From NCBI GenBank assembly GCA_014804695.1, contig JAAUZJ010000009.1:21308-85307 (forward strand): a DNA stretch of 64,000 nucleotides, written 5' to 3'. Origin of the DNA: Lachnospiraceae bacterium (GTDB lineage: Bacteria; Bacillota; Clostridia; Lachnospirales; Lachnospiraceae). Position numbers and translations under genes: made by a program. This document shows positions 1 to 64,000 of this stretch, one piece after another. Position 1 is the first letter of the stretch, and every line of letters starts with the position of its first letter. Under the pieces are notes generated by a model that did no database searches, was not told the DNA's origin, and saw nothing but the letters and a program-made list of their open reading frames with translations.

Positions 1-392
1 TATGATTTTAATAGTTTTACGTTTTTTTCAATTTCTGTCAGACATATTTTTTGATTTGCAGGTGACAGACTGTCCAAATTGACTATAACAGCATTAAAAT
101 CAAGATATATGTTGACAGATTTTGAAGCTATTTCAAACATTAGTTTTTCAAATTCTATTTCGCCTTTATCAGTTAGTGAATATACTGCTTTTTCAGGCAT
201 TTTCCCTTCCTTTTCAATATGACTTTTGATAAGACCTTTTTCTTCCAGCTGAATGACCTTTTTGTATATAGAAGGGGTGCTGATTTTTACCCACTTTGAT
301 ATATTACGGTATTCGACCAGTTTTTGAATATCATAAGCGCTCAATGATTCTTTTTTTAAAATCCCTAAAACAATCAAATCTATTGTGGCCAT
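1..392 (-). CDS. PadR-like winged-helix transcriptional regulator (truncated by window start)
   Basis: Not in the ORF track. Reverse-strand frame open from ATG at 392 to the window edge: MATIDLIVLGILKKESLSAYDIQKLVEYRNISKWVKISTPSIYKKVIQLEEKGLIKSHIEKEGKMPEKAVYSLTDKGE...; typical PadR N-terminus, divergent from the MATE gene. Confidence 0.8.
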   Translation of the reverse strand, partial: MATIDLIVLGILKKESLSAYDIQKLVEYRNISKWVKISTPSIYKKVIQLEEKGLIKSHIEKEGKMPEKAVYSLTDKGEIEFEKLMFEIASKSVNIYLDFNAVIVNLDSLSPANQKICLTEIEKNVKLLKS

Positions 393-412
393 AAATATCT
401 CCTTTTTATTCT

Positions 413-481
413 TGACAACTACTATAAATTATAGTACTATAGCTTTTGTGTTGCAACTACTATAAAATACAGTACTATAAA
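413..481. promoter_or_regulatory. Divergent promoter region with two copies of a partly palindromic operator-like repeat
   Basis: CAACTACTATAAATTATAGTACTATAG (about 416-442) repeated as CAACTACTATAAAATACAGTACTATAAA (about 454-481); TTGACA/TACTAT overlaps the first copy. Confidence 0.6.
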
Positions 482-514
482 ATATATTACTGTTAATTGA
501 AAGGAGTATTAGAC

Positions 515-1870
515 ATGAACGAACAAAGTAAAAAAATGAAGTTGCTTGAAGAGGTGCCAATACCAAAAGCACTTTTGGCGTTGGGACTTCCAACGATGAT
601 TGGTATGTTGATCAATGCGTTGTATAATCTGATTGATACATATTTTGTTGGTAGACTTGGGACAGAACATATGGGTGCGATTACAGTAGCTTATCCGCTT
701 GGACAGGTCATTGTAGGTGTGGGATTGCTATTTGGAAATGGCGCTGCCGCATACCTTTCAAGGCTGTTGGGAAGAGGAGACAAAGAAACAGCAAATAAGG
801 TAGCAAGTACTGCCTTGTATAGCAGTGTTTGTAGTGGAGCAGTTGTTATATTTTGCTCTATGATTTTTATAAAGCCGATCTTAAAGCAGTTAGGTGCAAT
901 CGATAGTGTTATGCCCTATGCACTTACCTATACGAGAATATATATTGTGTTTTCTATTTTTAATGTATTTAACGTTACCATGAATAATATTGTATCCAGT
1001 GAAGGAGCTGCTAAAACAGCTATGTTTGCGTTGATAACTGGAGCAGTATTAAATGTAATATTGGATCCGATTCTTATATATGGCCTTAACCTTGGCATTG
1101 CAGGGGCTGCAATTGCTACGGCTGCTTCGCAGGTTGTTTCGACAGTTGTATACCTTTGCTATATTTTTAAGAAAAAAAGTGTGTTTCATTTTCATATTAA
1201 AGAATTTTGTTTTACGAAGGATATTATGTCCGAAATCTTAAAGATAGGTATTCCGACATTGCTATTTCAGATTTTAACCAGTCTTTCAGTTGCGATGACG
1301 AATGATGCGGCAGCGGAGTATGGTGGTTCGGCGCTTGCAGCAATGGGGCCGGTTACAAAAATTATGTCTATTGGAAGTCTGGTTGTGTTTGGATTTTTAA
1401 AAGGTTTTCAGCCAATTGCCGGATTTAGCTACGGTTCAAAAAAATATGAACGCTTGCGTGAAGCTATAAGAATATCAATTATGTGGTCTACTATGTTTTG
1501 CGTGCTTTTTGGCTTGATGCTTATTATTTTTCCTAGGGTTATTGTTTCTCAATTTGCAAAAAATGATATGGAGATGGTTCGTGTTGGTCAGATGGCATTA
1601 CGGGCGAATGGAATTTCTTTCATGCTGTTTGGATTTCATACAGTATATTCATTTCTTTTTCTTGTAATGGGAAAAGCGAAAGAAGGATGTATTCTTGGAT
1701 CGTGCCGACAGGGAATCTGTTTTGTACCTGTTATTTTGTTCCTTCCAGGGATTTTGGGGCTGAGAGGTGTAATTTATGCGCAGCCTATAGCGGATATTAT
1801 CACTGCTGTTGTTACTGTATTTATGGCATATAATCTCCATAAGAAAGCAGGTATAAACCCCAAGTTATAA
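515..1870 (+). CDS. MATE family efflux transporter
   Basis: 12-TM MATE-like sequence (PTMIGMLINALYNLIDTYFVGRLG); ATG at 515 preceded by AAAGGAG. Confidence 0.9.
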   Translation: MNEQSKKMKLLEEVPIPKALLALGLPTMIGMLINALYNLIDTYFVGRLGTEHMGAITVAYPLGQVIVGVGLLFGNGAAAYLSRLLGRGDKETANKVASTALYSSVCSGAVVIFCSMIFIKPILKQLGAIDSVMPYALTYTRIYIVFSIFNVFNVTMNNIVSSEGAAKTAMFALITGAVLNVILDPILIYGLNLGIAGAAIATAASQVVSTVVYLCYIFKKKSVFHFHIKEFCFTKDIMSEILKIGIPTLLFQILTSLSVAMTNDAAAEYGGSALAAMGPVTKIMSIGSLVVFGFLKGFQPIAGFSYGSKKYERLREAIRISIMWSTMFCVLFGLMLIIFPRVIVSQFAKNDMEMVRVGQMALRANGISFMLFGFHTVYSFLFLVMGKAKEGCILGSCRQGICFVPVILFLPGILGLRGVIYAQPIADIITAVVTVFMAYNLHKKAGINPKL

Positions 1871-1924
1871 AATATCATTTTAAGTGGTGGAGATGTATGG
1901 GGGAAATATGGTAGAATATTTTTA

Positions 1925-2413
1925 ATGCACATATTGACTTTGGAGGTATCTGCTCTCATAATGAGAAAAATATATTTTTATGAGCCGTGTTTTTTCATAT
2001 TCTTTGGAATGTTTCATTTACACAGAATATGGGGACTTATTGACAGGGAATCTTATGCCGCATTTTGGATTGGTGTGATGGAAAACAAAGGGCTATTTTA
2101 TTTTGGGCTAATGGGTATATTGGCAGTGCTTTGTATATTAGGGATTGTTACATTTTTCAGAAATCTGCATCGTAATTATTGGTGGAGATGGATTTACTTA
2201 TGCGGAGGATGCTATTTGCTATTTGATTTGTTTGCCATAGCAACAGGCATGGAATTTTGGCACAAGCTGCTAGCTGCAATGTTTGATGTGACAGCGCCTT
2301 ATTGGAATCTGCTTTGGGGTGGATTTATTGTGTTGGGCGGTTTTATTTTTGTGCTTGGCTGTTTATTATTAAAAGTGAAATTAAGTGAGACAAAGCATAT
2401 TAAGGATCAATGA
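1925..2413 (+). CDS. Hypothetical membrane protein
   Basis: Hydrophobic ORF overlapping the start of the downstream acyltransferase; start may be 1961. Confidence 0.55.
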   Translation: MHILTLEVSALIMRKIYFYEPCFFIFFGMFHLHRIWGLIDRESYAAFWIGVMENKGLFYFGLMGILAVLCILGIVTFFRNLHRNYWWRWIYLCGGCYLLFDLFAIATGMEFWHKLLAAMFDVTAPYWNLLWGGFIVLGGFIFVLGCLLLKVKLSETKHIKDQ

Positions 2414-3483
2414 TGAAAGAAGAAAAAAGCGTAATACGAAAACATTATATTGATAACCTGCGAAATTTAACTATTCTGCTATTATTTCCGGTACATACAT
2501 TTATGATTTGGAATGATTTTGGTTCCCAATTCTATATTTGGCAGGGAGAAAACAAAATACTAAGCACATTGATCGTATTGGTAAATCCATGGTTTATGCC
2601 GTTACTTTTTGTCTTAGCAGGTATGAGTGCACGATACGCATTGGAAAAAAGAACAAATAAGGAATTTGTTTTGCAGCGGATTAATAAATTGCTGATTCCG
2701 TTTGTTGGTGGAATGATATTTATTGTGCCATTCCAGACATTGTATGCGAGAAAATTTTTTGATAACTATGAGGGGAGTATATCGGATAATTTGATATACT
2801 TTTTTACACATATTACAGATTTCAGTGGTTATGATGGGGCATTTACTCCGGGGCATCTGTGGTTTATTTTATTTTTGTTTTTGATCTCATTGATTGCGTT
2901 GATTATTTTCCAACTGGTGCCTTATGAGAAGATTGCGGCCTATGTAGGAAAGATACCAGTTTTCGGTGTAATACTTATCTTTATTCCGGTATGGCTAATG
3001 TACTATTTAGGGAATTTTGGCGGTTTTAGTATAGGGAAGAACTTAGCTTTATACTTGGCAGGATATTATGTGTTGAGTAATGAATTGAATATAGAAAAAA
3101 TTGAAAAAAGTTTTAAATGGTTATCTGGTTTATGTATGATCGGAACGATTGCGTCGGTTACGATATATTATAAGTATGCTTATTATGGTGATTTGTGGGT
3201 GAACTTTATTGGTTGGCTTTCGATTCTGTGTCTGCTTATTTTTGGAAAAAGATTTTTAAATAGAAAAACAGGTTTTACGGATTACTTTAATAAGGCATCT
3301 TATCCAATATATATTTTACATCAGTCAATTTTAGTAGTTTTGGCATATTATGTTGTGCGGATGAACGATATTTTGTGGGTGCAGGTTTTTTGTATTTGTA
3401 TTGGGAGTTTTTTGTTGACGGTGTTGGCTTATCACTTAATAAGATTGATTCCGGTTGTTAAGAAAATAGTTGGGATGAGATAA
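2410..3483 (+). CDS. Acyltransferase family 3 membrane protein
   Basis: RKHYIDNLRNLTILLLFPVHTFMIWN... and multi-TM architecture typical of Acyl_transf_3. Confidence 0.8.
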   Translation: MMKEEKSVIRKHYIDNLRNLTILLLFPVHTFMIWNDFGSQFYIWQGENKILSTLIVLVNPWFMPLLFVLAGMSARYALEKRTNKEFVLQRINKLLIPFVGGMIFIVPFQTLYARKFFDNYEGSISDNLIYFFTHITDFSGYDGAFTPGHLWFILFLFLISLIALIIFQLVPYEKIAAYVGKIPVFGVILIFIPVWLMYYLGNFGGFSIGKNLALYLAGYYVLSNELNIEKIEKSFKWLSGLCMIGTIASVTIYYKYAYYGDLWVNFIGWLSILCLLIFGKRFLNRKTGFTDYFNKASYPIYILHQSILVVLAYYVVRMNDILWVQVFCICIGSFLLTVLAYHLIRLIPVVKKIVGMR

Positions 3484-3540
3484 CAGATTATAGCATTGAA
3501 TGATAAAGTCAAAAATTGTAAAGTAATTTATATCTCATAT

Positions 3541-3584
3541 TTACTTTCTCGCTTAAAAATATTATAATTTAAGCGAAAAAGTAA
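3541..3584. promoter_or_regulatory. Inverted-repeat operator upstream of the AbiE-type TA locus
   Basis: TTACTTTcTCGCTTAAA (3541-3557) / TTTAAGCGAaAAAGTAA (3568-3584). Confidence 0.65.
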
Positions 3585-3597
3585 TGAGGTGCGTCGC

Positions 3598-4191
3598 ATG
3601 AACAAAAATGAAATTTTGCAACAATTGATAGAGGAAAATAATGGATATCTTCTCTCATCCAAGGTAAAAGAGAAAAATATCTCAAAAACATTTCTGGCAA
3701 AATATGTAAAAGAAAATGATCTGGAGAGGGTAGCAAGAGGCATCTATATTACAGAAGATGTGTGGCCGGACGAACTGTATATTATGCAAGTGAGAAATGC
3801 GGCGGTTATTTTTTCGGGTGAAACAGCGCTATATCTTCATGGTTTAATAGACAGAGAATATTCGGAGATTTGTGTTTCCGTACCGACAGGTTACAATGCC
3901 ACTCATTTAAAAACAGGCAATGTGCAGGTAAAATATGCATCGAAAAAAAGATACGGACTTGGAGTGTGTACAGTACCTTCGACGAGTGGAAATATGGTTA
4001 GAGTCTATGATAGAGAACGATGTATCTGTGACTTGGTTTCAGACAGAAATAAAATAGAAGTACAGAATTTTCAAACTGCAATGAAGGAGTATATGTTAGG
4101 AAAAGGCAAGAAATTATCTAGGCTGATTGAATACGCGGAGAAGCTTGGGATGAGAGATGAAGTGATGAAATATGTGGAGGTATTTGGATGA
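3598..4191 (+). CDS. AbiEi-like type IV toxin-antitoxin antitoxin
   Basis: Winged-helix start plus ERVARGIYITEDVWPDELYIMQVRNAAVIFSGETALYLHGL; overlaps an AbiEii-like gene. Confidence 0.8.
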   Translation: MNKNEILQQLIEENNGYLLSSKVKEKNISKTFLAKYVKENDLERVARGIYITEDVWPDELYIMQVRNAAVIFSGETALYLHGLIDREYSEICVSVPTGYNATHLKTGNVQVKYASKKRYGLGVCTVPSTSGNMVRVYDRERCICDLVSDRNKIEVQNFQTAMKEYMLGKGKKLSRLIEYAEKLGMRDEVMKYVEVFG

Positions 4192-5036
4192 TTCATACAT
4201 CAAAACAGCTTAAAGATAAAGTGCGAAATATCTCCCGAGGGGATAATAATATAGCAAAGGCGCTGATTAGAAATTTTATCATGGAGCGTTTTTTGGAACG
4301 AGTATCCGTGTCCGATTACCGTAATAATTTTATACTTAAAGGAGGTATGCTTGTTGCTGCAATTGTAGGTGTTGATATGAGGGCTACCATAGATATTGAT
4401 GCAACGGTTAAATCGCTTCCGGTGAATGTGAACGATGCACAGAGGATTGTTTCTGAAATTTGTGATATTCAACTGGAAGACGGTGTTAGTTTTCGTATTA
4501 CCTCTGTGTCAGATATTATGACTGATTTCGAATACCCCGGCATTAGAATGATGCTTGAAGCTGCGTTGGAAAGAATGAGACAGGTTATAAAGATTGATAT
4601 TTCGACGGATGATGTGATTACACCATCAGCGGTGGAGTATGAGTATAAGCTAATGTTTGAAGATAGAACGATTTCGCTTCTTACATATAATGTGGAGACA
4701 TTGCTTGCTGAGAAAATACAGACAATTTTTGCAAGGGGAATTGCAAATACCAGATTGAGGGATTTTTATGATGTATACGAAATTATGAAAATATGTGCAG
4801 ACGAGGTGGATAAACCTCTCCTTTTGAAAGCATTTCATGCAACCTGTAAGAAGAGAGAAAGCGTATTCTCAAAAGAAGAGATGTTAGAAACCATGACAAT
4901 GATAGAAAAAGATCCGGGGATGGCGGGAATGTGGGAGCAGTTTAGGAAAAAGAATTATTTTGTATGTGATTTGGAATGGAACGATGTGTTAAGTGGTGTT
5001 TTAAATGTAATTTCTACATACATAGCGGATTGCTAA
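4188..5036 (+). CDS. AbiEii/AbiGii-like nucleotidyltransferase toxin
   Basis: ILKGGMLVAAIVGVDMRATIDIDATVK motif of the AbiEii nucleotidyltransferase family. Confidence 0.85.
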   Translation: MIHTSKQLKDKVRNISRGDNNIAKALIRNFIMERFLERVSVSDYRNNFILKGGMLVAAIVGVDMRATIDIDATVKSLPVNVNDAQRIVSEICDIQLEDGVSFRITSVSDIMTDFEYPGIRMMLEAALERMRQVIKIDISTDDVITPSAVEYEYKLMFEDRTISLLTYNVETLLAEKIQTIFARGIANTRLRDFYDVYEIMKICADEVDKPLLLKAFHATCKKRESVFSKEEMLETMTMIEKDPGMAGMWEQFRKKNYFVCDLEWNDVLSGVLNVISTYIADC

Positions 5037-5070
5037 TGCTATTTTATTTTTAGATTACAGCAAGGAGAGA

Positions 5071-5586
5071 ATGTATATGGAGTGTATGATACGTGAATGG
5101 AAAATAGAAGATGCAGCCGGTTTGGCGGAAATGTTGAATAATAAAAACATACTTAACAACCTGCGTGACGGATTACCTTATCCATATACAAAAAACGATG
5201 CGCAGGAATATATTACGTCAATGCTTTCGGCTGATAAAACAAAAACTTTTGCATTTGCGATAACTGTTGATAATAAGGTAGTTGGCAGTATAGGGATTTT
5301 TCGATGTGATAACATCCATTTTAGGACTGCTGAAATGGGGTATTATATCGGAGAGCCTTATTGGGGCAAAGGTTTGGGAACATGTGCCGTAAAGCAGGCT
5401 TGCAGTTATGTGTTTGAGCATACTGATATCATCAGAATATTTGCTGAGCCATTTGCTTATAATGTGGCGTCATGCCGTGTTTTAGAAAAAGCGGGTTTTC
5501 AGTTTGAGGGGTTGCTTAGAAGTAATGCGTTTAAAAACGGAAAAGTTGTAGATATGAAAATGTATTCTTTGATTAGGGAAATTTAG
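5071..5586 (+). CDS. GNAT family N-acetyltransferase (RimJ/RimL-like)
   Basis: GYYIGEPYWGKGLGTCAVKQACSYVFE...NVASCRVLEKAGFQFEG. Confidence 0.85.
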   Translation: MYMECMIREWKIEDAAGLAEMLNNKNILNNLRDGLPYPYTKNDAQEYITSMLSADKTKTFAFAITVDNKVVGSIGIFRCDNIHFRTAEMGYYIGEPYWGKGLGTCAVKQACSYVFEHTDIIRIFAEPFAYNVASCRVLEKAGFQFEGLLRSNAFKNGKVVDMKMYSLIREI

Positions 5587-5648
5587 TACCAAGACGCTGT
5601 TGGCGTCGGCCCAAATATCGCAGATTGAGAGAAAGGCATGCTTATATT

Positions 5649-6173
5649 ATGGAAATCAGGCATATCACAAAAGATGATGATAGATTTGCAATCAGCCATA
5701 TTTATGAGGAAAGCTGGAAATTTGCATATAGAGATATTATTCCGCAAAGTTATCTTGAAAGTATTCCTGAAGGTTGTTGGTGCTCCAATCTGGATAAAGA
5801 AGGAAGGCATACTCTTGTGTTAATTGAAGACGGCATGTTTGTCGGTACAGCCAGTTATTGCAAATCCAGATTTCCTGACTATGACAATTTTGGAGAGATT
5901 GTGTCGATATACTTTTTACCGGAATATATGGGAAAAGGATATGGCAAGTATCTCCTTGAGACTGTTATTGGTGAATTAGAAAGTCTTGGTTTTCATGATA
6001 TATTTTTATGGGTGCTTGAAGATAATTTAAGAGCCAGGAAATTTTATGAAAAAATGGGATTTATGCAGAGTGGACATTACTTAAATGATAATATAGGCGG
6101 AAAAGAGTTAAAAGAAGTTCAGTATTGCGTTAATATCAGAAAATGGAGAAAAGAGCATGGCACTGGAGTATAG
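5649..6173 (+). CDS. GNAT family N-acetyltransferase
   Basis: EYMGKGYGKYLLETVIGELESLGFHDIFLWVLEDNLRARKFYEKMGF. Confidence 0.85.
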   Translation: MEIRHITKDDDRFAISHIYEESWKFAYRDIIPQSYLESIPEGCWCSNLDKEGRHTLVLIEDGMFVGTASYCKSRFPDYDNFGEIVSIYFLPEYMGKGYGKYLLETVIGELESLGFHDIFLWVLEDNLRARKFYEKMGFMQSGHYLNDNIGGKELKEVQYCVNIRKWRKEHGTGV

Positions 6174-6618
6174 AAGATTAACGGAGAATGATCTGGAAGT
6201 TTTTATTGATATGAGAATTAACCAGTTACGGGAAGAGGGTGCAAAAGAGGATATAGACTTAAAGCCGGCTTTGAAAGATTATTATGATCGCCATATGTCA
6301 GATGGAACTTTTGTGTCATGGCTGGCTATGGATGGTGATAAAATTGTCGGAACAAGCGGAATGTCATTTGTGGAGAAACCGCCTTATTTTGGTTGTCCTA
6401 ACGGAAAGATTGGCTTGCTTTCAAGTATGTTTACTGATAAGGAATATCGCAGACAGGGCATTGCAAAAGAATTGCTATCAAGGGTTGTAAATGAGGCAAG
6501 AGAGTATGGCTGCGGTACTGTTCAGATTACTGCTTCGGATATGGGGGTATTGCTGTATACTGATTTTGGATTTGTAAAGAATGGAAATTTTATGCATTAT
6601 AAATTGGTCGGAGAATAA
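6157..6618 (+). CDS. GNAT family N-acetyltransferase
   Basis: KEYRRQGIAKELLSRVVNEAREYGC. Confidence 0.85.
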   Translation: MALEYRRLTENDLEVFIDMRINQLREEGAKEDIDLKPALKDYYDRHMSDGTFVSWLAMDGDKIVGTSGMSFVEKPPYFGCPNGKIGLLSSMFTDKEYRRQGIAKELLSRVVNEAREYGCGTVQITASDMGVLLYTDFGFVKNGNFMHYKLVGE

Positions 6619-6624
6619 TAGAAA

Positions 6625-7047
6625 ATGGTAGTGAACTTTTATGAAAATGTGGATGATGAATTATTAAAATTTGCGGTAATCATTGCAAAAACAGAGGGCA
6701 AATATATTTTTTGTAAGCATAGGTGCAGAAATACATTAGAGGTTCCGGGTGGTCACAGAGAGCCGGGCGAGATGATTCTTGATACAGCCAAAAGAGAACT
6801 TTACGAAGAAACCGGAGCAATTGATTTTAGCATTAATCCGATTTGTGTATATTCTGTTATAAAAGATTGCAGTAATGATGTACAGGAAAGCTTTGGAATG
6901 TTATACTGCGCAGATGTAAAGTCGTTTGAGGGAGAATTACATAGTGAAATAGAAAAAATTGTAATTATGGATGCACTTCCGAAAGAGTGGACATATCCGG
7001 AGATACAACCGAAATTACTTGAGGAAGCAAAGAAAAGAGGTCATTGA
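6625..7047 (+). CDS. NUDIX hydrolase
   Basis: GGHREPGEMILDTAKRELYEETGA Nudix box. Confidence 0.9.
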   Translation: MVVNFYENVDDELLKFAVIIAKTEGKYIFCKHRCRNTLEVPGGHREPGEMILDTAKRELYEETGAIDFSINPICVYSVIKDCSNDVQESFGMLYCADVKSFEGELHSEIEKIVIMDALPKEWTYPEIQPKLLEEAKKRGH

Positions 7048-7050
7048 ATA

Positions 7051-7506
7051 ATGATTAGATTTAAATACACAGATGGATGTAATCAGGATTTTATTGAATT
7101 GTGTCATGGGTTAGATGACTTTTTAAATGAAATTGTAGGCGGTGAAGAAAATAGGGCCGAGTATGTTCAATATAATAAATTAGACGATATTCATGACGTT
7201 GTTGTGGCTTATGATAATGATATCCCTGTAGGAAGTGCCTCTTTTAAGAAGTATGATGATGAATGTGCAGAGGTAAAAAGAGTATTCGTAAAAAAGGAAT
7301 ATCGTGGACAGGGAATATCTAATGAGCTTATGAAAATGCTTGAGGAGAAAGCCAGGGAAAAAGGATATAAGTATTTTATATTGGAGTCCGGAGAAGTGCT
7401 TGTATCGGCTATGGCATTATATAGAAAAATCGGTTACGAAGTTATACCAAACTATGGACATTATGTTGGTATGGAGAAATCGGTTTGTATGAGGAAGAGA
7501 CTTTGA
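7051..7506 (+). CDS. GNAT family N-acetyltransferase
   Basis: EYRGQGISNELMKMLEEKAREKGYKYFILESGE...ALYRKIGYE. Confidence 0.85.
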   Translation: MIRFKYTDGCNQDFIELCHGLDDFLNEIVGGEENRAEYVQYNKLDDIHDVVVAYDNDIPVGSASFKKYDDECAEVKRVFVKKEYRGQGISNELMKMLEEKAREKGYKYFILESGEVLVSAMALYRKIGYEVIPNYGHYVGMEKSVCMRKRL

Positions 7507-7526
7507 TTGTGTAAGGGAGAAACAAA

Positions 7527-8636
7527 ATGAAAAAGAAGATTATCTTGACAACTGTACTTTTAACTATAATATTATTATCCGGCTGCCAGAAATCGGACAG
7601 CAGTCAGATACAGCAGATGACAAATGAAAATCTCTCTGAGGAGCAAATCGATAAGGACTTTGATAGAGAAGAAGAATCCCCAAAAACAGAAACAGAACAT
7701 TCAGAAGAAACAAAAGAATCCCCATCGTCAGAACCGCAGACCGCACAGCCATCACAAGCAGAAAATACAGAATCAGATTTTTCCCTAGAGAATCTATCTG
7801 ACAGAGTATTTTATTTCAGCAGCGGAGCAGGAGCATGGTCAACTGAGCTTTTTATTAATGGTGACGGAACTTTTAGGGGAATTTTTCATGACACTGACAT
7901 GGGGGATATCGGAGAAAATTATCCAAACGGAACCTTGTATTTTTGTGAATTTACAGGCAGGTTCGACGGGCCGGAAAAGATAGATGAGTTTACTTATAAG
8001 CTGAGACTGGCGTCCATTGAGTATAAGTATGAGCCGGAAAAAGAGGAGATAATAGACGGCGTCCGCAATATTTATTCAACGGCTTATGGACTGGATGACG
8101 GAGAGGAATTCTATTTGTATCTTCCGGGCGCAAAGCTGGCAGAGCTGCCGGAAGAGTATTTAAGGTGGGTTGGATATTATAATCTGGAAAGCACTACGGA
8201 AACGGAACTTCCGTATTATGGTCTTTATAATGTAAATATGGAACAAGGGTTTTCGAGTTATGTGTATGAGGAGCAAAGCCTGCTGGAAAGAATTGAAATG
8301 GAGATTTCTTTTGCTGAGGAACGCGACACAGAGCTTAGAGCGAGACTGCAGGAAGCTGCTTCGCAGGCAGACCTGAAAATGACTAGCGAAGAGTTATTTC
8401 AGACGTGGGATAACGTTTTAAATGTTGTATGGAAGCTGTTGGAGTCAGAACTTGATGATGACACGATGGAAGCTCTTAGAACGGAAGAGAGGGAATGGAT
8501 TGCATTTAAAGAGGCTGAGGTAGAAGCCGCCGGAGAAGTATATGAGCTCGGAACCCTGCGTCCTTTGGTAGAAGCTGATAAAGCTGCCGAATTGACAAAA
8601 GAAAGGGTGTATGAGTTGAAGAAGTATGCGGAGTGA
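7527..8636 (+). CDS. Lipoprotein with LprI-like (DUF1311-type) C-terminal region
   Basis: Lipobox LLSGC; acidic linker; C-terminal TEEREWIAFKEAEVEAAG. Confidence 0.65.
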   Translation: MKKKIILTTVLLTIILLSGCQKSDSSQIQQMTNENLSEEQIDKDFDREEESPKTETEHSEETKESPSSEPQTAQPSQAENTESDFSLENLSDRVFYFSSGAGAWSTELFINGDGTFRGIFHDTDMGDIGENYPNGTLYFCEFTGRFDGPEKIDEFTYKLRLASIEYKYEPEKEEIIDGVRNIYSTAYGLDDGEEFYLYLPGAKLAELPEEYLRWVGYYNLESTTETELPYYGLYNVNMEQGFSSYVYEEQSLLERIEMEISFAEERDTELRARLQEAASQADLKMTSEELFQTWDNVLNVVWKLLESELDDDTMEALRTEEREWIAFKEAEVEAAGEVYELGTLRPLVEADKAAELTKERVYELKKYAE

Positions 8637-9124
8637 TGGAGGGTAAAATAATGCATTTCGGCTTTTCATATGTTGGACTGATTTTCCTGGCGATGCTCAT
8701 GATTCCTAATTGGATCTGGATCAAAAATCAACCGAAAGATTATGACAAGTATGTCATAAATGAAAATAAGTTTCTACTTGCTTTTGAGCGAATCGGAGAA
8801 GTGACTGTCAGTGCGCTGTGTCTGATTTTTTCAGATTTTAATATCGGGGTAATTAGTGTGTGGAGTATCTGGCTGCTGGCGGCTGTATTATTGATGACAC
8901 TATATGAAATATATTGGATCAGGTATTTTATGAGCAGTAAAACAATGGAGGATTTCTACAGTAGTATTATTGGAATTCCCGTTGCAGGCGCGACATTACC
9001 GGTGGCGGCATTTTTTTTGCTTGCGATATATGGGAAAAATATTTTCCTTGGAATTGCTGTCATCATATTAGGAATCGGGCATATTGGCATCCATTTGAAT
9101 CATCGGAAGGAAATTCGACAATAA
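8633..9124 (+). CDS. Hypothetical membrane protein
   Basis: Open frame, hydrophobic segments, overlaps preceding gene. Confidence 0.55.
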   Translation: MMEGKIMHFGFSYVGLIFLAMLMIPNWIWIKNQPKDYDKYVINENKFLLAFERIGEVTVSALCLIFSDFNIGVISVWSIWLLAAVLLMTLYEIYWIRYFMSSKTMEDFYSSIIGIPVAGATLPVAAFFLLAIYGKNIFLGIAVIILGIGHIGIHLNHRKEIRQ

Positions 9125-9173
9125 AAAGGAATTCTACAATAAAAGAAACTCTAAAATAAAAGGAATAAAACGC

Positions 9174-9749
9174 ATGAAAATCATAGGCATAATAATATTA
9201 CTGATCTTTTATTCAATATACTTTGGAAAAATGATCTTACAAAGGAGAAAAGGAATACAGACCGACCAAATGGCAAAAGGCGGTAAAAAGGATAAAACGT
9301 TCTTTGTTGAATTAATTTTGAAAATAGCGACATATTCGGTCGGTATAGCTGATGTTATGAGCGTTATGACAGTTGTGTCATTTTCGCAGACTGTTAGTAT
9401 TATCGGGATTATTATAGGTTTTGCAGGAGACATTATTTTTGCTGTTGCGGTCATAACTATGAAAGATAGCTGGCGAGCTGGTCTGGCAAGAGACGATGAA
9501 ACGAAAATGGTAAAGGACGGAATTTACCAAATCAGCAGAAATCCGGCATTCTTAGCCTTTGACTGCGTGTATCTGGGAATTCTGTTTATGTTTTTTAACC
9601 CGGTATTATTGATACTTTCACTTTGGGCAATGATTATGCTGCATTTACAGATATTGCAGGAAGAAAAGTATTTATTAACGGTATTTGGCGGGGAGTATTC
9701 TGATTATAAAAGCAGGGTATGCAGATACATTGGCAGGAAACATACATAA
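9174..9749 (+). CDS. Isoprenylcysteine carboxyl methyltransferase-family membrane protein
   Basis: MVKDGIYQISRNPAFLAFDCVYLGI...EEKYLLTVFGGEYSDYKSRVCRYIG. Confidence 0.75.
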   Translation: MKIIGIIILLIFYSIYFGKMILQRRKGIQTDQMAKGGKKDKTFFVELILKIATYSVGIADVMSVMTVVSFSQTVSIIGIIIGFAGDIIFAVAVITMKDSWRAGLARDDETKMVKDGIYQISRNPAFLAFDCVYLGILFMFFNPVLLILSLWAMIMLHLQILQEEKYLLTVFGGEYSDYKSRVCRYIGRKHT

Positions 9750-9788
9750 GTTGTTATATAGGAAAATTAAGTTTATAGGAGAATAAAA

Positions 9789-10502
9789 ATGAAAATAACC
9801 ATCATCCACGGACAAAGCCACAAAGGCTCCACCTATCATATTGCAAGAATGAGTGCAGAGAAATTAAACGGTGAAATTACGGAATTTTTTCTGCCAAGAG
9901 ATTTCGATTCTTTTTGTGTAGGCTGTACATCATGCTTTGCGAAATCCGAAACGCTGTGTCCTCATTATGAAACGCTAAAACCTATTACAAAAGCGTTAGA
10001 TGACGCAGATGTCATAATTTTAGCAAGTCCTGTGTATGTGTATCATGCAACCGGTTCAATGAAAGCGCTTTTGGATCATTATGGTTACAGGTGGATGGTA
10101 CATAGGCCGGAGGCGAAGATGTTTAGTAAACAGGCCGTATGCGTTTCAACTGCCGCGGGTGCAGGAATAAAGAGTACTAATAAGGATATGGCGGACAGTA
10201 TGTTTTTCTGGGGAGTAGCCAAAATCTACAAATACGGAATAGCCGTTATGCAGACATCATGGAATAAGGTAAGTGACAAAAAGAAAAAGCGTATTGATAA
10301 GGATACATCTTCTTTAGCAAGAAAAATCAAGAAAAACTATGGAAAAGTACGCCCTTCAATTAAGAGCAGGGCATTTTTTAATATTATGTTATTACTGCAG
10401 AAAAGTGGTTGGAATGAAGCAGATGTAGAGTACTGGAAAGCAAAGGGATGGACAAAGAATGGCCGCCCATGGAAGAAATCCCGGACAAATATTAGCAAGT
10501 AA
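9789..10502 (+). CDS. NAD(P)H-dependent FMN reductase / flavodoxin-fold oxidoreductase
   Basis: GQSHKGSTYHIARMSAEKL...CVGCTSCF...DADVIILASPVYVYHATGSMKALLDH. Confidence 0.8.
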   Translation: MKITIIHGQSHKGSTYHIARMSAEKLNGEITEFFLPRDFDSFCVGCTSCFAKSETLCPHYETLKPITKALDDADVIILASPVYVYHATGSMKALLDHYGYRWMVHRPEAKMFSKQAVCVSTAAGAGIKSTNKDMADSMFFWGVAKIYKYGIAVMQTSWNKVSDKKKKRIDKDTSSLARKIKKNYGKVRPSIKSRAFFNIMLLLQKSGWNEADVEYWKAKGWTKNGRPWKKSRTNISK

Positions 10503-10553
10503 AATCGGGTAATGCACAGCTTGCAATGATAGACTATACATACAGCAGGAGGT

Positions 10554-11417
10554 GTGTATATGGAATGGACCAAAGCTATTAGTGGCGCTATTGAGTATAT
10601 AGAGCACAATATAACTGAAGATATTTCTTTAGAAGATATTGCCGGACATGTAAATATATCTGCTTTTTATTTTCAAAAAGGTTTTAGTTTATTGTGCGGA
10701 TATACAATTTCCGAATACATCCGTAATCGCAGACTGGCTCTTGCCGCGGAAGAGTTGGCGTCGGGCGATGCAAAAGTTATCGATATTGCGATAAAATATG
10801 GATGGGATTCACCGGATAGTTTTACGAAGGCTTTTACCAGATTTCATGGCGCAACACCTTCTATGGTGCAAAAAAACAAAACGATGATTAAAGCATTTGC
10901 ACCGCTGAAAATTAAATTATCATTGGAAGGTGGTTATGTTATGGATTACAGAATGACAAAAAAAGACAGTTTTACGGTTATTGGAGCACTTAAGAAATTT
11001 TCCTATGAGGGAGCTAATGAAGCGGTTCCGAAGTTTTGGAAGGAGCATAGCGAAAAGGGAAACAACAAGCATGTGTGCGGGATGTTTGGGATTAATATTG
11101 ACGAAGCAATGCAGCAGAATGAATTTGAATATATGATTGCCGATCTTTATAACCCCATAGAGGATATTCCGGAGGGCTTCGTTACCAAAACAATACCGGC
11201 TTTTACATGGGCTGTATTTCCCTGCAAAGGAGCTATGCCGGATTCTATGCAGAATGTTCATGCCAAGATTTTTTCAGAATGGCTTCCGACGCTTAAGGGG
11301 TATGAGCTTGCCGCAGGATATTGTATTGAAATGTATGAGGATCCCAGTAAATATCCCAAGGGAACATTTGACGAAAAGTATTATTCTGAGATTTGGATTC
11401 CGGTAAAGAAAAAATAG
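10554..11417 (+). CDS. AraC family transcriptional regulator with GyrI-like effector domain
   Basis: N-terminal AraC HTH (SLEDIAGHVNISAFYFQKGFSLLCGYTISEYIRNRRLALAAEEL) plus C-terminal effector-binding-like domain. Confidence 0.85.
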   Translation: MYMEWTKAISGAIEYIEHNITEDISLEDIAGHVNISAFYFQKGFSLLCGYTISEYIRNRRLALAAEELASGDAKVIDIAIKYGWDSPDSFTKAFTRFHGATPSMVQKNKTMIKAFAPLKIKLSLEGGYVMDYRMTKKDSFTVIGALKKFSYEGANEAVPKFWKEHSEKGNNKHVCGMFGINIDEAMQQNEFEYMIADLYNPIEDIPEGFVTKTIPAFTWAVFPCKGAMPDSMQNVHAKIFSEWLPTLKGYELAAGYCIEMYEDPSKYPKGTFDEKYYSEIWIPVKKK

Positions 11418-11527
11418 TAAGTGAATCACTACGGGTAGAAAACAGTGTGAAAAATGTATTTGTCTTGCGAATATTGTGCCTTGCAGTCACAAATATCGCA
11501 GGTTGAGAGAAAGGCACGGTTATTGAT

Positions 11528-12391
11528 ATGCATTTTGTAGACGCCAAAGGAATATTGTCTTCAAACAACGGCATGAACATTTACAGAGGCTGCACCCATG
11601 GTTGTATTTATTGTGACAGCAGAAGTAAATGCTATAATTTTACGCACGAATTTGAAGATATCGAGGTAAAACAAAATGCACCGGAACTGCTGGAACGCTC
11701 GCTTAAATCCAAAAGAAAAAAGTGCATGATAGGGACCGGAGCAATGTGCGATCCCTATATGCACTGTGAGGAAACGCTGAAACTGACAAGAAGATGTTTA
11801 GAGATTATAGATCATTATGGTTTTGGGGTGGCCATTCAAACTAAGTCGGATAGGATACTCAGAGATTTGGATCTGTTAAAAAGTATTAATCGGAAGGCAA
11901 AATGTGTTGTGCAAATGACATTGACGACCTACGATGAAGAACTCTGTAAAATATTGGAGCCTAATGTATGCACTACCGGACAAAGAGCAGCGGCATTAGA
12001 GGTATTCCGGGAAAACGATATTCCGACAATTGTTTGGCTGAGCCCTATACTGCCCGGTATTAACGACTCTAAGGAAAATATAGAAGGAATTTTAGATTAC
12101 TGCATTAAGGCAAAAGTATACGGGATTATAAGTTTTGGAATGGGAATGACCTTAAGAGAGGGCAACAGGGAATATTATTATGCTGCCCTGGATAAGCATT
12201 TTCCGGGTTTGAAGCAGAAATATAAACAAAAGTACGGCAACGAATACGAAGTGAACAGTGATAAAAATGCTGAACTTATGGATTTACTTGTAAAAAGATG
12301 CAGGGAAAACGGGATTGTATGTGACATTTCAGAATGTTTCCGGTTTATGAGGGAGCTGCCGGATAAGTATGAGCAATTGAGTCTGTTTTAG
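11528..12391 (+). CDS. Radical SAM protein, SPL (spore photoproduct lyase)-like
   Basis: NIYRGCTHGCIYCDSRSKCY; MIGTGAMCDPYMHCEE. Confidence 0.8.
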   Translation: MHFVDAKGILSSNNGMNIYRGCTHGCIYCDSRSKCYNFTHEFEDIEVKQNAPELLERSLKSKRKKCMIGTGAMCDPYMHCEETLKLTRRCLEIIDHYGFGVAIQTKSDRILRDLDLLKSINRKAKCVVQMTLTTYDEELCKILEPNVCTTGQRAAALEVFRENDIPTIVWLSPILPGINDSKENIEGILDYCIKAKVYGIISFGMGMTLREGNREYYYAALDKHFPGLKQKYKQKYGNEYEVNSDKNAELMDLLVKRCRENGIVCDISECFRFMRELPDKYEQLSLF

Positions 12392-13830
12392 TCGGAAACA
12401 ATATTCTGTATCCAAACTCCATTTTTAACCAGTATAAATCCTATTATACATTTGATCATATCCGCCAGTTGCACGATTATATAAATTGCAATTACAGACA
12501 GCGTTGTAAAACGGCTTAGTATAAAAGCAGTCGAAACGCTTACACACCAAATATAAACACTGTCAAACAGGAAGGTAATAACAGTTTTACCGCCTGAGCG
12601 AAGCGTAAAATAGGCTGCGTTTAGAAAAGCGTTCTGCGGCATGAAAATTGCATTTATTATAATAAAATATTTGGCAAGCTGTCTTGCTTCTTCATTCGTG
12701 TTATAAAGCATTGGAAAAAGCGGAGACATAAGCAGCATAACGAGCGCGACAAGGCTGCAGCATGCTACGGAAAAAGCAATTAATTTATTGGCCTTATCTT
12801 TGGCCTCGTCCATTTTTCCGGCGCCGAGGAGCTGACCGACGATAATTGCTACGGCATTACCCATAGCCATGAACGAAATATTGAACAGATTACTTACAGT
12901 GCTTGAAATATTTGTTCCGGCAACAACATTGAGCCCACGCACGGAATAACACTGGGAAAGCATGGCCATACCGGACGCCCACAGGGTTTCGTTTAATAGC
13001 AGCGGGGTTCCTTTTATAAGTATTTTCTGAACCAGTGATGCCGGTATTTTAAGCGTGCTGTATAATTTGTCCACGAAAGGGTTTTGTTCTTTGTGTCGGT
13101 GTGCCCAGCTGACAATAATTAATGCTTCTACATAACGTGAAATGACCGTTGCAATAGCGGCGCCCTGAACGCCAAGTGTTGGAAAACCGAATTTTCCGTA
13201 TATAAGTAAATAATTAAAAAATAAGTTTACCAGGACTGATATTATACCGGCTTTCATCGGAAGAACGGTTTCCCCGCATTCACGAAGCGTACTTGAATAA
13301 ACCTGCGCCAGCATGAAGGGCAAAAGTCCAACAAGCATGATCAGCATGTATTGTCTGCCGTACATAAGGGTCGCTATAGCCTGTGCGCTTTGTGGATCTC
13401 CTTTTAAATACATACTTATAAGAGATGAACCATAAGCAATAAAAAGTACAATGGTTGCGGCTGTAATTATTAATGACAGCCATAATTTATAACGGAAGGT
13501 ATTTCGTATGCCTTCCGTATATTTTTGTCCGTAATATTGTGCCGTAAAGATTCCGGCGCCGGATACGCCGCCGAATATGCAGAGATTGTATACAAAAATC
13601 AACTGATTGACAATAGCGGCTCCTGACATTTGTTCAGTGCCGATACGGCCTATCATGATATTATCAAGGAGGCCTACAAAGTTGGTAATCCCGTTCTGAA
13701 GCATGATCGGTATCGCAACGGCAAGCACCATTTTATAAAATTGTTTATCACCGATAAAACGGCTGATTAAGTTCGTTTTTTTGATAGTTACATTCATGTT
13801 AATATTCCATGCTTTAAATTTACATTCCAT
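12388..13830 (-). CDS. MATE family efflux transporter
   Basis: Multi-TM MATE-like sequence. Confidence 0.85.
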   Translation of the reverse strand: MECKFKAWNINMNVTIKKTNLISRFIGDKQFYKMVLAVAIPIMLQNGITNFVGLLDNIMIGRIGTEQMSGAAIVNQLIFVYNLCIFGGVSGAGIFTAQYYGQKYTEGIRNTFRYKLWLSLIITAATIVLFIAYGSSLISMYLKGDPQSAQAIATLMYGRQYMLIMLVGLLPFMLAQVYSSTLRECGETVLPMKAGIISVLVNLFFNYLLIYGKFGFPTLGVQGAAIATVISRYVEALIIVSWAHRHKEQNPFVDKLYSTLKIPASLVQKILIKGTPLLLNETLWASGMAMLSQCYSVRGLNVVAGTNISSTVSNLFNISFMAMGNAVAIIVGQLLGAGKMDEAKDKANKLIAFSVACCSLVALVMLLMSPLFPMLYNTNEEARQLAKYFIIINAIFMPQNAFLNAAYFTLRSGGKTVITFLFDSVYIWCVSVSTAFILSRFTTLSVIAIYIIVQLADMIKCIIGFILVKNGVWIQNIVSD

Positions 13831-14452
13831 TAACGGGCAGCGTCAGATAATTCAGCGTCCCCTGTGGTACTCCGGTGCCTTTCTCAAGTAATGCTACAAG
13901 TCCCCGTATTGTATCCTCCGAGTCTTCGGCGGTGGCGGACAAAAAAGTACTGTCGAGTTTGACCGCAAGCACGATAAGCACGATCTCAGCCAGAGCTGCC
14001 GGGTGTTCAAAATGTATCTCGTCCGAAGCAATCCCCTGTTTTATGATCTCTGTCAAAACGGGCTTTAATTCCGAAATGAGGTGATTCATATATTTTTGGT
14101 GTAAAAAGGCGATATCCTGCGCGCTGGTTCTTGCATCTACGGTGGTATGACCATGCTTTAAAAATGCAGCTGATGAGTTGCGGCATGCCTGTAAGATCAT
14201 CGCCATACGGGTAAACGGCGATATCTCTGTCTGACTGGCAAGATTTTTAGCCGTTTTGATCGGTTTTTCATAATTTCTTTCTATCAGGGCATCCAAAATA
14301 GCTTCCTTTGAAGGGAAGTAATAATATATACTGCCTTTTCCTATCCCAGCCTGTCTGGCAATATCGCTTACCGAAATATTTTGTATAGTCCTGTCCGCCA
14401 GCAGATGCTGGAGAGCATCTAAAATTTTCTCATATTTTTTCGCATCCGGCAT
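13820..14452 (-). CDS. TetR/AcrR family transcriptional regulator
   Basis: IARQAGIGKGSIYYYFPSKEAILDALI HTH; ATG at 14452 used instead of the long track start. Confidence 0.85.
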   Translation of the reverse strand: MPDAKKYEKILDALQHLLADRTIQNISVSDIARQAGIGKGSIYYYFPSKEAILDALIERNYEKPIKTAKNLASQTEISPFTRMAMILQACRNSSAAFLKHGHTTVDARTSAQDIAFLHQKYMNHLISELKPVLTEIIKQGIASDEIHFEHPAALAEIVLIVLAVKLDSTFLSATAEDSEDTIRGLVALLEKGTGVPQGTLNYLTLPVNGM

Positions 14453-14570
14453 AATAATCACCTCATTAAGCAATAATAGCACAAATATAGTTTTCGGACA
14501 ATTACAAATAGTTGTACAAAAACATATAAAAATTTTTATACAAAATTTATATAAATTATGGAAAAAAGAA

Positions 14571-14629
14571 TTGACCAACGGTCGAAAAGTGTGTTATTGT
14601 TATACCGTGTTTAATCGACTGATGGTCGA
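14571..14629. promoter_or_regulatory. Paired dyads between the TetR gene and the condensation/ACP cluster (candidate TetR operators)
   Basis: TTGACCAACGGTCGAA (14571-14586) and TCGACTGATGGTCGA (14615-14629). Confidence 0.55.
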
Positions 14630-14653
14630 AAAATGTTTTTGAGGAGGAGAAAA

Positions 14654-15100
14654 ATGACATACGCAGAGTTATTTTACGAATTAAAAGGAAAGTTTATGGG
14701 AGCGGATGTGAGTGACATTCATGAACATCTTGCTTTCCAGTTTAATATTGCAGACGAAGAGGCAGGCGGTATTTTCTATGTGGAGGTAAAAGAGGGAAAC
14801 CTTTATGTAGAGCCATATGAATATTATGACAGGGATGCAATGTTTACCTGTGCGCCGGACGTACTCATTAAGATTGCAGATGGAGATTTGGATCCGGTTG
14901 CGGCTTTTACCGAGCAAAAGCTTAAGGTTGAAGGCAATATAGATAAGGCGCTTCGTTTAAAAGAAATCATAGAAATGAAAAAGAGTGCCATGCAAAGCGA
15001 GAAAAATGTCGCAAAAAAGGCGGCTGATAAAGTGGTCGAAACAGTGGTCAAGACTGTGGCCAAGAAAGCCGCAGAGAAGGAAAGTAAGAAGAAAAAATAA
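14654..15100 (+). CDS. SCP2 sterol-binding-domain protein with Lys-rich tail
   Basis: FNIADEEAGGIFYVEVKEGNLYVEPYEYYDRDAMFTCAPDVLIKIADGDLDPVAAFTEQKLKVEGNIDKAL. Confidence 0.75.
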   Translation: MTYAELFYELKGKFMGADVSDIHEHLAFQFNIADEEAGGIFYVEVKEGNLYVEPYEYYDRDAMFTCAPDVLIKIADGDLDPVAAFTEQKLKVEGNIDKALRLKEIIEMKKSAMQSEKNVAKKAADKVVETVVKTVAKKAAEKESKKKK

Positions 15101-15141
15101 TTTAAATAGAAGAAGTAATATAAAGAGAGGGAAAAATATTT

Positions 15142-16092
15142 ATGGGAGCGTTGAAAAACATAGCTGCCGCCACAGGTCTTTTTGCTGCGGCAGGAATAGG
15201 TGAAACGGTATATTTTTATAACCGGACTATGAAACGTAATAATGCCAAGACAGAAAGAACTATGAAAATGTCAGGCACTGATTGGAGCAAGTATTTTCCG
15301 CTTATGGAGGAGCGAAAAGACTTCGTGCTGGATCAGCCTTACAACGAGGTATATATTACCTCTTTTGACGGACTTAAGCTGCATGCTGCATATTTTCCGC
15401 CAATCAATGATTCAGAGGTAAAAAAAGCAGTAATATGTTTTCATGGCTATACGGGAGAGGGACTCAGCAATCATGTGGCAATAGCGGATTATTTTCTTAA
15501 GCAAGGTTATGCTATATTGCTGCCGGATGCAAGAGCTCATGGTGAGAGCGAGGGCGAGTATATAGGCTTTGGCTGTCTGGACAGGAAGGATGCGCTTGAA
15601 TGGATCGACTGGCTGATAGATAAGTGCGGCAAAGATGTTAAGATCATGCTTCATGGTACGTCTATGGGAGGCGCCACGGTACTTATGACAAGCAGTCTGG
15701 ATTTACCCGACAATGTAAAAGGTATTGTATCTGACTGCGCTTTTACCTCGCCTAAGGAAGTGTTCACCCATGTGCTTAACAATATGTATCATTTGCCGGC
15801 ATTTCCGGCCATACAGGGAGCTGATTTGATCAACAAGAAATTAGCCGGCTACGGAATGGATGAATGCAATGCTAAACGCGAGGTACAAAAGGCTAAAGTA
15901 CCCATACTTTTCATACATGGTTCGGCTGATACTTTTGTACCATGCAGTATGTGCGACGAAATCTATGACAACTGTGCCTCACCTAAACGCAAGCTGATCA
16001 TAGAGGGTGCGTCCCATGCAGAGAGCTACTACAAGGATATGGAGACTTATGAAAAGGCGCTGACGGAGTTCGCGGAAGAAATATTAGGGTGA
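15142..16092 (+). CDS. Alpha/beta hydrolase
   Basis: FHGYTGEG...; GTSMGGATVL nucleophile elbow. Confidence 0.85.
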   Translation: MGALKNIAAATGLFAAAGIGETVYFYNRTMKRNNAKTERTMKMSGTDWSKYFPLMEERKDFVLDQPYNEVYITSFDGLKLHAAYFPPINDSEVKKAVICFHGYTGEGLSNHVAIADYFLKQGYAILLPDARAHGESEGEYIGFGCLDRKDALEWIDWLIDKCGKDVKIMLHGTSMGGATVLMTSSLDLPDNVKGIVSDCAFTSPKEVFTHVLNNMYHLPAFPAIQGADLINKKLAGYGMDECNAKREVQKAKVPILFIHGSADTFVPCSMCDEIYDNCASPKRKLIIEGASHAESYYKDMETYEKALTEFAEEILG

Positions 16093-16108
16093 AAGGCAGG
16101 GTATTAAT

Positions 16109-17512
16109 ATGAAGACAAGAAAAGGTTACAAAGTATATCAACTGACAGTGGCGCAGAAGTTCCATAATTTTTATTCGCAGTACTGTCCGGGAAAAGAGAT
16201 TTTGAATGTGGGCACGAGTCTTACAATAGAGTTTGAACTGAATATTGACGAACTTAGGAAGGCCATTTACAAAGCATACGAACGCTGCGAGTCCATGAGG
16301 GCAAGACTGGCGTATGACAAGAAAGAAGAAGAATGGTATCAGTACATTGTAGATAAAGAAGAACGTGAAATAGACTTTGTGGATTTTTCGGGAAAAACTA
16401 TGGAAGAAGCAGAAGCCGAGATGACTGCATGGACGCGTATACCTTTTGATAAAGAAGATATGCCAATGAACAAAGTTACGATTATTAAGACGCCTGATGG
16501 TTTTGAAGGTATGTTTATTGTGGGAGACCATAGATTTCTTGACGCTCAATCGTTAATCTGTTTTATGAAGGATGTTATAGAGCTGTATTGTAACGCCAAC
16601 TTTGAAGGAATTCCGTATCCGGCGGACATGCGTTCGTATATCGAGCAGGTTGAGAAAGATCTGGCTTATGAAGCCGGCAGCAAGGCTCAGGCAAGAGACA
16701 GGGAATATTTCCACAAATTGATCGAGGAGTCGGAGCCTATTTACAACGGTATAGAAGGTCCGAAGAAACTTGAGGAAGCAAGGGCGGCAACAGGTAATCC
16801 TAATCTCAGGGCAGCAGTAACCGGCTCAGACAGTTTTGCGGCTGCTATAGATATTTTCCATCTGGAGGAGGAACCGACAAGGCGGCTTATGACATTTTGC
16901 GAAGAACAGCATATATCATTACAATGTCTGCTTGTTATGGGTATACGTACTTATCTGCAAAAACTTAACCAATGCGATGATGTGTCGATGCAGATCGCGT
17001 ATGCACGCAGGGCTACGCTTTTGGAGAAAAAATCAGGCGGTACGCGTATTCACTGCTTCCCGTTTAGAACAGTGATTTCAGAGGATAAGACCTTTCTGGA
17101 AGGAATTCATGAAATCAGGGACAGACAGAATGAAGTATTCCGTTATGTGAATTTTAATCCTGCAGAGTATCTTGCTTACAGGGGACAGTGCTATAATCCT
17201 CCGAGAGGTATGGGCTATGAGACCATATCGCTCACCTATCAGCCGGCAACTTTAAGGGAAAAAGGTCTGACGGACTTGGGTGGTATCAGATACAAAACAA
17301 AGAGATACTGCAACGGTTATTATTCGGACGGAATGTACCTGACAGTTATGCATAGACCGGAAGACAACGGACTCGACTTCAGCTTCGAGCATCAGACGAA
17401 GGCTTATACCAAAGAACAGCTTGAATATTTTTATTACTATATATGTAAGATTATGTTCAAAGGTATAGAGAATCCTGATCTTCCGATTGGAGATATTATA
17501 AAACTGGTGTAA
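16109..17512 (+). CDS. Stand-alone condensation-domain-like acyltransferase
   Basis: CoA-dependent acyltransferase/condensation fold; GDHRFLDAQS in the position of HHxxxDG. Confidence 0.65.
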   Translation: MKTRKGYKVYQLTVAQKFHNFYSQYCPGKEILNVGTSLTIEFELNIDELRKAIYKAYERCESMRARLAYDKKEEEWYQYIVDKEEREIDFVDFSGKTMEEAEAEMTAWTRIPFDKEDMPMNKVTIIKTPDGFEGMFIVGDHRFLDAQSLICFMKDVIELYCNANFEGIPYPADMRSYIEQVEKDLAYEAGSKAQARDREYFHKLIEESEPIYNGIEGPKKLEEARAATGNPNLRAAVTGSDSFAAAIDIFHLEEEPTRRLMTFCEEQHISLQCLLVMGIRTYLQKLNQCDDVSMQIAYARRATLLEKKSGGTRIHCFPFRTVISEDKTFLEGIHEIRDRQNEVFRYVNFNPAEYLAYRGQCYNPPRGMGYETISLTYQPATLREKGLTDLGGIRYKTKRYCNGYYSDGMYLTVMHRPEDNGLDFSFEHQTKAYTKEQLEYFYYYICKIMFKGIENPDLPIGDIIKLV

Positions 17513-17542
17513 TATAAAATAAAAAAGAAAGGATGTAGAAAA

Positions 17543-17767
17543 ATGTTTGATCAATTAGCAGATATTATAGTAAATTACGTTGAGGTTAAAAGAGAGGATA
17601 TAAAGCCGGAGTCGCGTTTTATGGAAGACTTGGGTTTCACCTCGTTTGATTTTATGAGTATGCTCGGTGAGGTTGAGGATACGTTGGAAGTTGAGATTAA
17701 TCCGGAAGATGCAGCAGACATCCGCACAGTGCAGGAAGCAGTGGACTATCTTTCAAAGCTGCAATAG
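17543..17767 (+). CDS. Acyl/peptidyl carrier protein
   Basis: 74 aa, EDLGFTSFDFMSM phosphopantetheine-attachment-like motif. Confidence 0.85.
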   Translation: MFDQLADIIVNYVEVKREDIKPESRFMEDLGFTSFDFMSMLGEVEDTLEVEINPEDAADIRTVQEAVDYLSKLQ

Positions 17768-17818
17768 TTTCTTTATATTTGATTAACAGGCGTGAAGTTC
17801 ACGCAGATAGGAGTATAT

Positions 17819-19357
17819 ATGGTTGAATTACGCAGTACAATACGGGAACTGCTTGTAAAGGCAGCAGAAGCTTATGATACGCAGGACGCAGTCAGATATA
17901 AGGTGAAAAGCGCCGGAGAGAGCGGTAAAAAAGAGACGGCTGTGGAGACTAAGTCATATAGACAACTGAGAGAAGACAGTGAACGTTTTACCTCAGCGAT
18001 TGAAGAGCTGGGGGAACAGGGAAAGCACATCGCTATAATAGGAGCGACGTCTTACTCATGGATTACAGCATATTACGGTATCGTGAACGGAGGAAGCGTG
18101 GCAGTGCCGCTTGATGCAAACCTTCCGGATGCAGATTTGTGCGAGCTGCTTGACAGGGCAGATGTGACTACGCTTGTTTATGATGAGACTAAGGCGGGAG
18201 TAGCTGCCATGTCGGCCGCAAGCTGTCCTAAGCTTAAAAACATTGTAGCAATGGAGGCAGAAAGCAAGGTTCCCGATGTTTTGCATATGTGGGAGCTTAT
18301 TGCGAAGGCACAGCCGAAGGCAGATTATGAACCTAAGCCGGAAGATTTGGCTACGATCATGTTCACATCGGGCACCACCGGTAAAAGTAAGGGCGTAATG
18401 CTTACCCATAGAAATCTGGCAGAGAATGCAACTGCACAGGATATGGGATATGAGCCGGGAATGGTTATAATGAGTGTGCTGCCAATACACCATGCGTACT
18501 GCCTGAGTATGGATATTTTGAAGGGAACTTCCATAGGCGCGATCATATGTATAAATGATTCTCTTTTGAGAGTGGCCCAGAATATTAAACTTTTCGAGCC
18601 GAATATGATTCTGATGGTTCCGCTCATGATAGAAACGCTTGCGAAGAAACTTGAGGGAGCAGCGCTTATTCCTGCACCGATCATCAAGGCTAAGGTATTT
18701 GGCAAGCAGTTCCATACGGTATGCAGCGGAGGAGCCTATTTGAATCCTGAATATGTTGATTTCTTTAAAAAGTATGATATTACCATTTTACAGGGCTACG
18801 GAATGACCGAGTGCGCCCCTGTTATAAGTATGAACCGCAATGACGCAATGAAAAAAGGTTCCATAGGAAAAGCTATGCCAAACTGCGAGGTGAAAATCGT
18901 AGATGAAGAAATATGGGTAAAGGGTACAAGCGTTATGCAGGGTTATTACCAAATGCCCGAAGAAACGGCACAGACACTTGAGGATGGCTGGCTTAAGACG
19001 GGAGACCTTGGCTACATAGATGAGGAAGGGTTCATTTTCCTTACCGGGCGTAAGAAGAATCTGATCATTACGCCAAACGGCGAGAATGTATCACCTGAAG
19101 AAATTGAAAACAAACTTGGTGAAAACCGTCTGGTGCAGGAAGTTCTTGTACGCGAGAGTGACGGCGTTATCGAAGCGGAAATCTTCCCCGATCTTGAGTA
19201 TGTTAAGAAGAAAAGGATTAAGGATGTACAGGCACAGCTTCAGAGCATTATAGATGATTACAATAAAGCAGCGCCGCTTTATAAGCGTATATTTAAGCTT
19301 AAGGTGCGGGATACGGAGTTTGAAAAAAATACGACTAAGAAGATAAAAAGGTTTTAG
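17819..19357 (+). CDS. AMP-dependent acyl-CoA synthetase/ligase (adenylation enzyme)
   Basis: IMFTSGTTGKSKGVMLTHRNL; GYGMTECAPVIS; TGDLGYIDEEGFIFLTGRKKNLIITPNGENVSPEE. Confidence 0.9.
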   Translation: MVELRSTIRELLVKAAEAYDTQDAVRYKVKSAGESGKKETAVETKSYRQLREDSERFTSAIEELGEQGKHIAIIGATSYSWITAYYGIVNGGSVAVPLDANLPDADLCELLDRADVTTLVYDETKAGVAAMSAASCPKLKNIVAMEAESKVPDVLHMWELIAKAQPKADYEPKPEDLATIMFTSGTTGKSKGVMLTHRNLAENATAQDMGYEPGMVIMSVLPIHHAYCLSMDILKGTSIGAIICINDSLLRVAQNIKLFEPNMILMVPLMIETLAKKLEGAALIPAPIIKAKVFGKQFHTVCSGGAYLNPEYVDFFKKYDITILQGYGMTECAPVISMNRNDAMKKGSIGKAMPNCEVKIVDEEIWVKGTSVMQGYYQMPEETAQTLEDGWLKTGDLGYIDEEGFIFLTGRKKNLIITPNGENVSPEEIENKLGENRLVQEVLVRESDGVIEAEIFPDLEYVKKKRIKDVQAQLQSIIDDYNKAAPLYKRIFKLKVRDTEFEKNTTKKIKRF

Positions 19358-19401
19358 CTTAAAGCATAAAAAGCAGGCTAAAGCAGGGCATTGAGATTAA
19401 G

Positions 19402-19436
19402 ACAGGGCAGCAGTTGAATTGCTGTTCTGTTTTTTA
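19402..19436 (+). terminator. Intrinsic terminator after the adenylation-enzyme gene
   Basis: ACAGggCAGCAgttgaatTGCTGttCTGTTTTTT. Confidence 0.7.
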
Positions 19437-19445
19437 TATAATGTT

Positions 19446-19501
19446 AATAGGTGATTGTAAAACAAATTATTTCAAATACCTTAGTATCGTAATTACCTAG
19501 A
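19446..19501. repeat. Core-less copy of the nested palindrome family (outer arms only)
   Basis: TAGGTGATTGTAAAAC ... GTATCGTAATTACCTA. Confidence 0.5.
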
Positions 19502-19531
19502 TAAAATATTAATACAAGGAATGAAGTTGTA

Positions 19532-20596
19532 ATGCAGGAAAAAATATATGTTTCAAAAAATGACAATAGTGTCAATAATTTCACATCCGTTACAGAGGCA
19601 ATACAAAGCATACCAAAGGATAATCAGACGCCTGTGACTATTTACATTGCCCCGGGAATTTATCATGAAAAGATCACAATCGACAGATCCTATGTCACTC
19701 TTGAAGGAATTGGTGAAAGCAATAAAGACACGATTCTTACATATGATGATTACGCCTTTTTTATAATGGAGGATGGGCTGAAGAGGGGAACTTTCCGTTC
19801 CTACTCTGTATTTATTGACGCCCACGATGTTACTTTAAAGAATCTTACCATAGAAAATGCTTCGGGAGATTCTCTTTCGCATGGACAGGGAATCGCCTTA
19901 TATGCAGATGGTGACAGACTTGTCATAAATTCCTGCAACATTATCGGACATCAGGATACCCTTTTTACAGGACCTCTTCCACCCAAGGAAATTATAAAAA
20001 ACGGTTTCATAGGTCCTAAGCAATTTGCACCGAGAATTCATGGGAGACAGTATTATACGAATTGTTATATTTGCGGAGATGTGGATTTCATTTTCGGAAG
20101 CGCCACGGCATATTTTGAAAACTGCACTATTGAATCACTTAGGCATGTGCCAGAGGGCGTAACCGAAATTGGTAAAGAGATAGAAATAGACGAGGAATCA
20201 GGGCAGCACATACAGGGATATATTACGGCAGCGTCAACGCCGGAAGGAGAAGCGTATGGCTATGTCTTTAGTGAATGTCACCTTATATCAAATGAGTGCC
20301 CGCAGGAAACTGTGTATTTAGGAAGACCTTGGCGTGATTACGCTAAAACTGTATTTATTGATTGTGATATGGCTGATCATATCCATCCTAAATTATTTCA
20401 TGACTGGAATAAAGAAAATGCAAGAAAAAATGTTTTATATGGGGTTTATGACAGCGAATTAGACAGTGATACAAATAGTGATGCAGACGAAGCCTTTTCC
20501 GGGCGAGCCGATTTTGTTAAAAAATTAAGTAGTGAAGAAGCCGGATGCCTTACCAAAGAGCGTGTATTATCGGGCAGTGACGGATGGCTTGCATAA
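19532..20596 (+). CDS. Pectinesterase
   Basis: CE8-like motifs: GHQDTLF, YICGDVDFIFGSATAYFENC, YLGRPWRDYAKTVFIDC. Confidence 0.9.
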   Translation: MQEKIYVSKNDNSVNNFTSVTEAIQSIPKDNQTPVTIYIAPGIYHEKITIDRSYVTLEGIGESNKDTILTYDDYAFFIMEDGLKRGTFRSYSVFIDAHDVTLKNLTIENASGDSLSHGQGIALYADGDRLVINSCNIIGHQDTLFTGPLPPKEIIKNGFIGPKQFAPRIHGRQYYTNCYICGDVDFIFGSATAYFENCTIESLRHVPEGVTEIGKEIEIDEESGQHIQGYITAASTPEGEAYGYVFSECHLISNECPQETVYLGRPWRDYAKTVFIDCDMADHIHPKLFHDWNKENARKNVLYGVYDSELDSDTNSDADEAFSGRADFVKKLSSEEAGCLTKERVLSGSDGWLA

Positions 20597-20700
20597 GCAA
20601 ATCATAATTTAAGACAATCCATTATTGTCAAAATTTGCAAAAAGATGTATAGTAAATATATATTCATATGGTAATTCTATACAAAATTACATAAAAAGGA

Positions 20701-21522
20701 ATGGTTACAAAAGTGGTTAACATAACTAAAGATAATTTCAGTCTAGAGCAAATCTGTAAATCCGGTCAGTGTTTTCGTATGTTTCAGGAAAGTGACAATT
20801 TATACAGTGTAATTGCCGGTAACCGCTATCTTGAAGTGGAACAGCAGGGAAACCAGTGTATTTTTCATTGTGATGATTCCGAGTTTGATGATTTTTGGAA
20901 AAAGTATTTTGACTTAGATAACGATTATGCTGGCTATATTTCCCGGATTGATTCCGCGGATGAATATCTGGTTAAGGCGGCGGCTTTTGGCTCCGGAATT
21001 CGTATTCTGCATCAGGATTTATGGGAAATGATTGTAACATTCCTGATTTCGCAGCAAAATAATATTACCAGAATCAGACGATGCATAAATAATATATGTG
21101 AACGTTACGGAGAAGCTCAGATGACTCCACAGGGTAAAACATTCTATTCGTTTCCTAAACCGGAATCGTTGTCCGGCTTGGCAGAGGATGCGCTGATGGA
21201 ATGCAATCTTGGCTACCGCAGTAAATATGTAGTCCGTACCGCAGGAAGTATAGTTTCGGGAGATATAAGTCTGGATGATTTAGCTAATATGTCATATCCG
21301 GAGGCAAGAACAGAGCTGCTTAAATTATACGGAGTAGGGGGAAAGGTTGCAGACTGCATATGCCTTTTTGCCTTACACCATTTACAGGCCTTCCCGATTG
21401 ACACACATATCAATCAGGCGCTTAACGGCCATTATCAGAATGGCTTTCCAAATGACAGATATGACGGTTATCAGGGCGTTATGCAGCAGTATATATTTTA
21501 TTATGAGTTATTTAATAATTAA
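20701..21522 (+). CDS. 8-oxoguanine/3-methyladenine DNA glycosylase family protein
   Basis: OGG1-like N-domain and HhH-GPD (LLKLYGVGGKVADCICLFALHHLQAFPIDTHI). Confidence 0.85.
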   Translation: MVTKVVNITKDNFSLEQICKSGQCFRMFQESDNLYSVIAGNRYLEVEQQGNQCIFHCDDSEFDDFWKKYFDLDNDYAGYISRIDSADEYLVKAAAFGSGIRILHQDLWEMIVTFLISQQNNITRIRRCINNICERYGEAQMTPQGKTFYSFPKPESLSGLAEDALMECNLGYRSKYVVRTAGSIVSGDISLDDLANMSYPEARTELLKLYGVGGKVADCICLFALHHLQAFPIDTHINQALNGHYQNGFPNDRYDGYQGVMQQYIFYYELFNN

Positions 21523-21605
21523 TTCAGAAAAAAGACTTTCGTAACCGCCAGGTCAGAAATATACAATGAGAGGACAAAGCCCCCAACGCTTTGTTAAAAT
21601 AATTT

Positions 21606-23495
21606 ATGGATAAATTCGATATACTTAATAAATACTTTGGCTATACCTCTTTCAGGGAAGGCCAGGAAAGTCTGATAGGCAGCATCTTAGATGGCAAGGA
21701 CGTGCTTGGCATCATGCCTACTGGAGCCGGTAAGTCTCTTTGTTATCAGGTTCCTGCGCTTCTTATGCCGGGAATTACATTAGTCATTTCACCGCTTATA
21801 TCCTTGATGAAGGATCAGGTTCAGGCATTAAATCAGGCGGGTATTCATGCCGCCTATATCAATAGTTCCCTGAGTGAATCCCAGATTTCCAAAGCTTTGC
21901 AGCTGGCGGCTGCCGGACAGTACAAGATCATTTATGTGGCGCCTGAACGGCTTGAAACCTATGATTTTATGAACTTTGTCAGACAGGTGGAGATTTCCAT
22001 GCTTACAGTGGATGAGGCTCATTGTATATCGCAGTGGGGACAGGATTTCCGCCCGAGTTATCTGAAAATCGTACAATTCATAAATAAACTGGATAAAAGA
22101 CCGATCATCACCGCATTTACCGCAACAGCTACCGAGAATGTAAAAGAAGATATTGTCTGCGTTCTTGGATTGAAAAATCCTGACATACTTGTCACCGGAT
22201 TTGACAGGAAAAATCTTTATTTTGCGGTGGAAACTCCGAAGAAAAAAGACACATATGTCATAGATTATATAGATAAGCACAGCACGGATAGCGGAATAAT
22301 TTATTGCGCTACCAGAAGGAATGTGGATAATCTTTATGAAAAGCTAAGTAAACAGGATGTTGCGGTTACAAAATATCATGCGGGGTTAACGAGTGAGGAA
22401 CGCAGGCTGAATCAGGAAAATTTTATCTATGACCGGACTCCTGTTATGATAGCCACCAATGCCTTTGGCATGGGTATAGACAAGTCCAATGTCCGCTATG
22501 TAATTCATTACAATATGCCGCAGAGTCTGGAAAATTATTATCAGGAAGCGGGGCGTGCGGGACGTGACGGCGAGCGCGCCGAATGTATTTTATTATATTC
22601 CGCGCAAGATGTTGTAATTAATCGCTTTTTGTTAGATAATAAAGAACAGAACGGTGAATATACACAGGATGAGATTAATGCCATACGGGAACGGGATGAG
22701 GAACGCCTTAAGGCTATGACTCATTATTGCATGTTAACCGCTTGTTTCAGGGAGTATATTCTTAATTATTTTGGTGAAAAAGGTGAACCATATTGTGGCA
22801 ACTGTCTTAATTGCAACAGAGAATTTGAAGAAGTTGATGTTACGGAGGCGGCTTTACGAATCATTTCCTGCATAGTGGAGGCAGGTCAGCGGTATGGGAT
22901 CAATGTTATTGCAGGAATACTTGCAGGCAGCAGTCGTGCCAAGCTGCGGGAATATGGCGTACTTGAATATAAATCATTTGGAAGTCTGAGTGAAATAAAT
23001 GAGGTCGAAATTAAGCAGATTATAAATATTATGCTGATGAATAACCTCTTGTGGCAGACAAACGATAAGTATTCGCTTTTAAAATTGACGGACAAGGCAG
23101 ATGAAATTATGAAAAGTGACACACGTGTCATATATAAACGCCCTAAGAAAAACCCGGAGACCGAAAAAGAAACAGCTTCGGCCACCGCAAAAAGAGCATC
23201 GTCTAAGATGCGCCGTTCGGATACTCTAAACTCCAGAGGCTTAGAATTATTTGAGCAGCTTAGGGATCTGCGTAAGACTATTGCCAAAGAAGAAGGCATG
23301 CCGCCTTATATAATTTTTTCGGATAAGACATTAGTTGACATGTGTGTCAGGTCACCTTTTGATAAAAGCGAAATGCTTAAAGTAACCGGTGTGGGAGAAA
23401 ATAAGTATGAAAAATACGGAGAGCGTTTTTTGAATGTAATATTGGAATACACCGGAGGAGTACGTGAGAAGTTTTATTTTGGGGATATGTTTTAA
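21606..23495 (+). CDS. recQ: ATP-dependent DNA helicase RecQ
   Basis: MPTGAGKSLCYQVPAL; DEAHCISQWGQDFRPSY; QEAGRAGRDG; C-terminal HRDC-like. Confidence 0.93.
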   Translation: MDKFDILNKYFGYTSFREGQESLIGSILDGKDVLGIMPTGAGKSLCYQVPALLMPGITLVISPLISLMKDQVQALNQAGIHAAYINSSLSESQISKALQLAAAGQYKIIYVAPERLETYDFMNFVRQVEISMLTVDEAHCISQWGQDFRPSYLKIVQFINKLDKRPIITAFTATATENVKEDIVCVLGLKNPDILVTGFDRKNLYFAVETPKKKDTYVIDYIDKHSTDSGIIYCATRRNVDNLYEKLSKQDVAVTKYHAGLTSEERRLNQENFIYDRTPVMIATNAFGMGIDKSNVRYVIHYNMPQSLENYYQEAGRAGRDGERAECILLYSAQDVVINRFLLDNKEQNGEYTQDEINAIRERDEERLKAMTHYCMLTACFREYILNYFGEKGEPYCGNCLNCNREFEEVDVTEAALRIISCIVEAGQRYGINVIAGILAGSSRAKLREYGVLEYKSFGSLSEINEVEIKQIINIMLMNNLLWQTNDKYSLLKLTDKADEIMKSDTRVIYKRPKKNPETEKETASATAKRASSKMRRSDTLNSRGLELFEQLRDLRKTIAKEEGMPPYIIFSDKTLVDMCVRSPFDKSEMLKVTGVGENKYEKYGERFLNVILEYTGGVREKFYFGDMF

Positions 23496-23545
23496 TTAAA
23501 TGACAAAAATGAAATAGCAAAAATATATAAAAATGGGGGTATATT

Positions 23546-25378
23546 ATGAGCAGATTGGAAATCATTTCGCCCAATAGAACCAGAATAGTCATGGAAGGAC
23601 TATACAAGGATTTGGAGCGAAGAATTGAATCGAGTCCGCCGGGATTATGTCCGGTGGAAATGTCCAAAGCATTTTTGGAATTGTGTCATGCACAGACCTG
23701 TGGAAAATGCGTTCCATGCCGTATAGGTTTAGGACAGCTTGGACACTTTATCGAGGACGTGCTTGAAGGAAATGCAACAATGGAGACTCTTGACATAATG
23801 GAAGAGACTGCACTTTCCATTATGGAGTCAGCGGACTGTGCGATAGGATATGAGGCCGCCAATATGGTGTACAAAGGTCTTATCGGCTATCGTGACGATT
23901 ATGAGCAGCACATAAGAAACGGCCGTTGTACATGTACATATCACCAGCCGGTGCCTTGTATGGCTACGTGTCCGGCACAGGTGGACATTCCGGGATATAT
24001 TGCGCTTGTGCGTGAAGGAAGATATGCGGACGCAATCCGTCTTATCAGAAAAGATAATCCTTTTCCGACTACATGCGGCTTTATCTGCGAGCATCCCTGC
24101 GAGGCTCGTTGTAGAAGAAATATGGTGGATGATGCCGTTAATATCCGTGGACTTAAAAGAGTGGCTGCTGATTTTGCAGGAGAAGTGGAGCCGCCTAAAT
24201 GTGCGCCATCAACGGGAAAGAAAGTTGCGGTACTCGGAGGAGGACCGGGAGGTCTTAGCGCAGCATACTATTTACAGCTTATGGGACACCAGACGACCGT
24301 ATTCGAAATGCTTCCTGAGCTGGGCGGTATGTTAAGATACGGTATCCCGAATTACCGCCTTCCCAAAAACAGGCTGGATGAGGATATTAATAGTATATTG
24401 AAGACCGGAGTTGAGGTAAAACATGGTCTCAAAATCGGTAAAGACATTACGATCAAAGATTTAAGGGATCAGTACGATGCGGTACTTATCACAATCGGAG
24501 CAAGCACCGATAAGAAACTCGGACTTGAGGGAGAAAACGCTGACGGAATATTGTCGGCAGTCCAGTTCCTTAGAAATGTCGGTAAAAATGAAATAATGGA
24601 TCTGACAGGCAAAGAAGTTGCTGTAATCGGCGGCGGTAACGTTTCGATGGACGCAGTACGTACTGCTAAACGTCTTGGCGCGAAGAAGGTCAGCATTGTA
24701 TATCGTAGAAGAGTAGACGATATGACGGCGCTTCGCGGTGAGATTGACGGTGCGGTTGCCGAAGGAATAGAGCTTCAGACATTAAAGGCACCTGCGGCAA
24801 TCGATGTGGATGAAAATAACCATGTAAAAGGAATTTATGTAACGCCGCAGATGATAAGCGAAATCCGCGACGGACGTGCAAGCGTTAAGCCTACCGGTGA
24901 AAAAGATATATACATACCCTGCGATGTGCTTATCGTAGCAATCGGACAAAACATTGAAACTCGCCATTTTGAGGAATCGGGAGTACAGGTATCAAGAGGA
25001 AAGATCGTAGCTACAAGTACAGGTGCACTTGCTAATATGCCAGGTGTATTTGCCGGCGGAGACTGCGCGAGCGGTCCTGCTTCCGTAATTAAAGCTATTG
25101 CGGCAGCTAAGGTTACGGCAGCCAATATCGACGAGTATCTTGGATACCGCCATGAGATATCATGCGAAGTTGAAATTCCCGAGCCGCGTCTTGACGACCA
25201 TAAGCCTTGCGGAAGAGTTAACCTTACAGAGCGTGAAGCATGCGAGAGAGTATGCGATTTTGAAGGCGTTGAAAACTGCATGACTGAAAATGAAGCAAAA
25301 CAGGAGGCCGGAAGGTGCCTGCGCTGCGATCATTTCGGATATGGCATATTTAAGGGGGGCAGAGAGACATTATGGTAA
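23546..25378 (+). CDS. NuoF-type Fe-S domain fused to GltD-like FAD/NAD(P) oxidoreductase
   Basis: CGKCVPCRIGLGQL plus CMATCPAQVDIPGYIALVREGRYADAIRLIRKDNPFP and two Rossmann motifs; overlaps the hydrogenase gene. Confidence 0.85.
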   Translation: MSRLEIISPNRTRIVMEGLYKDLERRIESSPPGLCPVEMSKAFLELCHAQTCGKCVPCRIGLGQLGHFIEDVLEGNATMETLDIMEETALSIMESADCAIGYEAANMVYKGLIGYRDDYEQHIRNGRCTCTYHQPVPCMATCPAQVDIPGYIALVREGRYADAIRLIRKDNPFPTTCGFICEHPCEARCRRNMVDDAVNIRGLKRVAADFAGEVEPPKCAPSTGKKVAVLGGGPGGLSAAYYLQLMGHQTTVFEMLPELGGMLRYGIPNYRLPKNRLDEDINSILKTGVEVKHGLKIGKDITIKDLRDQYDAVLITIGASTDKKLGLEGENADGILSAVQFLRNVGKNEIMDLTGKEVAVIGGGNVSMDAVRTAKRLGAKKVSIVYRRRVDDMTALRGEIDGAVAEGIELQTLKAPAAIDVDENNHVKGIYVTPQMISEIRDGRASVKPTGEKDIYIPCDVLIVAIGQNIETRHFEESGVQVSRGKIVATSTGALANMPGVFAGGDCASGPASVIKAIAAAKVTAANIDEYLGYRHEISCEVEIPEPRLDDHKPCGRVNLTEREACERVCDFEGVENCMTENEAKQEAGRCLRCDHFGYGIFKGGRETLW

Positions 25379-27102
25379 ATATTACGATTGATAATAAAAA
25401 AATTTCCGTAGAGGAAAATACTACTATTATGGAGGCTGCCGCAAAAAACGGAATACCGATTCCTAAATTATGTTATTTAAAAGGTATTAATGAGATAGCA
25501 GCCTGCCGCGTGTGCGTAGTTGAATTAGAGGGCAAGGAAAAACTGATCACATCCTGTAATACGGTTGTAGAAGAAGGCATGGTACTTTATACCAACAGCC
25601 CGAAGGTGCGCAAACATAGAAAAACTACTGTAGAGCTTTTGCTTTCACAACACGATTGCAGCTGCGTAACCTGTTCAAGAAGCGGAAACTGCAGCCTGCA
25701 AAAGGTCGCAAATGATTTGAATATTATAGATATTCCTTACAAACAGGAAATTGAACGTCAGCCCTGGAATAAAGAATTCCCACTTATTCGTGATTCATCT
25801 AAATGTATTAAGTGTATGAGATGCGTTCAGGTTTGTGATAAGGTACAGGGACTCAATGTATGGGATGTGGAGGGAACCGGTTCCCGTACCACAGTCAATG
25901 TAGCAGGCCAAAAAAGTATTGAAGAAGCAGACTGTTCACTGTGTGGACAGTGTATTACACACTGCCCTGTCGGAGCACTCAGAGTGCGCGACGATACGGA
26001 AAAAGTCTGGAATGCGATTGCCGACAAAGATAAGATAGTGGTAGTACAGGTGGCTCCTGCAGTACGTGCCGCATGGGGAGAAGAGCTTGGTCTTAAACCG
26101 GAGGAGGCAACAGTAGGTAAAATTCTGGATGCCCTGAAACGCATGGGAGCAGATTATGTATTTGACACAACCTTTTCCGCAGACCTTACAATTATGGAAG
26201 AGGGCAATGAGTTCATTAAACGCTTTACAAACGGTGAATTAAAAGAACGTCCGATGTTTACATCCTGCTGTCCGGGCTGGATAAGATTTATCAAATCCCA
26301 GTTCCCGCATATGGTTAAGCAACTTTCAACCGCGAAGTCACCGCAGCAGATGTTTGGCGCAGTTATGAAAACCTATTTTGCAAAGAAAATAGATGTGTCT
26401 CCTGACAAGATTTATACGGTCTCCGTTATGCCCTGTGTTTCTAAGAAGGGCGAGCGTGAGATGGAATTATTCTATGAGGAATACGCGGGACATGACATTG
26501 ATGCGGTAATCACAACAAGGGAACTTATAAAAATGATCCGTTCCGCACATATTAGTCCTGATACCCTTACAGATATAGAAAGCGACCGTCCGATGCAGCA
26601 AGGCTCCGGTGCCGGAGTAATCTTTGGCGTAACCGGCGGCGTAATGGAAGCGGCGCTTCGCAGTGCATACTATCTTGTGAAAAAGGAAAATCCGCCGGCA
26701 GATGCTTTTAAATCTGTCAGAAATTCAACTACCGAAGGAATTGATGGTGTAGTTGAAGCCGATTTCCAAATAGATGACATTACTGTCAGAACTGCTGTAG
26801 TAAGCGGACTTGGCAATACGAGGGCTTTACTTAAAAAGATTGAACGCGGGGAAGTCCACTATGATTTCGTTGAAGTAATGGCGTGTCCGGGAGGTTGCGT
26901 CGGCGGCGGCGGTCAGCCTATCCACGACGGAGAGGAACTCGCATTCGAGAGAGGAAAGAACCTCTATTATCTGGATGAAAATGCAAATATCCGTTTTTCA
27001 CATGAAAATCAGGATATCATAGAAATGTATGACGAATTCTTTGAGGCGCCGATGTCTCATAAGGCGCATATGTTGTTGCATACCGAACATGAAGCTCATT
27101 AG
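25372..27102 (+). CDS. [FeFe] hydrogenase, group A
   Basis: FTSCCPGWIRF, MPCVSKKGE, MACPGGCVGGGGQP H-cluster motifs; N-terminal 2Fe-2S and 4Fe-4S binding. Confidence 0.95.
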   Translation: MVNITIDNKKISVEENTTIMEAAAKNGIPIPKLCYLKGINEIAACRVCVVELEGKEKLITSCNTVVEEGMVLYTNSPKVRKHRKTTVELLLSQHDCSCVTCSRSGNCSLQKVANDLNIIDIPYKQEIERQPWNKEFPLIRDSSKCIKCMRCVQVCDKVQGLNVWDVEGTGSRTTVNVAGQKSIEEADCSLCGQCITHCPVGALRVRDDTEKVWNAIADKDKIVVVQVAPAVRAAWGEELGLKPEEATVGKILDALKRMGADYVFDTTFSADLTIMEEGNEFIKRFTNGELKERPMFTSCCPGWIRFIKSQFPHMVKQLSTAKSPQQMFGAVMKTYFAKKIDVSPDKIYTVSVMPCVSKKGEREMELFYEEYAGHDIDAVITTRELIKMIRSAHISPDTLTDIESDRPMQQGSGAGVIFGVTGGVMEAALRSAYYLVKKENPPADAFKSVRNSTTEGIDGVVEADFQIDDITVRTAVVSGLGNTRALLKKIERGEVHYDFVEVMACPGGCVGGGGQPIHDGEELAFERGKNLYYLDENANIRFSHENQDIIEMYDEFFEAPMSHKAHMLLHTEHEAH

Positions 27103-27110
27103 GTAATTGC

Positions 27111-27240
27111 GGGGTTATTGGAGGGCCACGAACGTAGACAATATAAATGCAAACTGGGCTCGAACCGCGGGAGCGAAGGTCGCCCCGGTTTTGTTTATGT
27201 TGTCTACGTTCTGGTTATTTGAAAAGATTTCCGCAATTGT
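27111..27240. repeat. Nested palindromic element copy E1 (core reversed)
   Basis: Arms AGGTAATTGCGG.../...CCGCAATTG; stem GAACGTAGACAATATAAA / TTTATGTTGTCTACGTTC; core GGGCTCGAACCGCGGGAGCGAAGGTCGCCC. Confidence 0.85.
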
Positions 27241-27276
27241 TCAGATTAAATAAATACTCCCTATGGAGGAAAGGAA

Positions 27277-27504
27277 ATGAAGTGTCCATTTTGTGATATA
27301 GAAATGCTACAAGGTTATTTGAATTGTGGCTTAGCACTTTGGAGTACCAGAAAGCATAAGATAAGTCTGCTTACAGACGACAAAGAACAATTTGCTTTCC
27401 GGCTTAAACATACAATGGTATCTCCAAATCATGTGAGTAGTAATTTCTGTCCTAAATGTAAGCGAATGATTATTGACTGCGCAGAGTATGAAAGCAATAT
27501 ATAG
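27277..27504 (+). CDS. Small zinc-ribbon-like protein
   Basis: MKCPFCDIEM ... NFCPKCKRM paired CxxC. Confidence 0.65.
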   Translation: MKCPFCDIEMLQGYLNCGLALWSTRKHKISLLTDDKEQFAFRLKHTMVSPNHVSSNFCPKCKRMIIDCAEYESNI

Positions 27505-27567
27505 TAGAAACTTCCTGTTTGTGGAGTAGTTTATAGGAACACTTTTTCGAAAATGTAGAATAAATAT

Positions 27568-27770
27568 AGGTAATTGCAAAACTCTTTATTTCCACAACCT
27601 AGTTGTGCAATATAGACAAATCATAAGCAGGGTGCTAGGGAGCCGTCGGTACTTAGCGAGGTTTTTTCGAGCTTAGTACCGCTACGAGCGACATGCAGCG
27701 CAAGCGTGCCCTGCGTTGATTTGTCTATATTGTGCAACGGTCGGATGGAAACATTTTGCAAGAGCCAGGA
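27568..27770. repeat. Nested palindromic element with a different core (family 2)
   Basis: Arms AGGTAATTGCAAAAC.../...TTTTGCAA; stem CAATATAGACAAATCA / TGATTTGTCTATATTG; internal GGTACTTAGCGAG-gttttt-CGAGCTTAGTACC. Confidence 0.75.
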
Positions 27771-27794
27771 AATTAATGTGAGAGAGGGAAACAT

Positions 27795-28142
27795 ATGCAA
27801 GAGGAGACGCTGCGGGCTGTTATGCTCGGCATGTTTATGATAGTTATGGCATTGACTGTCTTGATGCTTTATATTAGAATTTATGGTATAGCGCGGATTT
27901 ATAATTGGAATGGGAAGAGATTTTGTTATTTGGGAACGGTGCCTTTGCGTAAAGAGGGTAAAGATTTTGCGATTCGGATTGGTGAGCGTATGGTGGATTT
28001 GTCGTATACGACACTTTATCGTGTTTGCCCAAGCCGTTCTTTTTGTGTGAGAAATCGTTATCGTGATGTGTTTGTTTATGCAGATGGCGGCAGACAGCAT
28101 CTGGTTGTGGATGTAGAGCCTATGAAAGCGGAGATTCTATGA
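27795..28142 (+). CDS. Hypothetical membrane-anchored protein
   Basis: N-terminal TM; stop overlaps glycosyltransferase start. Confidence 0.6.
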   Translation: MQEETLRAVMLGMFMIVMALTVLMLYIRIYGIARIYNWNGKRFCYLGTVPLRKEGKDFAIRIGERMVDLSYTTLYRVCPSRSFCVRNRYRDVFVYADGGRQHLVVDVEPMKAEIL

Positions 28143-29155
28143 TTACTATAAGTCTTTGTATGATCGTAAAAAATGAAGAGAGACTGCTTGCAAGATGTCT
28201 TGACAGTGTTGCAGACCTTATGGATGAAATTATCATTGTGGATACGGGCTCAACAGATAAGACAAAGGAAATTGCTGCGCGTTATACTGATAAAATCTAT
28301 GATTTTGAATGGATAAATGATTTTGCTGCAGCAAGGAACTTTGCTTTTAGTAAGGCTGGTATGGAGTATATTTATTCTGCGGATGCGGACGAGGTGTTGG
28401 ATGCGGAGAACAGGGAAGCTTTTCTTGCGCTTAAGAAAACGTTGCTTCCTGAAATTGATATTGTACAGATGTATTACGCAAACCAGCTGGACTTTGGAAC
28501 TATTTATAATTATGATAAGGAACTGCGCCCTAAGCTTTACAAGCGTCTTAGGACTTTTACATGGGAAGCGCCTATTCATGAGCAGGTTATTTTGGAACCG
28601 GTGATTTATGACAGTGATGTCATAATATCGCATATGCCGGAAAACAATCATAAGGACAGAGATCTGGCTTCTTTTGCAAGAATTACGTTTTCGGGTGAGA
28701 CGCTTTCAAAGCGCCTGCATAATATTTATGCCAAGGAGCTTTTTGTATCAGGAGAAGACAATGACTTTCTTAAGGCCAGTGATTTTTTTGAAACTTCATG
28801 TCAGGATACTTCCCGTAGCGTTGATGAAATCAGGGAGGCGGCCTGTGTTGCGGCAAGAGCTGCAAGGATTAGACAAGATTCAGTTAAATTTTTAAAGTAC
28901 GCGCTCAAGGCAATAGCCTGTGACGGATGTTCGGAAATCTGCTGTGAACTTGGACAATATTTCATGGAGCAGAAAGATTTTGACGAGGCGATTGTCTGGT
29001 TTTATAATGGTGCGTATGAGATGGGGAGTATACTTAATATACACAGCAGCGGGGATATTCCTCTTAAGGGACTTGTTGAGTGCTATAGACTGCTGGGCAA
29101 TGATGAACAGGCGGAGGAGTATGAGCGGCTTGCGGAGGAATGGAAACCGGAGTAA
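28139..29155 (+). CDS. Family 2 glycosyltransferase with C-terminal TPR-like region
   Basis: ISLCMIVKNEERLLARCLDSVADLMDEIIIVDTGSTDKTKEIA. Confidence 0.88.
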   Translation: MITISLCMIVKNEERLLARCLDSVADLMDEIIIVDTGSTDKTKEIAARYTDKIYDFEWINDFAAARNFAFSKAGMEYIYSADADEVLDAENREAFLALKKTLLPEIDIVQMYYANQLDFGTIYNYDKELRPKLYKRLRTFTWEAPIHEQVILEPVIYDSDVIISHMPENNHKDRDLASFARITFSGETLSKRLHNIYAKELFVSGEDNDFLKASDFFETSCQDTSRSVDEIREAACVAARAARIRQDSVKFLKYALKAIACDGCSEICCELGQYFMEQKDFDEAIVWFYNGAYEMGSILNIHSSGDIPLKGLVECYRLLGNDEQAEEYERLAEEWKPE

Positions 29156-29166
29156 AGTTAAAACTA

Positions 29167-30384
29167 TTAATCCTTTATCAGAAAACTAACAAATGATGCA
29201 ATAGAGCAAAGGCACAGATCAACAATCCATAATGCGGTATAGCTAAGAGGAGTGGTAACAAGAATACCTCCGAGCCATGCGCTGGCAAAGGCTCCAATCT
29301 GATGTCCGATGCAAAGCGAACCATATAGAACTGCCATTTTTGCAATTCCCACTTTGCCACTAATAATGCCTGTTGTCGGCGGTACGGTGGAATCTCCCGT
29401 TAATCCCAAAACTGCAGTAGCAATAAAAGCAAATAGAATAGATTTCGGCAGAAAAATAAATGCGATTGCGATCAAAACACGGATCCCATATACCGAAGCA
29501 AGTACATTTTTCATGCGGAAGAACCGTCCTAAATAACCGGTGAGAACTGCTCCAAGCATGGTGGCAATTCCGTAAACTGTCAGCGTTAATGAGGTGATAC
29601 TGCCCGGTATGCCATTAGATAAATACTGCGAAAATAAATGCGTTTCAATAATTGACATATGAAAACCACAGGTAGAAAAGCCAATCAGTAAGCACCAATA
29701 TGTACGGTCACGAAATGCTGCACGCAGAATAACGGACAGAGTTTCGCCTTTGTGGGCATCTTCAGTCTTGTTAGTTTGAAATGTTTGTGTTTCATTTTTC
29801 TTTTTACTCTGGGAAAGCCATATGATTACAGGAAGCATAAACAAAATAGGGATACTGAAAACCGGCATGGCTACAGTGATTCCACGCCAGGCTGTCAGAT
29901 GTTGAAGGGTGGGGGCCATCAATGCATCACCGATTCCTGCACTTGCCTGTATAATACCGGAAGCCGCTGCTGCCCGCTTTTCACCAATTATTGGGGAGAT
30001 TGCACCCATAACAACTCCCAGACAGAGCGCTCCTGTGCCAGTAGGTAAAATAATGCCAAAAAACAACAGCATACTCCATGTCTGTGTACAAAATGGAGTC
30101 GCGATCAATCCTGTTGCCATCAGGATAATACCACATAGCAACACAAAGGCATTAGACTTTTTCAATGCCAGCATAGCAAATAAAGGCTGCGTGGCTCCAT
30201 ATAAGATCTGACCAATGCCAATAGCAAAACTAACAGCAGCGTAACTGATTCCTGTATGTTCTATAATGCCATTCATCATAATACCGTAGTTGTCTTTCGT
30301 TCCCTGCATAATCCCAAAAACAAGGCATGCGGCTGTCACAGCAACTAAATATTGTAAGAAATTATTTTTTGTTGTCCGGTTCAT
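29167..30384 (-). CDS. MFS transporter
   Basis: 12-TM MFS-like sequence. Confidence 0.85.
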   Translation of the reverse strand: MNRTTKNNFLQYLVAVTAACLVFGIMQGTKDNYGIMMNGIIEHTGISYAAVSFAIGIGQILYGATQPLFAMLALKKSNAFVLLCGIILMATGLIATPFCTQTWSMLLFFGIILPTGTGALCLGVVMGAISPIIGEKRAAAASGIIQASAGIGDALMAPTLQHLTAWRGITVAMPVFSIPILFMLPVIIWLSQSKKKNETQTFQTNKTEDAHKGETLSVILRAAFRDRTYWCLLIGFSTCGFHMSIIETHLFSQYLSNGIPGSITSLTLTVYGIATMLGAVLTGYLGRFFRMKNVLASVYGIRVLIAIAFIFLPKSILFAFIATAVLGLTGDSTVPPTTGIISGKVGIAKMAVLYGSLCIGHQIGAFASAWLGGILVTTPLSYTALWIVDLCLCSIASFVSFLIKD

Positions 30385-30408
30385 TTGGTTTTTTCCTTTT
30401 TCTTTTTA

Positions 30409-30840
30409 TTAATGTGCTATTTCTGTCTCTTTGAGGGCTTGAAGTTTACTGCCAATGCGCAAAATTGCTTCTGAATCTTCTTTCCCTAAAAATAGCTCCA
30501 TCTTCTTTTGTGCGTCGTTCCATACAGTAACGGCAGCTTCCAAAGACTTTTTTCCTGCCGCTGATACTGTAAAAGTCTTACCATGTCCCTCTGTTTTTTC
30601 AATCAGATTACGCGATTCTAACAATTTAATATTCCGAACCATTGTGCTTCTGTCTAATCCCACACGCCTGGCCCAATGTGTGATATTTGCGCTTTGCAGT
30701 CTTGATAAGTTAATAAGTAGATAATATTGCGCTATTGTAAGCCCCGTGTCTTTTAATGCGCTGTCATAAAAATCCGAAACAGCATTTGCGCTTCGCCTTA
30801 AATTAGTACAATAACATTCGCTTTTACATAAATCTGACAT
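30409..30840 (-). CDS. MarR-family transcriptional regulator
   Basis: WARRVGLDRSTMVRNIKLLESRNLIEKTEGHGKTFTVSAAGKKSLE; ATG at 30840 with AGGAGG RBS. Confidence 0.85.
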   Translation of the reverse strand: MSDLCKSECYCTNLRRSANAVSDFYDSALKDTGLTIAQYYLLINLSRLQSANITHWARRVGLDRSTMVRNIKLLESRNLIEKTEGHGKTFTVSAAGKKSLEAAVTVWNDAQKKMELFLGKEDSEAILRIGSKLQALKETEIAH

Positions 30841-30923
30841 AAAATATTCCTCCTTCAAAATGATTTAATCATGAAAAAATCCACCAGATAATCACTTTGA
30901 TATACCATATTTATTCTCTTGCA

Positions 30924-30946
30924 TGTATATACACCGTGTATATACA
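30924..30946. promoter_or_regulatory. 23-bp perfect palindrome upstream of marR-MFS (candidate operator)
   Basis: TGTATATACACcGTGTATATACA. Confidence 0.7.
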
Positions 30947-31092
30947 CATTTATATCACTAAGTATGTGTCTTGTCAAGATATTTGTTTTTATAATTTATT
31001 TTAAAAATCTCGGATATATCGACTGATTGTCATATCAGCCAATATATGCTATTATAAATAAATGGAAAGTTAGACGGAAAAGAGGCATATAG

Positions 31093-32148
31093 ATGAAGTG
31101 GGAAGATAATGTTAGGAAGGTTGTGCCGTATGTGGCGGGAGAACAGCCGCAGAAGAAGGGAATAATTAAATTGAATACTAATGAATGTCCATATCCGCCA
31201 TCGCCAAAAGTTGAAGGCAGGATGAAGCAGATGGACTATCAGGATTTACGGCTTTATCCGGAGTTTTCGGAGAAGACAATGCTTTCTGACATGCTTGTCA
31301 GTTATCATGGAATAGGCAAAGAACAGATTTTCATCGGAGTAGGTTCGGATGATGTACTTTCAATGGCATTCCTTACCTTTTTTAATTCGGATAAACCGGT
31401 ATTTTTTCCGGATATAACATATTCTTTTTATGATGTGTGGGCGGAAGTTTACGGTATTCCATATGAAGTGAAGCCGCTTGATGATGATTTCTGCATACGC
31501 AGGGAAGATTACCTTAAAGAAAATGGAGGAATAGTTTTTCCAAATCCAAATGCACCAACCGGAGTTTTTATGGATGTGTCGGAGATTGAGGAGATCATAG
31601 CGGCAAACAGGGACGTAGTGGTTATCGTTGACGAAGCTTATATTGATTTTGGCGGCACAAGCGCACTGCCTCTGATCAATAAATACGATAACCTGCTGAT
31701 TGTCCGTACTTTCTCCAAATCAAGGGCTATGGCAGGTGCAAGAATCGGGTATGCTATGGGAAATGAACGCCTGATCCGATACTTAAATGATGTGAAATAT
31801 TCCGTCAATTCATATACGATGAACCGTATGGCATTAGAGCTTGGTGCGGCGTGTATGGAGGATGATGCTTATTTTAAGGAAATCTGTAGTAAAATAATAG
31901 CTACCAGGGAGCGTACTGCCAAAGAATTGACTGCTCTTGGCTTTACATTTCCGCCCTCTTATGGTAATTTTATCTTTGCTGCACATAACAAGGTCAAAGC
32001 ACAGGATATTTTTGAGAAACTGAAGAAACATGACATATATGTCAGATATTGGAATAAGCCAAGGATTGACAATTATCTGCGTATTACAATAGGTACGGAT
32101 GAGCAGATGGACGCTTTGTTTGCAGCGCTTAGGGAGATTTTGGCGTAG
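31093..32148 (+). CDS. hisC: Histidinol-phosphate aminotransferase
   Basis: KLNTNECPYPPSPKV; FPNPNAPTGV; VDEAYIDFGG; RTFSKSRAMAGARIGYAMG. Confidence 0.88.
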   Translation: MKWEDNVRKVVPYVAGEQPQKKGIIKLNTNECPYPPSPKVEGRMKQMDYQDLRLYPEFSEKTMLSDMLVSYHGIGKEQIFIGVGSDDVLSMAFLTFFNSDKPVFFPDITYSFYDVWAEVYGIPYEVKPLDDDFCIRREDYLKENGGIVFPNPNAPTGVFMDVSEIEEIIAANRDVVVIVDEAYIDFGGTSALPLINKYDNLLIVRTFSKSRAMAGARIGYAMGNERLIRYLNDVKYSVNSYTMNRMALELGAACMEDDAYFKEICSKIIATRERTAKELTALGFTFPPSYGNFIFAAHNKVKAQDIFEKLKKHDIYVRYWNKPRIDNYLRITIGTDEQMDALFAALREILA

Positions 32149-32178
32149 AAATTTAGAGAAAGGCACAGGGTTATTTTT

Positions 32179-32679
32179 ATGGAAAGTTTAGCAGTCTGGT
32201 TCGCTAATACATTGGGGAAATATGTTTCCAGAGAGATAGTTATTTTTATAATTTCCATGATACCGATTTTGGAATTGCGTGGGGGGCTGATAGTGTCAAG
32301 CCTTCTGAACGTTTCTATTTTAAAAGCTATTCCGATTTGTATTATAGGAAATATCATACCGATTCCGTTTATACTTTTGTTTATTAAACAGATATTTAAG
32401 TGGCTTAAGAAGGTCAGCTTTTTTAAAAAAATCATTGAGAAGCTGGAAGCACGCGCTATGGGCAAGAGTGATTCCATTAAGAGATATGAATTCTGGGGAC
32501 TGGTGCTGTTTGTCGGAATTCCGCTTCCGGGGACTGGTGCATGGACCGGTTCTTTGATTGCGGCGCTGCTTGAGATTGACTTTAAAAAAGCAATTCTTGC
32601 TGAGTTACTTGGAATTGCGATAGCAACTATTATTATGTCGATTTTTTCTTATGGGTTGTTGGGAGCGTTGATTTCGTAG
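32179..32679 (+). CDS. Small multi-drug export protein family (COG2426-like) membrane protein
   Basis: MIPILELRGGLIVSSLLNV; FVGIPLPGTGAWTGSLIAALL. Confidence 0.8.
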   Translation: MESLAVWFANTLGKYVSREIVIFIISMIPILELRGGLIVSSLLNVSILKAIPICIIGNIIPIPFILLFIKQIFKWLKKVSFFKKIIEKLEARAMGKSDSIKRYEFWGLVLFVGIPLPGTGAWTGSLIAALLEIDFKKAILAELLGIAIATIIMSIFSYGLLGALIS

Positions 32680-32744
32680 TTTAAAATGACAAGTGTGTCA
32701 TGTGTTGGTAAACGTGTTATAGTTGATGGACGTATTACAATAGT

Positions 32745-35700
32745 ATGAAAAAGAAATTGAATGATAAATCAGTGAAAATAAAATTATATTTCTATAGTAT
32801 AGGAATTGCGCTTCTGCTAATTGTTATAGCTGCTTTTGTCATTTTGTCGCAAGATTTTTCAGGAAATAAATCCAAAAATCTTGCGCTGGGGAAAGGCGTT
32901 AAAGCAACAAGTGACAGCGTGGAGACAGATAAGTTATCAGCGGATAAGGCAATTGACGGCGATGATGAAACACTGTCATCTCGTTGGTCAAGCGAGAATA
33001 ATTGGGAGAATGCGTCTCATTATATAGAACTGGAATTTCCGGAAGAAATTTCAGTTTCTTTTGTTGTGCTGAAATGGGAAAGAATGAATGTAATTTCCTA
33101 TCAATTGGAAGGCTCATTAGATGGAGAGAAGTGGGAAATCCTTCAATCCTTTAATAAGGCTCCGGAGGAAAGACGACAGGAGATTGTACTGTCTGAAGCC
33201 GCCGCGGTTAAATTTTTGCGCTTGTCTACGAATGATGTTTCGCGAAATGAAGAGGATCATTCTGATCTGTATCAGAATGTATCGTTGTATGAATTTGAGG
33301 TTTACGAGGACAAGCCTGCGGCCTATTATGTGGAAGCACCCGCAATTGAAGTGCGCGAGGATGGCACTCGTTTCCTTAAAATGCCTGATGCACCTGAAGG
33401 ATACCGGATTACTTATATTGGAGCGGGTTACGAGCAGGTAATCGGTGCAGATTGTGAAGTGTATGAGACGATACAGGATAAGGAAGTTGTTGTCGGTTAT
33501 AGGGTTGAGAGTATAAAGGATAGTGAAGACACCTCTGAGGTCTCATTTACTATCGAGGTTCCGGCTTGGGATAATGATATTTTGTCAGTAAATAGCAGCA
33601 CCGAAATAAATGCGGCCCCACAAGTAATTCCTGCTATAGCCGAATGGAAGGGAGCAGAGGGTGTATTTGAACCAAATAAATCTTCTAAAATCATTGTAGA
33701 AAATGAGATTCTCATGCAGCCCGCAGAGCGATTTGCCGCCGGATACTGTGAAATCATGGGATATGAGATTGCAGTAAAGATTGGAACTAAAGACGATGCA
33801 AAGACAGGAGACTTTTATCTGGTTTACGATGATTCAGGCGTTGCAGCCGGAGTCGGTGAAGAAGGATATGTCTGTAATGTAGATGACACATGTGTCATAA
33901 GTGGACCGTGTGAACAAGGTATATATTGGGGAACCGTAACACTGCTACAAATATTGAAGACCAGAGAAGGTACGCTTCCAAAGGGAATGATCCGTGACTA
34001 CCCTAAGTATAAGGTACGCGGTTTTGGCATAGACGTGGCAAGAAAACCGGTTTCTATGGAGATGCTTTATCAGATCGTGCAAAATATGTCATGGTATAAA
34101 ATGAATGATCTGTCAATTCATTTGAATGATAATATAATTTTAAGTACCAGCGGTCTGACAGGTTCGTTTGAAGAAGCGTTGACGGCATACAGTGCATTTA
34201 GAATTGACAGTAGTGTCATAAACAAAAACGGTGAAAAACTTACCTCGCAGGACTATGCATACACAGCGGAAGAATTTGCAGAATTTATAAGTATGGCTAA
34301 AACCTATGGAGTTTGTGTAGTACCTGAAATTGACACTCCCGCGCACTCACTTTCCATTAACAGACTTTTTCCAGAATATGCGCTGAGGGTAAACAATGAA
34401 TCTATAGATCAGATTGATTTGAGTAAAAAGAAGGCGGTAGAGCTTGTAAAAGATATCTGGAGGGAGTCGTTGACAGGAGTAGCAGCCTCAGATTCCGCAG
34501 CAACTTTTAACGGAGAAACGGCTTCAGATTCCATAGCAGCTTTTGACGGGGCAGGTATCGTTAACATTGGAATGGACGAGTATTACGGCGACGGGGAAAC
34601 GTATCGTAAATATATGAATGAAATTATCAGCCTTGTTCGTGAAGAGGGAGGCGTGGAAACGGTTCGCTTATGGGGTAGCCTTGGAAATATGGATGGGCGG
34701 ACTATGCCGCCTGTAGAGAATCTGCAGATGAATATATGGAGTGATGTATGGGCTGATCCGGTTGAAATGTATGAGGATGGATATTCTTTAATAAATATGC
34801 AGAATAATCATTTATATATAATTCCAGGCGGAGGATACGATTATCTGGATACCGAAGAACTTTACCAAAACTGGGAGCCAAACAAGTTTTACGATTATTA
34901 TCAGGTAAAAACCGTTCCCGGATACTCACCGCAAATGCTGGGAGCCGTCTATATGATTTGGAATGACATGAGCGGCAGCCTGGATGTGGGAATAAGCGAA
35001 GTTGATATGTTTGACCGCTTTTTTGCTCCGCTTGGAGTAGTCAGCGGTAAGCTTTGGGGAATAGAAAATGCCGATACTGAACAGCTCTTTAGTAAGCTGG
35101 GATGCACTCCGGGAAGCAATCCGTATGCATTGAAAATATGGGAGGGAGATTCTTTTAATCTTATTGAATATATTAAGAGCAAACAATTACAATCAGAGGC
35201 AGAAAACTCTAAAACAAAAACCTCTCAGACTCAAGCAAAATATTTAGAATCATCTGAAATTTCTTGGAATGAAAACGACAATATAGTAACCCTAATATCC
35301 AACGATTCCTTTATAGACACAGGCTATCCTGGCGGCAACGGAAGCTGCTGCGGTATAGGCGGCACATACACAATCAGTTTTGAAATATACAAACAAAGCC
35401 AGCCTTCATCAGACGGAGGAACTTCCGAAGAAGAAATAATTTTTGAATCCGATGCCCCCTATGCCCAGACTGCATTTAAAGCAGTCCAGACAGGAAGCGG
35501 GAAGGTCGGTTTTTCCAGAGAGGGCAGGGATTATTCTTTTGATTATACGTTGCCGGATGATGAGTGGGTGAAATTGAAAATATGCGGCGAACAGAATCAG
35601 ACCAGCCTATACGTCAACGGAAAATTTGTAGATACCCTTGGCGATACGGAACCTTTCAGCGAATATGCAACTTTTGTATTCCCGCTTGAAAGAATCGGTT

Positions 35701-35756
35701 CGCGAACGAACAGTTTTTGTGGTATGATTAAAAATATAGAGATTACCACAGATTAA
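32745..35756 (+). CDS. GH20 beta-N-acetylhexosaminidase-like protein with discoidin (F5/8C) domain
   Basis: N-terminal TM; F5/8C-type segment; YRVRGFGIDVARKPVSMEMLYQIV..., PEIDTPAHSLS, NIGMDEYYG. Confidence 0.85.
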   Translation: MKKKLNDKSVKIKLYFYSIGIALLLIVIAAFVILSQDFSGNKSKNLALGKGVKATSDSVETDKLSADKAIDGDDETLSSRWSSENNWENASHYIELEFPEEISVSFVVLKWERMNVISYQLEGSLDGEKWEILQSFNKAPEERRQEIVLSEAAAVKFLRLSTNDVSRNEEDHSDLYQNVSLYEFEVYEDKPAAYYVEAPAIEVREDGTRFLKMPDAPEGYRITYIGAGYEQVIGADCEVYETIQDKEVVVGYRVESIKDSEDTSEVSFTIEVPAWDNDILSVNSSTEINAAPQVIPAIAEWKGAEGVFEPNKSSKIIVENEILMQPAERFAAGYCEIMGYEIAVKIGTKDDAKTGDFYLVYDDSGVAAGVGEEGYVCNVDDTCVISGPCEQGIYWGTVTLLQILKTREGTLPKGMIRDYPKYKVRGFGIDVARKPVSMEMLYQIVQNMSWYKMNDLSIHLNDNIILSTSGLTGSFEEALTAYSAFRIDSSVINKNGEKLTSQDYAYTAEEFAEFISMAKTYGVCVVPEIDTPAHSLSINRLFPEYALRVNNESIDQIDLSKKKAVELVKDIWRESLTGVAASDSAATFNGETASDSIAAFDGAGIVNIGMDEYYGDGETYRKYMNEIISLVREEGGVETVRLWGSLGNMDGRTMPPVENLQMNIWSDVWADPVEMYEDGYSLINMQNNHLYIIPGGGYDYLDTEELYQNWEPNKFYDYYQVKTVPGYSPQMLGAVYMIWNDMSGSLDVGISEVDMFDRFFAPLGVVSGKLWGIENADTEQLFSKLGCTPGSNPYALKIWEGDSFNLIEYIKSKQLQSEAENSKTKTSQTQAKYLESSEISWNENDNIVTLISNDSFIDTGYPGGNGSCCGIGGTYTISFEIYKQSQPSSDGGTSEEEIIFESDAPYAQTAFKAVQTGSGKVGFSREGRDYSFDYTLPDDEWVKLKICGEQNQTSLYVNGKFVDTLGDTEPFSEYATFVFPLERIGSRTNSFCGMIKNIEITTD

Positions 35757-35772
35757 AAGAAAGGGTGGATAA

Positions 35773-36582
35773 ATGGAAGCATATTCGGATTTTGCAAGAG
35801 TATACGATATTTTTATGGATGAAACACCCTACGCAGAATGGTGTGACTTGATAATTGATCTGTTAAAAAAATATGGCACACATGAAACCATAAGCGATGA
35901 AAACCTTAAGCAGGAGAAAAACACTATTCTTGATTTAGGCTGCGGAACCGGAACGCTGACACAGCTTCTTGCAAGGAAAGGCTACGACATGATAGGAATT
36001 GACAATTCTCAGGAGGTGCTGCAGATAGCGATAGAGAAAAAGGAAAAATCAGACCTCGACATTCTCTACCTTCTGCAGGACATGCGGGAGTTTGAATTGT
36101 ATGGCACAGTCGGGGCAGTTATCAGTGTATGTGACTCACTCAATTATTTGCTGAATGAAGAAGACATCTTAACGACATTCCGACTGGTAAATAATTACCT
36201 TTATCCGGGCGGTCTGTTTATTTTTGATTTTAATACCGTCTATAAATATGAGGTAGTGATCGGTGACGCCACCATCGCTGAAAACCGTGAGGACTGTAGT
36301 TTTATTTGGGAAAACTATTATCATGAAAATGAAGAAATAAATGAGTATGATTTAACACTTTTTGTCAAGAATGATAATGAAGGAACAAATAGTTTCAGCA
36401 GATTCGAAGAAACCCACTACCAACGGGGATACCGCATAGAACAGATAAAGGCTCTGATTGAAACGGCAGGGCTTGAATTTATAACTGCCTTTGATTCCGA
36501 CACCCATGATACTGTTAATCCAGAGAGTGAAAGAATATACGTAGTAGCAAGAGAACATGGAAAAAAGAATACAGCTTTATGA
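35773..36582 (+). CDS. Class I SAM-dependent methyltransferase
   Basis: ILDLGCGTGTLTQLLARKGYDMIGIDNS. Confidence 0.9.
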   Translation: MEAYSDFARVYDIFMDETPYAEWCDLIIDLLKKYGTHETISDENLKQEKNTILDLGCGTGTLTQLLARKGYDMIGIDNSQEVLQIAIEKKEKSDLDILYLLQDMREFELYGTVGAVISVCDSLNYLLNEEDILTTFRLVNNYLYPGGLFIFDFNTVYKYEVVIGDATIAENREDCSFIWENYYHENEEINEYDLTLFVKNDNEGTNSFSRFEETHYQRGYRIEQIKALIETAGLEFITAFDSDTHDTVNPESERIYVVAREHGKKNTAL

Positions 36583-36651
36583 TATAAACTTAGAATAGCA
36601 AGCACCATATATATAGCACATAACAATAGAACATAAAAGAAGAAAGAACGC

Positions 36652-36803
36652 TGGTTAATTGCAAAAGCCAAATTCAACAGCCCAGAACTTGGACAATATA
36701 AATAAAAAAGGGGCGACCTTCGCTCCCGCGGTTCGAGCCCCTTTTTTATTTATATTGCCCAAGTTCGTCCCCCTTGAATCCCCTCCCTTTTGCAATCAAC
36801 CAA
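36652..36803. repeat. Nested palindromic element copy E2
   Basis: GGTTAATTGCAAAAG.../...CTTTTGCAATCAACC; CCAGAACTTGG.../...CCAAGTTCGTCC; core at 36710-36741. Confidence 0.9.
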
Positions 36804-36820
36804 CCAAAGAGGAACAAGCA

Positions 36821-37687
36821 ATGTCAGACTATTTAATCAGAGCAACCGCTGCCAATGCCCAAATCCGTGCCTTTGCACTCACATCACGTGATTTAGTGGA
36901 AACTGCAAGAAGCCGTCATAATTTAAGCCCGGTTGTCACAGCCGCGCTTGGTAGACTTATGACTGGCGCCGTTATGATGGGCAGTATGTTAAAAGGTGAA
37001 AAGGATATATTGACTCTACAAGTCAATGGAGACGGACCGGTAGGCGCACTTACCGTAACTGCAGATTCAGCGGGCAATGTGAAAGGTTATGCCAATGCAC
37101 CGCAGGCTATGATGCCGCCAAATGCAAACGGCAAGCTGGATGTGGGTGGCGTGATAGGAAACGGCTATCTCACGGTAATAAAAGATATGGGTATGAAGGA
37201 ACCGTATTCTTCGCAGGTTGCATTGCAGAGCGGAGAGATTGGTGACGATCTGACCTATTATTTTGCCGCTTCGGAGCAGGTGCCTTCCTGTGTGGCGCTT
37301 GGCGTGCTGATGGAGAAAAATAATACAGTAAAGCAGGCGGGCGGCTTTATCATTCAATTAATGCCTTTTGCTCAGGAAGAAGTTATTAAAAAACTCGAGG
37401 AAAAAATATCAACTATTGCTTCCGTAACAAGTATGCTCGATGAGGGCAATACGCCCGAACAGATTCTCGAGCTTGTGCTGGGTGATATGGAGCTTGAGAT
37501 TACAGGGAAGATGCCGGTGCAGTTTAAGTGCAACTGTACTAAGGAAAGAGTGGAAAAAGTGCTTCTTAGTTTAGGTAAAAAGGAACTTGAGGAGATGATT
37601 GCAGAGGGTGAAGAAGTGAAGCTGCACTGTCATTTCTGCAATAAGGATTATGGGTTTACGGTAGAGGAATTAAAAGCGTTGATATAA
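36821..37687 (+). CDS. hslO: Hsp33 redox-regulated chaperone
   Basis: MSDYLIRATAANAQIRAFALTSRDLVE...; C-terminal CNC...CHFC zinc motif; ATG at 36821 (track start runs through the palindrome). Confidence 0.93.
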   Translation: MSDYLIRATAANAQIRAFALTSRDLVETARSRHNLSPVVTAALGRLMTGAVMMGSMLKGEKDILTLQVNGDGPVGALTVTADSAGNVKGYANAPQAMMPPNANGKLDVGGVIGNGYLTVIKDMGMKEPYSSQVALQSGEIGDDLTYYFAASEQVPSCVALGVLMEKNNTVKQAGGFIIQLMPFAQEEVIKKLEEKISTIASVTSMLDEGNTPEQILELVLGDMELEITGKMPVQFKCNCTKERVEKVLLSLGKKELEEMIAEGEEVKLHCHFCNKDYGFTVEELKALI

Positions 37688-37768
37688 ATGACACTAATGT
37701 CATTTACGGTGATACATATGTCATATGATTACATATGTCATAAGATATGGAAAGGCAAGGATATTTAT

Positions 37769-39679
37769 ATGAAACATGGATTTGTAAAAGTTGCGGCGGT
37801 GACGCCTAAAATAAAAGTGGCTGATCCTGCTTATAATGCTCGCCAGATTTGCGCCTGCATGGAAGCAGCAGTGGAAAAGGGAGCTAAGATTATTGTTTTT
37901 CCCGAGTTGTGTCTGACAGGTTATACTTGCGGCGATTTGTTTTTGCAGGAGTTGCTTATGCGTGGGGCGAAGGATGCGCTTAAAAATATTGCCACTGAGA
38001 CGCAGGGCAGCGATGCGCTGGTTTTTGTCGGACTGCCTATGGAAAAAGACCATAAACTTTATAATGTGGCGGCAGTTCTTCAGGACGGAGCAGTGCTTGC
38101 GTTAATTCCTAAACGTTTTATTCCGGCATATGCGGAGTTTTACGAGGCAAGGCATTTTGAACCGGGAAATGGCATGGCGGAAACCTACATGTGGGATGAT
38201 GAGGAAATTCCTTTTGGCACCGATATTTTGTTTGAAGCGGACAGTATGAAAGACTTAGTGGTAGGATGTGAAATATGCGAAGATTTGTGGGCTCCGCAAT
38301 CTCCGAATATATCTCATGCGCTTGAGGGCGCCAGTGTGATCGTGAATCTTTCTGCTTCTAATGAGACAGTTGGAAAGGACACTTACAGGGAGCTTTTGGT
38401 TAAGTCAGCAAGCGCCAAGTTGATCTGCGCTTATATTTATACTTCTGCCGGAGAAGGAGAATCCACGCAGGATCTGGTCTTTGGCGGGCATAACATTATT
38501 GCGGAAAACGGCAATGTTCTTGCGCAGGCAAAGCGTTTTGAGGTAGAGACGGTTTATGCGGATATTGATATTCACAGACTTAACCATGAACGGCGCAGAA
38601 TGTCAACATATGGTAAGACAGAAGAAGGGGATTATCTGATAGTTCCTTTTCATATGGAAGAAGAAGATACAAACCTCGAGAGAACGTTCGAGCCACAACC
38701 ATTTGTACCGTCTAAGAAGGATGAGAGAGATAAGCGATGCGATGAAATTCTTTCAATTCAATCTTTCGGTTTAAAAAAGCGTCTTGAGCATACCGGTTCT
38801 AAATCGGCAGTTATAGGCATTTCAGGCGGGTTGGACTCTACGCTTGCGCTGCTTGTAACGGTGCGTGCTTTTGATATGCTTGGAATAGATCGGGAAAAAA
38901 TAATATCTGTCACAATGCCCTGCTTCGGAACAACCGACAGGACGTATGACAATGCCTGCAAACTGACGAAGGAGCTTGGAGCAAGACTTAAGGAAGTGGA
39001 TATAAAAGAATCCGTAAGTGTGCATTTTCGTGATATAGATCAGGATATGAATAATCATGATGTGACCTATGAAAACGGACAGGCAAGGGAGCGTACACAG
39101 GTTTTGATGGATATTGCAAACAGTACGGGCGGTATGGTGATAGGAACTGGAGATATGTCGGAACTTGCGCTTGGCTGGGCGACATATAACGGTGACCATA
39201 TGTCTATGTATGGAGTGAACTGCGGAGTGCCTAAAACCCTTGTGCGCCATCTTGTGCGTTATTATGCGGATACCTGCGGTAACCAAAAGCTGTCCGAAAT
39301 TTTACTGGATATACTTGACACACCTGTCAGTCCGGAGCTTCTTCCGCCTGTAGATGGGGTTATTTCACAAAAAACAGAGAATTTGGTCGGCCCTTACGAG
39401 TTGCATGATTTTTTCCTATATTACATGCTAAGGTGCGGCTTTGAGCCTTCCAAAATTTATCGTATTGCGAAGCTGTCCTTTGCAGGGCAGTATACGGACG
39501 AAGTGATTCTTAAGTGGTTGAAAACATTTTACCATAGATTTTTTACACAGCAATTCAAACGCTCATGTCTGCCGGATGGGCCTAAGGTCGGAAGTGTTGC
39601 GCTTTCGCCGAGGGGGGACTGGAGGATGCCGTCGGATGCAAGTAGTGCGTTGTGGCTTGGAGAGTTAGAGGAACTGTAA
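37769..39679 (+). CDS. nadE: NAD+ synthase (glutamine-hydrolysing)
   Basis: Nitrilase-like N domain plus VIGISGGLDSTLALLV; GTGDMSELALGWATYNGDHMSMY. Confidence 0.93.
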   Translation: MKHGFVKVAAVTPKIKVADPAYNARQICACMEAAVEKGAKIIVFPELCLTGYTCGDLFLQELLMRGAKDALKNIATETQGSDALVFVGLPMEKDHKLYNVAAVLQDGAVLALIPKRFIPAYAEFYEARHFEPGNGMAETYMWDDEEIPFGTDILFEADSMKDLVVGCEICEDLWAPQSPNISHALEGASVIVNLSASNETVGKDTYRELLVKSASAKLICAYIYTSAGEGESTQDLVFGGHNIIAENGNVLAQAKRFEVETVYADIDIHRLNHERRRMSTYGKTEEGDYLIVPFHMEEEDTNLERTFEPQPFVPSKKDERDKRCDEILSIQSFGLKKRLEHTGSKSAVIGISGGLDSTLALLVTVRAFDMLGIDREKIISVTMPCFGTTDRTYDNACKLTKELGARLKEVDIKESVSVHFRDIDQDMNNHDVTYENGQARERTQVLMDIANSTGGMVIGTGDMSELALGWATYNGDHMSMYGVNCGVPKTLVRHLVRYYADTCGNQKLSEILLDILDTPVSPELLPPVDGVISQKTENLVGPYELHDFFLYYMLRCGFEPSKIYRIAKLSFAGQYTDEVILKWLKTFYHRFFTQQFKRSCLPDGPKVGSVALSPRGDWRMPSDASSALWLGELEEL

Positions 39680-39710
39680 ATGCTGCATACGGACAATGAG
39701 TGAGTGCAAG

Positions 39711-39842
39711 GCTGTGTTCAAGAAGGACTGTGCTCAAGAAGGACGAACGCAGGCAATATAAACAAAAACGAGGCTCGAACCGCGGGAGCGAAGGTCGCCT
39801 CGTTTTTGTTTATATTGTCTGCGTTCTGTATCATTGAACAGC
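39711..39842. repeat. Nested palindromic element copy E3 (core reversed, compensatory core change)
   Basis: Stem GAACGCAGgCAATATAAACAAAAACGAGGC / GCCTCGTTTTTGTTTATATTGtCTGCGTTC. Confidence 0.85.
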
Positions 39843-40337
39843 ATCTGAAGCACCATCATTTGACTGTTCTGTATCCGCATCCGTTTCTGGTTTAACAGCT
39901 TTTTCCAGTGATGAGTTAATTGCATTTAGCAGCACCATAGAGGTGTATTTGCTGTCGTCAGGATATGTAACGTTTTCAATGCTTTGATTCGTAATGATCT
40001 GCTGTGCAAGTTCTTCAAAGGAAGGCTGTATCAGAGGATACATGGTTGTAATAGCTTCGTCTAGGTTTACCAGACGGATGGAATTGATGTTGTTTTCGTC
40101 AACAGTAACCTCTATTTCCACTATGTTGTCATTCAAGATCAAAGAGGTCGTGTATACACCGGGAATATAGCTGTTGGTACTCATCTGAGTCATATTAGAA
40201 ACAGCGGCTGCATCCTCGTTTTTGGGCAAAAACATAATGATTAGCAGGACTATAAACAGGATGCCAAGCACAGCAAAAATTCCCGTATATATTAATTCTT
40301 TTACATGAAGCACAACAATTTTGGTTTTAGAACTCAT
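39831..40337 (-). CDS. Hypothetical membrane-anchored protein
   Basis: N-terminal TM; acidic C-terminus. Confidence 0.65.
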   Translation of the reverse strand: MSSKTKIVVLHVKELIYTGIFAVLGILFIVLLIIMFLPKNEDAAAVSNMTQMSTNSYIPGVYTTSLILNDNIVEIEVTVDENNINSIRLVNLDEAITTMYPLIQPSFEELAQQIITNQSIENVTYPDDSKYTSMVLLNAINSSLEKAVKPETDADTEQSNDGASDAVQ

Positions 40338-40539
40338 AAAATATCCTCATAGAAAATCTTTTTATTAGTTTATGAGACAGGAAACCGGATTATGACTTGT
40401 CAGTGGATTTTATTGACAAAACCATTTTAGGAGTGGTATTCTGTAACAGAACAAAGGCGTTCATATCTTTCGGTCTGCTATGATAAAAATGGCATGGCGT
40501 TAGATTTGGAGGCTTTTTTTGTATGGTACAATGGAATAA

Positions 40540-40680
40540 GCGATTGCGAAACTAATTATCCAGAGTCACGAACTTAGATAATATAAATAAAGATCGGGGT
40601 TCGACCGCAGGAGCGAACTCACCCCTTATTTTTATTTATATTATCTAAGTTCTGGGTATTGTAAAGCGGTTTCGCAATTG
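40540..40680. repeat. Nested palindromic element copy E4 (diverged core)
   Basis: Arms GCGATTGCGAAAC / GTTTCGCAATTG; stem AACTTAGATAATATAAATAAA / TTTATTTATATTATCTAAGTT; core GGGGTTCGACCGCAGGAGCGAACTCACCCC. Confidence 0.85.
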
Positions 40681-40714
40681 ACAAAATAAGCATAAAGCAG
40701 AAAGGACATTAAAA

Positions 40715-42049
40715 ATGAGAAAGAATTATACCAAAAATGACATCATGAGTCTTGTGCAGGAAGAGGATGTGGAATTTATACGTTTACAGTTTACCGATAT
40801 TTTCGGGAACCTGAAAAATGTGGCGGTTACGGTGAGCCAGCTGGAAAAGGCACTGGACGGCGAGTGTATGTTTGACGGTTCTTCTATAGAAGGTTTTGCA
40901 AGAATTGAGGAGTCGGATATGTATCTGCATCCAGATTTCAGTACGCTGGAAATTTTCCCATGGAGGCCGCAGCAGGGCAAAGTTGCAAGATTCATTTGCG
41001 ATGTATACCGTCCGGATGGAACTCCGTTTGAAGGAGACCCACGTTATATTTTAAAGCGTGCTATTAAAGAAGCTGAGAATTTGGGCTACGTTTTTGAGGT
41101 GGGGCCGGAGTGTGAATTTTTCTTATTTAATACGGATGAAAATGCAATGCCCACAACAAATACGCATGAACAGGCGGGATATTTTGATTTGGGGCCTGTA
41201 GATTTCGGAGAAAATGCAAGGCGTGATATGGTTTTGACGTTGGAAGAAATGGGCTTTGTCATCGAAGCATCCCATCATGAGGTGGCGCCTGCGCAGCATG
41301 AGATTGACTTTCGATATGATGAAGCACTGGCTACGGCTGACAATATTATGACTTTTAAATTGGCTGTAAAGACGATTGCCAAAAGGCATGGGCTGCATGC
41401 AACCTTTATGCCCAAACCCAAATACGGAGTGAACGGCTCCGGCATGCATATAAATATGTCTTTATCCAAGGACGGAAAAAATATTTTTGCAGACAAGAAC
41501 GACAAGAATGGGTTGAGTAAGGAAGCATATTATTTTATTGGCGGTATTATGAAGCATATGAAGGGCATGACTGCAATTACTAATCCGCTTGTAAATTCTT
41601 ATAAAAGATTGGTTCCGGGCTTCGAGGCTCCGGTGCATATTGCATGGAGTGTAACAAATAGGAGTCCCTTGATCAGAATTCCGGCGTCTCATGGCATAGG
41701 CACCAGAATAGAGCTTCGCAGCCCTGATCCATCAGCTAATCCTTATCTTGCGCTTGCTGTCTGCCTAAGAGCCGGTCTGGACGGAATAGTAAATAAAATT
41801 ATGCCGCCGGCCAGTGTAGATTGCAATATTTTTGAAATGAGCGACGCCCAGAAGAAAGAAAACGGCATAGAAGAAATTCCGGGGACTCTTATTGAAGCAA
41901 TTTATGATATGGAAAAAGATGATTTAGTCAGGGAGGTACTTGGAGAGCATACCTATACAAAATATATCGCTGCCAAAAAAGCCGAATGGTATCGCTATCG
42001 TTCACAGGTAACTGACTGGGAGATTAACGAATACCTGAACAAATTTTAA
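40715..42049 (+). CDS. glnA: Glutamine synthetase type I
   Basis: [59 protein letters not shown]. Confidence 0.95.
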
Positions 42050-42151
42050 TATGCATAACTCAATAGGTATTATACCAATTGTGAAGATAAAATTATGTGA
42101 TTAACTTTTTTAATTGCATAAAAGATAAATTTGGAGTAAGGAGGTGGACGT

Positions 42152-42700
42152 GTGGTCAATATAATTGTAGCCTTGCCCAAGACAGAGGATGCCAGAGGTA
42201 TTCGCAGTGTTTTGCAAAAAAACGGCTTTGGCGTGACGGCAGTATGCACAACCGGAGCGCAGGTTTTAAGCCAGATTGATGATTTAAGTGACGGAATAAT
42301 TATATGCGGTTACAAATTTATGGATATGATGTACTCAGGATTACACGAACTCCTTCCTGATGGTTTCGAGATGTTACTTATGGTTTCGGGCAACGTGATG
42401 CTGGATTGCCAGGGGAACAATATTGTCTGCCTTGTGAAGCCTTTTAAAGTACATGATTTGGTCAACACAGTTTCCATGATGAGTCAGGCAATTTTGCGAA
42501 AAAGAAAAAAGGCAAAGCAGCAGCCCAGGGTGCGCAGTGAGAAAGAAATTGCGCTGATCAAGGAAGCAAAACAGCTTTTGGTAACCAGGAATAATATGAC
42601 TGAGGAAGAAGCTCATAGATATATTCAGAAGTGCAGCATGGATAGCGGGACTAATATGGTGGAGACGGCTCAGATGGTGCTGTCGATGATGAAAGAATAA
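42152..42700 (+). CDS. ANTAR-domain response regulator (NasT-like)
   Basis: Receiver-like N-term; C-terminal KEAKQLLVTRNNMTEEEAHRYIQKCSMDSGTNMVETAQMVL; adjacent to glnA. Confidence 0.85.
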   Translation: MVNIIVALPKTEDARGIRSVLQKNGFGVTAVCTTGAQVLSQIDDLSDGIIICGYKFMDMMYSGLHELLPDGFEMLLMVSGNVMLDCQGNNIVCLVKPFKVHDLVNTVSMMSQAILRKRKKAKQQPRVRSEKEIALIKEAKQLLVTRNNMTEEEAHRYIQKCSMDSGTNMVETAQMVLSMMKE

Positions 42701-42790
42701 TAACTCTGTAAATTTGTATGCAAATGTATTGAATCTGCAATGATTTAGCATTATAATAAAGAAAAACTAAACTAAAAGGAGATGCGAATC

Positions 42791-43078
42791 ATGGCTAGTA
42801 CGATTCAAGTAAGAGTGGATGATGATTTAAAAGCAAAATCAGATTCTTTATTCAGGGATCTGGGAACTGATACGACAACTGCTATAAGAATGTTTTTGAC
42901 ACAGGCTGTAGCTGCAAATGGATTTCCTTTTGAAATTAAGAGACATACAGAGTCTAATCCATATACACCGATGAGCGAGGAAGATATGCTTGAAAAGTTG
43001 AGAAACTCCAGAGAACAGGGAAATTACAGAGGTGCTGACGAGGTGGTTTCTGATATGAGGTTAAAGTATGGATTATAA
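42791..43078 (+). CDS. RelB/DinJ family antitoxin
   Basis: MASTIQVRVDDDLKAKSDSLFRDLGTDTTTAIRMFLTQAVAANGFPFEI. Confidence 0.9.
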   Translation: MASTIQVRVDDDLKAKSDSLFRDLGTDTTTAIRMFLTQAVAANGFPFEIKRHTESNPYTPMSEEDMLEKLRNSREQGNYRGADEVVSDMRLKYGL

Positions 43079-43288
43079 GGTTGTATTTTTGGAGCAACGA
43101 AAATAAGATTATCTCAATCTGCCGATAGTCTGAAACTTTGTGATAACTTAAAGCTAAAAGAATTTGGTTACAGACGAATCAACTTTTTATCACATCGATA
43201 CTTTATACTGTATCGGATAGAAGACAATACGGTTTTTATTGATAACATCTTTCATGAATTACAAGATTTCGAAAATAAAATGAATTAG
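43068..43288 (+). pseudogene. RelE/ParE-type toxin remnant with internal deletion and frameshift
   Basis: ATG overlapping antitoxin end encodes MDYKVVFLEQRK*; another frame continues RLSQSADSLKLCDNLKLKEFGYRRINFLSHRYFILYRIEDNTVFIDNIFHELQDFENKMN*. Confidence 0.8.
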
Positions 43289-43296
43289 TTTATTGT

Positions 43297-43327
43297 TGAA
43301 AAGCGAGCCAGAGATGGCTCGTTTTTC
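43297..43327 (+). terminator. Intrinsic terminator after TA remnant
   Basis: AAAAGCGAGCCagagatGGCTCGTTTTTC. Confidence 0.8.
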
Positions 43328-43350
43328 ATATGCTTTGCATCATCAGACAA

Positions 43351-43394
43351 AATGATGCAAATTTGATGCAAAAATGATGTGGTTTTGATGCACG
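43351..43394. promoter_or_regulatory. Four tandem 11-bp direct repeats
   Basis: AATGATGCAAA TTTGATGCAAA AATGATGTGGT TTTGATGCACG. Confidence 0.65.
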
Positions 43395-43476
43395 AAAAAT
43401 GTATTATCTTTTCATAAGAAGAAAATAATTGCGGATAATAACAAGATAAGATTCAGATGAAAGGATGAAAGATATT

Positions 43477-43629
43477 ATGCAGATGATAGATATGTACATT
43501 GATGCGGAAGAAAAAAGTAAGGGTAAGAGGCTTGCGAAGATAGGTAAAACGGTGACTTTTGTATTGTGGGTACTGATGATCGTAATAGCGGTGTTCCTGA
43601 CTTCCAGGTCGGTTGTTGTTATAAATTAG
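43477..43629 (+). CDS. 50-aa small single-pass membrane protein
   Basis: Below the track length cutoff: MQMIDMYIDAEEKSKGKRLAKIGKTVTFVLWVLMIVIAVFLTSRSVVVIN*. Confidence 0.55.
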   Translation: MQMIDMYIDAEEKSKGKRLAKIGKTVTFVLWVLMIVIAVFLTSRSVVVIN

Positions 43630-43692
43630 GATAAAGGAAATATTGATATGAAAAAAGAAATAGTAAGCCGCTAATCAAAAGGAGAAAAACTT

Positions 43693-44658
43693 ATGAAGAA
43701 ACAATATGTGATACCAGCGATATTAATGTCAGTTACATTAGTAGCTTGTGGCAGCAAAAGCAAATTATTAGTCGCTAATGAAATCGAATCAGAAACAACA
43801 GATAACCAATTAGAAAATGCAAATGATCAATTACAAGATTCAGAATCGGTGCAGAACCAAGACCAGAATCAAAACAACAGCGTAGATAATACAGACATTT
43901 CACAGTCAGATACACCGGATGGCACATCCGATGAAGATACTGATAATACTGAAATTCCCGGTAAAGTAACAGCCTTTGGTGATAAAGGCACGATGAATAA
44001 CAACGTGGGAGACAGAGAGCTTCCAATCTATTGTGTTGATACAGAAGAAAATAAAGTTGCCCTCAGTTTCGACGCTGCGTGGGGAGCTGAGGATACTCAG
44101 GAAATTCTTGATATATTAAAAGAACATGACATTCGTGTCACATTTTTTGCGACCGGCGGCTGGGTTGAAAGTTATCCCGACGACGTGAAAGCAGTTCTTG
44201 AGGCAGGGCATGATTTGGGAAACCACAGTGCGAATCACAAAAACATGAGCGAATTGTCCGATTCAGACAAAGAAGAAGAATTAATGTCAGTTCACCGCAA
44301 AGTTAAAGAACTCACCGGGTACGACATGTTCCTATTCCGTCCTCCTTACGGAGATTATGACAATAGTGTCATAAATGTCGCAAAAGACTGCGGTTACTAC
44401 GCTATCCAATGGGATGTTGATTCCCTAGATTGGAAAAATTACGGCATAGATGCCATTATCGAAACAGTAACAGAACATAAAAACCTCGGAAACGGCAGCA
44501 TCATACTCTGTCACAACGGCGCAGACTACACAGCCCAGGCATTAGATACTCTGATAACCAAACTGGAGAGTCAGGGATATGAAATTGTACCAATTTCAGA
44601 GCTAATATATAAGGATTCCTTCCACCTAAACTACGAAGGCCGCCAAATCTCAGACTAA
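43693..44658 (+). CDS. Polysaccharide deacetylase (NodB-like) lipoprotein
   Basis: VALSFDAAWGAEDTQEILDIL; FFATGGWVE; GHDLGNHSANH; RPPYGDYD. Confidence 0.92.
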   Translation: MKKQYVIPAILMSVTLVACGSKSKLLVANEIESETTDNQLENANDQLQDSESVQNQDQNQNNSVDNTDISQSDTPDGTSDEDTDNTEIPGKVTAFGDKGTMNNNVGDRELPIYCVDTEENKVALSFDAAWGAEDTQEILDILKEHDIRVTFFATGGWVESYPDDVKAVLEAGHDLGNHSANHKNMSELSDSDKEEELMSVHRKVKELTGYDMFLFRPPYGDYDNSVINVAKDCGYYAIQWDVDSLDWKNYGIDAIIETVTEHKNLGNGSIILCHNGADYTAQALDTLITKLESQGYEIVPISELIYKDSFHLNYEGRQISD

Positions 44659-44659
44659 A

Positions 44660-44930
44660 ACAACCAAAACTAAGGCGTTTACAAACCTTTCCGCCCCAGA
44701 CCAAAACTAAGACAATTGCAAACCTTTCACCAAGAACCAGAACTGAGGCAATTGCAAAAACATTTTATCGAAAACCAGAACAGAGGAACAATATAAATAA
44801 AAACGGGGCGACCTTCGCTCCCGCGGTTCGAGCCCCGTTTTTATTTATATTGTTCCTCTGTTCGTTATTATTTAAAACATTTTTACAATTGCCTCAGTTC
44901 GTCCTCTTGCCACCAACTTTGCAATTCCTA
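44660..44930. repeat. Nested palindromic element copy E5, multi-layered
   Basis: Three tandem ~37-nt left arms (AAGGCGTTTACAAACC.., AAGACAATTGCAAACC.., GAGGCAATTGCAAAAAC..) plus concentric right arms around the core at 44805-44836. Confidence 0.85.
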
Positions 44931-45995
44931 GTACACCATAGCCTTCTCTTCCCCATTCAACACGCGAAGTCCGCCCTGAACAAGTGCAAGCAGTTCATCC
45001 TCACCGGGATAAACTGTCATTGGTGCAATCCATCCGGCTTTTTCCTTCAAACCAGAAATGACAGTCTTGTCATATGCAATTCCGCCGGTTACAATTATCT
45101 GGTCAATCTTTCCATTTAAAACGCAGGCCATAGAGCCGATATCCTTTGCCATCTGTGTTATAAATGCTTCCCGCACCTCAGCAGCTTTTTCATCGCCATT
45201 GTCTACCATCTTGGCAACATCGCGCATATCATTGGTTCCGCAGTATGCATTGAAACCGCCGTTGCCGACGAATTTCTTATATACTTCGCTTTCCGTATAT
45301 TTTCCGGAGAAACATAACTTAATCAATGCACCGCTTGGAACTGCACCGGCTCTTTCCGGAGAAAATGCACCGTCACCGTCTAAAGCATTGAATACATCTA
45401 TTACTTGTCCTTCTTTGTGTGCACCTACCGAAACGCCGCCGCCCATATGAACAACAACCAGATTAAGGGAGTTATATGGTTTTCCGATTTCTTTAGCATA
45501 GCGCTTTGCCACCGCTTTTTGATTAAGTGCATGGAATACGCTGATTCTCGGTAATTCGGGAACACCTGAATATCTTGAGACTGGTGCAAGCTCATCAACT
45601 ACAACAGGATCTACAATATAGGACGGCACGCCGATTGAGTCCGCAATTTCTCTTGCCAGAATACCGCCCAGGTTTGAAGCATGCTGACCTTGCTTTCCAA
45701 TTTTTAAATCCTCAAGTAAGTCATCACTAACTTCATACGTACCGCCCGGAATAGGTTTAAGCATACCGCCGCGCCCTACAACCATGTTCAAAGAATTAAT
45801 ATCAAAATCTTTCTCTTTCAACAAATTAACAATAATATCCTTACGAAAATCCTTCTGGTCAACAATAGATGCATACTGTGCTATTTCTTCCGTAGAATGT
45901 CTGAGTGTCTCTTCAAACAACAGTGTCTCATCCTCAAAAACACCAATCTTGGTAGATGTTGACCCCGGATTAATAATCAAACTTTTTATCCCCAT
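44928..45995 (-). CDS. buk: Butyrate kinase
   Basis: [32 protein letters not shown]; paired with a Ptb-like gene. Confidence 0.92.
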
Positions 45996-46059
45996 TTTAA
46001 TAACCGCCTTTCTATAATAATCATATATTCTAAAAATAATCGTGAAAAATCTCTCCCGA

Positions 46060-46150
46060 TACCCAGAGCCCGCTTAACATAAACAAAAACGGGGCGACCT
46101 TCGCTCCCGCGGTTCGAGCCCCGTTTTTGTTTATGTTAAACGGGCTCGTG
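46060..46150. repeat. Nested palindromic element copy E6 between ptb and buk
   Basis: Stem GAGCCCGcTTAACATAAACAAAAACGGGGC / GCCCCGTTTTTGTTTATGTTAAaCGGGCTC; core 46091-46122. Confidence 0.9.
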
Positions 46151-46193
46151 CCTCAGGAGAATCTCGTGCGTCTCCGGAGCACCCTTCTCACAT

Positions 46194-47108
46194 TTATTTC
46201 GACATCGCCTCCGCCACAACAGCCCCAAGCGCCAGAGAATTCACCTTAGTTTCAAAGTCATCAGACCGTGAAGTCAGTATAACAGGAGCCTTTGTTCCGG
46301 TTAAAATATTCCCATTTTTAACTTTTGCGGTATGAACGAGACATTTGTATACAAGATTTCCTGCATGAATGTCAGGGAAAAGAAGTACATCTGCATCTCC
46401 GACAATCTTTCTGTCCTCAGCGCCTTTGTGTTTAGCAGCTTCGGGATCAATTGCAAGGTCTAAAGAAAGCGGTCCGTCTATAACGCAGCCGGTAATTTTG
46501 CCTTCTTCGCACATTTTGGTGAGAGCCTCGGCATCTAAGGTAACCGGCATCTTAGGATTGACAACTTCTACAGCTGCAAGCGGAGCTACCTTAGGATTAG
46601 GAATACCGCATGCGTGGCAGACCTCAACCGTATTTTCAACAATATGGGCTTTTTCCTCCAGAGTAGGATAAGTCATAAATGCAACATCTGACAAGAATAA
46701 AAGATGGTCGATTCCTTCGATTTCAAATACGCACACATGAGATAATGTCTTGCCGGTACGCAGGCCGACTTCCTTATCAAGTACGCTTTTTAAGAAGGAT
46801 TTGGTGTCGATAAGTCCCTTCATATACATATCGGCCTTACCGGTATGTACAAGCTCTACGGCCTTTAACGCCGCAGTGTAGTTATCCTTTTCATCAATAA
46901 TTTCAAAACCGTCAAGGCTCATTTTCATTGAAGCTGCAATTTCCTCAATCTGGTCTTTGTCACCAACCAGAATTGCCTCTGCGATATTGCGTTCTTTGGC
47001 TGCCTTAACAGCTTCTAAAACTGCACTGTCCTGCGCAACTGCTACAGCAACTTTTTTGACGCTGCACTCAGATACTTTTGATATTAAATCATTAAAACTC
47101 TTGCTCAT
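46194..47108 (-). CDS. ptb: Phosphate butyryltransferase
   Basis: Phosphotransacetylase/Ptb family sequence upstream of buk on the same strand; ATG at 47108. Confidence 0.9.
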   Translation of the reverse strand: MSKSFNDLISKVSECSVKKVAVAVAQDSAVLEAVKAAKERNIAEAILVGDKDQIEEIAASMKMSLDGFEIIDEKDNYTAALKAVELVHTGKADMYMKGLIDTKSFLKSVLDKEVGLRTGKTLSHVCVFEIEGIDHLLFLSDVAFMTYPTLEEKAHIVENTVEVCHACGIPNPKVAPLAAVEVVNPKMPVTLDAEALTKMCEEGKITGCVIDGPLSLDLAIDPEAAKHKGAEDRKIVGDADVLLFPDIHAGNLVYKCLVHTAKVKNGNILTGTKAPVILTSRSDDFETKVNSLALGAVVAEAMSK

Positions 47109-47130
47109 AATTTCCTCCATTTTTAATATT

Positions 47131-47190
47131 TTTATAGGTAATTGCAAAACTATTTATACTCAAGGACAACAGTTTTGCAATCGCTTATTT
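47131..47190. repeat. Core-less copy of the nested palindrome family
   Basis: TAGGTAATTGCAAAACT atttatactcaaggacaac AGTTTTGCAATCGCTTA. Confidence 0.65.
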
Positions 47191-47373
47191 ACATTTTAAC
47201 AGGTAAAAATATATCCAAAAAAATATTAACACTTCTACAGGTAAAAATCAAATATAAATCGCTTGGCAGAAAGGTTGAATTTATATGGGAAATCTGCTAC
47301 AATATAGCTTAGTGTTTTTATAAATGGGAAATGCGAATTGGCGGCGTGGGTTTATGCGCAGATAGGAGCAAGC

Positions 47374-49938
47374 ATGAATTTAATACAGAAAGTTTTTGGA
47401 ACTCATAGTGAAAGAGAAATAAAAAGAATCGAAGGTCTTGTTAATAAAATTGAATCTCTTAGGGATTCTATGATGGCGCTCAGTGATGAAGAACTGAAAG
47501 ATAAGACCAGAGAATTTAAGAAAAGGCTGCAGGACGGAGAAACTCTGGATGATTTACTTACCGATGCCTATGCAGTGGTAAGGGAAGCAGCCAGACGTAT
47601 TTTGGGAACCGAACATTATCATGTGCAGTTGATCGGCGGTATTATCCTTCATCAGGGACGTATTGCAGAGATGAAAACAGGTGAAGGTAAGACACAGACC
47701 TGTCTTTTACCGGCATATCTTAATGCGCTTGAGGGCAAAGGCGTTCATGTTGTAACGGTCAATGATTATCTGGCGAAGCGTGATGCGGAGTGGATGGGAC
47801 AGGTGCATGAATTTTTAGGCCTGACCGTTGGCGTTGTGTTAAATAGCATGAAGCCGGAGGAACGCAGGGAAGCGTATAATTGTGATATTACCTATGTTAC
47901 CAATAATGAGCTGGGGTTCGATTATCTGCGTGACAATATGGTTATTTATAAAGAACAGCTTGTGCTTAGAGGGCTGCACTATGCCATTATCGATGAGGTC
48001 GATTCCGTTCTTATTGATGAGGCCAGGACGCCGCTTATTATTTCTGGTCAGAGCGGTAAATCCACTAAGCTGTATGAAGCGTGCGACATTCTTGCCAAAC
48101 AGCTTGAGCGCGGTGAGGATATGGAAGATTTGTCTAAGATGGACGCCATTATGGGTATAGAGCGGGAAGAAACCGGCGATTTCATTGTCAATGAGAAAGA
48201 TAAAATTGTAAACCTGACGCTTCAGGGTGTTTCCAAGGTTGAGCGCTTTTTCCAGATAGAAAACCTTGCGGATCCTGAGAACCTTGAAATACAGCACAAT
48301 ATTATTCTTGCACTGCGTGCCCATAATTTAATGTTCCGCGATCAGGATTACGTGGTAAAAGATGATCAGGTACTGATAGTTGATGAATTTACCGGACGTA
48401 TTATGCCGGGCCGACGCTATTCTGACGGTCTTCATCAGGCAATCGAAGCTAAGGAACATGTAAAGGTTAAGAGAGAAAGCAAGACTCTTGCTACTATCAC
48501 TTTCCAGAACTTCTTTAATAAATTTGATAAAACTGCGGGTATGACAGGTACGGCTCTTACTGAGGAAAAAGAGTTTCGTGATATCTACGGTATGGACGTA
48601 GTAGAGATTCCTACCAATAAACCGATTGCGAGACAGGATAAGCAGGATGCCGTATACAAGACAAGAAAAGAAAAACTTAACGCTATTGTAGATGCAATTA
48701 TAGAGGCTCATGAAAAAGGTCAGCCGATTCTGGTCGGTACCATTACGATTGAGGCGTCGGAAGAATTAAGCGCTTTACTTAAAAGGAGAGGTATTGAGCA
48801 TAAGGTATTGAATGCTAAATTCCACGAACTTGAAGCTGAGATCGTAGCGGATGCAGGTATTCATGGTGCAGTTACTATCGCTACGAATATGGCAGGACGT
48901 GGTACTGATATTAAGCTGGATGAAGAATCCAGAGCGGCAGGCGGATTGAAAATCATAGGTACTGAGCGTCATGAATCCAGACGTATCGACAATCAGCTTC
49001 GCGGACGTTCCGGAAGACAGGGAGATCCCGGTGAATCCAAGTTCTATATTTCACTGGAAGATGATTTGATGAGACTTTTCGGTTCTGAGCGAATGATTAC
49101 GATGTTTAATGCGCTTGGAATTCCGGAAGGACAGGAAATTGAGCATAGCGCGCTTACCAAAGCAATTGAGTCTGCACAGAAGAAAATCGAGAACAATAAC
49201 TTTGGTATCAGAAAAAATTTGCTTGAATATGATCAGGTAATGAATGAACAGCGCGAAATTATTTATGAAGAAAGACGTCGCGTTTTGAATGGCGAGAGTA
49301 TGCGTGACGCCATTTACAAGATGATCACTGACATTGTTGAGAATTGCATAGACATTGCAATCGGTGATGACAACGTTTTTGAAGACTGGGATTTTAATGA
49401 ATTAAATAATCTTCTTCTTCCAACCATCCCATTGCAGCCTGTTACACCGGATAGGGTTAATAAGCATAATAAGAACAGCCTTAAACAGCAGTTAAAAGAA
49501 GAAGCAGTCAAGCTGTATGAAAGCAAAGAGGCAGAGTTCCCTGAACCGGAAGCAATACGTGAGATTGAGCGAGTTATTTTGTTAAAAGCGATTGACAGGA
49601 AGTGGATGGATCATATTGATGATATGGACCAGCTCCGCCAAGGCGTAGGCTTACAGGCATATGGTCAAAGGGATCCGCTTGTAGAGTACAAGCTGAGCGG
49701 TTATGAAATGTTTGATGAGATGACTCAGAATATAAAAGAAGAAACTGTTCGCATGCTCTTCCATGTTCGCATTGAACAGAAAGTAGAAAGAGAGCAGGTT
49801 GCCAAGGTTACAGGAACCAACAAGGACGATTCCGTACCTAAGGGCCCGGTAAAACGTATGGAAGCCAAGGTATATCCAAACGATCCATGCCCTTGTGGTT
49901 CGGGAAAGAAGTACAAGCAGTGCTGTGGCCGCAAATAA
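47374..49938 (+). CDS. secA: Preprotein translocase subunit SecA
   Basis: [21 protein letters not shown]-terminal [15 protein letters not shown]. Confidence 0.97.
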
Positions 49939-49962
49939 AATAAAGAAAGAGGGTGACGTTTA

Positions 49963-51073
49963 GTGGTAGAATTAGATAATATGAAGTATGAACTTCAGTC
50001 TTATGAAAGCCCCTTAGCGGAAGTGAGGGATTCACTTTGACTTAGCTAATAAGGAGAAGCGAATCGAAGAGCTTGATATGGAAATGCAGGAGCCGGGCTT
50101 TTGGGATGATCCGGACAAATCCAACCAGAAAATGAGAGAAGCTAAGAACTTAAAAGATATAGTAGAAACTATAAAGGGCTTAGAAGGTCAGTATGATGAT
50201 ATAATGACACTTATTGAAATGGGCTATGAGGATAACGATCCTGCAATAATTCCGGATATCAGCGAAGAATTGGAGACTTTTAAACAGACATTTGAGGATA
50301 TAAGGATCAGCACCCTTTTATCAGGTGAATATGATAAAAATAATGCGATTTTAAGGCTTAATGCAGGAGCGGGCGGAACCGAGAGCTGTGACTGGTGCAG
50401 TATGTTGTATCGTATGTATACAAGATGGGCCGAGCGAAAAGGCTTTAAGTTAGAAGTTCTCGATTATCTGGATGGCGATGAAGCCGGTATTAAATCCGTT
50501 ACCTTTCAGATTAACGGAGAGAACGCATACGGCTATCTTAAATCCGAGAAGGGTGTGCATAGACTTGTCCGGATTTCGCCTTTCAATGCACAGGGCAAGC
50601 GCCAGACATCCTTTGTATCGCTGGATGTCATGCCTGATATAGAAGAAGATGTGGATGTAGAAATAAGGGATGAAGACATTCGTGTTGACACCTACCGAAG
50701 CAGCGGCGCCGGTGGTCAGCATATAAATAAGACTTCATCGGCAATCAGAATTACCCATTTTCCTACAGGAATAGTAGTAACTTGCCAGAACGAGCGCAGC
50801 CAGCACATGAATAAAGACAAGGCAATGCAGATGTTAAAAGCCAAGTTATACATGCTTAAGCAGGAAGAAAATGCCGAAAAACTTTCGGATATCCGTGGTG
50901 ATGTGAAAGAAATCGGCTGGGGAAGCCAGATTCGTTCTTATGTCATGCAACCGTATACAATGGTAAAAGACCATAGAACCAACGAAGAATCAGGCAATGT
51001 AGATGCCGTTATGGACGGCTCGATAGATCCTTTTATAAATGCATATCTGAAATGGAAAAGTGTCGGAAATTAA
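49963..51073 (+). CDS. prfB: Peptide chain release factor 2 with programmed +1 frameshift
   Basis: GTG start at 49963, frame 1 VELDNMKYELQSYESPLAEVRDSL-TGA(50038); CTTTGAC shift then DLANKEKRIEELDMEMQ... into the track ORF; GGQ motif GAGGQHINKTSSA. Confidence 0.93.
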
Positions 51074-51090
51074 TCCGGCACTTTTAATAT
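51056..51090 (+). terminator. Intrinsic terminator after prfB
   Basis: AAAAGTGtCGGAaattaaTCCGGCACTTTT. Confidence 0.7.
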
Positions 51091-51100
51091 GTCTTGTTTT

Positions 51101-51832
51101 TTACTGTTGTTGATTGTTATTCTGAATCAGATCCAGAAAAAATTCAGAAGCGGTTGCATTCATATATGGAACCAGCCATAGATATGCGATTCCGCAGGAT
51201 AGCAGACCGAGTAACAGCAAAGGAAAGAAGCTTACGTTCAAATAGAAAAGTCTGCCTTTGCTGCCTTTCATTAACTGCCTGCTCATGGCTAACAATTCTT
51301 TGGCAGAATAATTAGGAAAGTCATGCAGAAGGAAAAAGGCCTGTGAATAAACCAATGACAATATTACAGTGACAACACCATACAAGATCATCGCAAGAGA
51401 ATATAAAAGCATATACAATGAATTTTTAGGATTGAGTGTAACCATATATGACATAAGTGTCATTGGAAGCATTGAGACATATATGCATATGGATAAATAT
51501 AGCTGTATTAAAACCGCTTTATTGGGAAATAATTTAAACCCATAGAAAATATCGCTTATTGTAATCGGTCTGCCGCAGGATATTTTTAGGTAAAAATATC
51601 TTTGCCCTGAGGTAAAAAGGCCGGTAAAAACTGAAATTACGAACGAAATAAGAAGATTTAATATTATTCCTGCTATGGTTTTTGTGTCTATAAAAATGCT
51701 TGAAAAAAAGGATACAAACATAGTTATCATAGAGACTATGACCATAGCTCCGATGGCAGTGCCATATTTATTAAACATATGCTCTTTGGCAATCGCCTTC
51801 AATTCCGCTGAAGATTTATATCTGCTTTCCAT
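51101..51832 (-). CDS. DUF975-like integral membrane protein
   Basis: MESRYKSSAELKAIAKEHMFNKYGTAIGAMVIVSMI. Confidence 0.75.
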   Translation of the reverse strand: MESRYKSSAELKAIAKEHMFNKYGTAIGAMVIVSMITMFVSFFSSIFIDTKTIAGIILNLLISFVISVFTGLFTSGQRYFYLKISCGRPITISDIFYGFKLFPNKAVLIQLYLSICIYVSMLPMTLMSYMVTLNPKNSLYMLLYSLAMILYGVVTVILSLVYSQAFFLLHDFPNYSAKELLAMSRQLMKGSKGRLFYLNVSFFPLLLLGLLSCGIAYLWLVPYMNATASEFFLDLIQNNNQQQ

Positions 51833-51853
51833 AATGTAAACTCCAATCAAGTA

Positions 51854-52399
51854 TCAACATGCAATATCCACATTCATGCCGCGATATTTATTGACAGCAT
51901 CAGAGGATTTCATATCTTTTTGGTAAGGATTGTCTTCGTTAAAATATTTTATCTGCGTCGCAGTAGTTCCGCCGGCAACAAAGGTGCGGCCGCATTCAGG
52001 GCAGACAGAGGTCTTGATAGATACATTACATGAAACTACCTTACCGTTGTTCTGAGCTGCTTCTTTATATGCATTCGAAACATGTTCCTGCTCATGGCTC
52101 ATGACTCTGGCCGCTGCAGCATCCGGAGAAATATGTGCTGCTGCTTTGTATGAGACATTCTCATCAGAACCATCCTGATATTTTCGGTTTTTGCATGTTT
52201 CACACTCCGCAGGAGAAGATTTCTTTCCGGCTTGCTTTTCGGTAGATTCGCCGGGATTGCGGATAATTTTATGCTCCTGTCCTTCTTCCTGAGGCTGTAT
52301 AGCTCCGGAATAATCTTCATAGGCAGCGGTGCTGCCTGTATTGGTAGTATTATAAGGATAAGCAAAAGGGTTTGTTAAAGAATTAACGCCATTGATCAT
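51854..52399 (-). CDS. Putative metalloprotease, SprA-like
   Basis: VMSHEQEHVSNAYKEA with CETCKNRKYQDGSDENVSYK and CPECGRTF. Confidence 0.65.
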   Translation of the reverse strand: MINGVNSLTNPFAYPYNTTNTGSTAAYEDYSGAIQPQEEGQEHKIIRNPGESTEKQAGKKSSPAECETCKNRKYQDGSDENVSYKAAAHISPDAAAARVMSHEQEHVSNAYKEAAQNNGKVVSCNVSIKTSVCPECGRTFVAGGTTATQIKYFNEDNPYQKDMKSSDAVNKYRGMNVDIAC

Positions 52400-52414
52400 A
52401 ATAATTTACTCCTT

Positions 52415-53212
52415 TCAGAATCCATTTTCTTCCATCATTTCATCCCACATTTCATCAAAAGTCACGCCGTACTGCTTCTCAAATGTTTCATTGACCTGCG
52501 CTTTAACATCCGGATCAGTGAATAAAAGCACCATGCAGGCAACAACTATCGTCGTATTTATCACAAGCCCGCAAGTTGCACAAATAACTCCGGCAGTCGC
52601 CTTACTGAGCAGCTTGGGACGTCTGCCTTTAGAAAGCAGCGCCAGCACAATTGCAATGCTTCCCATAACGAAGGCCGGATATATCGTAAATGTAAAGCTT
52701 AAAACTATAGATATGATCCCCAGAATCATTGACGCGGTAGCAAAACTGCTGCCGGGCTCTGCGATCGGACGCTGGTATGCGCTGCGATCGTAGTAGGGGT
52801 AGTTGCCTTGAGGATTATTGTATCCGTTGTTGTTTGGGTTGTAGTTGTTATTATTTGGATTATAATTATTGCTGTTTGGGTTGTAATTATTGTAGGTGTT
52901 ATTGCTGTTGTTTGTATTGTAGTTATTATAGCCGCTGTTACTACTATTTGAATTATAATTGTTGTAGTTACTATTATTGTTATTAGTATTATAGTTACTG
53001 CTTATGTCATTAGTGTTTTGATTATAATGATCATATGAACGATCGTCACCTACAGAATTATCCTTACCGATATAAGGACTGTTCTCGCCGGAATAATAGA
53101 CATTGCTATTAACAGAGGACTCTGTAGTACTCTGATCAGGCGTTGCAGTTTGTTCATTTTGTAAATTCGGATTAGTATTGGTATCCGATTGTGTATTTGG
53201 GTTAAAGTCCAT
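52415..53212 (-). CDS. Asn/Tyr-rich low-complexity protein with C-terminal DUF4190-like membrane domain
   Basis: NNYNPN/NYNNYN repeats then PGSSFATASMILGIISIVLSFTF. Confidence 0.75.
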   Translation of the reverse strand: MDFNPNTQSDTNTNPNLQNEQTATPDQSTTESSVNSNVYYSGENSPYIGKDNSVGDDRSYDHYNQNTNDISSNYNTNNNNSNYNNYNSNSSNSGYNNYNTNNSNNTYNNYNPNSNNYNPNNNNYNPNNNGYNNPQGNYPYYDRSAYQRPIAEPGSSFATASMILGIISIVLSFTFTIYPAFVMGSIAIVLALLSKGRRPKLLSKATAGVICATCGLVINTTIVVACMVLLFTDPDVKAQVNETFEKQYGVTFDEMWDEMMEENGF

Positions 53213-53303
53213 AGGTTTGCCTCCTATATATACAGAATATATTATAGCATAAGGCATATGTGATTGTCAAAAATGTGTGGGAAAGAGATTGTTTCAAATT
53301 AAC

Positions 53304-54212
53304 CTATAAATTATACTCTCTATATAACTGCTCCCGATAATCCTTGTCGTTAATAGCGTGAAGCAGATCATCATTCCTTCCGGCGCTTAAAAGAAGCTGA
53401 TGCAGCTTAATAAGCCGTTGTTCACCTTCCTCCAATCCTTTCTCATGTCCATTTTTATAAGCCCATTCGCGCTCGCTTTTCATATGTTTTTCCTCATCAT
53501 ACTCAAAGATACTCACTTCTATCGCCTCCGCTCGATTCTTTGACAAAAAGTCCGATAATATTCCATTTTTAATACAATAATCTACTGCCTTTTCAACAGC
53601 TTCATTGAAGGGCAGTTCTTTAGCGTATATCCTAACCTGCTCCACATACTGCGCATATTCCCTTAAAGTGCGGCATGCGTCCATCAGCTCTTGATTATTG
53701 CCCCAGTTTATATTATATACTGTTACACAAAGTTCAAGCTCCGGAAATTCATGTTTCTTTTGAAAAGCGTCCGACAGTTTTAATATCTGCTGCTTAGGCT
53801 GCTCATTTGTTCCATTATAAAAAACTACAAACCTTGGTGTTGGCAGTTTAATCAATGTCTGCCCATACAGATTTTCATCTTTTGTTATTGTCTGCAGCAC
53901 TTTTGTTACATAAATCAGATCCCTAAACGGCATATTAGGATTAACTGTGGACTGATGCTCATATAACATCAGCTCGTAATCAAACACGAAAGAAATATCG
54001 TTCTTGTAATTCATATAAATCGCATTTTCCAGTGTCGTGATTTCCAACATCCCTAAGTCTGTATATGCCGTCTGATTAAGAGCATTATAAAGACTTAACA
54101 GGTTATCTTTTTCCTTAAACAGTATACGGAACATGCTATCTTTGTATTTGCGTTGTACACTTGCTTTAGCATAAGACTGACCTTCGAAGCTTGATGTTTG
54201 TTTTTTGTTCAT
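53304..54212 (-). CDS. Rpn family recombination-promoting nuclease / PD-(D/E)XK nuclease family protein
   Basis: KYKDSMFRILFKEKDNLLSLYNALNQTAYTD; MLYEHQSTVNPNMPFRDLIY. Confidence 0.85.
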   Translation of the reverse strand: MNKKQTSSFEGQSYAKASVQRKYKDSMFRILFKEKDNLLSLYNALNQTAYTDLGMLEITTLENAIYMNYKNDISFVFDYELMLYEHQSTVNPNMPFRDLIYVTKVLQTITKDENLYGQTLIKLPTPRFVVFYNGTNEQPKQQILKLSDAFQKKHEFPELELCVTVYNINWGNNQELMDACRTLREYAQYVEQVRIYAKELPFNEAVEKAVDYCIKNGILSDFLSKNRAEAIEVSIFEYDEEKHMKSEREWAYKNGHEKGLEEGEQRLIKLHQLLLSAGRNDDLLHAINDKDYREQLYREYNL

Positions 54213-54620
54213 ATATTGCCCTCCCTTTTGATAAACCGAATTTCTACAATCGGTTTTTAGCTGTCAGAAGGGCTGTTTCAGACCCTCCTGCTTTATAGAA
54301 TTGGTTTGGAATAAAAGCATGGATTTTCTGAAACTTAAATATATAGATTGTATCTAGAATAAAAGACTGGTTATTAAAGAAAATTATGCTTTTTAATATC
54401 ATAGCACATTTATAGAAAGATTGTAAATATATATTTCAAAATATAATAAATAAATAGACGAAAAATAGATAAATGTGGCAAAAAACGAATATATAAAGTA
54501 AAAGAAATTTGTTGTAGAAATAAGATGTACAGAAAGAAGATTTACAGAACAACTGGTGCAAATAGCATTATCTATGGTATAATATAACAACAACCCATAA
54601 CCGAAAGGAGGCCCCCGAAA

Positions 54621-55466
54621 ATGAATTTTACCAAAATGCAAGGCTGCGGCAACGATTACATATACATAAACGGCGCCACAGAACAAATTGCACAGGAAGA
54701 TAAACCGGATTTTGTGAGAAAAATCAGCGACAGACATTTCGGTGTCGGCGGAGACGGCGCAATATTTATTAACCCGTCGGATGAAGCGGATTTTGAAATG
54801 GAAATGTACAATGCGGATGGCAGCAGGGCTGAAATGTGCGGAAACGGAATACGCTGTGTTGCAAAATATGTGTATGATAAAGGTATGACAGACAAAACCG
54901 ACATAAGTGTCATAAGTTGTGGGAAGATTAAACATCTTAAACTTTTTATAAAAGACGGTAAGGTAGATACCGTCAGGGTAAATATGGGAGCGCCTGAGCT
55001 AAAACCTGAAAATATTCCGGTAATAGCGGATGCGGGTAAAGAAAATCTGATAAGTGAACCTATTACGGTGCGTGGAAAAGAATATAAAATGACATGTGTG
55101 TCAATGGGCAATCCCCATGCAGTTGTATTTATGGATGATGTGGAAAATCTAGAGATAGAGCAGATCGGTCCGTATTTTGAGAAGCACGAACGTTTTCCAA
55201 ATAGGATTAATACCGAGTTTGTACAAATTATAGACAGGAAAAATGTCCGTATGCGCGTGTGGGAGCGCGGAACCGGAGAGACGCTTGCCTGCGGAACCGG
55301 ATGCTGCGCTACGGTTGTAGCATGTATATTAAATGGTTTGACGGATGAAGCCGTTACTGTTAAACTATTAGGTGGCGAGCTTGAAATTGAATGGGACCGC
55401 GAAAACAACCTTGTATATATGACAGGACCGGCCGTAACTGCGTTTGAAGGAGAATATGATTACTAA
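54621..55466 (+). CDS. dapF: Diaminopimelate epimerase
   Basis: FTKMQGCGNDYIYI; AEMCGNGIRCVAKY; ACGTGCCATVVA. Confidence 0.95.
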   Translation: MNFTKMQGCGNDYIYINGATEQIAQEDKPDFVRKISDRHFGVGGDGAIFINPSDEADFEMEMYNADGSRAEMCGNGIRCVAKYVYDKGMTDKTDISVISCGKIKHLKLFIKDGKVDTVRVNMGAPELKPENIPVIADAGKENLISEPITVRGKEYKMTCVSMGNPHAVVFMDDVENLEIEQIGPYFEKHERFPNRINTEFVQIIDRKNVRMRVWERGTGETLACGTGCCATVVACILNGLTDEAVTVKLLGGELEIEWDRENNLVYMTGPAVTAFEGEYDY

Positions 55467-55508
55467 GGCGCGCCGGATAAGATAGTGAAAAGAAAGGAAT
55501 GAATTACA

Positions 55509-56723
55509 ATGGCTAAAGTTAATGATAACTATTTAAAATTACCGGGGAGTTACCTTTTTTCCACAATCGGAAAGAAAGTAAATGCTTATGCACAGGCGAA
55601 TCCGGATAAGAAGATCATACGTTTGGGAATCGGCGACGTTACACAGCCGTTATCACCGACGGTCATAAAAGCACTGCACAGTGCGGTAGACGAGATGGCG
55701 GATGCTAAGACTTTCCGTGGATATGCACCGGATTTGGGATACGAGTTTTTAAGGACGGCTATTGCCGACAATGATTATAAAGCAAGAGGCTGTAACATAG
55801 AAGCAGACGAGATTTTTGTTTCTGATGGTGCAAAGTGTGATTCGGGAAATATTCAGGAAATTTTCAGTGTGGATAACAAGATTGCGGTATGCGATCCGGT
55901 ATATCCGGTTTATGTTGACACTAATGTAATGGCGGGCAGAACAGGTACTTATGATGCTGAAACAGGCAATTGGAGCGATGTAATTTATATGCCGTGTACT
56001 GCGGAAAATAATTTTGCTCCCGAACTGCCAAAGCAGGTTCCGGATTTGATTTATCTGTGCTTCCCTAACAATCCGACAGGCTCTACCATTACTAAAGCGC
56101 AGCTTCAGGAATGGGTAGACTATGCAAATAAAAACGGTTCTGTAATTATTTACGATGCCGCATACGAAGCATATATTTCTGAGGAGAATGTACCGCATAC
56201 GATTTATGAGTGCGAAGGCGCAAGAACCTGTGCAATAGAGCTTCGCTCATTTTCCAAAAATGCAGGATTTACGGGCACACGTTTAGGATTTACCGTAATA
56301 CCGAAGGAGTTAAAAGTAGGAGACACAGCCTTACATTCATTATGGGCAAGACGTCATGGTACGAAATACAACGGCGCACCCTATATTATCCAGAGAGCCG
56401 GAGAAGCGGTTTACAGCGAGGCCGGAAAGAAAGAGACTAAAGAACTGGTTGCTTATTATATGAAAAATGCCGCATACATCCTGAATGGCTTAAAATCTGC
56501 GGGCTATACCGTATCAGGCGGCGTAAATGCTCCTTATATCTGGTTAAAAGCGCCAAAAGGCATGACAAGCTGGGAGTTCTTCGATTACCTGCTTGAAAAT
56601 GCCAACGTAGTCGGAACCCCCGGCTCAGGATTCGGCCCAAGCGGCGAAACCTACTTCAGACTGACTGCCTTCGGCAGCTACGAAAACACAGTAGAGGCAG
56701 TTGATAGACTGACCAAAATGTAA
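55509..56723 (+). CDS. dapL: LL-diaminopimelate aminotransferase
   Basis: [45 protein letters not shown]. Confidence 0.95.
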
Positions 56724-56731
56724 GATAACAA

Positions 56732-56880
56732 ATAGGTGATTGTGAAACTTCTTTTTCAAAGACCAGAACTTAGGTAATATAAATAAAGACGGGGCGACCT
56801 TCGCTCCCGCGGTTCGAGCCCCGTTTTTATTTATATTATCTAAGTTCGTCCTTCAGAAACAGACCTTCGCAATCACCTAT
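56732..56880. repeat. Nested palindromic element copy E7 (cleanest example)
   Basis: AATAGGTGATTGTGAAAC ... TTCGCAATCACCTATT; CCAGAACTTAGg / CTAAGTTCGTCC; core 56791-56822. Confidence 0.92.
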
Positions 56881-56904
56881 TTTTATCTTAAGAAAGGAAT
56901 ACAT

Positions 56905-57465
56905 ATGACGGACAAAGAATTTGACGCCGCCATGAATAAGATCCGGCAGGGAGACAAGCAAGGCCTGCAGGAGATTTACGAAGCATATATAAGCTTAATC
57001 TATGCAATAGTTAAGGATGTTTTGCAAAATAAAGAAAGCGCAGAAGATGTGACGAGCGATTTTTTTATAAAGCTGTGGGATAAGGCTGATCATTACCAAA
57101 GCGGCAGGGGACATAAAGCATGGATGGGCGCTATAGCAAGGAATATGGCGATTGATTATTTGAGAAAATATAGAAAAGAAGAAGCGAGCGAGCTTTTAGA
57201 TGATATAGAGCCGGAGGAATTGTCAGGGCAGTCGCCGGGGCATGAGAGCCCGGTGGAAAAAGAAGTCATTGCAGATGTATCGATTAAGGAGACATTGGCA
57301 AGGCTTGGAGAAAAAGAACGGCAGATAATGAATATGAAAATATTAGGAGAAATGACGTTTCAGGAAATAGCGCAGGCGTTAAAGCTTCCTATGGGAACGG
57401 TAACATGGAGATATCAAAGTGCAATAAAGAAGTTAAAGAGGTGTGGTTATGAAACGGGATTTTGA
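56905..57465 (+). CDS. RNA polymerase sigma-70 family (ECF-like) sigma factor
   Basis: NKESAEDVTSDFFIKLW; MTFQEIAQALKLPMGTVTWRYQSAIKKL. Confidence 0.9.
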   Translation: MTDKEFDAAMNKIRQGDKQGLQEIYEAYISLIYAIVKDVLQNKESAEDVTSDFFIKLWDKADHYQSGRGHKAWMGAIARNMAIDYLRKYRKEEASELLDDIEPEELSGQSPGHESPVEKEVIADVSIKETLARLGEKERQIMNMKILGEMTFQEIAQALKLPMGTVTWRYQSAIKKLKRCGYETGF

Positions 57466-58462
57466 GCGTGAATTTAAAGAATTAAAAATGAGTGAAGTAC
57501 CTGATTTGTGGAACCGCATTGAGGCCGGTCTGTCTGATAAAAAAATAGTATCGCCGGTTTCCGATGCGGCAGCAATATCTGTTAACAGATATAACTTTGG
57601 AAAAAGAGCAGTTTGGAGAAAATGGGGAACTCTTGCAGCGGCGTGTGTATGCGTTGCGCTTATAATACCGGCCATTTCAGTTGTAATAGGAAATCTTGGC
57701 GGACGCAAGAGTAATTACAGTGGTGCGTCGTTTGCTCCTACCGCAGATAACGGTGCAGATAGCAGTATGAATGAAAACACCGAAAATATGACAGCGTCGT
57801 CAGAAATGGCGGCAGATGATGATATGGCGGATGCAGCGGAAATGATGCTAGGTGAGAGTATGGAAGCTGAGTCAGATATGGCCTTTAACGAAGGTGTGGC
57901 GGGTGCAGCAGATATGGCGCCAAACGAGAACAAAACAGCGGCTGCGGATATAATGGCGGATGCAGAATCAGCAAATAGGGATAATAGTACAAATATGACA
58001 CAAGCGTCAGAAAAGGAAAGCGCATCGGCTGCGACAAATGGGGAATCTGCTTCAAAAGAGGATTCATTGAAAAAGCAAGCATCTGAGGCCGATGTAACTG
58101 ATGAAAATGAAAATTTCGCAATGTCAGATGAGGCAATATATGTCGGATTGGAAAACGGACAGGTATTGGATGGTGTAGTTATAGAGGTTGCTGAGGCTTC
58201 AATATCCGGTGAAGAAGTTATATATAGTATAGTTATAAAACAGCCAGACGAAGACGGATTATTAAATGCGGGGGCTGAGTTGAGTATTGTATGTAATTCT
58301 GATACAAGTTATGGTTTTATCCATAAAGTCAGTGAAAAGAAGGCTTTAAAAGTTGGAGAAAGCTATGAGGTGTCTTTACGGTATGAGAAGAGTAGCGGTT
58401 CACAGAGTTCAGGAACTTACTCAAACGGAAGGTTTGTTGTTGTAAGTGCAAAGAAAAATTAG
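57449..58462 (+). CDS. Putative anti-sigma factor with low-complexity Ala/Asp/Met-rich linker
   Basis: Overlaps the sigma gene; short cytoplasmic N-term, one TM (LAAACVCVALIIPAISVVIG), extracytoplasmic domain. Confidence 0.65.
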   Translation: MKRDFEREFKELKMSEVPDLWNRIEAGLSDKKIVSPVSDAAAISVNRYNFGKRAVWRKWGTLAAACVCVALIIPAISVVIGNLGGRKSNYSGASFAPTADNGADSSMNENTENMTASSEMAADDDMADAAEMMLGESMEAESDMAFNEGVAGAADMAPNENKTAAADIMADAESANRDNSTNMTQASEKESASAATNGESASKEDSLKKQASEADVTDENENFAMSDEAIYVGLENGQVLDGVVIEVAEASISGEEVIYSIVIKQPDEDGLLNAGAELSIVCNSDTSYGFIHKVSEKKALKVGESYEVSLRYEKSSGSQSSGTYSNGRFVVVSAKKN

Positions 58463-58589
58463 TAACTGAGAATTAATTTGTTAAAAAATAAAAATTATAA
58501 AATTTTTACAAAAAAACCCATAAAAATATTCCTCCCCAATCGTATCTATTATATCAAGGCAATGATACGAAACAAAGGGAGGAATTTTT

Positions 58590-60431
58590 ATGAAAAAAAT
58601 AACTAATTGGGAAGAAAGAACTATTATGAAAAAAGTAACTGATCACGTTTTGACCAAAAAGAGTATTTGTCTGATTCTGACGCTTGGAATGACTCTAAGC
58701 ACGTTATCAGGCTGTGGAGCATCGAAGGATGATCAAACCAGCAGTTATGCGCCGGCAGATAACGGATCACCATCGAATTCATATTATTATGGAGACAGCG
58801 CCGAGGCACCTGCGGCTGAAGCATCGGACGGTTACTACGGCTATGATTATGACAGCTCAGGGTATGCGTCTGCGGACAGTACAGCAGATGCCGCTGCATC
58901 TGAAGAAAAGTCTATGAGCGGTGGCGCCTATAATTCAATAAATGGTATCCAAGGCAGTCCATACTATTATGAGGAGGATTGTTTAGAGCCATACTATTAT
59001 GAAGAACCGGAGCCATATTATTATGAAGTACCAAATACGGAAGAATATAATGAAATTGAAGAAATGGGATTTACGGCGGCAGCCATCAACCCGCTGTCTA
59101 CATTTTCGGCAGATGTAGATACAGCCTCTTATAGTAATCTTCGCAGGATGATAGAGGACGGATACAGCCTTGATGAGATACCTGACGGAGCTGTCAGAAT
59201 TGAGGAACTGTTGAATTACTTTAATTATGATTATGCAACGCCGAAAAAGGGAGAGCCTTTTGGTGTGACAACACAGATTGCTGATTGCCCTTGGAACGAA
59301 AATACCAAAATCGCGATGATCGGACTTAAAACAAAGGATATAGATTTTTCAGAAAGTTCAGCGTCTAATCTTGTTTTTCTGTTGGATGTATCTGGTTCCA
59401 TGTATTCGGATGATAAACTGCCATTGCTGCAGAAATCCTTTTCACTGCTTACGGAGAATCTGACTGCCAAGGACAGGGTATCCATCGTTACATATGCGAG
59501 TCAGGACAGAGTGGTTCTGGAGGGCGTAAAAGGCTCTGAGCATAAGGAAATCCTTAATGCGGTAAACAGTCTGGAAGCAGGAGGTTCTACAGATGGAAGC
59601 TCCGGAATTATTACGGCTTATCGTATTGCGGAGAAATATTTTATTGAAGGCGGAAATAACAGAGTAATTCTGGCAACTGACGGCGACTTAAACGTAGGAC
59701 TGACTACGCAGGAAGAATTGGAAAATCTGATAACACAGAAAAAAGAATCCGGAGTGTATTTGTCAGTGCTTGGCTTTGGAAGCGGAAATATCAAGGACAA
59801 CAAGATGGAAACTCTTGCCGATAAAGGAAACGGCAATTATGCGTACATTGATTCCCTGACGGAAGCTAAGAAGGTTCTGGTAGAGGAAATGGGAGCAACC
59901 CTTGTAACAGTGGCGCAGGATGTAAAATTTCAGGTGGAGTTTAATCCCAGTGTAGTAACGGGATATCGTTTGATCGGATATGAAAACAGGCAGCTTGCTG
60001 AACAGGATTTTGCAGACGATACCAAGGATGCTGGGGAAGTTGGCGCCGGACATTCAGTAACAGCTCTTTATGAGATCGTAACCGCAGATGCAACAACCAC
60101 TTATTCTGGAACCGACTTAAAATATGCCAAAGCAAAGAAACTTCCGAATGAAGAGTGGTTCACCGTAAATATTCGTTATAAAGATCCGGGAAGCACTGCA
60201 AGCAAATTACAGTCATATCCGGTGGATAAAAGCAAATACGTAAGCTCCCCAAGTCAGGATATGCAGTTTGCAATGGCAGTAGCCGAATTCGGCTTGGTTG
60301 TAAACGATAGTTCCTATAAGGGCAATGCAGACATGCGCTCTGTTATTGATCGCTTAAAAACAATAGATACCAAATCTGATGAATATAAAGACGAGTTCTG
60401 TTATCTGGTCAGAAGATTAGAGAAAAATTGA
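58590..60431 (+). CDS. VWA-domain lipoprotein, YfbK-like
   Basis: LSGCGAS lipobox; LVFLLDVSGSMYSDDKLPLLQKSF (MIDAS); repeated PYYYEE motifs. Confidence 0.85.
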   Translation: MKKITNWEERTIMKKVTDHVLTKKSICLILTLGMTLSTLSGCGASKDDQTSSYAPADNGSPSNSYYYGDSAEAPAAEASDGYYGYDYDSSGYASADSTADAAASEEKSMSGGAYNSINGIQGSPYYYEEDCLEPYYYEEPEPYYYEVPNTEEYNEIEEMGFTAAAINPLSTFSADVDTASYSNLRRMIEDGYSLDEIPDGAVRIEELLNYFNYDYATPKKGEPFGVTTQIADCPWNENTKIAMIGLKTKDIDFSESSASNLVFLLDVSGSMYSDDKLPLLQKSFSLLTENLTAKDRVSIVTYASQDRVVLEGVKGSEHKEILNAVNSLEAGGSTDGSSGIITAYRIAEKYFIEGGNNRVILATDGDLNVGLTTQEELENLITQKKESGVYLSVLGFGSGNIKDNKMETLADKGNGNYAYIDSLTEAKKVLVEEMGATLVTVAQDVKFQVEFNPSVVTGYRLIGYENRQLAEQDFADDTKDAGEVGAGHSVTALYEIVTADATTTYSGTDLKYAKAKKLPNEEWFTVNIRYKDPGSTASKLQSYPVDKSKYVSSPSQDMQFAMAVAEFGLVVNDSSYKGNADMRSVIDRLKTIDTKSDEYKDEFCYLVRRLEKN

Positions 60432-60583
60432 AATAAAAAAAATTTTATAAACAATCTAAAAAAGTTTAAAAAATAAACTAAGAAAAAATAAAATTAATGT
60501 TGATATATAGAGAAAAATATCATAGAATATAGTAGCGATATGTCTTACATATCAAATATTTATTTTTTCTTAGGAGGAGAGAT

Positions 60584-60964
60584 ATGGAATCACAAGAAAT
60601 GTTGTACAACGCAGCAGCAGCGTCTTTTAGCGCAGCATATGCAATTATTATGATTGCGTGGATTGTAGTTTTGCTGATAGGATTATGGAAGATGTTTACC
60701 AAGGCAGGAAAACCGGGCTGGGCATTTATTGTTCCTTTTTACAATATGTATTGCCTGTTCCAGATGTCATATGGCAACGGTTGGTTATTCTTATTAACCT
60801 TTGTCCCATGTGTTAACATTGTTGTCCAGATTATATTATGCTTCAAACTGGCTAAGGCGTTTGGCAAGGGTGTAGGTTTTGGATTCGGTCTTTTATTCCT
60901 TACCCCCATCTTCTATTTGATTTTAGGATTTGGAGATGCAGAATATATCGGACCAAATGCATAA
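60584..60964 (+). CDS. DUF5684-like small membrane protein
   Basis: GLWKMFTKAGKPGWAFIVPFYNMYCLFQM. Confidence 0.75.
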   Translation: MESQEMLYNAAAASFSAAYAIIMIAWIVVLLIGLWKMFTKAGKPGWAFIVPFYNMYCLFQMSYGNGWLFLLTFVPCVNIVVQIILCFKLAKAFGKGVGFGFGLLFLTPIFYLILGFGDAEYIGPNA

Positions 60965-61049
60965 TGAGTGTATAATTGTATACATTTATGCAAAAAGTTG
61001 TTGCATTTATTTTCAGTATGTGATATATAATATAGTATACAATAAATGC

Positions 61050-61352
61050 AATGAAAGAGACTCGCCTTATGGAAAACGACAGGAATACGGCGTCACCGAC
61101 TGAGAGCGCTGTTTGTGGGAAGTAAGGACTGGGAACACTCCGGAGCAGATTATCTGAACCATAATATACAGAACATCTTATTTTATAATATATTATGCTA
61201 GGGTAATACGTTGCACGCGTTAAGTGTTAGAGTGGGTAAGGCGGTAAAACATCTTGTTAGAGATGGCGGCTTGTCAATGCGGGTGGTACCGCGGATAAGA
61301 ATTAATGATTATCCGTCCCGGAATACAGAAATTGTATTCCGGGACTTTTTTT
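61050..61352 (+). promoter_or_regulatory. T-box leader (aminoacyl-tRNA-sensing riboswitch) of aspS with terminator
   Basis: T-box GGGTGGTACCGCGG (61281-61294), tRNA-synthetase gene downstream, terminator TCCCGGAATACAGAAATTGTATTCCGGGACTTTTTTT at 61316-61352. Confidence 0.92.
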
Positions 61353-61453
61353 GCTTATAAAATCAATCCTTTTAGCAGAAAAGTCCCGGAAACCAAAAAT
61401 GATGCAGACAAAGTAAGGGCTGTATACAAACAAAGAAAGAAAGGGTGATTTTA

Positions 61454-63202
61454 ATGAAGGCAGAAAGTATTTACAGAGACGTAACAATGAAACAGATAAG
61501 TGAACAGGATATCGGAAGAGAACTTAAGGTGGCCGGCTGGGTAGAAAATATCAGGGATCATGGCGGTGTATCGTTTATAGATTTGCGCGATATGTACGGC
61601 GTTTTGCAGGTTGTTATGCGCGATACATCCCTATTGGATGGAATTTCCAAAGAAATGTGCATTTCCATAGAAGGACTTATTGAAAAGCGTGATGAGGAAA
61701 CTTACAATCCCAAGATTCCTACCGGGACGATTGAACTTGAGGCACATAAGGTAGATATTCTTGGAAAAGTATATAAGCAGCTTCCGTTTGAAGTAATGAC
61801 TTCTAAAGAAACAAGAGAAGATGTGCGTTTAAAATACCGCTATCTGGATTTGAGAAATAAAAAAGTAAAAGACAATATCATTTTCCGCTCTCAGGTAATA
61901 AGTTTTCTTCGCGAAAAAATGACGGAACTGGGATTTTTGGAAGTCCAGACTCCTATTTTATGCGCATCATCACCGGAAGGCGCAAGAGATTATATCGTAC
62001 CTTCCAGAAAATATAAAGGAAAGTTTTATGCCCTGCCACAGGCACCGCAGCAGTATAAACAGCTTCTTATGGTGTCAGGCTTCGATAAATACTTCCAGAT
62101 CGCGCCATGCTTTCGTGACGAGGACGCCCGCGCGGACCGTTCTCCGGGTGAGTTTTATCAGTTGGACTTTGAGATGAGCTTTGCAACTCAGGAAGATGTT
62201 TTTCGTGTAGGAGAAGAAGTGCTTAGCTCAGCTTTTGAGAAATTTGCTCCCGAAGGGTATGAGGTAACAAAAGCTCCGTATCCTGTAATCAGTTACAAAC
62301 AGTCAATGTTAGAATTCGGTACGGATAAACCCGATTTAAGAAATCCGCTGCGCATTATCGACTTAACAGACTTTTTCCAGAAGTGCGAGTTTAAGCCTTT
62401 CCATAAAAGGACAGTCAGGGCGATAAAAGTGCACGCTGATATGTCTAAAGGCTTCCATGAAAAGCTGCTTAAATTTGCCACCGATATGGGTATGGGCGGC
62501 CTCGGATATCTGGAAGTAGCAGAAGATATGTCCTATAAAGGCCCTATAGACAAATTTATTCCGGACGAGCTTAAGAAAGAGCTGGCAGACCTTGGCGGAC
62601 TCTCAGTAGGCGATACGATTTTCTTCATTGCAGATAAAGAGGAACGTGCCGCATACTATGCCGGACAGCTTCGTACCGAACTTGGAAACAAACTTGACTT
62701 AATAGAAAAGAATGCCTACCGTTTCTGCTATGTAAATGATTTTCCTATGTTTGAGTTAGATGCTGATACTAAGCAGATAGGTTTTACCCATAACCCATTC
62801 TCCATGCCACAAGGCGGGTTGGAAGCATTAAACACAATGGATCCGCTTGATATCCTGGCATATCAGTATGATATAGTATGTAACGGTGTGGAACTTTCCT
62901 CCGGTGCAGTCCGTAACCATGATATGGAAGTTATGGTAAAAGCATTTGAGATTGCAGGCTATGATGAGGAAACCCTGAAAAATAAATTCGGCGCCCTCTA
63001 CAATGCCTTCCAGTTTGGCGCACCGCCGCACGCAGGCATGGCGCCGGGCATAGATCGTATGATAATGCTGCTTCGTAATGAAGAAAATATAAGAGAAGTA
63101 ATTGCATTCCCGATGAGCGGCAGCGCACAGGATCTGATGTGCGGGGCACCGAATGATGTGACGGAGCAGCAGCTTAGGGAAGTGCATATTAAGATACGAT
63201 AG
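61454..63202 (+). CDS. aspS: Aspartyl-tRNA synthetase
   Basis: class II motifs; PQAPQQYKQLLMVSGFDKYFQIAPCFRDEDARADRSPGEFYQLDFEMSF. Confidence 0.96.
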   Translation: MKAESIYRDVTMKQISEQDIGRELKVAGWVENIRDHGGVSFIDLRDMYGVLQVVMRDTSLLDGISKEMCISIEGLIEKRDEETYNPKIPTGTIELEAHKVDILGKVYKQLPFEVMTSKETREDVRLKYRYLDLRNKKVKDNIIFRSQVISFLREKMTELGFLEVQTPILCASSPEGARDYIVPSRKYKGKFYALPQAPQQYKQLLMVSGFDKYFQIAPCFRDEDARADRSPGEFYQLDFEMSFATQEDVFRVGEEVLSSAFEKFAPEGYEVTKAPYPVISYKQSMLEFGTDKPDLRNPLRIIDLTDFFQKCEFKPFHKRTVRAIKVHADMSKGFHEKLLKFATDMGMGGLGYLEVAEDMSYKGPIDKFIPDELKKELADLGGLSVGDTIFFIADKEERAAYYAGQLRTELGNKLDLIEKNAYRFCYVNDFPMFELDADTKQIGFTHNPFSMPQGGLEALNTMDPLDILAYQYDIVCNGVELSSGAVRNHDMEVMVKAFEIAGYDEETLKNKFGALYNAFQFGAPPHAGMAPGIDRMIMLLRNEENIREVIAFPMSGSAQDLMCGAPNDVTEQQLREVHIKIR

Positions 63203-63203
63203 T

Positions 63204-63449
63204 TGGTGCTGTGGATGGCTGGGGGCCTCCGGGAGTGGCGGGCGGGGAAAATGGTTACCGCTTGGCGGGCGCGCTCTCGCTCCGTTAAAAACGCAGCGGT
63301 ACTAAGGATTTGTCAAAAGTCACCATTGACAAATAAATTTGCCACTGGTGACCTCCGCCAAATCCAAGTGCCGGCGTTTTTAAAGGGCCCGCCAAGCGGA
63401 AATCCATTTCCCCCACCCGCCACTCCCGGAGGCATCGACAGTCACCACG
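63204..63449. repeat. Long GC-rich palindromic element (family 3)
   Basis: GCCTCCGGGAGTGGCGGGcGGGGAAAATGG..CCGCTTGGCGGGC pairs with GCCCGCCAAGCGG..TCCATTTCCCCcaCCCGCCACTCCCGGAGGC. Confidence 0.88.
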
Positions 63450-63568
63450 GGGGTTGGATGGATAGACTAGATTGGATGATTGCGAAATTATTGACCAAAT
63501 TCAAGTTATTGAAAAAGGAGTTTTGTAAATGTTTAGTAGTTGCATTGTATTTAGAAAGGAGAATTTAG

Positions 63569-63862
63569 ATGGCTAATGTTATAAGCGATGAAACTATAGA
63601 GTATGTCGGTATTTTGGCTAAGCTGGAGCTCTCGGAATCAGAGAAAGAGCAAGCAAAAAAGGATATGGGTAGGATGCTTGATTATATAGATAAGCTCGGA
63701 GAATTGGATACTGAGAATGTGGAGCCAATGTCTCATATATTTCCTATACAGAATGTATTCAGAGAAGACGTGGTAACAAATTCCGATACACGAGAGGCCC
63801 TGTTATCTAACGCACCGGAACAAAAGGATGATATGTTCATGGTGCCAAGAACCTTTGAATAA
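63569..63862 (+). CDS. gatC: Asp-tRNA(Asn)/Glu-tRNA(Gln) amidotransferase subunit C
   Basis: [28 protein letters not shown]...[19 protein letters not shown]...FREDVV. Confidence 0.93.
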
Positions 63863-63885
63863 GAATATATAACTAATTTAAGAAA

Positions 63886-64000
63886 GTCCGAGGTGTGCAA
63901 GGCGGCAGGCGGGTAGGGCGGGGGTGTGAGGAGGGGCGGCAGGGGAAAAGGATTTCCGCTTGCAGGGCCCTCTAAAAACGCCGGCACTTGGATTTGTCTT
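63886..64000. repeat. Second family-3 palindrome copy, truncated by window end
   Basis: GGGGAAAAGGATTTCCGCTTGCAGGGCCCTCTAAAAACGCCGGCACTTGGATTTGTC matches the reverse complement of the right arm of 63204-63449. Confidence 0.75.

Follow-up and report, generated by a model that had tools for sequence, protein, structure and literature searches.

The ERIC, Correia/NEMIS, RUP and BOX repeats of bacteria are short, non-coding, intergenic palindromes that occur in multiple copies without a transposase of their own, and the element described here is like them in all of these respects. ERIC, RUP and Correia repeats are of IS630 origin, which is not supported for the present element. Some bacterial MITEs are substrates of RNase III (PMC10969869). 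REP/BIME sequences, which are associated with RAYT, are likewise many-copy extragenic palindromes, but the present element is 5-10 times longer and no RAYT accompanies it. A different kind of parallel is offered by quasipalindrome correction, in which template switching homogenises the arms of inverted repeats and inverts their spacers (PMC8604942); this is a mutational process, not an element.

TwoAYGGAY RNA (RF01731, clan CL00106) was described as a candidate RNA without an assigned function (PMC2864571), has been proposed to bind CsrA (PMC4333381), and is typed as cis-regulatory by Rfam. Like our element, it holds a structured core in a long, poorly conserved palindromic stem, lies between genes in many copies in the same genome and genus, and contains tandem G.A motifs. 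The two differ in core sequence and fold, in the ANGGA sites of TwoAYGGAY, which are not conserved in our core, and in their ends, which are GATTCA... with an 8-bp duplication in the TwoAYGGAY family and ATTGCRAAAC here.

We analysed a window of 64,000 nucleotides from a Lachnospiraceae bacterium, in which a family-2 palindrome is flanked by an [FeFe]-hydrogenase-like gene and a small gene of unknown family. For comparison, we used a relative with about 91% identity (G063) and two more distant relatives (G047 and G049). The features of the window are as follows.

27568-27770, plus strand: whole family-2 element, with the sense of the conserved core on the plus strand; the G063 ortholog is L330
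27568-27584, plus strand: left outer end, ATTGCRAAAC type, common to families 1 and 3
27602-27626, plus strand: left inner arm (P1 helix)
27627-27714, plus strand: conserved structured core (covariance model R1, 110 bits)
27700-27703, plus strand: GNRA tetraloop, GCAA in the window copy
27715-27738, plus strand: right inner arm (P1 helix)
27754-27770, minus strand: right outer end, inverted and diverged
27117-27230, plus strand: family-1 palindrome adjoining the family-2 element, 22-nt core TCGAACCGCGGGAGCGAAGGTC
36650-36802, minus strand: family-1 palindrome, orthologous site empty in G063
39743-39841, plus strand: family-1 palindrome, present in G063
40535-40690, plus strand: family-1 palindrome, orthologous site empty in G063 and G047
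44740-44900, minus strand: family-1 palindrome
46039-46156, minus strand: family-1 palindrome
47133-47185, no strand assigned: outer ends without core, a decayed or minimal copy
56730-56882, minus strand: family-1 palindrome
63225-63433, minus strand: family-3 element, with a core at 63264-63393 (minus strand) that is homologous to the family-2 core
63942-64000, no strand assigned: beginning of another family-3-like element, truncated by the window end

The palindrome singled out in the preliminary description is real. All sequences quoted for it were recovered in place (AGGTAATTGCAAAACTC at 27568-27584, CAATATAGACAAATCA at 27608-27623, TGATTTGTCTATATTG at 27717-27732 and TTTTGCAA at 27754-27761), and the element folds with -88.6 kcal/mol compared to -54.4 +/- 4.1 kcal/mol for shuffles (z = -8.4). 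It is also far more stable than shuffles when folded as single-stranded DNA. Nine further full-length copies with 77-91% identity are present in the 3.65-Mb genome, together with four core-only copies. A family-1 palindrome sits in the same stretch, and in G047 and G049 approximately 60-80 nt replace approximately 720 nt of this region. A tRNA search found no tRNAs. Between the two palindromes, at 27277-27504, we also observed a 75-codon open reading frame with CxxC pairs, which is missing from the orthologous region of G063 and from G047 and G049.

In our view, the element is probably a mobile palindrome of the non-autonomous, MITE-like kind, with an RNA-like core under selection, arms kept by template switching, and cores that are exchanged between copies. 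It is short and non-coding, and its copies are many and dispersed. A covariance model for the ~88-nt core, built from 14 cores (the ten full-length and the four core-only copies), retrieved 19 cores from the genome, among them those of family-3 elements and of an additional type, L045. Of 77 genomes from the genus, the same model found the core in 74, some with at least 30 cores each, and it also matched in five other genera of the family; the 55 genomes tested from outside this family gave no match. Among named organisms, cores occur in Butyrivibrio and other Lachnospiraceae, Roseburia inulinivorans among them; on this basis, the window itself probably derives from a Butyrivibrio-like genus. 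Viral contigs gave no core match, and literature searches on Butyrivibrio and Roseburia yielded nothing relevant on such repeats. In three other genomes (L059, L064, and L077), two cores of opposite orientation lie about 130-160 bp apart. Cores were also seen in a MAG labelled Muribaculaceae (L094, L115, L124, L138, and L141; JAMPHJ01...), for which a mislabelled or mixed bin is a more likely source than transfer across phyla.

The core resembles a structured RNA, judging from covariation and RNA-specific motifs in its sequence. A GNRA tetraloop closes the terminal hairpin in 44 of 50 distinct core copies and takes six GNRA forms. Both sides have changed in 17 of the 25 core pairs, with far lower values in slid controls, a count that leans towards the model since the alignments behind it (A3 and A4) were fitted to model or structure. 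Copies fetched by the model show paired changes in most core helices. Furthermore, between the window element and its G063 ortholog two pairs of the distal hairpin have been exchanged completely, and two species share an L045 core without any difference over 90 nt although its flanks differ by 7-17%. Searches of Rfam gave no match for the window element above gathering, only chance matches at high E-values in permissive searches, and the TwoAYGGAY model RF01731 had no match in the window at gathering score. The RNA-like fold of the core is new to the Rfam library, and it adds a motif present almost throughout one gut/rumen genus. The core may act as an RNA.

The core was also said to share AGCGGTACTAAG with the family-3 element near 63300. 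This similarity is homology, as the covariance model matches the family-3 core near 63.3 kb with a window E-value of 7e-11. The relation to family 1 is narrower. Outer arms shared around swapped cores had been described. Rather than whole arms, families 1 (27117, 36650, 56730, and others) and 2 mainly have two short sequences in common, the ~16-nt outer end (ATTGCRAAAC) and the heptamer CAATATA. The family-1 core was considered as a shortened family-2 core and rejected, the match being only suggestive (E = 2.8).

Orientation relative to the flanking genes is unbiased (35 ++, 34 --, 14, and 10), which makes a role for the element itself, or in trans through protein binding, more likely for the core than regulation of its neighbours in cis. 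A cis-acting regulatory RNA or a terminator for the neighbouring genes is highly improbable. A strong hairpin does lie near gene ends and the sister motif TwoAYGGAY is filed under cis-regulation, but both orientations are equally frequent, the neighbours are many and varied, a site occupied in one species is empty in the next, and in the copies inspected P1 is not followed by a terminator-like T-run. CsrA binding by the window core was rejected as well, since the ANGGA motif is not conserved in it, though the genome has csrA. More tentatively, and leaning against it, we consider that the core might be an undescribed RNA class living in a mobile hairpin, either as a mobilisation substrate or guide for an enzyme or as a trans-acting protein-binding decoy in dozens of copies; TwoAYGGAY would then be a second, independent example.

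The inner arms behave differently from the core. They add a helix of approximately 24 bp beyond the covariance model and vary strongly among copies, some of them without visible relation. At L045, three arm changes relative to G063 are each matched in the opposite arm. Non-Watson-Crick positions in the arms comprise 71 G.U and 50 A.C (p = 0.07). As G.U hardly exceeds A.C, RNA selection does not explain the arms, and a strong RNA reading of them failed the strand test. Homogenisation at the DNA level via template switching fits the arms better, and we infer this mechanism from the patterns. More specifically, the inner arms would form a helix of about 30 bp whose sequence evolves fast while its complementarity stays, and replication template switching would copy one arm onto the other and could also flip the core. 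Quasipalindrome correction matches the L045 changes and an inversion at L245:13543, but leaves dispersal and core conservation unexplained. The ~88-nt core is kept on one strand as a folded structure with RNA hallmarks. The element is a case where RNA-like constraint on the core is separable from DNA-level upkeep of the arms. We know of no bacterial MITE with this core, or with arms that differ between copies yet match within each.

Four copies (L036-L039) carry a near-identical core within unrelated yet self-complementary arms. Inverted copying of the flank was considered as the origin of such unique arms and rejected at L039, where the empty site of the relative, GGAGGCCTCC, does not hold the arm sequence, so the unique arms arrived with the insert. 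Separately, we observed a pair of hairpins at L238:6772-6832 and L259:9105-9165 with constant ends, CAGAGCA ... TGCTCTGGCTGAACTGG, and a constant tip, CATGCGAGCATG; their mid-stem differs per copy and is fully matched in each.

Evidence for mobility comes from the comparison with G063; stretches totalling about 1.2 Mb of this genome and 1.1 Mb of G063 were covered. Among approximately 26 comparable sites, about 10 are occupied in G063, about 14 are without the element and 2 keep part of it, which amounts to presence/absence variation at orthologous intergenic sites. Target duplications were seen as 8 bp at L267 (family 4) and as GGCC at L039 (core in unique arms); family-2 arms showed no clear target duplication at the sites examined. 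Copies would insert between genes in both orientations and decay through hairpin loss. Loss of the hairpin with the outer arms left in place was seen at L021, in the G063 orthologs of L245:10536 and L222, and at 47,133-47,185 of the window.

The shared arms and swapped cores had been taken to suggest a modular cassette system. Shuffling within the family is supported. At L044, the outer arms are orthologous to those in G063, and the core was exchanged in place: the two versions are set apart by an inserted hairpin and also have different distal hairpins and inner-arm variants. In addition to the near-identical cores of L036-L039, all four pairings of core module and arm variant exist in family 2. 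Such four-gamete tests indicate widespread recombination among family-2 copies with insertions and whole-hairpin replacements included as characters; single-site characters alone could reflect homoplasy. One inversion was seen, at L245:13543, where a family-1 core is inverted relative to G063. A dedicated cassette or invertible system, with a recombinase that moves cores between arms or flips them, would account for the exchange at an orthologous site, the inversion, and the shuffled modules of family 2, but we judge it very unlikely. Neither a recombination site nor a linked recombinase was seen, the variants exchanged belong as alleles to one homologous core family, breakpoints vary among copies as gene conversion predicts, and inversion of a spacer between inverted repeats is a known outcome of template switching (PMC8604942). 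Gene conversion, by which cores would swap among copies, together with template switching and rapid arm evolution is enough, and no cassette recombinase is needed. The MITE-like mobile palindrome offers a natural system to watch palindromes being homogenised, flipped, swapped, and deleted.

Its short outer ends TAGRYRATTGCRAAACT are common to several element families and are probably recognised by a transposase. Ends of the ATTGCRAAAC type flank many copies, with inward-facing pairs about 48, 143, 203, and 232 bp apart. Nine of 29 strict matches start with TAG compared to a background of 1%, which is a hint of a TA-targeting element. Membership in the IS630-type MITE group (ERIC-, RUP-, Correia/NEMIS-like), with TA targeting and an incidental core, would agree with these TAG starts and with similar size and placement (PMC10969869). 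We nevertheless find it unlikely: an IS630 DDE_3 gene is absent from this genome and G063 and present in 4 of 77 genomes of the genus, no clean case of TA duplication was seen, the empty sites being too diverged, and the core is the most conserved part rather than filler.

The search for RAYT and HUH transposases proposed earlier returned no RAYT and a single Y1/HUH gene in the genome (L246:562-900; G000:C17), which is of IS200 type and apparently truncated. The 1.2 Mb of this genome and the 1.1 Mb of G063 contained no convincing long pair of these ends, as an autonomous element would carry. Mobilisation by RAYT/HUH or IS630 is thus not supported. These results also bear on a purely DNA-level selfish hairpin, read by a transposase as a folded single strand (compare IS200/IS605-REP and integron attC) and having no RNA function. 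Unbiased orientation, complementary arms without clear G.U bias, and mobility at orthologous sites all agree with it. Freely varying GNRA loops are, in contrast, an RNA hallmark, the only Y1 gene is the truncated IS200-type one, and at least a dozen copies per genome stand without a matching enzyme, which makes this reading rather doubtful.

A scan of 1.23 Mb yielded 77 palindromes in clusters of 31, 9, 7, 4, and smaller. The third cluster (family 4) consists of six TwoAYGGAY RNAs (RF01731, 111-135 bits) and a seventh, short palindrome with only the outer repeat in common. The genome holds 18 TwoAYGGAY copies; the palindromes with a TwoAYGGAY core are listed here.

L254:3198-3366, L240:8976-9144, L267:15931-16100, L284:9476-9644, L286:16733-16902, L237:12148-12316, and L199:2180-2347: palindromes with a TwoAYGGAY core

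The L267 element is bounded by 29-bp terminal repeats and flanked on either side by the 8-bp sequence TTATATTT, a single copy of which is present in G063. A limited literature search found no statement of TwoAYGGAY mobility. That dispersed mobile palindromes carry this RNA argues against a cis-regulatory role. The copy at L284:9410-9710 has additional outer arms (about 45 nt, GC-rich and nearly perfect) that are unseen in its sister copies.
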